Source of the DNA: Luzula sylvatica
Lineage: Eukaryota > Streptophyta > Magnoliopsida > Poales > Juncaceae
Reading direction: 5' to 3'
NCBI GenBank assembly: GCA_946800325.1
Contig: OX326958.1
Coordinates: 69,685,264-69,749,263, forward strand
DNA length: 64,000 nucleotides
Notes under the pieces: model-generated
The model's input: the letters and a program-made list of their open reading frames with translations, nothing else
Database searches by the model: none
Told to the model about the DNA's origin: nothing
Shown here: positions 1 through 64,000 of the stretch, piece by piece
How positions within the stretch are numbered: position 1 is the first letter of the stretch
How the letters are laid out: each line of letters starts with the position of its first letter
Made by a program: the position numbers and the translations under genes

Positions 1-387
1 AATTTTTAAAATTCGGTACCGTCTAATTTTAAAAACCCGGTGGTTAATTAAAGCAAACAACATATTTAGCTGACACAGACGGATTAAAAAATGCAAAAAA
101 AAAGGATTATAATACCCGATCAAAAATTTACACATGAAACAAATACTTGTCTCCATATTTTATCCTCAAATATTTTTATGTTCAAGTTAATATATTTATT
201 CAACATAATAAATAAAACATGTCATATAAATACTAATTAATTAATATATAATTAATGTTTATTTGAGTTACTAAATCTCAATTGATTTTAATTAATTTTA
301 AGTTATATATTTTTTTGAATTATCATGCTATTCTACTATATAACGAATATTAAATAGAGTCATTCTACTATACATCACCATATTAAT
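1..387. other. AT-rich spacer
   Basis: No gene, RNA or clear repeat is visible. The sequence is A/T runs with scattered stops in all frames. Its last eight bases (380-387, atattaat) are the left target duplication of the adjoining MITE. Confidence 0.7.
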
Positions 388-557
388 GAGTAATGATAGA
401 AACCACACCCTTTTTCCCACGAATTTACCACAACTGCCACGTGTCAGCACACCATTGGCTGCAGCAAAAGTTGATGGAAACTTGCAGCCAATGGTGTGCT
501 GACACGTGGCAGTTGTGGTAAATTCGTGGGAAAAATGTGTGGTTTCTATCATTACTC
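388..557. mobile_element. Foldback MITE with 8-bp target duplication
   Basis: A 170-bp element that is almost entirely one inverted repeat. The left arm begins gagtaatgatagaaacc and the right arm ends ggtttctatcattactc. The arms pair over about 75 bp around a short centre near 465-480 and include an inverted cacgtg-containing block. It is flanked by identical 8-bp copies of atattaat (380-387 and 558-565). An 8-bp duplication suits hAT, but the terminal bases are not a typical hAT end, so a short Mutator-like element is an alternative. It encodes no protein; the minus-strand open frame across it is only a by-product of the palindrome. Confidence 0.9.
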
Positions 558-565
558 ATATTAAT

Positions 566-1495
566 TGTGATGTTGTCATCATGACATCACGATTAAATGT
601 GAGCTCTCATTTGCATCTAAAATATTCCTCAATTAATTTTGTAATTTTAATTTCATTATTTTAATTGAAAATTAATTTATTGGACCATCGATTAGTTTAA
701 TTAGGTGTTAATTAAATGAACTTTTAATTGTATTTTATTTAGGTATTTATTGGACCATCGATTAGTGTAAATTGGGTATGAATTCGTAAGCATGGCAAAA
801 TGATGTCGTCCTTACCCCATCATGATTTTGGAGGTGAAATGATCGGAAAAACTATAATTTTCCTATTAAATATAGTCCAATTGAAAATATTATTAGGGGG
901 CTTCGTTGGAGCGGTACAAGTTAATATTTTGGGGAATTCTTCAAATATTCCCTAACTTTTTTGGAAATTATGAAAATCCCCCAATTTTTTTAGATTCTCT
1001 CAAAAAACCCCTCTATTTTTTGTTCCTCCAAAACTCCCCTTATATTTTTAGATTCTCTAAAAAAAACCCCTATCTTTTTGTTATGATTTTGAAGATTACC
1101 ATTATATCCCTTCAAAGAATCGAAAGTTAAGTAGATAGTCAAATATAATATATATATTTCGAGATCTACAACTACAATCATTTATTATTATAAGATTAAT
1201 CACCTGATTAATTATTTCTAAACGAGTGGGCACAAAGTCGGATCTGTTTTGTTTGCTATGATTTATTTGAGTTGTTATTAATCTAGTGTTTGAATTCATC
1301 TTCATTTGATATCTAATTATATAATATATGATATGATATGATCCTCGAGAATTTTATATATGATATGATCCTCGAGAATTTTCAATTTTCTTGTTTTGGT
1401 ACTTCTTTTAGAATCTATTATATTGACTTCTGTAAAAATTAATTTACTAATTAACAGATCCTCATTTTTAACATCAAATTTCACCGTTAAATTAA
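566..1495. other. AT-rich spacer with a short tandem repeat
   Basis: No gene is supported. Between about 985 and 1090 a unit of roughly 59 bp occurs twice, recognisable by tttagattctct followed by an A-run and cccc. Near 1325-1385 a short repeat built on gatatgatcctcgagaattt also occurs twice. Homology to the 29.4-kb repeat begins at about 1496. Confidence 0.6.
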
Positions 1496-2375
1496 TGGTT
1501 TCAATGGATGATTTCATTACCGGACATAAACAAGAATGTAAGTGTTTCTCCTCCATTTTTTGTATTTTATCAAAATTAATGGTTTTTCTTTTTTGGTACC
1601 ACCAAAATCAAGCAAGTAAATGGGTTGGCTTGGTTTACTCTTCTCTTTGCTTTGATTTTTAGTTTCTTCTCCTCTTATCATTGATAAAGTCCTGATGGAT
1701 TCTTGATCTGATTGTCTTTGATTTTTAATTTCTTCTTAACTTATCTTTTATCATAATTATTGATTCTGTTTTTTATTGACTGTACAGTTTAAAGTTTTAT
1801 GATAAGCGAGATTGGCACGGGATTTCGATTACCACAGTTCAAGGATTTCTTCTCTTTTATTGCTGTTTGATTTGGACGAGAATAAGACAAAAAACCAGAA
1901 GGATTTACCCCTGTACGAGTTCATTTTCAGTTTTATCCTTCTAAAATAATAAATCATATTTATGATTCAATCTAATTTGTTTTCAACATTGGTGCAGAGA
2001 TGCGGTGAGTTCCGTCGAGAACAGCCTCGAAGAGGTCATTTCGGGCCAGAAAGTGTCATCTCTATGCATTAGAAACTCATCGATCTTCTCCAAGCTCTTC
2101 TTGGCAATAATCACTGTAATTAGTTTTATTAGTTACAGTAGTGAAAGTGTTTTTATTCAAGTTCATTTTAGCATTATTTTAAATGCTAATTAGTTCTGTA
2201 TTTTCAGGTTTATGATGAATGGTGGCCAATTCTCTTAAACCAGTTCAAATCGAGACATTCGATTTAGCACTCACAAATTCTATTCCGAAATCGGAAGTCA
2301 AGGATCAGAGCAGCAACAAAGTTTAATGAAGAATTGGCGATGCAGAGACTAAACAAAATGAAACTCGATCAGGTC
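1496..2375 (+). pseudogene. Dispersed gene-fragment repeat, copy 1
   Basis: Nearly identical to 29456-30382. It keeps exon-intron texture: a strong donor after about 1536 (aagaat|gtaagtg), an acceptor near 1999 (ttggtgcag), a frame reading SSVENSLEEVISGQKVSSL, a further acceptor near 2208 (attttcag) and then a stretch reading VYDEWWPILLNQF. A later stretch (about 2285-2375) reads ATKFNEELAMQRLNKMK before a possible donor at 2373 (cag|gtcg). No single frame is open through all parts, and the 5' coding exon seen upstream of copy 2 is missing. It is probably a captured or duplicated fragment of a host gene that I do not recognise. Confidence 0.65.
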
Positions 2376-2654
2376 GAATACAAAAGCAATTAAATTATTT
2401 TTTTATTTTTGTTCAAAATATTAACTAACTATCATCATTTTCTTTGCAAGAGAAAAGAGTGCATAACGCGAAGAAACGAAATTGGCGCAGTGAAGCAAAT
2501 ACAATCTCAATGACGGCAATCAATGTCCAGAGATGGAAAATAATTGGATGATCGAATCGGTTTACTCAAGAGATGGAAATTTTAACGTGTTCAGCATTTG
2601 AATGTCTTTGTATGTATATATATGTGCATGTTTGTAGGTCTCTGTGTATGTGTT
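2376..2654 (+). other. Downstream exon-like remnant
   Basis: Unique to copy 1, because copy 2 diverges exactly at the preceding splice-donor-like position. After an acceptor-like ctttgcaag near 2451 a short frame reads EKRVHNAKKRNWRSEANTIS and stops within about 100 bp. It may be the next exon of the same broken gene. Nothing else is recognisable. Confidence 0.35.
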
Positions 2655-2670
2655 GGTGTGTGTACGAGTA

Positions 2671-2701
<31 letters not shown>

Positions 2702-2720
2702 TGTGTGTGTGTGTGTGTGT
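2655..2720. repeat. (GT)n microsatellite
   Basis: Alternating GT, interrupted by tacgagta early on and by a single ggtgtg. The overlapping open frames reading Cys/Val or Thr/His repeats are artefacts of the dinucleotide. Confidence 0.9.
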
Positions 2721-2800
2721 CCCACTCCCCCATCTGCGGGCCCACGCGGTCCGGCCTGGGGGCTCACGCCAGGGTTGTTGACCCATGCCAGGCGAACCTT
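2721..2800 (+). repeat. GC-rich tail matching the 30.4-kb minisatellite module
   Basis: A GC-rich patch in AT-rich surroundings, with gcgggcccacgcggtccgg, ending in gccagggttgttgacc then catgcc. The same end signature closes the large GC minisatellite at about 30940-30960. Both copies of the gene-fragment repeat therefore lead into the same kind of GC module, here short and degenerate. Confidence 0.6.
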
Positions 2801-3128
2801 CGAGATTGTTCTCCGACAAAGGGGCTGTTTGGACTGAGTATTTCGGGCATTTAGCAGTGTTGCAGGTCATTAATTTCTCTTTTGCTAAATGTCACAGAGG
2901 AGCTTCTTACTCGCCAAAACGCCAAATCGCCAGAAGAGGTTCCATCTCTCGCCCAAATCGTCACAGAGGAGCTTCTCGCCATGCCGCCAGGATCACATGT
3001 CGCCAAGACAGGAGTCGCATGTCTCTAAGAGGAGATACTTTCGCGCCACCAAGAGCTTCTTGCCATGATAAGAGTCGTAAATGGAGCGAAGGGTTCAGGG
3101 GTAGCATGTAATGGAGTAAATAGAGAGG
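2801..3128. other. Unassigned, moderately GC-rich stretch
   Basis: gtcacagaggagcttct occurs at about 2891 and 2961 with related cgccaa/cgccag motifs between, suggesting a decayed short repeat. Open frames exist but resemble nothing I know. Confidence 0.4.
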
Positions 3129-3296
3129 GGTTCATGGGTTTAGGGCATTTCAAATACAACTTTATTGGATTTAGGGTCAGTGATTTGAGGGATATATTAG
3201 TCATTGCTAGCGGGTTAATGGGTTTAGGGTATTTCAAATACAATTTTATTGGATTTAGGGTCAGAGATTTGAGAGATATATTAGTCATTGATATTA
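3129..3296. repeat. Two-copy 84-bp tandem duplication
   Basis: Units 3129-3212 and 3213-3296 share gggtttaggg, catttcaaatacaa, tttattggatttagggtcag and gatatattagtcattg with few differences. The 84-bp period is divisible by three, so the overlapping open frame reads a repeated peptide, but there is no sign that it is a gene. Confidence 0.85.
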
Positions 3297-4897
3297 ATTT
3301 CATGTTAAATTTAACTAAATTATTGATTTGGGATAAATTTAATATTTAATAGTGTTTAGCTGAGACAAATATGATAATAATAACAGCTTCCAAAATATGG
3401 TAATAACAATTTAAGAGGGATAAATATGTAATTTATGAATTTAATAAGGATATAAGAGAATTTCACCCTATATTGGAATGTCGAACATCCAACATGAAAT
3501 ATTGGCGCATATTAAACTTATATTCTGTTTAATATTGGGCCATATTTATTTAATAATATTATAAATATGAATTTATTTTATTATGTTTATTTTGTATAGA
3601 TTAATTTTATCTAACATACATGATATATGATACATATGTATACACGTGTGTCTAAGCATGCATTTATGTCTTGATACATATTTATATCTATCAGACATGC
3701 TCAATATCATGATACATGAATATGTATATGCATATTTTCATATTTTGTATAAAATTTGAACAATTCTACAATGCCTTTCATAAAAAAAACATTACAACAA
3801 AATTCACAAGCATATGTAAATTCAACAATAGAAAGACAGCATAATAATTGCATTATCTAGCAGTGTTGCTTTGTGGTTATTATTCTTGTATACAGAGTAT
3901 TTATTTATTTATTTTTGAAAAGAAAAAAAGTATCGAGTTTTGAATGCGTAAATATGATAATACTTTAGTTGGTTTCTTACATTTTCAATTTTTTTTTTTT
4001 TTATCCAAACAAATATCATAAGTTTTTATCCAATGAGTGTTTAATGTGTCATTTGCAACGTCTAATAAATAATAATTACTACACACACAAACAACAATGA
4101 CTTTTTGACTTTCGGGATGAGGAAGAGAAGCCCGTGAGGTTTTAAACGTAACAATTGTTGAAAGAAAAACTAACGGTGAAAATAAAGACCAAACGGAGAA
4201 CATTGAAAACAAACGGTTGTGACTTTATGATCCATGCTACTAATTTTATTTATATATATTGAATTATATTCCCATACTTTTTTACATTTATGGTTTATTT
4301 ATACACAATACTTTTTAATTATACATACACCATTTCTACATATACAAATATTCACATTACAATGAACATTATTTTTTTTTATAAATATAAATATAAATGT
4401 GTTGTTGAAATGCATTACATATCTATTTAACTTTTAGTTTGTTATAAAATAATAGAATATTGTGATATATATTTTCATTATTAATAATATTAAATATTTT
4501 TTAAATATATATTATTGGAAATAATAGTTGTAAATACAAATATGTATTCTTTAAATATATATTATCGATAAACAAATATGTATTTTACAAAGAAAATTTC
4601 ATTTTGAATTTGGAAAGATCATGAATATTTATGATACAATTATTTGGAAGATTAATTGTCATATTATTACCCATCTACAAAGCAAACATAAATTATGTTT
4701 GTACAATGCCTCTAGATTTGGATTGGAGTGGAGGGGAGACAAGTGCCACAATTTGCAGACAGTTTAATCTACTTTCCCCACTGCACGTTTATTCATATCA
4801 TATCGTATCAACACAAATATATCATGCCCCTATCTAAATATAGGTTAATTTATAAGCTACAAGCAATGGAGTCAATTATACTTACGCTTTTGTTTAT
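3297..4897. other. AT-rich spacer
   Basis: Long A/T-rich sequence with runs of T and tata. I see no coding region with consistent codon pattern, splice sites or family resemblance, and no clear transposon ends. Confidence 0.6.
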
Positions 4898-5201
4898 AAA
4901 AAAGAAATCAATAGATCCACATACTATTATTTTTACTAACATATATTAAGGAGCCCATAAATTTTTTATACAAAAAAAGAAGCCTTAATAAAAGGAATCA
5001 ATAATCTACATACTATTGTTTATGCTAACACACAATAAGGAGCCAATAAAGTCGTTTTTATAAAAAAAAAGGGCCTTGATAAAAGGAATCAATAGATCCA
5101 CATACTATTGTTTTTACCAACATATAATAAGGAGCCCATAATTTTATTTTCATACAAAAAAAATGCCTTAATAAAAAAAAGCAATAGATCCGCATATCAA
5201 C
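4898..5201. repeat. Degenerate tandem array, about 3.5 units of 75-90 bp
   Basis: Each unit contains an A-run, a (g)gccttaataaaagg-like block, aatcaatagatccacatac, tattgttt and an aacatataataaggagccca-like block. The last unit is cut at about 5201, where the LINE-like element is inserted. Units differ by small indels, so the array is old. Confidence 0.8.
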
Positions 5202-5220
5202 AAGTTCATCAATTTACAAA
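5202..5220 (+). repeat. Left 19-bp target duplication
   Basis: aagttcatcaatttacaaa, repeated exactly at 6776-6794. A long duplication next to a poly(A) tail is the signature of target-primed reverse transcription. Confidence 0.9.
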
Positions 5221-6775
5221 GAAAAACCGAAGATCTGGTGGGAAACGACGAGATCCCCTTCGCTGGGGCTTGACCGGTGCCGCCGCACTAGCTAAACCCT
5301 CTGGGTACGTTGTCGGCGAGTACTCGACAGTGACAGCAACCGATTCCTCCTCCTCTGCAACAGATCGCCATCACTTTTCTCCGCCTCCTCTACCGCCACA
5401 GATACCTCCTGAGTTTCGCCAATAATCGAACGTCTCTACCTTCTCCTGCTTCGTGATTTTTGCCGACCGAGATCACCAATTTTGGAGATCGAGATCTAGG
5501 GTTTCCATAAATCCGATTTTGCCTAATTTCAGATCTAACCGATTCATCTATTTCTAGCGATCGGAATATGGACCTCTTCTCGCCTTTTCCCCCTTCCCCC
5601 TATTCGGCGAAAGCTTGCTTCCTTGCTAATCACGACCTCATAGCATCTTTGCAAACCGATCTAGATCTCTCGGTTACATTGACAACAATTAGTAGTGTTT
5701 CTTCGATTCCAATTGCACAAATTCAAGAACAATTTGCACTACGGTATGGAGGTACCATGGGTGAATATCAATTTTCGAAGACCTCTGAAAAGACCCTTCT
5801 CCTCTTACCCCCTCCTAGTGTACCTCGTACTATGATCATTGACGATAACCAATTTTGGGAATTACACTATGCTATGGAGATAGAGAGTTGGCGAAACCCA
5901 ATCACAATTCGTCAATTCGACCGATTATGGAGAGTATCGGTTGAATTGGGGAATTTCCCGCTTCGATTTTGGCACCTTGAATACTTTCGGCAAGCGGTGT
6001 CATCTTTTGGCTCTCTCGAGAATGTAGACATGGCAAATCTAAATGGAGAAGACAAATCGAGGGTCAATTGTACGGTACGTGTACCGTCTATTGCGGCTAT
6101 CCCTCCTAGGATTCACATCGCCTTCGATTGGGAATGGTCGGAAATTAGAGTTGTGTTGAAAGAGATTAATGGGGTTATCGAGATTGGGGAGTTTGAGCCG
6201 CGAATGGATGGACATGAAGGTATCCGAGAAGACGATGCATATGACCACACGCCTTCACCTTCCCCTCCAACCTCTCCGGCGAGCGACAAGCAACAAGAAG
6301 ATGTCTCGAGGTGGCAATACAAAGGTGGTGGCCGAGACGACCGAGAAGATGGTGATCGAGAAATTGGTGACCGGCAAGAAGTTATCTGTGAATATGATGC
6401 CCGCGTGGATTATTACCTAGTGAATCTTTATAACCGATTCTACTCAAAACTCAATGAAGAAACTTTACCTCGACTCACAATTATTGCCTCCTTAGAGTCT
6501 TCACGAAACCGAGGTTCAAGCATCGTCTATCGATGCCATATTTATGAAGGAAATTGTGACGAAAAATATTTCGAGGAATTTTTTCTTGTATTCATGTTTA
6601 GGTAATAGGTTATAAAATTTTCTTGTTAGGTTTGCTTAGGCTTGAGTATCGTTTAAGTTATTTTGTTTTTTCGTTCTCTTATTTGCCGTTTTAATTTGTT
6701 ATTTTGATTCTACGTTATCGTCATGTAATGTGACTTTTGAATTAATATATGCTCAAGGGCATTTTTGCAAAAAAA
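5221..6775 (+). mobile_element. ORF1-only LINE-like retroelement
   Basis: A complete-looking insertion of about 1.55 kb. It has a GC-richer 5' leader (5221-5567), one uninterrupted ORF (5568-6605), a short 3' UTR and a 3' A-tail, bounded by exact 19-bp target duplications. It carries no endonuclease or reverse transcriptase, so it would depend on a full LINE for mobility. A second, 5'-truncated copy at 32177-32440 begins inside the ORF end and shares the whole 3' UTR and tail, which confirms the 3' boundary. Human HAL1 is a known analogue of an element keeping only ORF1. An alternative is an internal deletion derivative of an ordinary L1-type LINE. Confidence 0.8.
5568..6605 (+). CDS. LINE ORF1-like protein, 345 aa
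   Basis: The frame is intact from the first ATG after the leader to a TAG; 3' UTR and A-tail follow. The N-terminal half is globular. Residues about 130-200 (FPLRFWHLEYFRQAVSSFG, then a stretch with V..RVPSIAAIPPRI and an alternating hydrophobic strand) recall the DUF4283-type RNA-binding region of plant LINE ORF1 proteins. Residues about 225-265 form an acidic, Pro/Ser-rich linker, and the C-terminus is again globular. No CCHC zinc knuckle is visible. By analogy it would bind the element RNA. The family assignment is inference; the open frame and element borders are seen directly. Confidence 0.6.
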   Translation: MDLFSPFPPSPYSAKACFLANHDLIASLQTDLDLSVTLTTISSVSSIPIAQIQEQFALRYGGTMGEYQFSKTSEKTLLLLPPPSVPRTMIIDDNQFWELHYAMEIESWRNPITIRQFDRLWRVSVELGNFPLRFWHLEYFRQAVSSFGSLENVDMANLNGEDKSRVNCTVRVPSIAAIPPRIHIAFDWEWSEIRVVLKEINGVIEIGEFEPRMDGHEGIREDDAYDHTPSPSPPTSPASDKQQEDVSRWQYKGGGRDDREDGDREIGDRQEVICEYDARVDYYLVNLYNRFYSKLNEETLPRLTIIASLESSRNRGSSIVYRCHIYEGNCDEKYFEEFFLVFMFR

Positions 6776-6794
6776 AAGTTCATCAATTTACAAA
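6776..6794 (+). repeat. Right 19-bp target duplication
   Basis: Exact second copy of aagttcatcaatttacaaa, directly after the A-tail. One or two bases of the A-tail/duplication border are ambiguous. Confidence 0.9.
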
Positions 6795-9351
6795 CATAAA
6801 GGAGACAATGCACCTTTTATACGGGCCAAATAAATGCACACTAATAAGCCGACAAATCACAATTACTAAGTAAACAAATGTTCCTGTACTAGTAAGAGAG
6901 AATTTAATACCTGCAAGCCTCTTTCTCATCGCCTTCTTATTCCTTCGCAGCGCTTCGTTCTTTTACGTTCTCCTCTACACAATATCCATAAATTACAAAA
7001 ATACCCTTAACCTAGTGACGGTTAAGAATTCAATGTGGCTACAAATTCCCTAATACGTATATACATACAAATCATCTACTCTACTCTTGTTCCTCCTTTT
7101 CGATCCGTATCCATTTTTTTGATCTCGGAACAGAATATGGGACACAACTTTTCAGTCGGATCCTTATACGAATCCGAATACTAAACAGATCCGAATTTTA
7201 AATTTAAACGGAAACACGACTATACGAATATAATATTTTTTATTTTGTATACGACCATGCATTTAAGCACTTAAGGAAACCAACTGACATGTATTTTTTT
7301 GTTTTTTATTTATTTCTTTAATAAAGATTGTAGCAAAATGAAACAATTGAGGAGAAACAAAACTATACTTTTTTTTTCACTTTTAGTTAGAATCATGATA
7401 TTTAACAATAACCCATAAAATAAATGGCATCAAATATTTTAATTTTTTACTTGAAATGCAATTATGTACATACTATACTATACTTTGATTTTCATTTTTT
7501 TTAATAAATATTCTAGCAAAATCAAACAATTGAGGAAAAATATAATTATGTAATTTTGTTGCCTTCTTATTATCGTTTTGTCTTCTTTGTATTGTTTTGC
7601 CTTCTTATTATGGTTCCAGAAATCTCTGTCTCATCTCACGGTTTGGTCCGAACTGCTGCTTCATTTTTCTTAATTGTATTTGGGCTTGATCCTTAACTGA
7701 AATTTGTTATGGTCAAGTGAGACTTAATTGCCTGAATTAATTAAACATCAATCAGGGATGATTTGTGTTTACTTTTGAGGTAACAACTAAAACTAACAAG
7801 AGCGTAATTAGATATAATTCTTTTTTTTTTCATTTTTTTTTCTTTTGTTCAATACACTTGCTTAAGTTTTGTCTCTTTTGTGGAAGTTGAAGAATGGTGT
7901 TTGAAGATATTTCTTATTTTTGAAAAAAAAAAATATATATGCTCCTATTTGGATTTATAGTTTTTCAATTAAGTTTGCGAAAGTTTTTTTTTTGTATTAT
8001 GTATTAGTGTTTTTATATGGACAATTTGGTAATATTATGTATTAGTGTTTTAGCATATTTATGTAGTTATATTATTGTTGTTGTCACTACTATCAAACTA
8101 GAAATTATTGTGTTTTTACTTTTTCAAGATCTCATTTTTTTTATTGATACGATGCTCCAATTAAAAGGCTATGCCATTCATACAATGAGTATAAATAAGA
8201 ATCATCCACAAATACGAAATCAGTATCAATTCCTTACATACATATTGTCAAAAATCGTACAAATTGATTACAACGAATTAGTATTTACAACATGAATCAA
8301 TAGAAAATAGCGAATATTATATGCCCCTTTGTTTATAATGGTATTTTCTGGGCAATTACAATTACAAAAACATGACATTATCTACTCTACCACAATAAAA
8401 TGACCTAGATAAAAGCATTAAATGTATGAATTGCAGGTTGCAGCATGACATTGAAACACAATTGCAGCATTTCGTTAAGGTGAATTGCAAACAGCCTCTT
8501 AAGGGTTTAGTGAATACAATCTATTAAGATTATATAATTTGGATAAATAATTTTTTTAATAATATCAAAAGGACAATTATAATTCGAGGGGCCGATTTGA
8601 ATGACAAAACGTTACAGATTTGATTTTGACAAATTCATTTAATTCGAAGGAAACAAAATTTTAATTATATAGCATGCGAATTGCGATCAATTATAAAATG
8701 AGTGAAAACTTAAAAAAAAAAAAAGATTAAATGATTGCAATTTAACATATTGGTCCATCTAATTAAAGGTAACAATGAAAAAATGAAATGGAAACTATGA
8801 AAAATAAAGGCTTCGGGTTAATAATCAGTTTAACTATAGACAAGGGATTTTTAGTAATATCATATTTATGAAAAATATTCCATGAGTTGTTTTTTTTTTT
8901 TGAGTAATTATATTCCATGAGTTGTGATAATTGTTTTAGACTCAAATATTACTCGTCTATTTGATTTGAGAGTAATTTAATGCATTGTAATAATTTAATG
9001 AGAGTAATTTAAAAATAATTTTCGAAGTTCGAATAAAAATTGATTGACAAATATTTGATACAGTAAATAATTTGAACAACTCGTAAGCTAAATTGACAAC
9101 TTGGATATAATTGAAAGATGAGAAACTAATTAAATTAAATAATTATTGGCCCATTAAAATTTGAAAGAGTGATATGACAACTAATCGAAAATGTGGGTAC
9201 AAAATGGAGCCCCCAATTAATACCATACCCATAGAGCTTCATCCATAAAGTCTTAATTTAGATCAAATCAATCAACTAAGGTTGCTTTGTGGGCTGAAAA
9301 ATATACTCTCTTCAAAACTCTTTATCTGATGGGCCAATTGAATCAAATGAA
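6795..9351. other. AT-rich spacer
   Basis: No gene is supported. At about 6905-7000 a GC-richer patch on the minus strand resembles a short 5' exon (atgagaaagaggcttgcag followed by gtatta), but no partner exon was found. The rest is A/T-rich with T- and A-runs and no recognisable element ends. Confidence 0.5.
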
Positions 9352-9960
9352 TTGATTTTGGGCTCGACCCCATTTTTGAGTAAGGACTCCAATAGTAATG
9401 ACCCACATTTACAACAACTTGTAGATGATGTAATAAGTCCAGAGGAGACGCAAACTTTTGGTCAAAACAAAGAATTTAATAAAATTGAGAAAATACGGGT
9501 GCCAAAGACCAATGATTTTAATAAACCTACGAACAGTAAAAAAAGGCACTAACAACAATCATATCGAAAGATTAATTGGAAATGTATCGCTCAATAATAA
9601 TAAAAAAGATTCAAGACCAATTGACTTGTCTAATATTTGCTCTTTTTTAACAGTTAAATCTAAGGGAGATGAAAATCTCAAAGTTTGATTTTGAAGATGA
9701 CAATAAGCAAAAAGTGAATTACTGAGACGATCGATATATCCAAGACTGATGGGGTCCATCCGAGCATTTTAAGGCTCTCTTTTGATTAATTTAGATTATG
9801 TCGCTTTTTAATTTTCATTTCATTTTGAGTTGAAACGTGAGAGGTCTAGGGGATATGAACAAATGCATGATTGTCAAGAACTTGATAAGGGACTTAAATT
9901 GTAATATTGTGTGTCTCCAAGAAATCAAATGGATAAATCTCAACTTCTTTTTATTTAAGC
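9352..9960 (+). pseudogene. Degraded LINE remnant: ORF1 tail and endonuclease start
   Basis: The first part (9352-9552) is a short open frame rich in Asn, Lys and Asp that could be an ORF1 tail. At about 9830-9950 a frame reads NVRGLGDMNKCMIVKNLIR and, after DLNCN, IVCLQEIK. This matches the N-terminus of plant LINE apurinic-type endonucleases (SWNVRGLG ... CLQE). The Trp codon before it reads as a stop (tga), and the frame soon ends, so the copy is dead. No reverse transcriptase follows; the element is 3'-truncated or eroded. Confidence 0.65.
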
Positions 9961-11849
9961 TCGGTTTGTATTTCCAAATTTTCAAATGTATATTTTCTTA
10001 ATGCATCGGACTCAAAGGGTGGCCTAATGACGGAATGGTCGAATTATTTCACTTTTACATCAATTACCTATGTCAATGTTTCATTTATACAAATTGTGAG
10101 GCTAGTGTAATGTTCTTAGCTTTAATACATAATTTTTTATTGCCAACACAAAATTTTGGATGTTAGTATGATATTTTTTGTCAAAATATTATTTTCATTG
10201 CATGTAAATTATTTTGGATATTATTATCATTCTCGGTGCTATTATAATATTCTTAGTAAATATATTATTTTTAAAACGAATATACTAGTTTTGGAGTTAA
10301 TGAATGAATTATATATGATATTGATATGAATATTATTATTTCATATTATGTGCTATTATAATATTTTTGATATTAATATATCATTTCAAATATGAATATA
10401 CTAATTTAAAGATAAATAAATTATTTATGAAAAATAAAAAATATTGGTATTGAGTTAAATGAATTATCTTTTGATTGAAAATTTTAAATTATGTACTACC
10501 AGAAAGGAGTAAGTCGTTTCGTAACGTACTGATTTTTTATTTTTTGATAAATTTGTTTTAGCGAATTAAATATGAACCGTTGAGCGAATTTTAGCAAGCA
10601 AATTACTATTATTTTGCTATCCTAAGCAGCGGTCTTTGCAAATTAAAATATATACTGATATTTGTAAATGAAGGACTACTAACTTTTAAATAAAATAAAA
10701 AAATAGTAAACAAAATGATATCCAACAAAGTTTTGTTCTTTCGTTTTCATTTTGTCATCGAGTTGATCTCAATTTTAATGATTTAACTTTAAAATAATGT
10801 GAAATTTATTTTAATAGTAATAATTTATGTTGAAATATTAAGATTGAATTTTTTCAAATAAAATTATTAATGTTATTCACAATATAAATTGTGTTTTATA
10901 CTTGTATTCAGTGAACTATAATGGGACACGAGAAGTATTTCTTCGAGAATTTTTTTTAAGAACCCTCGCAATTCTAAATTGCTTTAGAACCGTAATTATT
11001 TAAAATAGTCTTGGTGTAGGTGGCACACCTTCACTCTATAAAGATCTTTATTTAAAGATGTAGGTTGGTCTAGATGTTTAATTACAAAATAGTATATTCT
11101 TGAACGCAATGTGAGAATCTATGTAAGGGAACTTAAAAATTGGATGGTGAGATTTGTCTTCATTCTCAAAAAAATTGGAAATGTTGGTGTAAGGAAGAAA
11201 AACTCGATAGAATAACAATGAGAGAGAATTTTTTCTTAAAACTCCTTTCGGTTTGATAGGCCAATGCCCAAGTAGTAATTAAGCCTCCTTTTGTTCCTCG
11301 AGGATTTTTAAATACAAATTCTTTAAATTTCGAGGTGCAAAATGATCTAATAGAAAAGAAAGTAGGATTTAATAATTTGGTTTTTTGGATACAACAAATA
11401 TGAGCGTTAAGACTTCACCAAATTACATTTGTCGCGTTGTCCTAAACCACATACATTCGAAGATAAAATACTAATCATTAACATAACATATAAAAAAATA
11501 GATAATCCCTAACTTTAATAAGGTATCACTTTGACCCAATAGTGTTGGTCAAAATGCATTAGACTAGTTCATTTCTAGCCATCTTTCTTGCTTCCATCCT
11601 TGAAGCATTCTTCCTAAGTTCCCTCTTTAGGACCTTCGAGAATTTGTCCTCCTTCAATTTGATCAGTGGCTATATCAAATTTTGGATCAAATAATTCTTC
11701 GTCATTGAGCTCGCCCTCCACCTGCAGATCCTCATCATAGCCCTCTACAGAGTCAAATAGTTGTTTTTTATCATTAGTTGAGTTCTTCATTGCATAATAC
11801 AATGTATCATTTACCCACCCCCTTATTTTGCACCTATATTTGAGCCTCC
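9961..11849. other. AT-rich spacer with one short open frame
   Basis: Mostly A/T-rich sequence without recognised features. On the minus strand 11614-11853 holds a 79-aa open frame with an acidic C-terminus and a basic N-terminus (MRRLKYRCKIRGWVND). I do not recognise it and see no splice partners, so I leave it uncalled. Confidence 0.45.
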
Positions 11850-13226
11850 TCATGAAGCCACATCATCATGCTTATCTTGATTATTAACCATTAGATTGTG
11901 TGATGTGGCTTCATCATATGCATTGATATTATATTTGATCATTTAAGACATGCATTTTATATAATTTTTTTTAAGTATTAATTTGAACCATTAGATTTAG
12001 TGATGTGGCTTAATCTCAATCATTAATTTTTTAAAAGATTTTTTGAAGATCATATTTTGTGTAGTCATTTATGTGTTATTATTTTACACCATGTTTTAAG
12101 CATTCTTAGAATGCCACATCATCGTACATTAATGATGTGGCCTATTATTATTGGTTAGAATCATATTAAACCAAGTCTAATTAATTTTTTAAAATTTCAC
12201 ATAAGATTACATGATCAAATGTGAATGCAATGTAATATGAAAAGTTTATATATGAAATACTAATAATTTAATATATAATATTATAAAAAAATACAATATA
12301 TATTAGTATTATTGGAAAATTTAATTTTATAAATCCATCAAATATATTCATTTTATTTTTCTCTTTATTTTGACATCCATATTAGCATAGTTCATACATA
12401 CCGTTTTTCATAATTTCAATTTGTAAAGACATTATTTAAGAAAATACAACACAAAATAATACAAATTTACATAATATATTTTTAAGAATTTTATTTGCAT
12501 AATAGAATTTTTAAGTATTATTATTTATTTTCAAAAAAATTATAGCAATAAGAATTTCATATAATAATATGTATATTATATTTGTGTATTTAAGCAAGCA
12601 AAACTTTTTCAAAAATAATAGAATTAAAAAAAAGTGTATTCATCTAAATAACTTTTTAAACTTATAAACACCTATCAAATTTTATTGTTATTTTACAAAA
12701 TGTAAAAAAAAAAATCATATGATATAAAATAATTTTTATTTATGTTTATTATAAATTGGATTTTGATATTATTTATTAAATTACTTCCACTATTAAGTAT
12801 TATATTATTTTATATTTTTCATTGCATTTTGAATCAATGAAAACTATTACTACTATATAAATAATATTGTGTTAATACAATACATATGTTGTATGATTCA
12901 TTATTTTAATGTTTGATATTGTATGAAATATTGTGAACAATGATACAATATTAGTTGTTACGTTTTTCGTAAAATTGTATTATATCTTATTCTTATATAT
13001 TTTTATATAATGACACTCATATAAGTATTATTATTTGATCAGAAAAATAGAATTTTTTATTATCATAATGTAAAATAATTGTAAAACATATGAACAATCA
13101 TAGATAAATGAATTCAAATAATTTTATTTTAGAATGATATTATTAATATTATCATATAAATATATAATTCATTTACAATGAAAAACATAATTACATACTC
13201 GCCGCGTAGCGCGAGTATTCTCCTAG
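11850..13226 (+). mobile_element. Non-autonomous Helitron
   Basis: The 3' end is textbook. An 8-bp stem (atactcgc at 13195-13202, gcgagtat at 13211-13218) is followed five bases later by a terminal CTAG (13223-13226) and a host T. The 5' region carries repeated motifs such as gccacatcatcatg, accattagatt and gatgtggc, shared in order with the inverted element at 59915-61218, so the two are family members of similar size. The 5' border is approximate: the shared similarity starts near tcatg, but a preceding host A is not seen. No Rep/helicase coding is present. Confidence 0.7.
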
Positions 13227-14230
13227 TTATTATAAGATTATAGTTTAATATTGAATATACTAGGAGTTCTAGTAGTGAAATCATTAACTATCCCACAAAA
13301 TTGTTTCAAGAGTTAATTCTTTAGGCTTCATCGTGTCTTCATTTAAGACATTCAAAAGAATTGCCTCTTTGAATGTTTTTTTCATTGGGGGTATTGATCA
13401 TGCTACAAGTTTTTTTTATTTATAGGCCCGGGGATTGAACCATCATAAAATATTTTTGGTTTTCGAATTCTATTTGATTTACGAGTTGTTGCAGCTTTTA
13501 GTTGAGTTGGATCGGTGGGCTTTGAATGGCCTGGCCCGAAGAGGAAATGATAAGAGGCCCCTCTTATTGCCCATTCTTGCTTCTTGCACTCGGTTTGGGT
13601 CAAGTACCATCTTATCCTTTCCTTTTCTTTTCTTTTCGTCTTCTTTTGAAATGTGCTGAAAGGGACACTTTGTCGACACGTGGCAGTATGGTCCCCTCCG
13701 TATCAGATGTTCTGAGATACCCTTAATTGGTTGGCCCACCCAACTTCCTTGTCCTCTTGTGCGGGGGAGGCACTGATTGCGAGAGTTTTTTGTTGGGGCA
13801 TGTGGGGTCTGACATTCTCTTTCTTCCCAAATAGTTGGAGATGGATCAGGTGAGATCAAATCCTCCCCATGCTGGTTTGTTGGGTTCTTGATAGAATGAG
13901 AATTTGTTATTAAAATTAATGTTTTTTTAAATTAGATAATTTAATTAATATGTATAAATAAATTAATATGTGAACAAGTGTGGAAGATAGTGTGTATGGA
14001 TAAATTAGAATGTCATGTAAGGATGTATTATTCATATTAAAATGATGCATGTGAATCTATAAATACAATCTCATCTCACATGTTCTTGATCTAGTCTAGT
14101 ATCTTATTGAATTAGATAGTCTAATGTAAGGATTTACTACTTATTTGATTCTAAGTTAGGAAAAATATTTTGGTATAAATACTTTCAAAAAGTTAAAAGC
14201 CAAAAAACATTATTAATTAAACCATTTTAT
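13227..14230. other. Spacer with a GC-richer patch
   Basis: The segment 13430-13870 is less AT-rich and open on the minus strand in two frames, one reading TRKSNRIRKPKIFYD. I could not tie either to a family or to splice sites. The rest is AT-rich. Confidence 0.4.
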
Positions 14231-14433
14231 TCCAAAGTCGTTCGGCAAAACTAATGGAATAAGAAAATAGACTTAAGAGAATAGATATTGATAATGACCA
14301 AAATACCCCTAGTATATTAATAATATTAATAACATCAAATCATATTAATAATAATATTAATATTATTATTATAATTAATTATTATAATAATAATAATCAT
14401 GATTATTGTTCTTATTCTTATTCTTATTTTCGA

Positions 14434-14470
<37 letters not shown>

Positions 14471-14478
14471 TTTATTAA

Positions 14479-14552
<74 letters not shown>

Positions 14553-15195
14553 TTATTTTTATTATAATAATAATCATCATTATTATAATAATATTAATTA
14601 TTATTATTATTATTATTGTTATTATTATTATTATAATAATAACTATTATTTTAATTATTATTATAATAATTATAATAATAATAATAATTATTATTATTAT
14701 TATTATTATTAAAATAATATTATGTATTATTATAATAATATTAATTATAGTAATATTATAATAAGTATTATTATAATTATTATAATAATAGTAATTATTA
14801 TTATTATAATAATAATAATTCTTATTATTATAATAATAGTAATTATTATTCTTATTCTTATTTTTATATTATAATAATTATTATTATTTTTTTTAATAAT
14901 AATAATTATTGTTATAATAATAATATTATTATTATTATTATAGTATTAATTATTCTTATTATTAATATTATTATTATAATAATTATAATTATTTTTATTT
15001 TTATTATAATAATAATTAGGGGTAAAATGGTCCAACAAAAAAATTACAAGGTGGAATAGATCTATTCCATGTTTTATATGGAATAGATTTAACCCACTAA
15101 TCTCAATTTTATTCCATATTATTCCATCCTTGTTCGGCAGGAATAGAGTGGATTAACTCATTTATTCCTCTATTCCACTCTATTCCACCCTTGCC
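14231..15195. mobile_element. TIR-type element swollen by an ATT microsatellite
   Basis: The left end contains gttcggcaaaactaatgg and the right end ttccacccttgccgaac, which are inverted relatives, with attcca/tggaat motifs inside both arms. The arms match the family remnant at about 19800-19915, which also ends in gccgaacgggc. The interior is almost entirely ATT/AAT repeat. No target duplication is certain and no coding capacity remains. Confidence 0.55.
14335..15020. repeat. (ATT)n/(AAT)n microsatellite of about 690 bp
   Basis: Imperfect ATT and AAT trinucleotides switching orientation repeatedly. The polyisoleucine open frames on both strands are purely a consequence of this. Confidence 0.95.
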
Positions 15196-16258
15196 GAACA
15201 GGCCCATATGTTTATTTGGTCCGCACATATGTTTATTTGTTCCATTACAATTTACAATAAAATAAATACATGTTTCGAGACATTTTATAATTTATAAACT
15301 AGCATATTTCTACTAAATTATTATTATTATTTTTTTATAACATAATAAAGAATTCATCAAAAAAATTATTAAAGTAATAATTCATAACCAACAAATATTA
15401 TAAATTAACTATTCTAAAATGGTTTACTCGAAATAAAAGTACACCAAATAGTTATGTAGGTAAAGTATGTAATTCCGGTATTCTCATAAAAATATCATAA
15501 AAAATTTTATTGACAAAGAAAATTCAAGCATAAAAAACAACTATTGGAAAAATATAGAATGAAATTTTTTATTGCAAAAAATAATTCAAACATTAATATT
15601 TGTATAAAAAAAGTAAAACTGTTTATACAAAAATATTTCTAGCATCAAATTAATAAAAAGAACGATACATATAAGAAGAAAAAGAACTTGTTCATACTAA
15701 ACATGTACATGTCATAAATAATTTTATATTATTATAATTTATTACATAGTGTAAAACACAAGAATGAAAATTGATAAAAAAGAATGTGAAACAGTCGAAT
15801 TTTAAAACTCCAACACAAGAATGAAAACTCGTTTTCATAGAAAATATCATCTCGTCGGTGTTTGTGAACGAAGTGCCTCCCTGTACATCCAAAAGGGTTA
15901 ATGTCTGGACCGACTCCATCAGATAGCCAAGCCAGCTAAATGCTTATTTAATATTATATATTCACATTCTAATTCTACAAAGATATACTAATTATGGTAT
16001 GGAAGTATCAATTGTAAGAAAATCACTCATTAGCCAATAGTTATTGTTACTAAAAGAGAGTACAAATTAAAAGCGTGAGTACTGAAGGCATGAAAGGATT
16101 CCCGTTGTATCCGCTGTTCCCCAAATCTAACCGTACGACCATTCCCTGCGATTAACGAAGTGTGGAAAGTTTCATATATACCCTTTAAAAACCAAAAAAC
16201 AACAAATTTATCTTCCTAAAAAATGAAACAACCAACAGAAAAATTCATATTTTTAGAA
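15196..16258. other. AT-rich spacer
   Basis: No coding region, RNA or element end is supported. The short minus-strand frame at 15692-15919 has no recognisable motif. Confidence 0.55.
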
Positions 16259-16645
16259 AAAATAAAATGCCAAATTTTATATGTATTCCTACAAAATCTC
16301 ATAATTTCAAGTATATTCCTGTAAAACGTGAAATATCATCAATACCCCCTACGGAACTACTAAAATTTCACATATGTCCTTTTTGTTAGATTTCGGTTAA
16401 CTATTCTTTAAAATTAACACTAACTGTTGTTTTTTCGATTTTTCGAACATAAATATTATTCTATATTTACATAGGTAGCAAAATCGAAAAAATAAAAATT
16501 AGCGATAATCTTAACGAATAACTAATCGAAATTTAATAAAAAAGACATTCATGAAATTTTAGTAGTTTTGTAGGAATATTCATGATATCTCACGTTTTGC
16601 AGGGCAATACGTGAAACTATGAGATTTTGTAGAAGTGCATATGAA
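16259..16645. mobile_element. Imperfect long foldback element
   Basis: Two arms of roughly 180 bp pair imperfectly. Left arm landmarks (cctacaaaatctcat, aaaacgtgaaatatcat, actactaaaatttca, ttcgatttttcg) recur as reverse complements in reverse order on the right (cgaaaaaat, tgaaattttagtagt, atatctcacgtttt, atgagattttgtag). The structure suggests a MITE with long terminal repeats. I found no clean target duplication and no coding capacity. Confidence 0.75.
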
Positions 16646-17775
16646 AAAAAAAATCATTGTAAATTTTCACTGCAAGCTGAGCCTGAGGCAATGTTAACAC
16701 ACGTAGTTTTGTTATGTTCATTGTATTATGACTTCGCATGTTTGTAATTAATTACCCATACATGACTATCTCATTTCAGCCAGCACTGTTTATGCTATCC
16801 ATAAATGTGTACAAAACTCAGTGGATTTTTTTTCAGTGTATTATGACTTGAACCCATTTGTACAAACTTACCTAAACATGAACATATCTTATCTTACTTC
16901 AGCCTCCATTTTTCAAAAAACAAATTTACACAGTCTCAGTGTATCCATTACAAAAATTAAAAAACTGGTACAATAACTACAGATTATTTATACGATAGGG
17001 TATGAGTTCATTCTGTGTCGTGTATCCATGAAGAAAGAAAATCAAATGTCTCTTTTGTAAGTTGTAACCAGCTCACGAAAAAAAAAATTGACTGCACATG
17101 TATGTAAAATTATCCACTTCGATTCACTTAGAAGAGTTACGAGCTTTCCTTGCGTTTATGACAAAAAATAAAAAGTACTCCATCGTCGACGAATCATTTG
17201 TAAAATCCCCTAATTATCCAGGAAAGCCGGATCCTATAATTATCGTATTTTCAAATTATGATCTTTCGTAATTGAATAAATTTTACAATTTAATTGCCAG
17301 CTTCGAAAATAAAAATAAAATAACCCAAAAAAAAAAATACAAGCGAATTTTTTTTTACTATTCATCTGCACATGTGCAATAATCACTCTTTCCAACAAAA
17401 ATATCAATCGTCCGTTAAACATATTCGTTGAAAACTTTTTTTTTTTCTGTGGAAACACGATGATCTGTCATGACTCGTTACACGAGTTCACCAAAATGCA
17501 TACATATAAATCTGAAAAACAATGAAAAAATGAAAATGAAGACAACCCAAATTCTTTTTCAACATATTGTTAGGACAAAACATGCACTTATGCTCGACTA
17601 GGAAAACCATATCTAGCCTAAGCCATTCCATCTATTATGTTGATGTCGAAGACATATTTGGGTATGCTCACTCCAATCATAAATCGGATGCGTAGGATCG
17701 ATGAACCCTGTGTCTTTTATGTTCATGTCGAACCAATACTTGTGATTTCTCACTGTAATCATACTTTTTCCTTAA
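16646..17775. other. AT-rich spacer
   Basis: No feature is supported. gtattatgactt occurs twice (about 16723 and 16838) in a loose local repeat. Confidence 0.5.
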
Positions 17776-17956
17776 CAAAAAAAATATTTGATTCTATACT
17801 TACTTCATATAACAAAACAATAGTCCCAATAATCATGATATACCAACAATAACACACAAATATAACAAAATAATATTTGATTCTATATTACTTCATATAA
17901 CAAAACAATAGTTCCAATAATCATGATATACAAACAATAACACACAAATACAACAA
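17776..17956. repeat. Two-copy tandem duplication, about 90 bp
   Basis: Both copies contain aatatttgattctata, acttcatataacaaaacaat, ccaataatcatgatata and aacaataacacacaaat, with a few substitutions. The copies abut at about 17865. Confidence 0.9.
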
Positions 17957-18019
17957 GTCAAACGACACTATAACAAAAACAATGCAAACACCCAACCATA
18001 TCATATACCAATGGGTAAT

Positions 18020-18270
18020 TATACCCTACCCCCCATTTCCCCACCGACCCTCGATATCATTAATTAATGATTAACGAATGATTAATTAACATTATCATCA
18101 ACAATGTACATCCGATTAACAATTAATTAATCCGGATTAATCATTAATTAATTGTTACACATTATTTAATATTAAAAGTACTACTGATTTACCATTAATT
18201 CGGTTAATTAACCAATTAATTAATGATTAATTAATATATTGGGAGGGGGGGGGGGGGGGGGGTGCTACAG
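18020..18270. repeat. Foldback of TTAATTAA motifs capped by C- and G-runs
   Basis: The interior is dense in ttaattaatgatt and its complement, so it can fold extensively. The left edge carries ccctacccccc and the right edge an uninterrupted run of about 18 G (18245-18262). It may be a decayed foldback element whose termini were C-rich on one strand. Confidence 0.5.
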
Positions 18271-18330
18271 TATGTGCCCTCTATACCAATCATACATAAC
18301 AGTAATCATACATAAATGAATAAAAAAAAA

Positions 18331-18362
18331 TTAACCCGTGCAATAGCGCGAGTAAAAGCTAG
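18331..18362 (+). mobile_element. Helitron 3' terminus (+)
   Basis: An imperfect stem (acccgtgc, loop aata, gcgcgagt; 18334-18353) is followed by taaaag and CTAG (18359-18362), then host T. This matches plant Helitron ends. The 5' end of the element was not located; it may lie in the tandem and foldback region upstream. Confidence 0.75.
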
Positions 18363-18771
18363 TTTAGATATATCTTTACTACTATCTTATAACAATATAA
18401 CAATAGTTGAAGTTTGTATAATGAGACAATTGACTAATCATAATTAGAAATTACAATTAACTTTATTATATACCAGCAATAATGCTTCATTTTTGTTGAA
18501 TTGTATTTTATGTGGTAATTAGTTCTTAATGATAGTTTAAGGTAAGATGAATTTGAAACAATAATAAACGACATAAAACAAATGGCAAATTTAAGTTGTA
18601 TATTTGGACAAGTGTGATGATATTTAAGAGCGATATTTGGAGGTTGAGAGTAATTTTTGAGAAAAATTGAAATATGATTGATTTTGTATCTAATATTTAA
18701 TACATATATTTTAAAATGGTATTATAATTTTCTTTCAGAAATTTTTATTTTTTTTCTTCATTTACTTGATT
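18363..18771. other. AT-rich spacer
   Basis: No feature is supported in this stretch. Confidence 0.5.
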
Positions 18772-18965
18772 ATTAGGGGTGGGCAAATGGTTTGATATAT
18801 TTGGGAACCGAACCGAACCGGTCGAATTCCGTTTAATCAGTTCGGTTTTTCGATTTATTTGGTTCGGTTCGGTTCAAAAATTAATATTGTTTGGTTTAAA
18901 CGGTTCGGTTCGATTTTGTATTTTCAGAACCGATTAAACGGAACCGACCGAATTAATATTATTGT
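18772..18965 (+). mobile_element. hAT-like terminus with GGTTCGG palindromes
   Basis: Starts taggggtgggcaaatgg, the usual end of plant non-autonomous hAT elements, and continues as alternating gaaccgaaccg and ggttcggttcgg. No inverted copy of the terminus is found nearby, so only one end remains. It is related in style to the complete element at 33995-34717. Confidence 0.55.
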
Positions 18966-19089
18966 TCACTTTTTCTATTATATTCGTTTAAACAAAATAA
19001 AATAAAATATTGTAAATTGAAGATGTTATATTCTCGAGGAGTGTAGTAGATGTGTATTCCTTCTTTCCTGATTTGTTTCCAGCATATCC

Positions 19090-19395
19090 ATGCAACATTG
19101 GCTATGTGCCAGGCAGTTGATCTTCATGCATAGTATTTACGATCACTTGACACTTGACAGTCAGAGTAGATTTAGCACTCTTGGATTCTTTGCAATGCGA
19201 GCTGTAGTCTCAATAATTCGAGTTGTGTTGCCGAATCTCCTTTTGCGTATTTATATCTTGTTTCAATTAGAATGCCTTTCGTTAGAATGAAATAGTCCAT
19301 GCCTCCTTGGCCATCCTCGGTCCATGATCCGTCTATATGACACATAGTATAGTATCGGAGAGCATAGCAGTGGTTTTATGTGAGACGACTAGCCC
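19090..19395 (-). pseudogene. RNase H domain fragment of a retroelement
   Basis: On the minus strand a frame reads HIDGSWTEDGQGGMDYFIL, then TQLELLRLQLALQRI and, after a TAA, IYSDCQV. The DGSW start, the conserved Glu followed by an Ala/Leu-rich helix, and the later SDC reproduce the order of the plant RNase H (RVT_3-type) fold found at the end of LINE polyproteins. The stop and the absence of a flanking RT show it is a dead fragment. Confidence 0.6.
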
Positions 19396-19799
19396 TATTT
19401 GCATGGTTAATTGCTTCTTGTGGCCGAAATGGTTTTTTATTAAATATGTGATTGTTCCTGGAGATCCGAATAGTTATGCATATTTTGGTTAGTAATCATA
19501 TTTTGTAATAGTGGTTATATAGTTATGCATATTTTGTAATATTTTGGTCATATGTTTCTGATATTGTAATGCGGTACAACAAAAGTTCAATTTATGAAAT
19601 TTTAGGCTAACATTTATGAACATAGTTCAATTCATCGGAAATTGTAGAATGCTGAATTTTGAAGAAAATCAGAAATTTCAGTCAAATAGTTTTTACTGTT
19701 ATATATATTATCGTTTTATATGGTATTTTCTAGTTTTAGTTAAAAAAGAATCAAATTATACAAGAAGGATATTTTTGTCATTTGCATCATTTAAGATTT
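19396..19799. other. AT-rich spacer
   Basis: No feature is supported. agttatgcatattttg occurs twice (about 19471 and 19521). Confidence 0.5.
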
Positions 19800-19915
19800 T
19801 AAACCATCATTTTTATTCCATTAGTTTTACCGAACAATATTGGAATAACATGGATTAATTCACTATTCCCTATTCTTCTATTCTTCTATTCCATTGTTTG
19901 CCGAACGGGCATCAT
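19800..19915. mobile_element. Remnant of the GTTCGGCA TIR family
   Basis: Contains ttttaccgaacaatattgg at one side and ccattgtttgccgaacgggc at the other, with attcca motifs between. These are the same kinds of arms as the 14231-15195 element, here without the ATT expansion. Confidence 0.5.
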
Positions 19916-20390
19916 AATTAAAAAATTAACAATATTGGAATAACATGGAGTAACAGTTTCCCAAAATAGTAATATATTTACATGTATATAATTCTATTTA
20001 CTAACTAATAATCTATATGATATTAATTAAAAAATTAATATCACTATAATTTTAAATATTATAACTAAAAATCAAAATACCAGAATGTAAACTCATACAA
20101 AACATGGGCATCATAATTGAAGTTCAATTTAGTATCAGACAAAAAATAACAATACAAGCCAAAGTTTAAATAAAATAATATAAATATCCAAAAATTAACG
20201 AGACGAATACACCAATTCAAGTAAACATCAATATTCGAAGAAAAAGTAGATGAAATAACGAAATTATGTTTGCCAATTGTTTTATATGCATGAAATCAAA
20301 ATCTACATTCAGTTATATGTTTGTGTGTTCATATGAATTACTTAAATCGAATTCTCACCGTTGAACTACTTCAACTTGAAATAAATATCA
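19916..20390. other. AT-rich spacer
   Basis: No gene or element boundary is recognised. It ends at the host base next to the minus-strand Helitron terminus. Confidence 0.5.
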
Positions 20391-20421
20391 CTAGAATGAC
20401 TCGCGCGCAAATTGTGCGCGC
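20391..20421 (-). mobile_element. Helitron 3' terminus (-)
   Basis: Read on the minus strand: stem gcgcgca / tgcgcgc (20403-20409 and 20415-20421), then gagtcatt and CTAG (20394-20391), then host T (plus-strand A at 20390). The element extends rightwards from here; its 5' end was not found and would be near or within the microsatellite. Confidence 0.65.
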
Positions 20422-20464
20422 ATTCATACATTTCATTTTCAATAGTTTCTATTTAGTTTTAACC

Positions 20465-20468
<4 letters not shown>

Positions 20469-20526
<58 letters not shown>
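20469..20526. repeat. (ATT)n microsatellite
   Basis: About 19 uninterrupted ATT units preceded by a T-run. The polyleucine open frame across it is an artefact. Confidence 0.95.
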
Positions 20527-21041
20527 GCGAACATAAAAATTTAATAATTTTAACCTTTTTTATTTTCTTACACCCCCATCTAAAAAGTTCACATTTTTTC
20601 ATAATAAAAAAACATCATATATTAGTTATCCTAAATAGCTTGTATTATTAAACTGAAAAACCTAGAAATATAAAATACTAGAAACAATAAACTTGAAATG
20701 GATTTGGGCCAAATAGCTCAATCGTAGCCCGTTATATATAATTTCTCAGAGATCTCCCAGCTCTTGGTACTGGAGACTAGAGACTGGACATGTCACATGG
20801 CGATGGCGAACTGGCGATCTCCGCCTGCAATGATATCTCCCCGTATCTCCCCGTTTCTCTCGGTTGCTTGATCCCTACGCTAAACACGTATCTACAAATA
20901 TCTCTCCGAACCCTAATCCTTCACATTTCTTTTCTTTTTTCCCCCGTTTTCTCTCTTCTCTTTCTAACCCATCTCCCGCTCTCTTTGTTTGTCTTCAACG
21001 CCGTAGAACAACAAGTCCGATAAATCTTCAAATCAATAACA
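20527..21041 (+). promoter_or_regulatory. Upstream region of the MADS-box gene
   Basis: Non-coding stretch before the ATG at 21042. From about 20870 it becomes pyrimidine-rich (tctctc and cttttttccccc blocks), as expected for a plant 5' UTR. tatatataatttc near 20734 could be a TATA element. No precise start site can be given. Confidence 0.4.
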
Positions 21042-21145
21042 ATGCCGAGGAAACGCCTGGCAATGGAGATGATCTCTCACGAACCGACTCGTGCAGCCAC
21101 GTTCAAGAAGAGGAAGGTCTCTGTCTTCAAGAAGGCCCGTGATCT
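21042..21145 (+). pseudogene. Type I (M-gamma) MADS-box gene, 5' part
   Basis: Encodes the first 34 residues of a MADS domain (starts MPRKRLAMEMISHEP, then TRAATFKKRK, ending FKKARD) plus two bases of the next codon. The pattern xRKRxxxxxISxExxRxxTFKKRK is that of AGL80-like M-gamma factors, which act in the nucleus as DNA-binding dimers and in Arabidopsis function mainly in the female gametophyte and endosperm. The domain is cut by an LTR retrotransposon at 21146 and resumes at 24136. Confidence 0.85.
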
Positions 21146-21464
21146 TGTCATGACCCGAGAGTACATGGGTGATTAAGAATAAATAAGGGGTTTAATTGCA
21201 AATTATTTCTCGGTTCACGAGGTGCATGGTGCACCGGGTGTAGTTAATATTTTCTTTTATAGTTTTGTCGCGTTATAAATAGGGAGAAGAGAGAGAATTA
21301 GAAAAAAATAATATTGATGTAATTGTTTGTTCTTGTAAGAACTAGTGTTCCGTTCTTGTTGAGTTTTGAATTAATCGAATTCGAATTGATTAAAACTTCA
21401 ACCTTGTATCATATTTTATTCGGTTTGAGATTGTTTTCGTAAGGCTTCGAGTCGAATCGTTACA
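21146..21464 (+). repeat. 5' LTR, outer full-length copy (319 bp)
   Basis: Contains a GC-rich hairpin (ggtgca tgg tgcacc, about 21221-21235) and a TATA box (ttataaatag, about 21273). It is identical to the 3' LTR over roughly the first 150 bp, then carries several substitutions and small indels (for example gtaattgtttgttcttg against gtatttgtttcttcgtg). Confidence 0.9.
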
Positions 21465-21467
21465 TTT

Positions 21468-21712
21468 AGGTGCATGGTGCACCGGGTGTAGTTAATATTT
21501 TCTTTTATAGTTTTGTCGCGTTATAAAAAGGGAGAAGAGAGAGAATTAGAAAATAATAATATTGATGTATTTGTTTCTTCGTGTAAGAACTTGTGTTCCG
21601 TTCTTGTTGAGTTTTGATTAATCGAGTTCGAATTGATTAAAACTTCAACCTTGTATCTTATTTTATTCGGTTTGAGATTGTTTTTCGTAACGATTCGAGT
21701 CGAATCGTTACA
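21468..21712 (+). repeat. Extra, 5'-truncated LTR copy (245 bp)
   Basis: Corresponds to LTR positions 75-319 and follows the outer LTR after three T. In its second half it is identical, as far as I can read, to the 3' LTR rather than to the outer 5' LTR; it differs from both at the TATA box (ataaaaag). It lies directly before the primer-binding site. Confidence 0.85.
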
Positions 21713-21714
21713 AT

Positions 21715-21726
21715 TGGTATCAGAGC
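21715..21726 (+). promoter_or_regulatory. Primer-binding site
   Basis: tggtatcagagc, complementary to the 3' end of plant initiator methionine tRNA and the usual primer site of many plant LTR elements. It lies two bases after the LTR end. Confidence 0.9.
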
Positions 21727-22823
21727 TGGCGATTCTCCACACCAGATGCGTTCCGCAGCGACTTTTCAATTCAGATCTTGATTTCGTCACCAGATCTTGA
21801 TTACTTGATTCGAGAAATCAATCCAATTCGAGCCGATTTATCAATCCAAGATCGAATCGTTACCTCACTCGCAACCTTTCGAGCTTGTTCGTCGAATTCT
21901 CGATTCCCGAATTCAACCTTGAATTCTTGATTTGAGATCAGTTTAGATCCAACTCGAGCCGTTCATCTCTTCGTTTATCTCCAGAAGCTGATTCCAATCT
22001 GATCCGCAATGCAGGGGCTTGTGAAGGTCGCAATTCCTTGAAATTGACGAGCTCAACTTGAGATCGAGTCTTTTCTGTTCGCGATTCCACCAGTCCGGTC
22101 CAATACGAATCGAAACGAAACCGTTTCTGTTCTCGAATAAAAAACGATTCTTGCAGAATTCTTCTCTTCAAGATACGAGTTCTGACAAGATTGAATCAGA
22201 TTCCTTAAATCGATTCACGAACCGATTGACGAGCCAAACCGATTCGCGAGAAGAGAAGAAGGAATCTAAGCAGCACCAGTCGATTAGGAAGCCAAGCCAG
22301 TCGTTGTAGCACGATTCGACCTCGTTCAGACCTCCTTCGAACTGCCACTCGTCGAGTTCGAACTTCCCCGCAGATCAGACGAGCCCACCGATTCAGACCT
22401 CGAAGACCAGACAGCCACCAGCACCTCGCAGGCCAGACGAGCCACCATCACCGATCGTCGCAAGGAGAAGAAGGATCAACTTCACCTTTTGCTTCCGCGA
22501 AGAAGAAGGAGGTCGCGGATCGGAATAGAAGGATAGCGGATCCGGTTTAGTTTTGATCCGATTTGGGTTTGGGTGGGAATTTCAAATTCCGAATTCGAAA
22601 TACCGGTTTACTTGGAAATCAGTAGAAGAAAACCGGGAAAATCATTCCAGTCTTTGCTCAGAATCCAGAAAGAAAACTGCAGCACAATCCATGGTTCTGC
22701 CAGAACCTGGAATGCAAAATCCGAGAATTCAAATTCAAATTCTGTTAAAAATCCAGAATTGTTAACGGGTCTGCTTGTTTCTAAGCGGGTTTATCGGTTG
22801 TTGAAGCTATTCGAACCGATACG
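21727..22823 (+). other. Untranslated leader of the retrotransposon
   Basis: About 1.1 kb rich in ttcg/cgaa motifs with no long open frame. It may contain packaging signals, but nothing specific is identifiable. Confidence 0.6.
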
Positions 22824-23804
22824 ATGAGTAATAAAATAGTATATTTGTGGGATATTATTCATCCGCAAAATACGTATCATATGCATAGATGTGGAGATGA
22901 ATGTGTTATTAGGAGATGGTTTGAAAATCATTTTTGGTGTGAGACGGGCAAAAGGATTCATCAATGTGGAACGAATTGCGATCAAAAGGTATTAGATGAT
23001 GAAGGCGATGCTTATTGCAAGATTAGTGGACGAGTTTTTACGTTATCTTGGGAGGAATGGTCGAAGAGCATGTGGTATAAGTTGGACCAAATGAAAGCGC
23101 GCAATAATAGGCAATTCGAAGAGCATGAGAAGGAAGAGGAATCGGATGACAATGGAGTCGATAAAGGAGAGGATAACGCATCGGATTCGGGCATGATTGG
23201 CACGGATCCGGTTGAGCGTGAATCAGATTCGGGGGTGATCGAAGCGGATTCGGGCGTGATCGAATCGGGTCCGGTTGAGAGTGAATCGGATTCGGGCATC
23301 ATCGAAGTGGATCCGGTTGAGTCTGAATCGGATTCGGGTGCGCGCAAATCAGATTCGAAAAATATTGAATCGGAGGACATAGTCGCAAAAGGCGAAATGA
23401 CTATTCTTTCAAAAATGCTCGAGTCGGGTACGGTGCGATTAAGAGATAAAAGGTATTCGGATCCGTATTTGAATTTGAAGAGAGATAATTGTCGAATATG
23501 CGTGTATGGAGATATGAGAGTTTTGTGCGCATTTCAAGAAGGGCGGTTATCCCCATTCGAAATACTACTCGAGGGGGGGCTCGATGATGAAGTGAACAGG
23601 CCGCCTCCGAAACCGAATATAAGGTACGGTGTGGAATCTTCAAAGGTGGTGATTCGTGTTGGTTTGAAAAGGCCTCCACCAAAACCGAATATACGGTACG
23701 ATGCGAAATCTTCAACGGTGGTGTTTTGTGTTATATTGAAAAGGCCACCGCCAAAACCTAATATAAATTTCGCATGTTTGATCCTTGAGGACAAGGATCT
23801 TTAA
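22824..23804 (+). CDS. Retrotransposon-borne Cys/His-rich acidic-repeat protein, 326 aa
   Basis: I do not recognise this protein. Residues 19-72 hold two H-x-C-G-x2-C motifs (H21/C23/C27 and H46/C48/C52), a WC at 38-39 and C65-x2-SG, plausible ligands for one or two zinc ions. Residues about 95-185 are very acidic with a repeated (V/S)ESDSG unit. A middle segment (about 190-255) looks globular. The C-terminus carries three 24-residue repeats starting RPPPKPNI at about 259, 283 and 307. Its stop overlaps the purine-rich tract before the 3' LTR. No Gag, RT or integrase motif is present. The frame is uninterrupted, which suggests recent activity or selection. Confidence 0.75.
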   Translation: MSNKIVYLWDIIHPQNTYHMHRCGDECVIRRWFENHFWCETGKRIHQCGTNCDQKVLDDEGDAYCKISGRVFTLSWEEWSKSMWYKLDQMKARNNRQFEEHEKEEESDDNGVDKGEDNASDSGMIGTDPVERESDSGVIEADSGVIESGPVESESDSGIIEVDPVESESDSGARKSDSKNIESEDIVAKGEMTILSKMLESGTVRLRDKRYSDPYLNLKRDNCRICVYGDMRVLCAFQEGRLSPFEILLEGGLDDEVNRPPPKPNIRYGVESSKVVIRVGLKRPPPKPNIRYDAKSSTVVFCVILKRPPPKPNINFACLILEDKDL

Positions 23805-23816
23805 AGGAGACGGTAT
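23803..23816 (+). promoter_or_regulatory. Probable polypurine tract
   Basis: aaaggaga followed by cggtat directly before the 3' LTR start at 23817. It is short for a polypurine tract, but the position is right. Confidence 0.5.
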
Positions 23817-24135
23817 TGTCATGACCCGAGAGTACATGGGTGATTAAGAATAAATAAGGGGTTTAATTGCAAATTATTTCTCGGTTCACGAGGTGCATGG
23901 TGCACCGGGTGTAGTTAATATTTTCTTTTATAGTTTTGTCGCGTTATAAATAGGGAGAAGAGAGAGAATTAGAAAATAATAATATTGATGTATTTGTTTC
24001 TTCGTGTAAGAACTTGTGTTCCGTTCTTGTTGAGTTTTGATTAATCGAGTTCGAATTGATTAAAACTTCAACCTTGTATCTTATTTTATTCGGTTTGAGA
24101 TTGTTTTTCGTAACGATTCGAGTCGAATCGTTACA
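23817..24135 (+). repeat. 3' LTR (319 bp)
   Basis: Begins TGTCATGACC and ends GTTACA, the same length as the outer 5' LTR. MADS-box coding sequence resumes at the next base. Confidence 0.95.
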
Positions 24136-24942
24136 GAGCTCTCCATCCTGTGCGACGTGCCGGTTTAGGTTTACGTGGCCGTTTCTGACGGATCCGGCAA
24201 TGCTGAACCTGAGATCTGGCCTGAACCGAAAAAAGCTTCTGAAATTCTCTCGCGCTTCAATGCTCTGTCCCAACCCGAACAAACCAAGAAGATGGTCGAC
24301 AAAGAGGGATTCGTTTCGCATCAAGTAGGCAAAATGCAAGTGCAGTTGGAGAAGATCGAGCGTGAGAATCGTGAACTGGAGATGAGTATTATGTTGCAGA
24401 ATTTGCTCGCAGGAAGATGCTCGATCGATGATCTTGGCAATTTCGAGACCGTAACGAGTCTTCTGAAAATGGCGGATACACGAATTGCAGAGTTAAGAAA
24501 GAGAGAAGAAAGCCATCTATTCTGTTCTACAGCACCACTCCTTTCAAGCACTGACGTGGTTTGCGGTACCAGTTCCGTGGAGAGCATCGTACCAGAACTA
24601 GGTTTTGTAAGCGAGCTCGTACCAGAACAAGTTGAGATGTTTGATGTGTCTTCTTCTTCAAAGTGGGGCATTGTTGAGAAAGATATATTGGAATCTCTTG
24701 ATCCGTCTAACAATGCCGATGTGTCTTCTCTACCGAATTTGTGTGTGGTTGAAACGGAAGAGGCAACGAAATATTTAAATCTTCATGAGATAGGCGAATC
24801 GAGTAGCGGCACGGTGTCATTTTCTGATTGGTCCGATGAATTAGTGGATGGCAATATAATGACACTCTTCGACGAATTCATTGACTGTTTGAGCTATGAC
24901 GAGTTTGATTCAGATATGGTGAGTATTTTCGCTTCTTTTTAG
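24136..24942 (+). pseudogene. Type I MADS-box gene, 3' part
   Basis: Resumes in phase after the insertion: (E)LSILCDVPV, then an in-frame TAG (about 24163) where family members have a residue inside the MADS domain. It then runs open to a TAG at 24942. Downstream features are those of AGL80-like proteins: a PEIWP motif, QTKKMVDKEGFVSHQV, and a coiled-coil-like segment (QVQLEKIERENRELEM). The last 130 residues are acidic and Ser-rich. Two independent lesions (the insertion and the TAG) make loss of function near certain, while the rest of the frame has stayed open, so inactivation is fairly recent. Confidence 0.85.
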
Positions 24943-26108
24943 ATTGATTAGAGGTTAATTAACACGTGTTTAACTACTATGAGGTGTTTGTATTGTAATA
25001 GATATTATGTTTATCTGTTAAGTTAGCTGGTAATTGGGGAATTAGTTAATCGAGTATTTGTTAGAAGTAAAGAATTCGCGGAAATGAATAAGCTAGTATA
25101 CACAAATAGATTTCATTACGAAAATTCGAAGCTATAAATCAGACTTGTCTATAGTGTTTTTTTTTTGCTTCGTTTAAAATGAATCGTAGAGCATTTGCAT
25201 AGTTTAATCTCCAAAATGTAAGATGAATTATCGTAATAATTCTTCTTTATCGACCAAATGGTAAGAATGAGGAAACCACTTCGATAACGAAGAATGCTTC
25301 AATTTCATAAGCATGGCGAATACCGCGTAGCATGGTCGATGTAACGACGCCACTGTCAAATACCTGCATAAATCATTCATTCATTCATTCGCGCAATAGT
25401 ATTCATTCATTAGTTCATTAATTCATTCGTTCGCGTATATCCAAACATGTTTGGATGGTTGTATTAGGAACAACACAAGCGGTTGAAATCTATGTAGACG
25501 AAGCCTGCACAATTGCAATTCATTTTCACATATTTGGATACAAGTAATAGAAGTTAATGAAGTTGCAATTTCATTGTTTGGATGATAAATGGTATGCCTA
25601 TTTGACTATTTCAGACATGTTTGGATGATAAAATTGGAATTAAAAAAGAAAAGAATATTCTCTCGACGGTCAATGTATAAAAATTGCATTCAAAAATCAA
25701 AAGATCACCTCCCACAAAAAATAAGAAAAAAAATATTATGGCCCTGGGCCTTCGGTCCAAAATATAAAAAAAATGAACTCAAAATTGTTAAATTTGTTTT
25801 AAATGTGTCATGCTAATTAAAGTTTAGTTTAGCCAACAGCCATTAAATTATTTTTTTTAACATGAATAGTAAAAACGTAATTTAAATACATTGAGAGTTA
25901 ATTTTATAACATCAATAGAAAAAAATGGTAACACTGAGTTTAATAAATTAATCATATGTTGCTCAGAACTTAAATATTTCAAAGAATAATATTACTAAAG
26001 ACTTCAAACTTGAAAGTCATTGATGGGCATTTCTTAGTGCATATGTATTTTAAAATACTGGATTTGAACAAAATCTTGATTTGTATTCCACCCTTTAAAA
26101 TGTCGTGA
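24943..26108. other. Spacer downstream of the MADS-box pseudogene
   Basis: AT-rich, with a loose (attc)n repeat at about 25368-25432 (cattcattcattcattcg and relatives). No gene is supported. Confidence 0.55.
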
Positions 26109-27331
26109 TTGATTTGTATTCCACCCTTGGATTTTAAAATACTGGATTTGATCTCTTCTTTCTCTTCTCCCACAGTCCCACTCGATTTGATTTATACAAG
26201 CTGTTCCGACCCTTCACCATTGTTCTCCTCCTCCGCTCGAACTCGAAGCTTCTGCCTTGTTTGTGCTCGCAACTCACCCAAACACATTCAGATTTTGAAG
26301 CATATGCCTCTCATCTCTTTGTGCTACTTCGTGGTAATTTTTGTAATTTCCCCCAAATCAAAACTTTCTTTCTTTTTTTGCTAATTTGGTGTCATTCAAG
26401 TATGATAGATGAATTGATTAGTATTGATTAACATGTTGCAATTTAGTATCCTAGATTCCTAATTTGGTTTGTTAGTACAATTTCAGGATAATACAGGCGA
26501 ATTTCCAAATTAGCGAAGGTTAGTTCCTTTTTATTTGGTCAGTGTGTGCGTGCAAGGTGTTTGTCAGAATGCCTCAACTTAATTGGTTAGTTCTTCAGTT
26601 CCGCATGACTCGCAGAAGCAAGGAGGCGACAAGCAAGGATAGAAGGAAAGGGCACAGCACTTGACGGAGCAAACACTGGCTATCCTCTCATATGGTTAGT
26701 GTGTGCATGCAAGGTGTTTGATATAATGACTCAACTTAATTAGTTAGTTATTTCATTGACCAATAATTTTCCTTTGATATACATTGGCTTTCATGTTTGT
26801 AGCCAATGAGAATCCTGAAGGGCATTTTAACCAGCCTTCCAAAGAATTGGTAACTACAATTTTAATATATTTTGGTTTGTATTATTTATTTGACAGTATA
26901 AATCTCAACGTTTTTGTTTTCACCTTTATTAACAGAGAATCTCTATATTCCATTCGCATCTTATTGGAATCGACAATTTGTAACTGCGATAATTTCCACG
27001 AGAGGCTTCATGAAATTCAATTAGGGGATAAGTGGCGCAAGGCATAGTTACCACGAGAGGCTTTTGGATGTTGCAAGACTCTTCTCACAGGTCACAATTA
27101 GTTCCCGAGTTTTTTTCACTTTCCACCCTAATTAATATTTGCTTAAAAGTCCTTTTTTATATTTTATGTAGATCACTTATCACGGCAGCTATGTATCCTT
27201 GATGTTATTTATATAACGAGGTATCTTTTTATTCTGTAAACCTAATTAATTATGCATAATTTTATGGATATCATTTTGCCTTAATTTTAGTATTTGCCTT
27301 GCTTGATCGAATTAGGGTTCTCGCACGGCAC

Positions 27332-27395
<64 letters not shown>

Positions 27396-28380
27396 ATGTG
27401 ATCTTTCATGAACTAAATGGTATTTATGTAATTTAACAGATTTTGTTGGAAAGTAACGAAAGTCTATCAAAGAAAGTGATTTGTGAAACTTAACAAAAAT
27501 GGAATTGAGGTTTGTTTTCTACAATTTGTTTAAGTTTAAATATAATTAATTTTGAAATAGTATTTTCTTTTTTGTGTAGCCTTATAGGGAGTCTCCATCC
27601 ATGTGGATTTTGGATAGTGCGGGCATGGTAGACATCAATGGATTCTGGTCCTTAACGGGTCGAGCCATTAAGTTCCCAAAATCAAACATGGCTGGTGGCG
27701 GCAGTGAGAAGATTTCATTTCTCAGGTAATTGAGTTTTTTTTATCAATTAAGGTTTTACTATTCATTTGCTTATTTTTTTGGTGACATAAAATAGTTATT
27801 CATTTTATGTTACATTTTACTTTTAAGGGTTTTTTTAATTTTTTCTTGGTTTTTTGTGCAGTTTATTTTTGGTGAATATTTGTTTTTATGGGATTTCGGA
27901 GTCGATAATTTTAACCCTAAAAGGTTTAGAAATTTCGTTTTATTTTTAATTGAAATTTCCTTTATTAAATATTTTTTATTTAGGTATTTCAATATAATGT
28001 TGTCAAAAGGACTGGAAATTTTGTCCAACCAACATCAAAATTTTGCTATTTTTAATGGAAAATTTGCAATTAAACCTTTGCTATTTTGGTAACTTCTGAA
28101 ATATTTTCAGGCGAGTATATGTCTCAAGAGGAAGTCTGAATTTGCTCAAATGAAAGTAAATGACATCATTGCACGGGGTAAGGTATAAAAGGACTAAATT
28201 GCAAATGTTAAATTTTATCAATGAAGAACTAATTTTGTTTTTAACTTGTTTTATTTTAGGGTCGTACAATAATTTATTCGCAACACGTCATAAAAAATAT
28301 ATATTATCTTTATTTGGAAAGTCCTAAAAAGATCGTGCGATTGTGTTTCGTCAGTTCAACTTATTCTTCTGGCTGCAAGG
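26109..28380 (+). pseudogene. Series of exon-like fragments of an unknown gene
   Basis: Several short stretches with splice-like borders lie on the plus strand. About 26803-26849 reads ANENPEGHFNQPSKEL before a donor (gtaact). About 27580-27725 follows an acceptor (tgtgtag), reads SPSMWILDSAGMVDINGFW and continues to SEKISFLR before gtaatt. About 28111-28150 continues in phase as RRVYVSRGSLNLLK and stops. Pyrimidine-rich sequence at 26150-26300 could be a 5' UTR. I cannot join the parts into one open frame and do not recognise the protein. It may be a transposon-captured or decayed gene. Confidence 0.4.
27332..27391. repeat. (AT)n microsatellite
   Basis: Sixty bases of uninterrupted alternating AT/TA, inside one of the presumed introns of the fragment series. 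Confidence 0.95.
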
Positions 28381-28876
28381 TAATAATAATCCAGAACCCC
28401 CATCATGAACTCACGTCGTGTCGTGCTATCTGGACTCCCAAATGAGGATTTTCAATAATTATGGGAACAATAATGCACCAAATATAAAAAATATCTTATT
28501 TAAATTTAAACCGTTCTCAACTTATTGAGGCAATTTAGTAGCAAAGAGTATAAAGACACATTTATAATCTTCATCCAAATTATAATAATGAGGAGAATCA
28601 TCATGTTAAAAAATATTTCCAAGCTAATATGAATCAATATTTGTGTTCACACTCAGTATAAAAATATAATTATGAAATCTTCATCCAAATTTCTATTTAT
28701 AATCTCATCCAAAATAATAATAATTATGGATCAATATATTAGGTGAGCCACACATACAATACAAACTCATATAAGACAATTCAATCATATTTGTGTTCAC
28801 ACTCAGGAGACATATAGCATAATCAAATTTCCAACGGTAACAAAATATTCGAAAATCTTAATCCAACGTTAAAAAA
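28381..28876. other. AT-rich spacer
   Basis: No gene. Loose repeats of cttcatccaaat and atttgtgttcacactcag occur here. Confidence 0.5.
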
Positions 28877-29156
28877 ATCTAATCTAACGTTAATATTTCA
28901 ATATTATTCAAATGAACTCGGTTCACGATTTAATGTAAGAACCAGAATGTGACTTTCATTTAAGGTGTATACATTAGTCTGTACGCCGAGTATATGGTAT
29001 TAGTATCCAAGAAAATCTAATCTAACGTTAATATTATTTCAATATTATTCAAAATGAATTGGGTTCACTATTTAATGACAGGACCTAAGTGTGAAGTTCA
29101 TTTATGGTGTATACATTAGTGTGTACACCGAGTCTAGGGAATTAGTTATCCAAGAA
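28877..29156 (+). repeat. Tandem duplication of an upstream segment (137 + 143 bp)
   Basis: Units 28877-29013 and 29014-29156 both start aatctaatctaacgttaat and share ttcaatattattcaaa, ggtgtatacattagt, gtacgccgag/gtacaccgag and atccaagaa. The array ends just before a pyrimidine-rich, 5'-UTR-like stretch, so it may be a duplicated promoter segment. Confidence 0.85.
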
Positions 29157-29455
29157 AATCTTATCCCCATCTTTATAAACCTCCGTCCTATCTTCTCTGT
29201 CCTCATTTCATTCCCCCTCTCCTCTCCCAAACAAATCCGTAGATCCCCCTTTCTTCTCTCTTCTTTTCTTCTCTCCCTTCTTTTGTATACTGTAATTCTT
29301 TCCCGCCAAAGAAGCCCTAGATCCATACATCCAGATAGCCGACAACCAATTACCTACAGCAAGCTTCTATTCAGTAGATAGTTTGAATGGGAGACGAGAT
29401 CGAGATGGGAAATCCAAACTCGAGAGGAACGTTCTCTTCTAAATCCGAACTCGAT
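29157..29455 (+). promoter_or_regulatory. 5'-UTR-like leader and possible first exon before copy 2
   Basis: About 29180-29310 is a classic plant pyrimidine-rich leader. An ATG at about 29388 opens MGDEIEMGNPNSRGTFSSK and runs into the repeated segment, where it meets a TAA. It may be the authentic first exon of the gene whose fragments make up the repeat; copy 1 lacks it. Confidence 0.45.
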
Positions 29456-30382
29456 AGTTTCAATGGATAATTTCATTACCGGACATAAACAAGAACGTAA
29501 GTGTTTCTCCTCCATTTTTTGTATTTTATCAAAATTAATGGTTTTTCTTTTTTGGTACCACCAAAATCAAGCAAGTAAATGGGTTGGCTTGGTTTACTCT
29601 TCTCTTTGCTTTGATTTTTAGTTTCTTCTCCTCTTATTATTGATAAAGTCCTGATGGATTCTTGATCTGATTGTCTTTGATTTTTAATTTCTTCTTAACT
29701 TATCTTTTATCATAATTATTGATTCTGTTTTTTATTGACTGTATAGTTTAAAGTTTTATGATAAGCGAGATTGGCACGGGATTTCGATTACCACAGTACA
29801 AGGATTTCTTCTCTTTTATTGCTGTTTGATTTGGACGAGAATAAGACAAAAAACCAGAAGGATTTACCCCTGTACGAGTTCATTTTCAGTTTTATCCCTT
29901 CTAAAATAATAAATCATATTTATGATTCGATCTAATTTGTTTTCAAAATTGGTGCAGAGATGCGGTGAGTTCCATCGAGAACAGCCTCGAAGAGGTCATT
30001 TCGGGCCAGAGATGAGTTCCGTCGAGAACAGCCTCGAAGAGGTCATTTCGGGCCAGAAAGTGTCATCTCTATGCATTAGAAACTCATCGATCTTCTCCAA
30101 GCTCTTCTTGGCAATAATCACTGTAATTATTTTTGTTAGTTACAGTACTGAAAGTGTTCTTATTCAAGTTCATTTTAGCATTATTTTAAATGCTAATTAG
30201 TTCTGTATTTTCAGGTTTATGATGAATAGTGGCCAATTCTCTTAAACCAGTTCAAATCGAGACATTCGATTTAGCACTCACAAATTCTATTCCGAAATCG
30301 GAAGTCAAGGATCAGAGCAACAACAAAGTTTAATGAAGAATTGGCGATGCAGAGACTAAACAAAATGATACTCGATCAGGTC
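29456..30382 (+). pseudogene. Dispersed gene-fragment repeat, copy 2
   Basis: Matches 1496-2375 at very high identity, with the same donors and acceptors. The difference is a 47-bp tandem duplication inside the exon (second unit 30011-30057), which changes the reading of the SSVENSLEEVISGQK stretch. Identity stops at 30382, just past the cag|gt donor-like site, where the GC minisatellite takes over. The low divergence implies recent duplication or gene conversion. Confidence 0.7.
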
Positions 30383-30960
30383 CAAGTGGGGCCCGGTCCG
30401 GAGGGGGTCGGGCCCAAGTGGGGCCCGGTCCGGAGGGGGGCGTCGGGCCCAAGTGGGGCCCGGTCCCGAGGGGGGGGTCGGGCCCAAGTTGGGCCCCGTC
30501 CGGAGGGGGGGTCGGGCCCAAGTTGGGCCCGGTCCGGGGGGGGGGGGGTCGGGCCCAAGTGGGGCCCGGTCCCGAGGGGGGGTCGGGCCCAAGTGGGGCC
30601 CGGTCCCGAGGGGGGGGTCGGGCCCAACTGGGGCCCGGTCCGGAGGGGGGGTCGGGCCCAACTGGGGCCCGGTCCGGAGGGGGGGGGTCGGGCCCAAGTG
30701 GGGCCCGGTCCCGAGGGGGGGTCGGGCCCAAGTGGGGCCCGGTCCCGAGGGGGGGTCGGGCCCAAGTGGGGCCCGGTCCGGGGGGGTCGGGCCCGCGGGG
30801 GGGGCCGGCCCGGGGGGGTCGGGCCCAAGGGGGGCCCGGCCCGGGGGAGTCGGGCCCGCGGGGGGCCGGCCCGGGGGGAGTCGGGGGGCCCGCTGGGGGG
30901 GGGGGGGGCGGTCGGGCCCGCTTGGGGGGGGCCGCGCGCCAGGGTTGTTGACCCCATGCC
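30383..30960 (+). repeat. Very GC-rich minisatellite, about 15 units of 30-36 bp
   Basis: Units follow gtcgggcccaagtggggccc then ggtcccgagggggg, with variation in the G-run, in aag/aac/gcg and in ccgg/cccg; the 3' units are the most degenerate. It ends in gccagggttgttgacc. Long open frames in all six frames (Gly/Pro/Arg repeats) are by-products. The plus strand is G-rich with many runs of four or more G, so quadruplex formation is likely. The composition contrasts sharply with the AT-rich surroundings. Confidence 0.95.
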
Positions 30961-31289
30961 GGATCAATCCGAAAAAGGAGAAGGAGAAAAAAAGGAAGTT
31001 TTAATATGTGAATTTTGAACTTTCAGAGGGTATGTGTAATTTTGCACAATTATTCTTGAAGTGTTGTATCAAAAACATTTAAGGTTTATCAAATTTATTC
31101 TTCTAAATACAAAATCAAAACTCAGATTTTTATTAAATTTATCATCTTCTGAAAACATACCTTATAAATAGAAATTATGAATATTTACAACTCCAAAAAG
31201 TCGCATTCTACGAGCACAAGTGTCCATTTTTACATCACAATTTTTCAAATAATCTTTGTGCAACATTACTACTACCTGTAAATACGTGT
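30961..31289. other. AT-rich spacer
   Basis: Nothing recognisable between the minisatellite and the segmental duplication. Confidence 0.5.
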
Positions 31290-32176
31290 TTCCAGATTTT
31301 AACCCATCACATATTTTATATTTTTGTATTAACATGTTAATTTAAATATGGAGAATACGGCGGATAAATCTTGGGACAAAATAAACTTACACTTTTTTTT
31401 ATAATTATCATTTTCAGAAAACAAATAGGAAATTCTGTTTTTCCCCAAAATACCCCTGCCGAATTTTCTATATTGGATCAACACGCTTAATTAACATAAT
31501 AATTAAAAAAAATATCATTAATAATTAGTATTACATATTAAATAACATTATTATGGTCTATGATGAAAATTACTAATTACTGAATAGGTTACTCTAAATA
31601 TGAAAAAAAAAATTATTTGGAGAATTTATGTTTGGACTAAATATGAAAAAAATATCAAGATATAAATACACTGTGAATTAACGTTATTTAGGATTTGATT
31701 TCTTCGTTAGGATTATAATTTGCTTTAATATCTAGGGTTCTAGGTTAAAATTAGCTTTTTTGTTTTAAAATTAGGGGCAACTTAATATTGATTTTTTCAG
31801 ATACCAATTTATTGAATTACAATTTGTGTGAATTTTTTTTTTTTTTATTTCTAGATTTTATAAATTTCAATTGGTTTTGAATTACATTTTTTGCATTTTT
31901 ATCTAGATTTAGAATTTCAATTTATTACTCGTAACGTTTTCATAAGAAATAATTCAATTTAACTTCCGATTATTTTCAGGTGGTGAGCATCCAACGAGGC
32001 CATCCATCATGACATTGGAGGTGATTTTGGATCTTAAAGTTGGTTATTTTAAAAAATATATTGTACATGACTTTATTGGTAGGGGCATTTTCATATATCC
32101 TTATTAAATATCAACAAAAAAGTTGGCACAATTAAATTAGGGCTGAAAATAATGCAAGAAAGGATCTAGTAGTGGC
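31290..32176 (+). repeat. Segmental duplication, copy A
   Basis: Direct repeat of 33692-35415. Shared landmarks include acgtgtttccagattt, aatcttgggacaaaataaac, caagatataaatacactg, ggatttgatttcttcgtt, ttttcaggtggt and gatctagtagtggctaag. It keeps the empty target (ggaaattc, 31428-31435) of the hAT MITE found in copy B. Its 3' end is interrupted at about 32177 by a LINE fragment. Any gene in the ancestral segment is not recognisable. Confidence 0.85.
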
Positions 32177-32431
32177 TAAGATCGTCTATCGATGCCATAT
32201 TTATGAAGGAAATTGTGACGAAAAATATTTCGAGGAATTTTTCTTGTATTCGTGTTTAGATAATAGGTTATAAAATTTTCTTGTTAGGTTTGCTTATGCT
32301 TGAGTATCGTTTAAGTTATTTTGCTTTTTCGTTCTCTTATTTGCCGTTTTAATTTGTCATTTTGATTCTACGTCATCATCATGTAATGTGACTTTTGAAT
32401 TAATATATCCTCAAGGGCATTTTTGCAAAAA

Positions 32432-32440
<9 letters not shown>
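32177..32440 (+). mobile_element. 5'-truncated copy of the ORF1-only LINE-like element
   Basis: Matches about 6521-6775: the last ORF codons, the stop region, the 3' UTR (ttgttaggtttgcttatgc, tgtaatgtgacttttgaa, caagggcatttttgc) and the A-tail. A 1-bp deletion in the coding part shifts the frame. 5' truncation is normal for target-primed reverse transcription. The insertion interrupts segmental copy A; in copy B the same site is intact at about 35412. Confidence 0.9.

Positions 32441-32486
<46 letters not shown>
32441..32486. repeat. (AT)n microsatellite after the A-tail
   Basis: About 23 AT units directly following the LINE A-tail, probably grown from it. Confidence 0.9.
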
Positions 32487-32489
<3 letters not shown>

Positions 32490-33691
32490 TGATCTTTGTA
32501 CTTATATCTCAATTAGGAAAGGGCGACTATCCTAACCTTAATAAAACCAAAAAACTATCACAATATTTAGTTTCTTTTATTTCACCAATATTTGTTTTAC
32601 ATCTAATCAATTAACGCTATAATTAATATTTCATGCTAGTTGTTTTTATAGATTTTTTGTGTGAAATAAAAATTGATTTCTGTTAGTTTTACAAGTCTTG
32701 ATTTATTCATTTATAGATAGTGTTTTCATCATATGAAAATAAGTTTTTTGAAATAAGAAAAAGAACCTCACAAATTGGTAAAGGTTCGGTAAAGATTCTT
32801 GTAGTTTATTTTTGACTAAATTACTTAAAATCCCTGCATTTTCTAAGTTTTCTGAATCGGCCCTTGCAGAAAAAAAAAATTCTTTTGATAACTCTTTCTT
32901 TTGTTGAAATTCATTTTAATTTTTCTTGTTTTACTTTTGAGGATATTCTCGGCTTTATCCCTGCAAAAGCCAAAATTATTTATGGAGATATCCCATGATT
33001 GGAAAACAACATACATGTTTCACGGTGCAGTGCCGTTTAATTATGTCAAAACAAGCCCTTTTAGTGGTTCTGAATCCAAGATGTTTGGTCCCTCTTGAAT
33101 TTGCAAGTTGGATTAATTATTTGAGATTTTGAACGATGTTAGGGACTCCAAAGGACATTAATATGAGAGAGATTTGAATGGGAATGATGTCAGCCTCGAG
33201 CTTTAACATCTTCAAGTATTTCGGCCCGAGATTTATTTGGTTTTGATCTACTCTTTAAGTACAAAGGGGAGACTGACTTATTATTGCCTTGTCACCGTAT
33301 AATGGAAAAGCTACAATTAGACCAAGAATTTGTGTTGTTTATATTCTTACATGGACTGTGTTCATAAAAGCTATATCTACTTAATCATTTAATTTACGGA
33401 AACCGTACGTCCGTACCTACATTACATTCTTCTTTGCATTTGACTAAAATCGGATTTTAACTAAAATAATCTTGTTTTGCAAGATAATCTTCAAGCATAT
33501 CTCACACTAATTTTGTTGGAAAATAATTTCGAAAAATAATCTTGTTTTGCAAGATATTTCAAAATTAACTAAAATCGGATTTTAAAAATTTGGTGGATTA
33601 ATTAAATTTGATTCGTTATTTTATGAATGGTGAGAGTGATCGGTGAAATTACCGAATTTTTAAATTCTGGTGCATAATTCAATTCCAAAAA
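32487..33691. other. AT-rich spacer between duplicated segments
   Basis: A short frame at 32901-33098 (ending KTSPFSGSESKMFGPS) matches nothing I know. aataatcttgttttgcaagat occurs in two forms at about 33468 and 33535, with aaaatcggattttaa repeated nearby. Confidence 0.5.
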
Positions 33692-35415
33692 CAAATACGT
33701 GTTTCCAGATTTAACCCATCATATATTTTATATTTTAGTTAGGGCATGTAATTAGCAAAGTAAGCAACACAAGTCATGTAATTAAGAATTAAGTTAACAC
33801 ACAATTAAATATTTTAAATTTATAAATTTGAATTATTATTAATCATATATTTTTTAATTATTATGTTAATTAACATGTTAATTCAAATATGAAGAATACG
33901 ACGGATAAATTTGAATACGGCAGATAAATCTTGGGACAAAATAAACTTACACTTTTTTTATACAGATCATCTTCAGAAAACAGATAGGAAATTCTAGAGG
34001 TGGCAAACAGGCGGGTTTGGGCGGTTTCGGGCCGAACCCAACAGGTTTCAGACTAATTTTTGGGTTCGGATCTCATCAGGTTAAGTCAATTCGGATCGTG
34101 CTGGGTTCGGATCGGATCATATTTGGTCGGATCAATTTCGAGTTGAAAATTATAGTCGGGTCGGGTTTTCAAGTTCGAGGTGATTCGCGGACGCTGTTTG
34201 TTCCGGATTCGGATTCTTTCGGAATTCGGATTAGTCAAATTCGGGTTGTGTCGGATTTTTTTTAATGATTCTAAAAATTAATTTTGTCAAAATATTGAAT
34301 ATAAAATTAAATTATTATTCAAATTCAGGTCTCTGTTTTTTATTTGAAAGCACCGGTGCCATCCCACTCTCGAAAAATGTAATAAATATACTATTACAGA
34401 GATTAGTTAATATATTGAATTAAAAAAAATGATAACACAGAGTCAATTTGGATTCGGACTATTTGAGTTCGGACTTGTCATAATCGGGTTTATCGGGTTT
34501 CGGACAACTCGGATTCGGGTTGAGTTGGGTCGGAATAATAATTATAATATGTCACGCCGGGTCATTTTTGGGTCGGATTTCTCGGGTTCGGCTCGGACGG
34601 GTTCGGCTCGGACGGGTTCGGTCGTTTGAATTTTCTAAATTTTTTGGGTCACGGGCAAGTCGAACCTCGGGCGAGTCGGGCGGTTTTTTCGGGTTCGGGC
34701 CGGATTTGCCACATCTAGGAAATTCTATTTGCCCCAAAATATCCCTGCCGAATTTTGTATATTGAATCAACACACTTAATTAACATAATAAAAAAATATC
34801 CTTAATAATTACATATTAAATAACATTATTATGGTCGATGATGAAAATTACTAATTACTGAATATATTACTCTAAATATGAAAAAAAAAAACATGATTTG
34901 GAGAATATATGTTTTGACTAAATATGAAAAAAATATCAAGATATAAATACACTGTGAATTAACGTTATTTAGGATTTGATTTCTTCGTTAGGATTATAAT
35001 TTGCTTTATTATCTAGGGGTTCTAGGTTAAAATTAACTTTTTTGTTTTAAAAATTAGGGCCAGATACCAATTTATTGATTTACAATTTGTGTGAATTTTT
35101 TTTTTTATTTATTTCTAGGTTTTATAAATTTCAATTGGTTTTGAATTTTTGCATTTTAATCTAGATTTAGAATTAGAATTTTAATTTATTACTCGTAACG
35201 TTTTCATACGAAATAATTCAATTTAACTTCCGATTATTTTCAGGTGGTAAGCATCCAACGAGGCCGTCCATCTTTAACAAAAAATATATTGTACATGACT
35301 TTATTGGTAGGGGCATTTTCATGTATCTTATTAAATATCAACAAAAAAGTTGGCACAATCAATCAAATTAGGGCTGAAAATAATGCAAGAAATGATCTAG
35401 TAGTGGCTAAGATTG
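33692..35415 (+). repeat. Segmental duplication, copy B
   Basis: Second copy of 31290-32176 in the same orientation, carrying a 723-bp hAT MITE and some extra sequence near 33740-33915. It extends past the point where copy A is interrupted. Confidence 0.85.
33995..34717. mobile_element. hAT MITE with 8-bp target duplication
   Basis: Terminal inverted repeats TAGAGGTGGCAAA (left) and TTTGCCACATCTA (right) enclose 723 bp dominated by ggttcgg/tcggatcgg motifs. The exact 8-bp duplication ggaaattc lies at 33987-33994 and 34718-34725. Segmental copy A has a single ggaaattc at the matching place, so both filled and empty sites are present in one window. Gly/Phe/Arg-rich frames inside are compositional and no transposase is present. 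Confidence 0.93.
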
Positions 35416-35441
35416 ATGATGAAGGTGTTATCATAGTATAA
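35244..35441 (+). pseudogene. Exon-like open frame in segmental copy B
   Basis: After an acceptor (gattattttcag, about 35243) the frame reads VSIQRGRPSLTKN and continues through MTLLVGAFSCILLNINKK to AKIDDEGVIIV and a TAA. The next 150 bp keep a charged character (KLGLERIEVMHEKC) in another frame. Copy A holds the same stretch with indels. It is an unidentified gene fragment with one predicted hydrophobic segment. Confidence 0.35.
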
Positions 35442-37562
35442 GCATGAAGATTGATAAAAAAAAATAACACTACGAAATGAAATTTCATCATCGAAAAATT
35501 GCGGGAGTTAAAATTAGGGCTTGAAAGAATTGAGGTCATGCATGAGAAATGTCTAATTGCACTGGAGTTATAGAAAGCAAAAAAAATTGTTCAAATTGGG
35601 ACTAAATCTGTTAAGTGGATTGATGCGGTACTAGCAAGTACCAAAGGATATTTGTCTTGTTTATTTCTTTAAACTGTAGTTTTGAAATATCAAATGTATT
35701 ATAATAAGTATTTGTTCAAATGACTAATGACTAATGAGCTTTGGAATAGTTATAGTATTACCAAAACAAAAACAAAAACAAAAAATTGAAAGCAGAGAGC
35801 TGTACATCAAGATTTGAACTAGATAGGAATAGAAATAAAGTCTAACACCTGCCGTATTCTTTTGGAGTACAATAAAATTTCATATATATTTTTTTTCAAC
35901 GCATGAACAGTAAACTGATATTAAAAAAAATACTCTCCTCCAAAATGTACCTGCCGTATTCTCCATATTTTACTATTGCATTTAATTAACGTGATAATTA
36001 TAACATATCATTAAATATTCATTAAAATTTATTAAAATTTATGAATTCGAATAAATATTAACTATGTATTAAGTTAACATCTAACGTGTACTAATTATCA
36101 TTTTAATTAAATATACTAATTAGAACATATATGATGTTATGGTAAAATCTGGAGAAATATATCATATTTTGAAACCTCTCAACTTTTGAAAAGTTGAGAG
36201 ATTTCTCTCGCGAGAGCTTTGGTGATTGTAATTATATCTGTTTAAATTTGTTTAATAGGTCTCGATTTTTGAAAAGTCGATCATTTTAACATCTCTCGAC
36301 TTTTGATCATTTACAAAAGTCGAGAGTGTTATTTCAGGAATTATCAAACTATGTTGGCTATTTTGATTATTTGCAAATTTATTTCGTCTACAGACCAAAA
36401 TTTCTCTTATAAAAAAGCGTTCTCTCCCCGGTTAATCAAAAAGTTGGTATTTCCTTTGTATAATCCTCATCGTGAAGATATGCAGAGATTCATACACGAT
36501 TGATCTTGTCTGTCGGTTTGTGGATAACTATGTTCCATTGAGCACGAACATTTATTTTTATTTGAAAAATTTATCACTATAATATAATATGGGTAAAATG
36601 TATACTCGTGAAAATACACCTGATTTTTGGAAACTTACGAAAGAAGCATGTCGAACAGCTCCTTCATCTTAATTTTTTTTAAAAAAAAAATCTATTTTAC
36701 TACTTACAAATTAGAGTAATAGTATGCGTCCATATTCCAACATTAATACAAACGTCTGAATTAGCAACCTTAATTAGTGATGTATTTATTACAAATTAAA
36801 TCTTGCGATATTTAAGAGGAATCTATAATTTCTAAATACAATCTTAAAATAATATTCTAACTTAACTATTTCTTTCAAGACCTTTGTTTCCAAAAAAAAA
36901 ATAGTAACTCATTTGGCAATTGAAGGCACTTTTTTGAAAAAAAAAACACGAATTTTGGGTTTTTTTTTTCAGAAAATTAGGTTTTTTACAGATGTTGGTA
37001 ATTTGAGGGGTTATTTTCATAATTTTCTACAATTTATGTCTTTTTAATTTTATTTGCAATTTAGGAGTTTTAATTTGCACATTTTTGGGTTATTTTCATA
37101 ATTTATTTGCAAAAAGTATCAGCAATGTATGCTAATTGATGTCTAAATTGCATATTTTGTGAAAGTGTTCCAATTTAGGGGCTCTTTTTTTTTCTTTCAG
37201 ATTTTTGGCATTTGAAGATTTTTTTTTGCAAAAAAAAGTAAATCGTGAATTTAGAATTTTTCATAAATTTAGGGGTTCTTTTGCAAACGGTTGGCTATTT
37301 TCATAATTTTCTATGATTTAGGTCTTTCGAAGAAATTGCAATTTAGAAGTTATAATTTGCATATTTTGCACTTGCATGTACCTTCCACTTTTTTAATTAA
37401 ATTTGGATTTTCATGAGAATTTTTTGAATTTCAATTATATTTGTATTTGTATATAATATTAATGCAACTCAAATCGGATCTATTGACAGTCCTAATTACA
37501 ATTTGCACGCCTTCTTGTGGCGAACTAAACTCACTCATGTTTAAAAATTTCATGAATTTAGG
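35442..37562. other. AT-rich spacer with local repeats
   Basis: Contains a cluster of hairpins (listed separately) and a loose duplication at about 36940-37110 and 37180-37370, sharing attttcataattttcta, aatttaggggtt and gcaatttag. No gene is supported. Confidence 0.5.
36176..36326. repeat. Cluster of four hairpins
   Basis: Within 151 bp: a 25-bp near-perfect palindrome (36176-36200, ctctcaactttt/aaaagttgagag), the 12-bp palindrome ctctcgcgagag (36205-36216), an imperfect tcgatttttgaaaagtcga (about 36262-36280), and a 13-bp stem (ctctcgacttttg, loop atcattta, caaaagtcgagag; 36293-36326). The stems share a ctctc(a/g)acttttg core, so they are related to each other. Confidence 0.85.
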
Positions 37563-37780
37563 ATAATGCGGGCTGGCTGAAGCCACAACTCGAGCAACAA
37601 AAAGGCGTTGTTGAGAATCTCATTTCAAAGCATAAGAAAGTTACACTCAAATTGAAGAAAAGGAGCGTTGCGACTGATACTCAAATTTGGTTATCGACTT
37701 CTTGCGTTCATTACACTCAAATTGGATATCTGCTTCTGGACCATAAGGAGCGTTGCGACATCCGTGTGGTTCATATGTAG
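37563..37780 (+). pseudogene. Candidate terminal exon of an unknown gene
   Basis: After an acceptor-like atgaatttag the frame is open for about 72 codons: DNAGWLKPQLEQQKGVVENL, a Lys-rich run, then a repeated TQIG/TQIW element and a TAG. Amphipathic, basic and low in AT compared with its flanks. No upstream exon could be joined and I do not recognise the family. Confidence 0.3.
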
Positions 37781-38288
37781 CGGGTCCTTCTGGAACCCAA
37801 TAAAAATTAACATAATTAATAAAAATACAAATATAACATAGTTAGTATTGTATAACAATTTTATAATTATAATTTTTATAAAAACAAATAATAATTAAAA
37901 AATATTTAATATCATATGATGTTTTTAAATTTACATATCTAAAAACAATGATAATAATATTTTAAAAATTGAAGAAATTATTTGTGTTATGTTTATTATT
38001 GAAAAAATATGTTTTGTAAGTTTAGTAAGTTATTTGTGTTTGGTAACTAATATGTTTTATTTTAATTTAATTAGTAAAAATACAAATATAACCTAATTAA
38101 CTGTATGTAGAATATTTTTTAAATCATGAACATGTTTTGTGAATTAAACTTCACATTTTCTCAGATTTTAACGGGCATGAATATTATCAAATGGGTCGGG
38201 TTAATTCGAGCCGGGTTTTGAAAATATAATACAATGGGCTTGCAAAAGCACAGAGAGAGAACTCAGAAAACAAGTTGGAGCTTCTCGA
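37781..38288 (+). promoter_or_regulatory. Upstream region of the mS34-like gene
   Basis: AT-rich, with no open frame. The 60 bp before the start (acagagagagaactcag) look like a 5' UTR. No firm promoter element can be placed. Confidence 0.4.
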
Positions 38289-39112
38289 ATGGCTATGGCG
38301 AGCAGAGTCATCACTGATAAACCCCTTCACTTCCTCCGTCAATCTTTCGGCCTTGTCAGAAACCTAAGCGCCGCCTCTTCCGCGTCGGCTCAGTCTCAAT
38401 CTGTTGCGGGATCTGGCAATGCTGCCGCTGATTCAGAGAAATCGAAGAGCAAGAAGAATAAGAAGAAGAATTTGTTTGAGGTGGTGCAATTCTTACCGAA
38501 TTGGGGAATCGGGTATAAGGTAGCCAAGAGCCATTGGAGAGATGTTTTGTATGAGATCACCAAGGTCAATCTTTACAAGGTTTCTACTTTTTCTCTTCAA
38601 TTGACTCCTCAATTCATCGTTTCTATTCTAATTTGTTCATACAATCATATTAGTGAGTTCATATACTTTGATTTAGGATGGACGGCATGGGAAGGCATGG
38701 GGTATCAGGTACAAGGCCGGTAAGTTCTTACCTCTTTGAGAAATATATCAAATTGATCCCTAAATTATCTTTCCCCCAAATCAGTAAGATACGTATCCCT
38801 CTTACTAATTCTCCCAGTACCAAGCTAGTTTGTGAATTGAAAGGGATAAATCAAATTAGGTTTTACTTCTACTGAATAAATAATCATATGTAATAAATTA
38901 GGAAACGAGGGGCATATATGAAATTCTAATATTTTCTTTATTTTTCCTTCTAAAAAAAAAAAAGTATTTTCTTTATTTTAGGTGCTCGGGCCGCAGAAGC
39001 TCCAATTAAAATAAGCGGAGTTAATAAAAGAGGATGGAAATACATCAAAGAATCCGAGAAGAAATCGCTTGATTTGCCAAAAATCGAAGAGAAAGTCGTA
39101 GAAAGCACTTGA
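38289..39112 (+). CDS. Mitochondrial small ribosomal subunit protein mS34
   Basis: Three exons: 38289-38579, 38677-38719 and 38982-39112 (154 aa), with GT-AG introns in phases 0 and 1. Residues 1-35 are Arg/Ser/Ala-rich and lack acidic residues apart from one Asp, as in a mitochondrial presequence. A Lys-rich linker (51-60) follows. The conserved core is FLPNWGIGYKVAKSHW, then DGRHGKAWGIRYKAG, then KISGVNKRGWKYI. The NWGIG and HGKAWGI motifs are those of the mS34 family (human MRPS34 has HGKAWGI), which binds rRNA in the body of the mitoribosomal small subunit. Starting two codons later at the second Met would lose only MA. The frame is clean, so the gene is probably functional. Confidence 0.85.
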
Positions 39113-40837
39113 TTTAGGACCAAATATTTCTTTTTTCATTTTTCTTTCTTTTTTTTGGAGAGGAATAATTTTGAAACCATTTTATTGTTGTAAAGATTTT
39201 GATATTTGCTTGATTTTCATTGCTGGAGCTAATTAGGGTTTTCGATTTGGCAAACCAAATTTTTATTCTTTAAATTATATTTATCATATTATGTTGTATT
39301 AAATTTAATTATGTTATGTTATATTAATTTACATTATGTTATATTATTTGGATAATGTCAAATTATATTATTTTATATTTTATATTATATTACATTGCGT
39401 TATATTATATCATATTAAATTATATAATATTTTACATTTATATTATATTTATGAAATATTCTTAAATAAAGTATTATTAAATAAGATATATCAATATCGT
39501 ATATGAATTATAAATTTTTTAACATAAATTACATTATTTTAGCATTTATTCGAATTATATATATTATAATAATTGTGTGTTGATATATGTATAAATAACA
39601 ATTTATAAGATAAATCAGGGTATTTTTTGGTAAAATGTTACATGTATAAATCATAATATATACTTCAATGAGGGTATTTTAATATTTTATATTAGCTTAA
39701 TTAAGTCGACAAAACAACCAGTGGAATTCCTTTTTGATGAATTTAAGAGTAGAGTATTTCAATTGGATCTTTTGTTAAGTTTTGATATACCAATTAATTT
39801 CGAAAAATAATAAAAATAAAAGACTGGAGTTTACCTATTATGATATACATCATTCTTAAATTTATATTGATAGTTGTTTTTGTTGAGAAAAATATTAAAC
39901 ATCATACATTAAATGTGATATTACAAGAGTGGTGATGCATGTCCTCCTTAAAATTTCCTAAATTTATGTATTGTCATATGCATTAATGATGAGAGCAAAT
40001 CATGAATATTTAATATTTTTCATCATACGTAGAAAAACAAGATTAAAAAAAATCATTGTTTTACACATTATTAATTTATTTAATATTTTAAACAAGTTTG
40101 TTTACCACCATTTACGATATTAATTAATCAGATTTAAATCTATAAATTTGAAAAAGAAATTATTTGACCGAATTATTACACCGTTTAGCATGAGAGAAAT
40201 GGATACACATGAATAAAAATATCATAAAAGACAGACAAAAATATAGCATTAGAAATAAAAATAATTAATTTGGAAAAGTTAGCAAAATAAAAATGAACAT
40301 ACTTTGTTTTTAAACAAAATTGAAAATAAAATAATAAAATTTTATTAACATAATATGACTTGTCAAGTTTAAAATCCAATATAATAATTTATTAAATAAA
40401 CCATATCAATCTTAATAATTTGGTTTACCACATAATAAATAACGCGGGGGATGTAAAGGGGACAAGTATAATATTTCTTAATACAAATCATGCGCTACTT
40501 TTTTCTTTGTTTTGTAATTTATTGCTTGATCCCGGTGTGTTTGAAAAAACATTTTTTTATTAAAATCATACTTTGTCATGTTTATTAAAAAGACACCATA
40601 AATTTTAAATTTTGTACTTTATTTTGTAATAAAATTCATCCCTTCTACCATAAATGAGCTCTCTAATAGAACTCCACAATAATATATTAATTAAAAGATA
40701 CATTCTTTTAAAATCATATACAAATTAGATAAAGATAATTTAAGATTTTTTAATAATAATAATAATAATAAAAACAAATTTTAAATAAAAATAAGTATTT
40801 TAAGATAAGTATTTTTTTTCAAATAGAACTAATATTT
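39113..40837. other. AT-rich spacer
   Basis: The 3' UTR of the mS34-like gene is probably within the first 200 bp. The rest is very AT-rich (tatatta repeats near 39290-39470) with no gene supported. Confidence 0.6.
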
Positions 40838-41060
40838 TAATTCCCATGTAAATATTTTAAAATGAAAAATTATTGTTTAATTTGTTTTAGAACAAAATAG
40901 AAAAATCTATGATTTGGGAGAATAAATACCTTTCTAGAATTGCGCAAATACTATACTATGAATTTATTTATATATTAAAATTAGTATTACTATGAATTTA
41001 TTTATATACGAAATAAGTATTAATATAAATTTATTTACGTATTAAAATAGTATTGAGCTC
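40838..41060 (+). repeat. Left arm of a 7-kb-spaced inverted repeat
   Basis: Reverse complement of about 48299-48562. Shared landmarks: ttaattcccatgtaaatatt, aaaatctatgatttgggag, aatacctttctagaattgcg, caaatactatactatgaatt and tattaaaatag...ttgagct. It contains a tandem of 40-50 bp units built on atgaatttatttatata. Confidence 0.85.
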
Positions 41061-41952
41061 TTTATTTATATATGAAAATAGTATTAATATTAACATTGCA
41101 TGGCATGTTAGTGGACATAATTTGGTGGTGGGTATCAGCCGTCAGCGTGTGCTTGGGCCAATTTGATAATAATGTTTAGAGAGTGTGATTTGTAAAGTTA
41201 GTTTGAGAGTTCAATTTGAAATAATTTGAATGTTCAGTTTGATAATAGATATGCTATTTTAAGATTCACAAGGGAATATACTAGAAATAATTTTATTTCC
41301 ATATTTTGTAACCAAACAGATTCAGCAAAATTAATTCAATTTGCCAATAAATAGTTATCCCAAATAACAAATAAAAACATAAAAACTAAATTTATTCAAA
41401 CAAACCAATAACAAAAGAAACCAATTTTATATACGAACCAATGAAACATAAATGTATTTCAGAGGAAGTTGAAATGCACTATAATTTTCTTAAAGTAAAA
41501 TTATAATCCCTATGTTTGATTTATTTGTTTATTTGAATGCATGTTTGAAATTTATTGAAACTCACTCTTTAATTATCTAACAAATTAACAAATTCTAATT
41601 ACTCAGATTGGTTTAAATATGATTCATATTTTTGTTAAGAGATAAATTAAAGGCCAATTAAGTTGTTTATTGCCGTGTACTAATTTTTTACGGTACTTAA
41701 CATCAATTGTGCCAATATAGTAGTAATTTTGATATTTTGTAAGAAAACATATTCAAAGAAATTATTAAGTCACGCAATAGTCCAGTCAAAATATGTTTAT
41801 TGTTTAAATTAACACATCAATGTATGTATGTGCCAATAAACAAACGCATAAATTTTATGTGGAAAATAATTAGTCCAATAAAAAAAATAAAAATAGAAAA
41901 ACAAAAATAAATAGCAAAATAAACCACAGAAAAAAAAAGAAGATTTTTTTTT
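41061..41952. other. AT-rich spacer
   Basis: No gene is supported. The last part is presumably 3' UTR of the minus-strand RRM gene. Confidence 0.5.
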
Positions 41953-44160
41953 TTAATTCTTCGGCTTCACCGAGATTTTATAGCCGTCTATCCTTTGGCC
42001 ATGCATTTCCCCCGCGCACCGCTTCGACTCATCCTCATTTGGCATCGTCAGGAACCCGAACGTCGGCCTCGGGCCGCTGCATGTGTTACTCCTAATGACC
42101 TAAACCATTAAAAACATAAATAATTTTTTGAGAAAAACTATTTTGCACTAAGTTGCAGAATTCATAAAATCAAACGTACCGCTGCATGCGTTACTCCATA
42201 TGGATGGAATATGTGCATGAGAGTCGCTTCGGTCCACCAAGTCGGGATTCCTGCTACGTGCAGTTTTATAGGTTCGTAGTCGGGATGCGCAGCCGGGATC
42301 GGTACAGCATAGCGCGTAGCCGGGACCGGTACGCCACGGCTCGTAGTTGGAACCGGTACACCACGGCGCGTTGATGAGACCGGTACGGCACGGCGTGAGG
42401 CTCCGACCGGTACAGCAATAGGTGAGGATGGGACAGGTCCAGCACGGCGCGAGGGAGTGTTCGATACGGCAGTGGTAGTTGGGGCCTCCGGTAAGGCAGC
42501 AGGGGGTGGAGCATCCGGTGGTGATTGAGCATCTGGTATTTGAGCATCCGGTGAGGGTGTGGCGGTGAGAGCATCCGGTGAGGGTGTGGCGGTGAGAGCA
42601 TCCGGTGAGGGTGTGGTGGTGAGAGCATCCGGTGAGGGTGTGGTGGCGAGAGCATCAGGTACGGTAGGCGGAATGGGTGGCTTCGGTACTACAAGGGGCG
42701 GTGGTGGCTCTGGTATGACAGGGGGCGTAGGTGGGGACGGTACGGCAGGGGAGGTGGGAGGCTCAGGTACTGCAGTGGTCGCTGGTGGGTCCATCTGAAG
42801 AGAACGGGCTGAAATCTTGAGCTCTATTTCCTCCTCGTAAAAATCAACCTAAAAAACAATGAAATAAAACTAATTAGTATAATTAAAAATAATTGTGGAA
42901 CACGAGCAAGCCCACCGCCTCGGAGATGGGGTCCACCGCATCCAGTACCGCCACCTCCGGCTCCGAGAGTGGCACTGAGATGGGGCCCATCGGCAGGCCC
43001 ACCGACTCCGAGATCAGGCCCATCTGCTCCAGCTCCGAGAGTGGCACTGAGATGGGGCCCACGGGCAGGCCCACCGCCTCGGAGATGGGGTCCACCGGCA
43101 CCAGTACTTCCACCTCCGGCTCCGAGAGTGGTACTGAGATGGGGCCCATGGGCAGGCCCACCGACTCCGAGATCGGGCCCATATGCTCCAGCTCCGAGAG
43201 TGGCACTGAGATGGGGCCCATGGGCAGGCCCACCGACTCCGAGATCGGGCCCATATGCACCAGCTCCGAGAGTGGCACTGAGATGGGGCCCACGACAAGG
43301 CCCACCGACTCCGCGATTGGGTCCACCGGTTCAAGCTCCGAGACTGGTACTGAGATGAGGCCCATGGTCAGGCCCACCGCCTCGGAGATGGGGTCCGCCG
43401 GTTCCGCAACTGCCGGCTCGGGCACCACAACAGTGCCGTATCTCTCCGCCTTGCAAATCAGGGATAAAATTAAATTATTAGTATTTAATGAAAGGGGGAT
43501 TTATATTTTAAATATGATCCCATAAAAAATATGAAGGGCAAAAAGAAAAGGTACCATAGTGGTAAATCCCGAACATAACTTCTCACGCGTCAAGGGGAAA
43601 TAATCTTTTAAGAAGCTATCAATCTACATGAGGAACAAATACGAAATTAAAAGAACGCAAAAAGAATATTTGAATTTGAATCGGGTTTAAAATTAAAAAA
43701 AAATGATACCTTTCTTCCCAGAGGTGGCAAAACATGTATGCACACACTCATGGCAATGGAAACAAAGTTTTGTGCGTAGAAATCGATCTACATGAACAAA
43801 TAATAACTTCAAACCTCAAATCCAAAGAAACCATTGATGCATGCATTTCTATTTTAGATTAAACAATCACAATCGTACCATTCTGGCATACATTTCTATT
43901 TTAGATTAAGCAATCACAATCGTACCATTGATGCATGCATTTCTATTTTATATTAAAATGAATCACAATCGTACCAGTTTTGCCAGAGGTGGACCAATCA
44001 GGGAGCTGGCGCCAGTAATGGCCGTCGAGAGAGACCAGATGGCCACGAACACAGCAGTATTAAGAACTATTTGTGCAATGGTGATCGGGGCCAACGCGGT
44101 TTTCACCAAACGACTGCAGCCGCCAGCCATCCACCTAACGAAACGCAATGCGTGCGGCAT
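41953..44160 (-). CDS. Six-exon protein: hydrophobic N-terminus, Pro-rich repeats, C-terminal RRM
   Basis: Exons in transcript order: 44160-43975, 43787-43710, 43623-43555, 43449-42904, 42848-42180 and 42099-41953. All introns are GT-AG and phase 0, giving 564 aa. Exons 1-3 carry hydrophobic stretches (ITIAQIVLNTAVFVAIW; FVSIAMSVCIHVLPPL). Exon 4 is six repeats of 24-29 residues around GPISVPLSE. Exon 5 is Pro/Thr/Ala-rich with four DALTxTPSP units. It ends IKLHVAGIPTWWTEATLM..IFHPYG; exon 6 completes an RNA-recognition motif (PTFGFLTM as RNP1-like, GQRIDGYKISV). The RRM suggests RNA binding; the N-terminus could be a membrane or targeting region. I do not recognise the full architecture. Exons 2, 3 and 5 all begin (I/V)D(F/S)(Y/F), hinting at exon duplication. 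Confidence 0.7.
43831..43976 (-). repeat. Triplicated splice-donor segment in intron 1
   Basis: Three tandem units of 47-50 bp, each (on the minus strand) gtacgattgtgatt, a variable attt/ctta, ataaaatagaaatg and (c)atgcatcaatg. The first unit starts exactly at the exon 1 donor (43974); equivalent GTACGA sites lie at 43925 and 43878. Any could serve as a donor, though use of an inner one would add coding sequence. Confidence 0.85.
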
Positions 44161-44310
44161 TGATCTTGGTCGGAATCTTGAGAGAGAGATTAGGGTTTGA
44201 GCGAGATTAAGGTTTGAGCGAGTGAAAGAGAAAGAGAAAGAGAAAGAGAAAGAGATTGAGGTTGGGGTTTGAAAGCGGGAGAGAAGGAGAGAAGGGCCTG
44301 TTACTTTTTC
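44161..44310 (-). promoter_or_regulatory. Pyrimidine-rich 5' leader of the RRM gene
   Basis: On the minus strand this is ctctttctctttctcttt followed by caaaccttaatctcgctc and caaaccctaatctctctc, just before the ATG at 44160. CT-rich leaders with aaccctaa motifs are common in plant housekeeping genes. The (agagaa)n tract at about 44224-44254 is a microsatellite. Confidence 0.6.
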
Positions 44311-44860
44311 TTCTTTTAATTTTTTAAGTTGAGCAAGTTAAGGTGGACACTTGGATCTAGCCTAATTTGAAACTTTAATTACTCCCAAATTAGTTTCATA
44401 ATCAAATAATTCACATTATGTATTTTTTTGGTTCAATTTCAAAATTTTCCTTGCATGTTGTGATTAAAGTTCGTATGAATCTATTCTAACATAACTATAA
44501 ATATCCCTTGTGAATCTAATCTAACATAACTATAATTTTTTGGTGAGTGAAGATATTTTATGTTGAATTTTTTAACAAAAAATACAACTTCGTGACATTG
44601 AAAAATATCAGTTATCTTCTAGCTCATATCTGTATGAATTTGTTTTATTCATCAAAGTAATATATATGGTTGGTTATCATATTCTTATCTACCGTTATAG
44701 ACACATAAAATCAAGAAAAATATCATTAATAATCATTGGATCAAATAACATAATCCCCAAGATATTTTCAATTCTAATCACCTTCAACATGATTTATAAT
44801 AGACCAACATAAAATCTTTCAAATGAATTAATTCCAAAATTAAAAGTAAAAGATTAAAAC
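44311..44860. other. AT-rich spacer
   Basis: Nothing is supported between the RRM gene leader and the next minus-strand candidate. Confidence 0.5.
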
Positions 44861-46203
44861 TCAAAATCCTTGAGAGAAATTAGCCATGGAAAGAGGCGGA
44901 GGCGGAATGGTCCTTAGCGGACCGTTTGCATATGAAGGCGGTGGCGATGGCGGTGCTGAGCTGGCATTCAACGATGGCGACGGTGGTGGTTTTCTCAGTT
45001 CTTGTGGCTTCGATTTGAAATATAACTGCATCATCAACATATAATAAATTAATAATCCTGCGAGCCTTTACATTATTCACTTCAACCCCTATAAAATCTC
45101 AAATCTAATATGTCACTACAAAATATCACACTTTTTCGTTTATTCATGTGCAAATAACGAATAATAATGGTCTTGTAAAATACATAATGACACGAGGGAC
45201 ATACATGATATTTTGTATGTTTTGGACGGGTATATATGATATTTTGAGATTTGGCATGGGTATGCACGAAATTCAGAAAAACATAAACAAAACATGAACA
45301 TCTTGAAATTAAGAATCTATCTCTGTGCTTGGAATCTATAATTTTAAATTTTGTAAGGGTATAATCGTAATTTATGCAAACATAATTATTACTTGCACTT
45401 ACATATTTCTTGCAGCGAAGGGTATAATTGTAAATTTGAAATGATATTCAAATTGGTTATTTCAAGTAAAATTGGTTATTTACTTCACTTAAATATTTTT
45501 CATTACTCACAAGGATAAAATTGTCATATTTGAGTGGTCTAAATGATGAAACTATTATTTTAATATTTCTACATGTTTTTAATTTACGTCCCTATTCATT
45601 CATATGAGATGAACAATTGGTTATTTCACAGAATCATAATTAGATTGGTATGAATCTAAATTACATTAAACAAAATATAATTAGATTGGTATGAATCTAA
45701 ATATATTTCACAGCTCACATGAAATAGGTATAATTGCATTTCGGCATAATTTGCAAGGAAAAATTCAAGATTTAGAAAATAAAATTGAATTCATTGGAGA
45801 GAAATTGAATACCCGTAGGGGCTTTTAGGCAATTCAGGTTACTTCATTTAAATCTCGTCTGGTTTTCTACTGATCAAAATTTGTTCAGATCACATCTGAA
45901 ATTAGTTAATAAAAATACTTTAGTTAATCAATCTGATTTTTGTTTTTTGAAATGAAATGAAATGATGGAGACAAAAATTAGAAATAATACCTAATGCAGC
46001 CATGATTATATTTATGAAATTCATATAAATTCGCTCATAATGCCCAGTTCCAATTTGTACCATTTAACTCAATTTATATGCAGTACCAAGTGAGGTTTCA
46101 CCCTTGGCATTTCGTCGAACAGTTGACCTGCATCCAGCAGTAAGAGAGAGCCCTTCGTGACTTCGTCACCGATCAACCTCTCTTCCTTGCTCTTCAGCGC
46201 CAT
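44861..46203 (-). CDS. Candidate small two-exon Pro-rich protein
   Basis: Exon 1 (46203-46087, 39 codons) reads MALKSKEERLIGDEV then TKGSLLLLDAGQLFDEMPRV and ends KPHL before gtactg. A terminal exon (45025-44861) follows gatgatgcag, reads LYFKSKPQELRKPPPSPSL, continues Pro/Ser-rich, and ends MANFSQGF and a TGA. Both borders are phase 0, so direct splicing would give 93 aa, but middle exons may have been missed in the 1.06-kb intron. A pyrimidine-rich leader (cttctctccagcc) precedes the ATG. I do not recognise the family. The alternative frame of the last exon reading LLYVDDAVIF is not supported as RT. Confidence 0.4.
45600..45715. repeat. Short tandem repeat, two units
   Basis: ataattagattggtatgaat followed by ctaaat occurs twice (about 45630 and 45667), bracketed by atttcacag. 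It lies in the presumed intron. Confidence 0.7.
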
Positions 46204-46504
46204 TTTTCTCTCTTCTCTCCAGCCTTCTCCGGCGAACTATGGCTGCTCATTACATCAATGGAGATAAAAAAGATGTGGAAAGGAGGGAAGGGATGAAGCA
46301 CTCTCTTTCGCGTGACCTATGCTTCTCTCTCGCCTCCATTCTCGGAGTTAGCAATCGTGCATCGAGGAAAGTTAGGTTTTCGATCTCTTTCTGTCGTTGG
46401 TCTTATCGTCTTGCCTGAGTTGCCTCCACCGTACTTTCCCGTACGAAGAGACAATGCAATGTCAAGCATGGTAGATGGTAGAAAGGGTAAAAGGGTAAAT
46501 TAAA
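46204..46504 (+). other. Short region with an unassigned open frame
   Basis: The plus strand holds a 63-aa frame (46312-46503, MTYASLSPPFSELAIVHRG...) next to the divergent leader of the minus-strand candidate. No family is recognised; it may be part of a bidirectional upstream region. Confidence 0.35.
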
Positions 46505-46779
46505 TCGATGATTTAGTACTAAATCATCGATTTGCCTTTATTTTTTACTTCTTTTTTTTACATTAATTGAACGGTGACGATGAGAAGATAAATTAAATCG
46601 ATGATAGCAAAAAACAACGTGGCCTCTTAGCTTGTAATTGTCGATGATTTAGTACTAAATCATCGATTTGCCTTTATTTTTTACTTCTTTTTTTTTTACA
46701 TTAATTGAACGGTGACGATGAGAAGATAAATTAAATCGATGATAGCAAAAAACAACGTGGCCTCTTAGCTTGTAATTGT
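46505..46779. repeat. 136-bp tandem duplication built around a perfect palindrome
   Basis: Units 46505-46640 and 46641-46779 are identical except for T-run length. Each opens with a 26-bp perfect palindrome (tcgatgatttagt and its complement actaaatcatcga) and includes gaacggtgacgatgagaag and aacaacgtggcctcttagc. Such low divergence indicates a recent event. Confidence 0.95.
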
Positions 46780-46811
46780 ATGTCTTTGTATTGTAAATTT
46801 AGTTGAATTTT

Positions 46812-47165
46812 TGTTAAGAAGATGAATCTGACAGGTACTGGAAGTCTGGAGGTGTCGAGTAAACAAACAAATGGAGAACTTACACAGAAAGCACTGGAGA
46901 AGAATAACGGTAATTAGCCGTTATGACTCGTTGGGTCTAACAGTAAAGTACTTTGGGCTTTAGTTAAGTTAGTTTAATAGTTGAGCAGATTTTCTGTGAC
47001 CATATAAGAGTAAATGTATATAGTGCGTAGTCAATTATGTAATGAGTTATTTAGAGCCGTTATAGTTAGTGAGGATTAGGTTGTTAATCCTCTATAAATA
47101 GAGCCATAATCTCTGTACTAAAATTAAGAAAACAAATAAAACAAACTTATATTTTCATTTCAACA
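46812..47165 (+). mobile_element. Probable solo LTR (354 bp)
   Basis: Begins TGTTAAGAAG and ends TTTCAACA, with TGTT/AACA inverted ends. It contains a TATA box (ctataaatagagcc, about 47092), and the 3' part resembles the R-U5 of copia LTRs. Flanking 5-mers attt(t) and attt(a) could be an imperfect target duplication. No internal sequence or second LTR is present. Confidence 0.6.
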
Positions 47166-47788
47166 ATTTAATTTAATTTAATGAAAAAGGGTAAAAAGGG
47201 TAATTGGATACCAACTAAGAATGTTAGTGGTATAATTTATGATTTAGTACATGCTTAAATTTTGACTATTTTCTTTATGATAATTGTTGCTTGTATAAAT
47301 GTATTTGATTTTGAATATGTGTGAATAAAAATTCGAGTTGTATGCAAATTTTGATTTATGATTATATATTTTCATAATTAAATTAAATTTGATTTGTTTT
47401 TTTGTCAATTATAATTTTAAGATTTAATCATAATTTCGAGGTGTCTGTTTTTACTAAACATTTCGGGGATTGTTATACAAGTTTTGTTATATTCTGTTCC
47501 TTTTATATGGTTCATTTTTTAATTTGTTTTGAGAATTAATTTTATTTAGAAGAGAAAATGTTATTTTCTAAGAATATAAACTAGCATGTAATCATTGATA
47601 AAACATGAAACTAATTAAATACAATTACAAACAGTAAACACACATACTAATTTTTATTATTTTTATAATCATTATATCATAATTTTTGTCGAAGAACCAA
47701 ACAAAACTTATAATTTTATGTAGAATTACTAATAAGCATACGAGTTAGTTGGCATGCATGCGAATTGACATGTTAAATATATTTTATA
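47166..47788. other. AT-rich spacer
   Basis: No feature is supported. Confidence 0.5.
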
Positions 47789-47830
47789 CTAGCTTTTAAC
47801 CTGGCGCAATTGCGCAGCCGCGCGGGTCTT
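47789..47830 (-). mobile_element. Helitron 3' terminus (-)
   Basis: Read on the minus strand: a GC-rich palindromic block (gcgcaattgcgc, with flanking ccgcgcgg) then aggttaaaag and CTAG, followed by host T. The element body would extend rightwards; no 5' end was fixed. Confidence 0.65.
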
Positions 47831-48298
47831 TCAAATGTTTTGTTTATCTATTTTTATGGGGAGTTATGTTTTTTAAATGATTTTTTATAAGAAGTATGAA
47901 GTATCTTTCTATTGTTCCGATATAAATTGGTAGACATATTTGTTTCGTTTGTTTTGCTGGTGATGGTTTGTGGTATTCGGTTTCTCATACTGATTTTGGA
48001 TTTTGGATTGCGCGTGTATTGTTAACAATGTACATAGTTCAAGAAGGATGTAAGGATAACGATTACTAATACTACTAATTTTTTAGTACAATCTCATAAT
48101 GATTGTAATCAGTACACGATATTTTGACGATATCTTGTGAGTGATCATGATATTTGATAGTCATATACATGCATTTGTTTATTATGCTATGTGTTTAGTC
48201 GTCAGTATATTTGGATCCTTTGAGATTGTAAAGCGAACATTTCTTAATTGTTCAAGATCCGGCTTTCTTGAACAATACGTAAATAAATTCATATCAAT
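47831..48298. other. AT-rich spacer, probable Helitron body
   Basis: No coding content recognised. Confidence 0.4.
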
Positions 48299-48562
48299 AG
48301 CTCAATGCTATTTTAATACGTAAATAAATTCATATTAATACTTATTTTCATATATAAATAAATTCATAGTATATTTTAATATTAATATTTAAGAAATTCA
48401 TAATAATACTAATTTCATATATAAATAAATTCATAGTATAGTATTTGCGCAATTCTAGAAAGGTATTTATTCTCCCAAATCATAGATTTTTCTATTTTGT
48501 TATCAAAAAAATTAAATAATAATTTCCATTTTAAAATATTTACATGGGAATTAAAAAATTAT
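48299..48562 (-). repeat. Right arm of the 7-kb-spaced inverted repeat
   Basis: Inverted copy of 40838-41060, with one additional internal tandem unit. A further loose copy of tacgtaaataaattcatat lies just to its left at about 48277. Confidence 0.85.
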
Positions 48563-48995
48563 TTCTTATTTTTATCCTTGAAATTATATTGTATATATAG
48601 TATTGTTATGTAAAATAAAATAATAATGACGCGTGTATAGTATAATAAGTGTCAAAATATTATAGTATAATAATATTATGGTAAGAACCAAGAAAAATAT
48701 AATTAAAATGATGATATTTGAAATTATCATACAGGAATATAAAGTTAACATTTGCAGTTGAGAAAAAGAATTTCCACATCCATGTTTCTTTAGGGCATTT
48801 ATTTCTTTTTTCTAGCTGATAATTTCTCTAACTGATGCTTATTGTAAATTATATAACGATAATTTCTTTAATTGGAGAGGTTCTCGAGTTTGGGGCCCAC
48901 ACCGACACTCGTATTAAACAAATGTATCCATAATTTTCTAGGGTGTTTTTGCAAAAAATGACTTTACTAATTTTAGTATTATTTATTTATTTCAG
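48563..48995. other. AT-rich spacer
   Basis: No N-terminal exons of the downstream dehydrogenase are visible here. Confidence 0.5.
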
Positions 48996-50224
48996 ATTTC
49001 CAATTGGAAGTCATGTAGTCGGAGCGTTTATAATGCCATGTGGCAACTGTTTTTACTGCGTTAAGGTTATTTTTTTAATAAATTTCATTCTTGATTCTTT
49101 TCTAATTAAATTCCATGACGAAAATTTAATACTTTAAAATTGGATTGTACGGGCCAGAAGATTTGTGCGAGCCATTATTCGAGTATAATCGCACTAAAGG
49201 AACTTTATACGATGGCCAAACCAGACTCTTTCTCAAAAACAACCGTAAATAAATAAATTTTGATGGGTATATTTGAAATTACCTATTTATTTATTATTTT
49301 GATTTTTTTCAGGGGAAACCGGTGTATATGTATAGCATGGGAGGATTAGTAGAATATTGCGTAGTCCCCGCAAATGCACTCGCACTTTTACCCAATTCCT
49401 TACCATATGCTGAGTCAGCAATTCTCGGCTACGCGGTTTTTACAGCGTACCGCGCCATGCGTCACGCTGCCGAGATGCGTCTCGGCGATTCTGTCGTTGT
49501 CATCGGTGTCGGCGGTGTTGGCTCCAGGTATTTTTCGATAAATTTTACAAAATATAAATACAGGGGCATTTTTGAAATAAATAAAATATTTTGTTAATTA
49601 CAGCTGTATACGGCTGGCGAAAGCATTTGGGGCCTCGGAAGTAATAGCGGTGGTTATTCTCGACGAGAAATTACAAAATGCGAAATTGCTCGGCGCGACT
49701 CACAAGGTTAATTCTACAATCGAGGATGCGGTTGAAAAAATAAAGGTATTTTTCATTTTTTTATTTATTGATTGATTTGTTTTGTTGAATTGAAAATGAA
49801 AAGGAAATAACGGGAGGGAGATGAGTGGCCGTGGCGGTGGAGGCTTTGGGAAGACCGCAAACATTTTCTCAATGCGTCAGAAACGTCATAGACGGAGGCA
49901 AAGCAGTTATGATCGGTCTCGCCTCCGCTAATGTGGTTTGGTGAAGTTGATATTACTCGTCTCGTTCGTAGATAGGTATTCTTATGAATTATTCTAATTA
50001 ATTTATTTTATATTTAATTTGTGTGAAAATAGGTGAAAATAATCGGTTCGTACAGTGCAAGAGCGAGGCAAGATCTTCCGCAAATAGTGAAACTAGCGGA
50101 GAGTAGGATTTTCAATTTGAAAGATTCGATATGTAGAAAATACAAATTCGAGGAGGCCAATAGCGCTTACGAAGATCTCGACAAGGGCAAAATTGTCGGT
50201 CGTGCCGTTGTCGAAATCATGTAA
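48996..50224 (+). pseudogene. Zinc-type alcohol dehydrogenase pseudogene (At5g63620-like)
   Basis: Six exon blocks: 48996-49065, about 49151-49244, 49313-49527, 49604-49745, about 49804-49975 and 50033-50224. They carry the structural zinc Cys cluster (PCGNCFYC...EDLC), the Rossmann motif (VIGVGGVGS) and the C-terminus to TAA. Lesions: the second block lacks an AG acceptor (tac|ggg) and is one base out of phase with the third; the fifth has an in-frame TGA after EITGGR and a 1-bp shift before GEVDITRLVRR. N-terminal exons with the catalytic zinc ligands are absent. Family members are medium-chain NAD(P)-dependent reductases. Long parts remain open, so decay is recent. Confidence 0.85.
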
Positions 50225-51337
50225 TTAAAAAAATAACGATTTTTCATGTTTTTTTTTTTTTGGTAATAATTGACAAAATTGGCGGATATCATAAATTCTG
50301 GAAATGAAAATACAAAAATGATAGGGTCCCATACACAAATCACCGAAGTCCTCCCGATTTTAAATTTTGTATGTAAAATATAAGTGGGACCCACCTATTT
50401 AATCTCCTCTAATTTCTAATTTTAACACTTCGGTGCTAATTCTGTAGATTGTTTATGTGATTCTAGTGTTTTTGAATGAAAATATGGAGTCTTAAGAGTG
50501 CATGAATTTTAAATTTCCATTTCTAAATAAATAAATAAGGTTTTTTTTGTCATATTAAATATACGAGTACAAAATGTAACTTGAGTGTTCAACATAAATA
50601 GGATATAGTTAACTACCAATCTTCGTTTGCTAATCTTAATTTGCTAATTTATGTGTTCTTAGATTTTTTGACTTTTTTTTGATTAATTGTATTCCTATTC
50701 CTTGTTTGCACAATTTCATGAGTTTTTGTATTTTGAATATAATTTTATTCCTATTCCTTGTATTTTTAATAATTTGCTAATTTATTTATTTATTTAACAC
50801 TTTATAGTTTGAAATGAAAAAAATATATTTTTTGTTATAATTACAATATTACAAGTAATTTTCTAATTTATGGAGAAACCTCTCCGGTTCTTCTAACTCA
50901 TGTTTTCATTAATAGTTAATAATAATTTAATCAATTTATCATTTCTTATATTGATTTAAGGGTTCATTTTGTACATTACAAAACAAGGTTATGAGTCTCG
51001 TGTCTTTTTTCTCTCTCAATGCATGTACTATAAATACTTTAGTATTGATCTCATTGTTCAAAATAAGAAAACAAAAATTCTGTCATGTAATATTTTCTTT
51101 GTCACACTTCACTTCCCTTCACTCATTCATGCTTATTTTCTTTTATTTTCTAGTTATATGTATTGCTTTCACAAAATGAAAATGAATGATAGCAACGTCT
51201 GTTATTTTCGTTAATGTTGTTGATTAATGTAATTTGTACATGTGAATTTTTTGAATATTTCTTTCATCCTGATTTGGTAAATGGAGCCGGGGGTTAGTTG
51301 GAGACGAAACTAATTTCTTTCCTCCTAAAAAAGGGAG
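50225..51337. other. Spacer between tandem pseudogenes
   Basis: AT-rich. The short stretch 50281-50320 (gcggatatcataaattctgg) resembles 52240-52280 inside the F-box-type remnant. No gene is supported. Confidence 0.45.
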
Positions 51338-51759
51338 AGGAGTGCACGTGGAGCCGTGGAGGTGGAGAAGTTAGGAAGACCGTAAACATTCTCGCAATGT
51401 GTTAGAAGGGTCAGACGCGGAGGCAAAGCTTCCACTAATGTGGTTGGCGAAATTGATATCATTCCTCTCGTTCGTACACTCGTATTTTGTGAATTATTGT
51501 ATTATTGTTGAATGAAATTATTTAAAATAATTATTTATTTTATTTGCGTGAAAAAATTGGTGAAAATAATTATTTATTTAACTTGAATGAAATTATTTAT
51601 TTAATTTGCGAGGCAAGATATTCCTCTAATTGTCCGCACATTGTGGTTTTCAATTTTAAAGATTCGATCACTAGAAAATGCAAATTCAAGGAGGCGAATA
51701 GTGCTTACGAAGATCTCAACAAGGACAAAATTGTTGGTCGTGCTGTTGTCGAAATTTAG
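51338..51759 (+). pseudogene. Second, more decayed alcohol dehydrogenase 3' fragment
   Basis: Repeats the last two exon blocks of the pseudogene upstream. About 51368-51475 matches the block around LGRPQTFSQCV to GEVD with deletions. 51604-51759 matches the final exon (ITRKCKFKEANSAYEDLNKD) and ends at TAG. Even the sequence after the stop (aattaaaaaa...caaattttcatg) is shared, so this is a tandem duplication of the gene end, not a processed copy. Confidence 0.85.
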
Positions 51760-52101
51760 TAATTAAAAAAAACAACAAATTTTCATGTTTTTTTTTTTTG
51801 TTTTTGGGGTAGCAATTGCAATGATGTAAAATGATTGTGCTTAATCTGGAAAATACAGTTGATTAAAAAAATTCTGAAATTTTGTTGTAATCTTTTTTCT
51901 ATTATCAATCAAGGGTATGTATTATAAAACTAGAGATTGATCTCCATATTTTCGTTCCGTCATAACTTAATTATAGTTCGTAGATTAATAAAAACGCTAC
52001 AGTTAACTATAATATATTTTGTTAATCACTCTGGCCAAGAAATAACTTGTTTAACAATTATTCTCAATGGATTAGGGTGAACCGAAATAATTTGAAGAGG
52101 T
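51760..52101. other. AT-rich spacer
   Basis: No feature is supported. Confidence 0.5.
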
Positions 52102-52850
52102 TCATAGATACCAATTATTCTCAATGGGTCGGGAGACGTGGATTCCAGTTCCTGGGGACATCCCTTTCAACTTAACTACCTCCTCAGATATTTTATAGCA
52201 GTCGTCAAAATGCATATAGAATTTGCCGAATCGGAGCTTTACGGGTCGCGTGGCGGCTATAATAAATTCTAGAAATGAAAATATGGATTCTACAGCTTTG
52301 ATATCGACTATGGTCACCGTATGCAGGTTATTAAACCCTAAACCCAACTCCCCCTTTCTTCTTCTACTATCTGCTCTCTTCCAAAATTCTGCAATCCGTG
52401 CCGTCGCTCTTTGCCCCGGCAAATCCACCTGCAAATTAAATAAGAATTAAGAGCTAGAAGAAAATTAAAAAAGAGACTACTACAAACTAACATGTACAAC
52501 GAGCGACTGGAGATGAGTGGCTCTCTGCAGCATGGCTAGAAGAAAAACGGATTCATTTTCGTCCTCAAAATTCGACCTTAATTCAATATCCTTTATGCCA
52601 TTAAAGTCCAGCTCGGACTCCAACGGAATCTCCCCATTCACCGCTGGGATTCCTTTCATATCGACCATACGAACTTGGCCGCGAAGAAATTCATGGCCTG
52701 GGCATTTGCATAAAACAATCATGCCGTCTACATATTTTATACGCGTAAAATAGCCTACTTCGTCAAAAATGATCTCGACATTGCAGATCACCAGTCCGGG
52801 TATGGAAGCCCATGTGTACCTCCCATCTCTTGTAACATATGTTATTCAGT
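52102..52850 (-). pseudogene. F-box/FBD-type protein fragment (C-terminal)
   Basis: Two exons joined in phase 0: about 52850-52492 and 52428-52102 (donor cat|gttagt, acceptor tttgcag|gtg). The first reads YTWASIPGLVICNVEIIFDE and includes IKDIELRSNF and LLAMLQRATHLQSLVVH; the second reads VDLPGQRATARIAEFWKRAD and ends FYMHFDDCYK...NNWYL. The Leu-rich spacing recalls the LRR/FBD end of plant F-box proteins. No F-box or N-terminal LRR is found upstream on the minus strand, so this is a 5'-truncated remnant. The family call is tentative. Confidence 0.5.
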
Positions 52851-54496
52851 TTCGTGTGCATGCAAATTTTAAAATCAATATAGTCACAGATAAAAGAGTT
52901 ATATTAATGAAGTAAATATTCCCTTCAAGATTTTAGTGATTATTGGGCCTGGACTCAACATAGCGATGAATGTTTCAAACTTCAATGTATTAGAACTTTT
53001 GGGCTACAAACCGGGAAATATTTTGAAGAAAATAGCTAGTGAATTTGGATTTAAAATTATTAGAAATTTAGTATAGATTTTTTTGTATAAATCCACCGAA
53101 AAAGATAACATCAAAAATGACCAGATATACTATAAATATTATTCATATATGGGCTAGCATTGTGAGTTTGTGGCACTAGTTCATGGGAACGATGGCAAAT
53201 TGTTTATCATTTATATCCTTTCTACTATGTAAACAAGACATATCAATATCATTGAGTGCCCTTACAAAATCACAAATTATCAGTATATCAAATTAGTATT
53301 TTGAGGATAAAATATATGTTAAGGTAGGCATCACATTCTCCCAACAAAATTAGAGGGCATATACATATATTGTGCCCCCCGATTCCACCGAGACATCATT
53401 GATGCATTGCTGTCAAAGACTCAGAGCGATGTCAATGTTAATTGGATGGGCTTTTTCAAAAAGATTTGAATTTGAATTTCTCCAAAAGATTCCACATCCC
53501 ATATATTAACGACCTAAATCCAATCATAAAGACTACAGACTGTTCATTCATCTTGTTATATCTTTTGCATTGCTAATTCAATTTTTATTATTGAAATTCT
53601 AATTCTAATATTTTTATTTTAACTTTATTTTAATTCAACCACTTCCTAAATACGAGCTTGTAATGAATTGTTAATCGTCTTTGTAGTGAACTGTTTGATA
53701 TCTTGATAATTGAGTGTGTTAATTGTATTGTTATTTGTAATTGTTACCATTTTCTTTACATGTCCTTTTTCATTACATTTTTTTTTCCTAAATTGTTGAA
53801 CCTTCCAAATCTCATCTTTAATTGTATTGATAGCGTTGCTAGCGCTCGAACAAGCGAGTCTCTGGAGCAAAATGGCAAAGTAAGAACTAAGAAGGATGAG
53901 TACGTTGCTCCTTTCTCCTTTCTTCACTTAGCTTTTTCTCATCACCTTTTTTCTTCCTTTCGTATTTTTAAGTACATATGCCACCTTGTAAATACCATTA
54001 TTTTAAATGAAATTTCAAAGTCGGCAATTGCCGTCTTAAAAAAAACAAACTCTTTTTCAATTTTCAATAGCAAATCTCTTTTTAAATTGTGGTGGTTGTG
54101 CCTCTGTGCGTGTGGACTGGTGGTGGCGCCTCACTGTACATGTGTTTTAGGGTTTATATTTTTTATTTTATTTGCTGAGTTAATTCATGGATACCAATTC
54201 GGCCTACATATTCTTTGTTAATCCGCGACCCAACCAGTTAATGTCATGATAAAGCAAAAATAAAATAAAATGATCATAAAGTTGCAAAACAAGATTACGG
54301 TACATAAAGTTGCAATCCACTGTGGTAGTCGAATCAAAAGCAAACACGACACTGTACTCCAACCTGCCACGAGAAAAGATAATTTAGTTAAATATCATAA
54401 ATAACAAAGCTTATACGTACACATATACATCCATTTCAGTGGTAGTGGACACGTTACAAAAAGAACGTTCTAATTGAAAATTAAATTAATGATCCT
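52851..54496. other. AT-rich spacer
   Basis: A 172-codon plus-strand frame (53703-54221) is a hydrophobic, Phe/Ile/Ser-rich read of T-rich DNA without family resemblance, so I do not call it. A short stretch at about 53830-53900 (VASARTSESLEQNGKVRTKK) could be an exon scrap. Confidence 0.45.
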
Positions 54497-54534
54497 AATC
54501 CTAATACTAATACTAATACTAATACTAATACTAA
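54497..54534. repeat. (ACTAAT)n microsatellite
   Basis: About six units of ctaata, preceded by cctaatcctaat. Confidence 0.95.
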
Positions 54535-56463
54535 TAATAGAAAGATGAAGTGATCTAAAAATTGAATAGTTAAATGATTACCAATTCTTTCCATGGAGAT
54601 ATGCAATAAATTTTCTTGTCGATGTTGTGCGCATCCACATGAAATTATCAAATCCTTTGAAATAATTTAAACTCTAATAAGAAATTAATCAACCTAATTT
54701 AGCTAAATTTGAGCATAATTCAATAAGATTTCAACAATAATACCTTGTTATCTAATCTTTGAATGGCGCCAAAACCCTAGCTTCGACAAAAGTGGCCGAG
54801 ATTACTAATAAATCGTGCTTGAAAGAGTTGTCTACAAGAAAAAGAACCAAGAAAGACGTGTCCCCTAATTCTATTCAGAGTAGCTCCTAAAGGTAAGAAG
54901 GGATCTGAAATTCCTACATACAGCAAAATTATAAGAGATGTCCCTATTATTTAATATCCACAAAATGTAAGTATGTTTGAAAAATATTTCCAAAAATTTG
55001 AATATCTGAATAAAAACAAAATGAAGGGAAAAAAATAGATTAATTACGTTCAAATCTGATGGAATCCTAAATCGACCAATTTGTACCCTCTTCGATAAAT
55101 GAAACTGCAAAACATTCTAAAATAAATTACTGAATTAGGGGCTTAAAACATACCCAAAATAGATGTTATTATTAAGAAGGGCATATATGAAAATAACTCA
55201 TAAATAATACCTGAAGGGGAGTTGACGCACAAGTTCCTAAGTTGAGTCGTACAAAATGTCCAACTTTCTTCTACGCACTCTCCGGTTCATGGGTCGCACA
55301 CAAAATAAATAATAAAAAATATGGGTCATTTTAGTTTTCAAGAATATAAAGGGGGCTTTGTCAGAATATTGATATGTATTATGTAGGGACTTTATTTTAA
55401 TTTCTTACAATACAGGGGTGTTTTGCAAAATTGACAAACCTTTACAGGGTTGATTCGGTCGTATCTTGCGTCATGTTGGTTCTATTGAGGCGATGAACAT
55501 CGAGCTCACAGTCACACACACACACACAACTTATTCACGCTGCATACCTTGTTCCGTGTATATCTCCCAATACAACACCCCCTAGCTAAAAAACAAACAA
55601 AAGTAACTATCAGAAATGTCATGTATACCCCCCATAACAATTCTCATATTATTGGGGCATGGATGTAAATTTTTAAATGTAAAAAGTACCACAAAGGTTA
55701 TTTGCCAGTTGGGACAGTGAATAATATCGGGTGTTTTCGCACTTCAAAATAACTCGCCGTATCAGGATATGGCGGATATTGAAAGGAAAAGGATATTTTA
55801 CAAAAAAAAAAAACTCTCCTGCAAGGAAAAAATGAAATGAAATTAAAAAGGATTGTAATGCAAAATAATAAAAAAATAAAGGTTTTCTTTAAAAATATTA
55901 CACAGTAAAAAATCCTTCAAGTTCGTGAGATTCAATCCACCGATATCTCTCTACCAGGACCGAGAGTGGTAAACTAAAAAGAAAAGAATCACAGAACTTT
56001 GAATTTACAAAAACGCCCCTATAAATTTTTAAGGGGTTATGAGGAAACTTACCCGACAAGGTGTATAACTTAAACGAAATTTCTATCTTCGCCAAAATTT
56101 CGATTCCTATTCCAATGTCCTTTTTATATCAAATTTATCTTCATTTTTTGTTTCCAGTTTCAAATCGAAAATATTCGAAATTAAAAAACGAAACATAACT
56201 GATGTAAGGCGATTTATAAAGTGGTGTGCCGTCTGTCCCTTCTTCCGCCCCCATCTCGCAGCGTCTCCTCTCTCCCTCTCTCAAGGATAACTTGATTTTG
56301 TCTTCAGCACCGAACTGATATAATCATATAAGGCGATCTATAAACCTGCAATTGATTCAATTTTCACAAAAATAGAATCATCTAATGAGAATCTGAGATA
56401 ATGGGAAATAATTTTTTACCTTCGTTCTCGTACTTATGGCAGAATTGACTCTTTTATGTGTAG
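54535..56463. other. AT-rich spacer
   Basis: No gene is supported. A GC-richer, pyrimidine-rich patch at about 56225-56285 (cttcttccgcccccatctc) shares gtgccgtctgt with 56696-56706, suggesting related leader sequences. A short (CA)n lies near 55515. Confidence 0.45.
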
Positions 56464-56934
56464 TTAGAGTTTGCGAAAACAGCGTAAATGCATAAAATCA
56501 ACATGTGTCAGTGTAAAATAAAGCAACTTCCTCTCTTTTTTCATGGAGGAACTGATGAGGAAGGATAGGTCGCCCCCCTTTCTCTTTCGAGACCGTCTGT
56601 CTACATTCCGCGTAGGGAGGAAAAGCGAGAAGAAACTGAGCATATCCATGAAACTAAGAAAGATTGAGCAAATAAGCGTATAGAGCTTATTTGTGTGCCG
56701 TCTGTGGCATCTCGCTTCTTTGAAGCTATGCGCGTAGGGAGCTTAGTTGCGGCGGAGGGAGTTACGTGGAGCCTCTTCTGCGAAGCGCATTGGCACTTGG
56801 CAGTGGAGAGAGACCTCCGTGAAGTGGTCCGCGAGAGGAGCTTGCGATTGGGATGGTTTCAGTTTGGGGTCAAAAGAGAAGAGAGAGAGAGGTATGGTTT
56901 GAGTTTGAGGGGAGAATTTGCTCATAAATAAAAG
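56464..56934 (-). other. GC-richer region with short open frames
   Basis: On the minus strand 56925-56743 reads MSKFSPQTQTIPLSLFSFD and ends EEAPRNSLRRN; 56649-56464 is another basic frame. On the plus strand an overlapping 78-aa frame ends in EFAHK. Composition suggests a former exon or leader, but neither strand gives a recognisable protein. Confidence 0.3.
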
Positions 56935-56939
56935 AGTCG

Positions 56940-57290
56940 ATTTTTATTTACATTTTGGTCCTCCAAGTTTAAAAAAATACATTTTGGTCCAGGGGCCTCT
57001 TTGTAAGAAAAAATTTAATTTACATATTGGTCTTTTTTTATTACATTTTGGTCCTTTTTAGTTGAAAAAACTATATTTTGGTCATTTTTATTTTTGTTTT
57101 GGTCCTTTCAAGTTTAAAATATTACATTTTAGTACTTCATATTTATATCTTGATCCTCTTTTATTTACACATTTTAAATCGAAAAAAAAATTTAATTCAC
57201 ATTTTGGTCCTTTTTAATTTACATTTTGGCCTTTTTCAGTTTGAAAAATTACATTTCGGTCCTTCTCAGTTTGAAAATTCCACAACACCA
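56940..57290. repeat. Degenerate ACATTTTGGTCC repeat
   Basis: About a dozen variants of (t)acattttggtcct separated by 15-35 bp of T/A-rich sequence. It lies just upstream of a Helitron 3' end and may be part of that element. Confidence 0.75.
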
Positions 57291-57376
57291 CACAAATCGA
57301 ATCACTGGCCAATACAACGCTGCCGAAAAATAAATACAGAAAAATCACAAATCATAAAAAAAAACAAATCAACGTG

Positions 57377-57406
57377 CCCCGCGCAATTGCGCGGGGTTAT
57401 AGCTAG
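57377..57406 (+). mobile_element. Helitron 3' terminus (+)
   Basis: A perfect 20-bp palindrome ccccgcgcaattgcgcgggg (57377-57396) is followed by ttatag and CTAG (57403-57406), then host T. It is the cleanest of the six Helitron ends in the window. Confidence 0.85.
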
Positions 57407-57682
57407 TTTATATGAATAATTTGTTGACTGTTGTGAATTTTTTTTTTTTTTAATTGATTTCCTGGTCACTTCATTTAATTGTGTTGTGAATTTTTTTTTT
57501 TTAGATTTTCATGTACCAGCTTTTATTTTGAATAAAGTATTGTAGTGTTTATGAATAAATGTGTCTATAAAAAATCAATAACTATTATATCGAAAAGGCC
57601 CACTAAAATTTCGGCCCAAATAATAGGTGCTACCATTTTAAGAAGATCCAAAGCCTAATCAATTCGTAGATGGATTTATCTC
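57407..57682. other. AT-rich spacer
   Basis: No feature is supported. Confidence 0.5.
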
Positions 57683-59432
57683 CACCCCGCAGTCAACCCG
57701 CACATATCTACCCGCAGTCAACCCGCATGCTGACGTGGTACGCACCCTCCTGCCATGTCAGCAATTCTAATGGATGCAGAAATTAGTTTAATCCGCTGAA
57801 ACAGAACCCGAATCTGTTTAGTCCGTAAAAGAAACATTCAGAAAAAAGGAAATAATGGCTGCAGAAAAAGAGAATGACTCGCTCCTCTCCTTCGCCTTCT
57901 AGCTGTATCACGACGGGTTTCTCTCTTTTACGCCTCCTTCTAGCCGCCTGATCTGTTTCTACAATGTTTACACGAAAATACTCTGTTTTCGCTGCTGCTC
58001 TGTTGACTGCACAGTCACATGTATGCAATACTCTGTTTTGTTAATCTAAAAACTGGATAGGTGTGTATTATACTTAAATTACATTTGATTTTTTCTTCAT
58101 TTTACAGATATAGAGATTATAAATTAATAATGGTGAAGGGCACAATCTTTATATCTAGTTGAGGAACCGAACCTATTCGTAAAAGGAGGTAAGTAAACCA
58201 CAAACGAAAAGATTGAAATGAGATGCCGACGATATACGCAAGAAGAAAATGAAGAAAATATCAACGACAAATAAGTAAAAAATATAACTTCTAAAATCTT
58301 TATTTTCCACAAAGAACAATTGTTCGGGACACGAGAGAATTACCCGATTCGTACGAAACCATTTATGTTTGAGTTTATTTGTTTTTTAAAATGTTTAATT
58401 AGATTTTGTTGTATTATGATTTCATTCGAAACTATTTATATCATACACACAAACAATCTTACAAAACTTATAATTGTAAAACCATATAATTTTCATCATT
58501 TATAATGCAATTCTAAGTTTATAGTACACTACCATTTACATCGTACACACACATTCACAGAAAAAGAAAAAAAAAAATCCGAAAAACACATTATTTCTTC
58601 TGGGAAACTTCATGTCCAAAGTTCAAACATAAATAACGATGTTCAGAGAATCCATACAATTATGACTCCATTTAATTCGTTCTTCAAAAGCATCTGTTTA
58701 AAATGATCTTTCATTTCTATCTTTTAAAACTAGTAGCACAAAACAATATTAGAATGATAACGAGCTTAATTAGTGGTGCAAAGTAAATGTCCCCTGATAC
58801 ATTAGGGATTTTTCTTCATCCATTAACCTAAACAAATCATCGTACACCAAATTTACAAAAAAGAAAGAAAAATTCAAAACCAAATTAAATAGAAGTCAAA
58901 GAAATGAGTGAAAAAAGAAAACTAATGGAGGGGATAAGCAGATTTCAGAAAGCGTAAAATAAAAAAAAGCTGATTCTGTACCAGAATGTTCGTCTCATCA
59001 CGGAGAGGGATTCAATGTCGTCGTATGTAGGCAATAAAAGACCATGGCAGGGAGACGAGAGGCTTAGGGTTAGTAACGATAAGCATAGACCAGAATGCCA
59101 AGAGGCTAATGGCCGCCAATATCTAGATTGGAGAATCAATCTCTCTCTGTGATATTTTTTTTCAAAGCTGTGGGAACTGGTTTCTAGTGCCGCACTGAGC
59201 CTTTCCTAGCTCCGGCGATTTGAAAGAGGACTTCGATGGGCAATTGAGAGAGGATAAAGAGAAGATGGGAGAGCACGTCTCTTTTTCCTTTTTTGTTCCC
59301 GATACAGAATTCTTATCTTAACGGATCACAAGCAAAACGGGTTTCTTTTTCATCCGTTTAATAAGCTGACGTGACAAGAGTAGGGGTGCCAAGTCAGATG
59401 CAGGTTGACTGCGGGGTTATGAGTGCGGGTTG
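57683..59432. mobile_element. Possible gene-carrying element between inverted repeats
   Basis: About 80 bp at 57683-57764 (ccccgcagtcaacccgca, gctgacgtgg, gccatgtcagc) recurs inverted at about 59365-59432 (gctgacgtgacaag, caggttgactgcgggg). The 1.6 kb between is partly GC-richer and has exon-like minus-strand reads (58028-57783 with a KTEYFRVNIVETDQAARRRR stretch; 59139-58945 with SGLCLSLLTLSLSSPCHG). A Mutator-like or hAT element that captured gene pieces is plausible. No target duplication or transposase is identified. Confidence 0.4.
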
Positions 59433-59914
59433 CCTATAATTATTGCCACCCCTCTGATTAAAATATCTCGACAAAGAGAGCCTGGGAACCAAAAAAAGGA
59501 ATGTAGTGAAATTAAGAAGGCCACACTAGTCCATGCTTCGCTAATAAAAAAACATGCAAGTGAAGAAGGATCGATGATTTTTCTTCAATTGATGTTAATA
59601 AAATTTGAATCCACAATCTTTTTTTTTTGATTGAATGTATGGGGTTTTCATATCCCCATGCATTTTTGAATCCACAATCTCTCACAACATAAGATTTTTT
59701 GGATCTTATACCCATTTACTAGGCCACGAGTCCATTGACTCATGCTTCGTTAACAAGGAATGTTAATTTACGAATTACATTAATTTGAATCATTATTAGT
59801 CCATGATGATGATAATTATGAAGAGCTCGTAGACTATGTAGATGATGACCAAGATTACGTGGATTCTAGGGGTTGTGCATCGTACCATTTTTCTTGCTCG
59901 TCTCTTTTTGAAGA
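59433..59914. other. AT-rich spacer
   Basis: No gene. ttgaatccacaatct occurs twice (about 59608 and 59668). Confidence 0.5.
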
Positions 59915-61218
59915 CTAGGAGATTACCCGCGTTTCGCGGCGGTTTTGTTTCATTTGTTTTACCATACACGTAATATATACACATAATATATAGTTATGAT
60001 TTTTCGGGATCAAATATAAGATTTTATGAAAATAAATATCATATTGATTAAGGAAGTTTGATGATGACAAAATTATCATACTATTTTTGAATATGACACA
60101 TTGCGAAATATTTATTTAATAATATAATGCAATACATACAAAAAAGAATAAATGTTACTATAAAATAATAAAACAACATAGGTGGACATAAACAAAAATA
60201 AAAACCATATGATATTTTAAATTTTCATATTTAAAATCAACAATAATAACATTGTAAAAGTTTAAAAAAAATATTTTTGTCTGATAAATTTTAAGTTTCA
60301 TGTTTATTATTGAAAAATATTATAGAAGTTAAAAAAATTATTTGTGTTTAATAAATAAATATCTTTCATGAATTTTTTTTTAAAGATTAACATGAAACTG
60401 CTTTAAGTACAAATTCAAATATAACATAATTATTTTAAAAATAATAATAATAATTAGGATGTGCACATTTTTTTCTATTATATTTTTATAAATAATAATA
60501 ATAAGGATTACAAGTCATTAATATAATTATTTTTATTTTTATATCTTTTTTACATAATTATTTTCATACTTTTAAGTTAGAGAAAAATATTGAATATATG
60601 ATAATAACATACTTAGTAGTATGTGCAAGTTTTTTCAATTATAGTTTTAAAAATAATAATAATTAGTCTTACAAGTCATTAATGTAATTATATTTATTTT
60701 TATATCTTTTTTTACACAACTGTTTTCGTAATTTTAAGTTAGAAAAAAATATTAAATATATGATAATATGGATCTCAAAATAAATATAAAATTCCAGCGA
60801 ATATATTTCTTAATTTTTTTAAATTATATTATGAAAATACTAACAATATTTATTGTATGTTTTATTATATTATGTATTGATTTATTAATTTATTAATGTT
60901 AGATATTTAAACTCTTCACATTCTATTTGTATTTACAATTGATCATGTATCATATTGTGAAAAAATTCAAAATCAAATACTATTGGTCCAACATGAACCT
61001 AACATATAATATTTTGACACGTCATTAGTGTAAGGTGATGTGGCCTTCTAAAATTTCTTAAAACTATGTGTGAAATAAGGGACATATAAATATCTATATA
61101 TAAAACATAACCACACAAAATCAAAGGTTAATCTATGGTTCATATTTTGCCACATATCCTAATCTAATGGTTGAAATAATTGTGATGATGTGGCATGAGT
61201 TGTGATGAGTTGGCATGA
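59915..61218 (-). mobile_element. Non-autonomous Helitron, inverted relative of the 11.9-13.2-kb element
   Basis: Minus-strand 3' end: stem ccgcg/cgcgg (59935-59939 and 59927-59931), then gtaatctc and CTAG (59918-59915), host T (plus A at 59914). At the other end the minus strand has catgccacatcatcac, accattagatt and aaggccacatcacc in the same order as the plus-strand element at 11850-13226. The 5' border is approximate. No coding sequence is visible. Confidence 0.7.
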
Positions 61219-61457
61219 GAAGATTGCATACAGATGTGTCCAAAATAAGGGGGTTGGTAAATTGTAGAACTTTAATGCTGATTTTTAATTTTGTTTTGTT
61301 TTTATTATGGAATGTACGTGGACTCGGATGTAGGAAGAAAAATGTCGAAGTGAAGGATTCAATTTTGATCCAAGAGAAGCATGATAACTGCGTGCAAAGA
61401 CGATCTCACAATGCTAAATACCTATCAAAGAGATTTCACTCTAAATATTTGTCTTGA
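61215..61457 (+). pseudogene. LINE endonuclease fragment
   Basis: The frame reads FLLWNVRGLGCRKKNVEVKD then SILIQEKHDN. WNVRGLG near the start of a frame is the hallmark of plant LINE ORF2 endonucleases. Only about 45 residues remain and the rest of ORF2 is absent. Confidence 0.6.
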
Positions 61458-62153
61458 GATTATCGCGTGATTTTACTTTCCTCCTTCGAAATATATGTGG
61501 TCCCTCATCTGCTTTTTTCAAACATGTTTTTCTTTAAGAATTAGGTGTGATCAACCAAACTTTGCCCATTCCATACATCCTAATGATGGATTTCGACCTA
61601 ATTAGGATTTAGGATTTAGGATTTAGGACTACATCCCAAACAAAAAGTGATTCTCTAAATAGTAAATACACAATTAATTATCCAATTCAACACACTTCTC
61701 AATTATCTCCACTTGGTAGAAGTCCGTCCCATACACTTGGTCTAATAATAATCGTCATTTGCCGATTTTTTCCAAATTAGACCCAATTTTCCTATCGAAT
61801 CATTTTCTCCAAAAAGAATACACTCAGTCTAATCTCTAATGATAATATTAGTTTCTATGACTTTCTCTTCTCATTAGTTTTGGATTTTTGCGGATCTATG
61901 AAATGTTTACAAGATCAAAAAAAGAAGGAAAATTAAGCCCGCACAGCCCTAATGATAAGAGATTTTATATCGTGCACCAAAAACTCATATAAATATGCTT
62001 GTTGACGTGGACAAAAACATCTAATTTGATTGATTTGGACTCCCTATGTATAATTAATATTAACGTATTATAATAAATTGAGGTGTCAATTAATCCTTAA
62101 TCGAGTGTTAATCAACACAAATTATTAATGTTTATAATGGACAATTCCAGTTT
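61458..62153. other. AT-rich spacer
   Basis: Holds a short aggattt repeat (61603-61628, four units) and otherwise nothing recognisable up to the LTR. Confidence 0.5.
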
Positions 62154-62436
62154 TGTTATCAAAGGAGATCTTCGCTGCTTGTAATTTTGTCTATTCTCCA
62201 GTATGGAAGAGAGACGTGTCAATGTCTCTATAGACAGTACCCAGAATGAGAATATGCTGTAGGCCATCGTGACAGTTAGCAGTAATACGTGGTTAGTTTT
62301 TAGTGAAGAAGAATAACTAGTAGGCCCTACAGTTTGTTATTACAAAGTGTATAAAACGATCTCCATTGTAAATGTGTCACTGTGGTAATGAAAAAGAAAA
62401 GTTTTCTTCTAATAGTGTTTTTCACTTAATCTATCA
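62154..62436 (+). repeat. 5' LTR of a copia-type element (283 bp)
   Basis: Begins TGTTATCAAAGG and ends CTATCA immediately before a primer-binding site. Contains a TATA box (gtgtataaaac, about 62349). The start is chosen as the TG that best fits; without the 3' LTR it cannot be checked inside the window. Confidence 0.65.
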
Positions 62437-62450
62437 TGGTATCATGAGCC
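62437..62450 (+). promoter_or_regulatory. Primer-binding site of the copia-type element
   Basis: tggtatcatgagcc, the initiator-Met tRNA complement with one extra T relative to the common tggtatcagagcc. It directly follows the LTR. Confidence 0.75.
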
Positions 62451-62515
62451 ACTGAGCCACCGCTCACCATTTTTTTTTTTTTTCGTTCTTTCTTTCTCCT
62501 CTCTAGTTTATCTTA

Positions 62516-64000
62516 ATGGTTAACTCGGGCACCTCAATTGACCCAACAACAAAGAAAGAGGTGAAAGACAAAGAAAGGATGGTATTTAATTACCGGACAC
62601 TAAACGATAATACTCATAAAGACCAGTATAGCCTACCCGGAATAAATACTATTCTCAAGAAGATCGGAAAAAGTAAAATCTACTCGAAATTCGATCTAAA
62701 GAGTGGGTTCCACCAAGTCGCCATGGACCCAGAGTCAATACCCTGGACAGCTTTCGTAGTTCCAGGAGGATTATACGAATGGTTAGTGATGTCTTTCGGC
62801 TTGAAAAATGCACCAGCGATATTCCAACGAAAAATGGACAATTGTTTTCGCGGAACTGAGGAGTTTATAGCAGTTTATATCGATGATATACTAGTATTCT
62901 CAGAAAGTGAACGAGAACATGCGGAACACCTGTCGAAAATGCTGGGAATATGTGAGAAGGAGGGTCTAATACTCTCCCCGACAAAGATGAAGATTGCGGT
63001 CCAAGAAATTGAGTTCCTTGGAGCTGTAATCGGTAACAGGCGTATCAAGCTTCAACCTCATGTCATAAAGAAGATTATTGAGTTTGATGAGGAGAAATTA
63101 AAAGAGAAAGCAGGGCTCCGAGCATGGTTGGGAATTCTCAACTATGCCAGATCGTATATTCCAAAGCTCGGAACCCTTTTGGGTCCTTTGTATACAAAAA
63201 CCAGCCCTCATGGAGATAAACGCCTAAAAAGTTCTGATCTCGAACTTATTAAAACCATTAAGAAGGAGGTTCAGCATCTTCCAAACTTGGAACTCCCACC
63301 CACGGGCGCATATATTATCCTAGAAACCGACGGATGTATGGAGGGATGGGGAGGAGTTTGTAAATGGAAACCGATGAAAAACGACCCACGAAGCGTTGAA
63401 CGGGTCTGTGCATATGCTTCGGGAAAATTCCCGGTTATTAAATCCACTATTGATGCAGAGATATATGCCTGTATGGAAACAATGAAGGCATTGAAAATCC
63501 ATTATCTTGACCAGAAGGAAATAACCCTCCGAACGGACTGCCAAGCGATTATTAGTTTCTATAACAAGACAGCCGTGAATAAACCTTCGAGAGTAAGATG
63601 GATAAATTTTGTGGATTTTGTTACAGGAACAGGAGTACAAATAAATTTCGAGCATATAGAAGGAAAAAACAATGTGCTTGCTGACTCTGCTCCCTCTCCT
63701 CTTACCACATCTACGCCTCTTTCATCTCCGGTTCTTTTCGCATCTGATAAAGTAACTACTACTTTCACACACCAAATTCCTTTCAAATTAGATGCAAATA
63801 ATTTCCTTCTGTGGAAATCACAAATCTCTCCCATTCTATCAGCATATGATTTGCTCGGATATGTTGATGGTTCTCTCACTCCTCCACCTCAACTCATTAT
63901 TCCTTCACGTGAGTCCACCACTCTTACCGTCAATCCTGAGTTTCAACAATGGCATCGCCAAGATCAATTTTTGCTTGGTTGGTTAATCTCATCCTTAACA
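62516..64000 (+). CDS. Chimeric ORF: pararetroviral RT-RNase H fused in frame to copia Gag (runs off the window)
   Basis: Open for 495 codons from ATG to the window edge. Residues 1-7 (MVNSGTS) look like a copia Gag start. Residues about 8-391 are a caulimovirid, badnavirus-like segment entering at RT motif 2. It has the catalytic Asp in FDLKSGFHQ (D60), WTAF, FGLKNAP and YIDD (121-124). The RNase H acidic residues D272, E315, D341 and D390 are present; the segment ends at VLADS. From residue 392 (APSPL) a Ser/Thr/Pro-rich linker leads into a Ty1/copia Gag N-terminus (NNFLLWKSQI, GYVDGS, QWHRQDQFLLGWL). The RT lacks its N-terminal fingers, and no protease, movement or coat region is present. 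No stop or frameshift is seen. Whether it is expressed is unknown. Confidence 0.85.
   Translation, partial: MVNSGTSIDPTTKKEVKDKERMVFNYRTLNDNTHKDQYSLPGINTILKKIGKSKIYSKFDLKSGFHQVAMDPESIPWTAFVVPGGLYEWLVMSFGLKNAPAIFQRKMDNCFRGTEEFIAVYIDDILVFSESEREHAEHLSKMLGICEKEGLILSPTKMKIAVQEIEFLGAVIGNRRIKLQPHVIKKIIEFDEEKLKEKAGLRAWLGILNYARSYIPKLGTLLGPLYTKTSPHGDKRLKSSDLELIKTIKKEVQHLPNLELPPTGAYIILETDGCMEGWGGVCKWKPMKNDPRSVERVCAYASGKFPVIKSTIDAEIYACMETMKALKIHYLDQKEITLRTDCQAIISFYNKTAVNKPSRVRWINFVDFVTGTGVQINFEHIEGKNNVLADSAPSPLTTSTPLSSPVLFASDKVTTTFTHQIPFKLDANNFLLWKSQISPILSAYDLLGYVDGSLTPPPQLIIPSRESTTLTVNPEFQQWHRQDQFLLGWLISSLT

Follow-up and report, generated by a model that had tools for sequence, protein, structure and literature searches.

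A badnavirus-like RT/RNase H segment fused in frame to the Gag of a young copia retrotransposon in Luzula sylvatica

A young copia retrotransposon in the 445-Mb genome of the great wood-rush, Luzula sylvatica, carries a pararetroviral reverse transcriptase (RT)/RNase H piece fused in frame to its Gag. The fusion had been proposed in a first-pass annotation of the same DNA, and it proves real, as attested by the open reading frame and the Pfam domains found in it. The window, i.e. the whole stretch of 64,000 nucleotides analysed (C3:69685264-69749263), contains the 5' part of the element at 62123–64000, with pol, the 3' LTR and the second copy of the target duplication lying beyond it. The best, although unproven, reading of the locus, to which we assign a probability of about 60%, is a one-off double template switch between a copia RNA and a pararetroviral RNA, followed by integration by the copia integrase; a functional reading of the fusion is improbable.

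Rightward extension of the sequence past the window yielded a complete copia element of 6,290 bp (62123–68412). As is characteristic of Ty1/copia elements, it has two LTRs (62123–62436, plus strand, and 68099–68412, each 314 bp long), differing by one mismatch in 314 in a self-BLAST of the 10-kb locus, and an exact 5-bp target site duplication, CAAAT, outside both of them (62118–62122, and 68413–68417 outside the window). The parts that the first-pass annotation had left to be found beyond position 64000 thus exist, at 66119–68417. It had also recognized an LTR and a primer site upstream of the frame, which stands, except that the LTR starts at 62123 rather than at 62154. A sequence resembling a primer-binding site (PBS), TGGTATCA, directly follows the 5' LTR and opens the PBS and copia leader region (62437–62513, plus strand), and a purine-rich tract precedes the 3' LTR. 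The LTRs end with CA and start with TA instead of TG; at the 5' end (62123–62130) CAAAT is followed directly by TATTAATG, and at the 3' LTR (68097–68106) TG stands before the same TATTAATG. The TA start may reflect either an unusual element terminus or the loss of two bases at the 5' end. At 1.3e-8 substitutions per site per year, the rate used for rice, the one difference in 314 sites dates the insertion to ~0.12 My ago, with an upper 95% bound of ~0.7 My. The LTR with the leader was found nowhere else in the genome, both candidates returned being the element's own LTRs, and the Gag start has no relative more than 71% identical over most of the query (one 119-base match reaches 78%); judged from the LTR and gag evidence, the element appears to be present in a single copy.

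A single frame of 1,200 codons starts with the ATG at 62516 and stays open to 66115, so the continuous frame annotated up to the window end (62516–64000, plus strand) holds and extends beyond it. It encodes the viral RT/RNase H followed by copia Gag, whose start occupies 63688–64000 (plus strand) and which continues as gag-protease-integrase to 66115. Pfam searches identified RVT_1 (1e-37), RT_RNaseH (5.7e-9) and, barely over the cut-off, copia gag (1.8e-5). The copia part is ordered as gag, a CCHC knuckle, a DSGA protease motif, a pre-integrase domain, an integrase core and an SH3-like domain, the integrase core being a Pfam match below the cut-off in which a simple D-D-E pattern gave no match. 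An in-frame stop (66116–66118) then separates gag-protease-integrase from a 661-codon frame with the copia RT (66119–68101; RVT_2, 6.4e-72). Gag, protease and integrase hence precede a copia-type RT, the domain order of Ty1/copia, with one stop between the two parts. In four relatives from Rhynchospora both parts belong to one protein, in alignments that fall short of the stop site, and the stop may be either a lesion or a read-through site.

The viral segment itself, with an N-terminally truncated RT and RNase H, was delimited at 62514–63687 (plus strand) from the edges of similarity to 29 viral loci, the Pfam matches and a match to the structure 8r0s, although its outermost bases may be common to copia as well. 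Among the best 120 of 722 homologues, named virus proteins are 63–68% identical to it (e.g. 68% for that of Dioscorea bacilliform virus), and by the identities to these listed named proteins the patch appears closest to badnaviruses within Caulimoviridae. It lies in the sense orientation expected of pararetroviral RNA. According to our own mapping, based on an alignment to 8r0s and on the residue numbering of CaMV RT given in the available part of PMC11363490, the segment corresponds approximately to residues 88–468. It therefore lacks ~87 N-terminal residues and is not a complete RT domain: the first palm piece (1–35) is absent, as is a large part of the first fingers piece (36–115). At the other end it stops just past the last catalytic Asp of RNase H, within the final helix, at ~468, whereas the RNase H domain extends to CaMV residue 474. 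Contrary to the earlier supposition, the capture was thus not domain-precise. The polymerase aspartates and all four acidic residues of RNase H are kept, in keeping with the catalytic residues originally noted: YIDD is present in the RT part, and we read the RNase H D-E-D-D as D272, E315, D341 and D390. A Pro-to-Ser change precedes the motif FGLKNAP; as an indication of a dead RT it is weak, since five of the 82 homologues that contain this motif have Ser as well (the other 38 of the 120 gave no motif match).

Relatives of the viral segment are common in the genome. A search returned 56 candidates, 40 of which were scored, so the 42 other matches thus obtained, with 80–98% identity, are a lower bound. 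All 29 loci fetched continue into the viral polyprotein past the patch on at least one side, and their 1.5-kb flanks contain no copia protein match. Among full-length copies the nearest reaches 97.9% identity to the patch, and one 345-base piece, not among the fetched loci, is 98% identical. Compared with the 0.3% difference between the LTRs this is too distant for a direct donor, which points to an unseen virus, or to a lost or unscored copy, as the putative source. One match with 89% query coverage (P0001) was considered as a second fusion and rejected, as it runs on into viral sequence. The tblastn match of another sequence (P0018) to the fusion locus extends to 63838, but we regard the part past 63687 as a chance extension, because the DNA similarity ends there. 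Two near-identical RT/RNase H copies (L006 and L007, C6:2147095-2149581) lie in opposite orientation 143 bp apart, and two others (L014 and L015, C3:45633152-45642361), ~8 kb apart, are separated by zero branch length over RT/RNase H, which suggests that they arose by duplication.

The fetched loci also define the two joins. In 27 of the 29, DNA similarity to the viral copies sets in at 62514 (at 62516 and 62743 in the others); it ends at 63687, again in 27 of the 29. Neither join is crossed by any of these loci, and the 3' join is crossed by none of the at least 42 other genomic matches, among the matches listed; further copies with the same joins, which the first-pass annotation had suggested looking for, are thus not among these matches. 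The residues MVNSGTS, initially taken for seven Gag-like residues, turned out to be viral, because the similarity starts at 62514, before the ATG, and because viral relatives read ..AMMVNSGT or ..AMIVNSGT at the same residues. Both joins had been described as preserving the frame, but only the 3' join (63687/63688) links two coding frames, the 5' join sitting at the start codon. The native Gag start was compared across 12 in-genome copia relatives, 67–78% identical in gag DNA. Their Gag begins with ATGG in ten cases and with MADP in three (the start is not MADP in the remaining nine, nor in the four Rhynchospora proteins), and the distance from PBS to ATG, 79 nt here, is 55–76 nt in the eight of the 12 in which a PBS was found. 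These Gag starts and PBS spacing make 62516 the likely native start, and the Ala-Asp-Ser with which the viral patch ends would consequently coincide with the likely first native Gag residues. In the simplest picture, a patch of ~1.16 kb would separate the start codon from the codons after it, sharing a few bases with copia at either end, and little or no Gag seems to have been lost. No patch-free copy of the copia element was found in the genome, so we infer the shared bases at the joins from relatives.

How could such a structure arise? A virus-like particle might have held a copia RNA together with a badnavirus-like transcript, of viral or endogenous origin; minus-strand synthesis would have left the copia RNA near the gag start, copied ~1.16 kb from the viral pol and switched back to the copia RNA at the gag start codon, and the chimeric cDNA would have been integrated as one unit by the copia integrase, with a 5-bp target duplication. 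We infer the order of the jumps, the RNA nature of the donor, the co-packaging and, from the Gag starts of the relatives, the short matches at the joins. The fusion would probably have been a passenger: wild-type proteins of a parent could have served the single transposition seen, without any need for a working fused Gag. As described in the available parts of two papers, two different RNAs can share one copia particle, and template jumps from one to the other can give chimeras that integrate with normal target duplications (PMC1950507, PMC13317346). Sabot and Schulman, in the available part of their text, take a target duplication together with alike LTRs as signs of a single template-switch integration (PMC1950507), and both the flanking duplication and highly similar outer LTRs occur here. 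The ends of the patch fit the copia Gag start as it appears in the relatives (ATGG in 10/12, MADP in 3/12), and the patch measures only 1.17 kb while all 29 viral loci extend beyond it. The young LTRs, the sense orientation, the apparent lack of target loss and the short patch all favour template switching, but none of them decides. Against it stand the lack of a donor as close as the 0.3% LTR difference would lead one to look for, the failure to find a patch-free copy, and the Gag starts other than MADP in nine of the 12 relatives and in the four Rhynchospora proteins.

A possible, though on balance doubtful, alternative is that the copia element was inserted first and that a double-strand break arising later at the start of its gag was repaired using DNA from a virus or an endogenous viral copy, by a microhomology-mediated route or as templated filler. 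All the features seen could also be compatible with such templated repair after integration. The in-frame fusion would then be luck, with a chance of ~1 in 3 for the frame and 1 in 2 for the orientation. Break repair is one of the two standing ideas for pararetrovirus integration, as presented in the available part of PMC10377300, and copia lineages make up ~14.6% of a published L. sylvatica assembly, as summed from a table in the accessible portion of PMC11538461; with at least 42 viral matches in the genome, some chance hits in copia DNA are to be expected. However, the element is young, leaving little time for a later hit, the loss of target sequence seems little or none, the viral stretch is far longer at the 29 fetched loci than in the patch, and the 64-kb window contains no further match to the viral segment. 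None of these points is decisive. The idea of a recent template-switch product, which the first-pass annotation had mentioned as one option, is the best supported by the target duplication, the near-identical LTRs and the sense patch, with post-integration repair remaining its rival.

That the fused RT/RNase H was adopted by the copia particle as a second polymerase or RNase H, and is kept by selection, appears very improbable, even though the 1,200 codons are open and the catalytic acidic residues are present. A tree was built from 28 sequences, L019 and L020 being excluded as short. In it the patch groups with close viral copies on a terminal branch of 0.017, its exact placement being weakly supported. 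Within the close group of 13, eight silent and four replacement changes are private to the patch; ~75% replacement would be expected without constraint, so that replacements are fewer than neutral (P about 0.003). Yet its private changes relative to all 27 other tree members (two silent, four replacement) show no bias, and the other 12 close viral copies pooled carry the same bias as the patch (60 silent to 18 replacement; Fisher P 0.48 against the patch), so the bias is ascribed to viral history, and most of the evolution of the patch seems to have taken place in a virus. We considered and rejected the open frame as a sign of selection after capture: all 29 fetched viral copies are free of in-register stops (frameshifts ignored; three are partial) and 18 of them are also free of indels, which makes the openness of the patch uninformative as to its use after capture. 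Further arguments against adoption are the polymerase without its ~87 N-terminal residues, the stop preceding the copia RT, and the LTR and leader confined to this one element. An established lineage would show itself by more than one copy with the fusion, or by selection acting on it after capture; the LTR with leader was found only here, and the 3' join in none of the other matches listed. The suggestion that the particle protein had gained a second polymerase is therefore poorly supported, given the RT that lacks the N-terminal palm and much of the fingers, the uniqueness of the LTR and leader and an open frame explained by viral history. A working second polymerase is unlikely, whereas some residual RNase H activity may persist. 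There is only a slender chance that the chimera represents a functional copia lineage that transposed recently, in which Gag delivers a pararetroviral RNase H to the particle and of which parental or sibling copies would be present on the alternative haplotype or in other plants of the genus Luzula. Misjoining of viral sequence into the copia element during assembly is the least credible explanation, given one and the same copia element on either side of two joins that are 1.2 kb from each other, an exact target duplication outside both LTRs, a 10-kb locus without any N, and a QV of 59.9 reported for the assembly lpLuzSylv1 in the available part of PMC11380069.

By its sequence the patch belongs among endogenous caulimovirids (EPRVs), as do the at least 42 other genomic matches, but it differs from them in comprising only RT/RNase H, in residing inside a copia element and in having joins absent from the 29 fetched copies. 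Recombination of a retrovirus-like element with an infecting RNA virus has reportedly occurred between IAP and LCMV, with viral sequence inside retroelement cDNA as here, albeit in other hosts and with an RNA virus; we know of no in-frame Gag fusion in that system. The Angela-like template-switch complexes, with Veju-L and BARE2 named as similar in the available part of PMC1950507, are chimeras with a 5-bp duplication and alike outer LTRs, as here, and are attributed to a template jump from one packaged RNA to another, as proposed here; their partner is a retrotransposon or an unknown sequence, whereas here it is a pararetroviral coding piece in the Gag frame, and there is no third LTR. Recombination between a badnavirus and an LTR retrotransposon has likewise been proposed for banana, where an endogenous banana streak virus adjoins a Ty3/gypsy element (work of Gayral et al., summarized in the available part of PMC10377300), the chimera integrating by the element's route, with a two-step history noted as possible. 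In banana the gypsy element flanks the virus, whereas here a viral patch of 1.17 kb sits within a complete copia element with a target duplication of its own. The same review, in its available part, regards the chromosomal entry of pararetroviruses as speculative, the two ideas being break repair and retrotransposon-mediated chimeras (PMC10377300). A viral patch in a copia element that is young and flanked by a target duplication of its own offers a concrete and datable case for the retrotransposon route. The fusion also illustrates that part of a viral pol can come to lie in frame in the Gag of another retroelement, as raw material for domain-swapped retroelements. No report of a pararetroviral RT/RNase H in frame with copia Gag was found in a literature search covering titles and the beginnings of abstracts, and few subscription journals.

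As for the rest of the window, open frames of 210–345 codons at 5568–6605, 22824–23804 and 24175–24942 (plus strand) and 42162–42794 (minus strand) have no Pfam match at 0.01. A 574-bp imperfect TAT repeat occupies 14445–15018, with no viral-segment match adjoining it. A GC-rich tandem array with units of 34 and 70 bases (30382–30844) has several open frames on both strands and is probably not a gene, and a tandem repeat with a 159-base unit (42901–43401) likewise contains long open frames on both strands.
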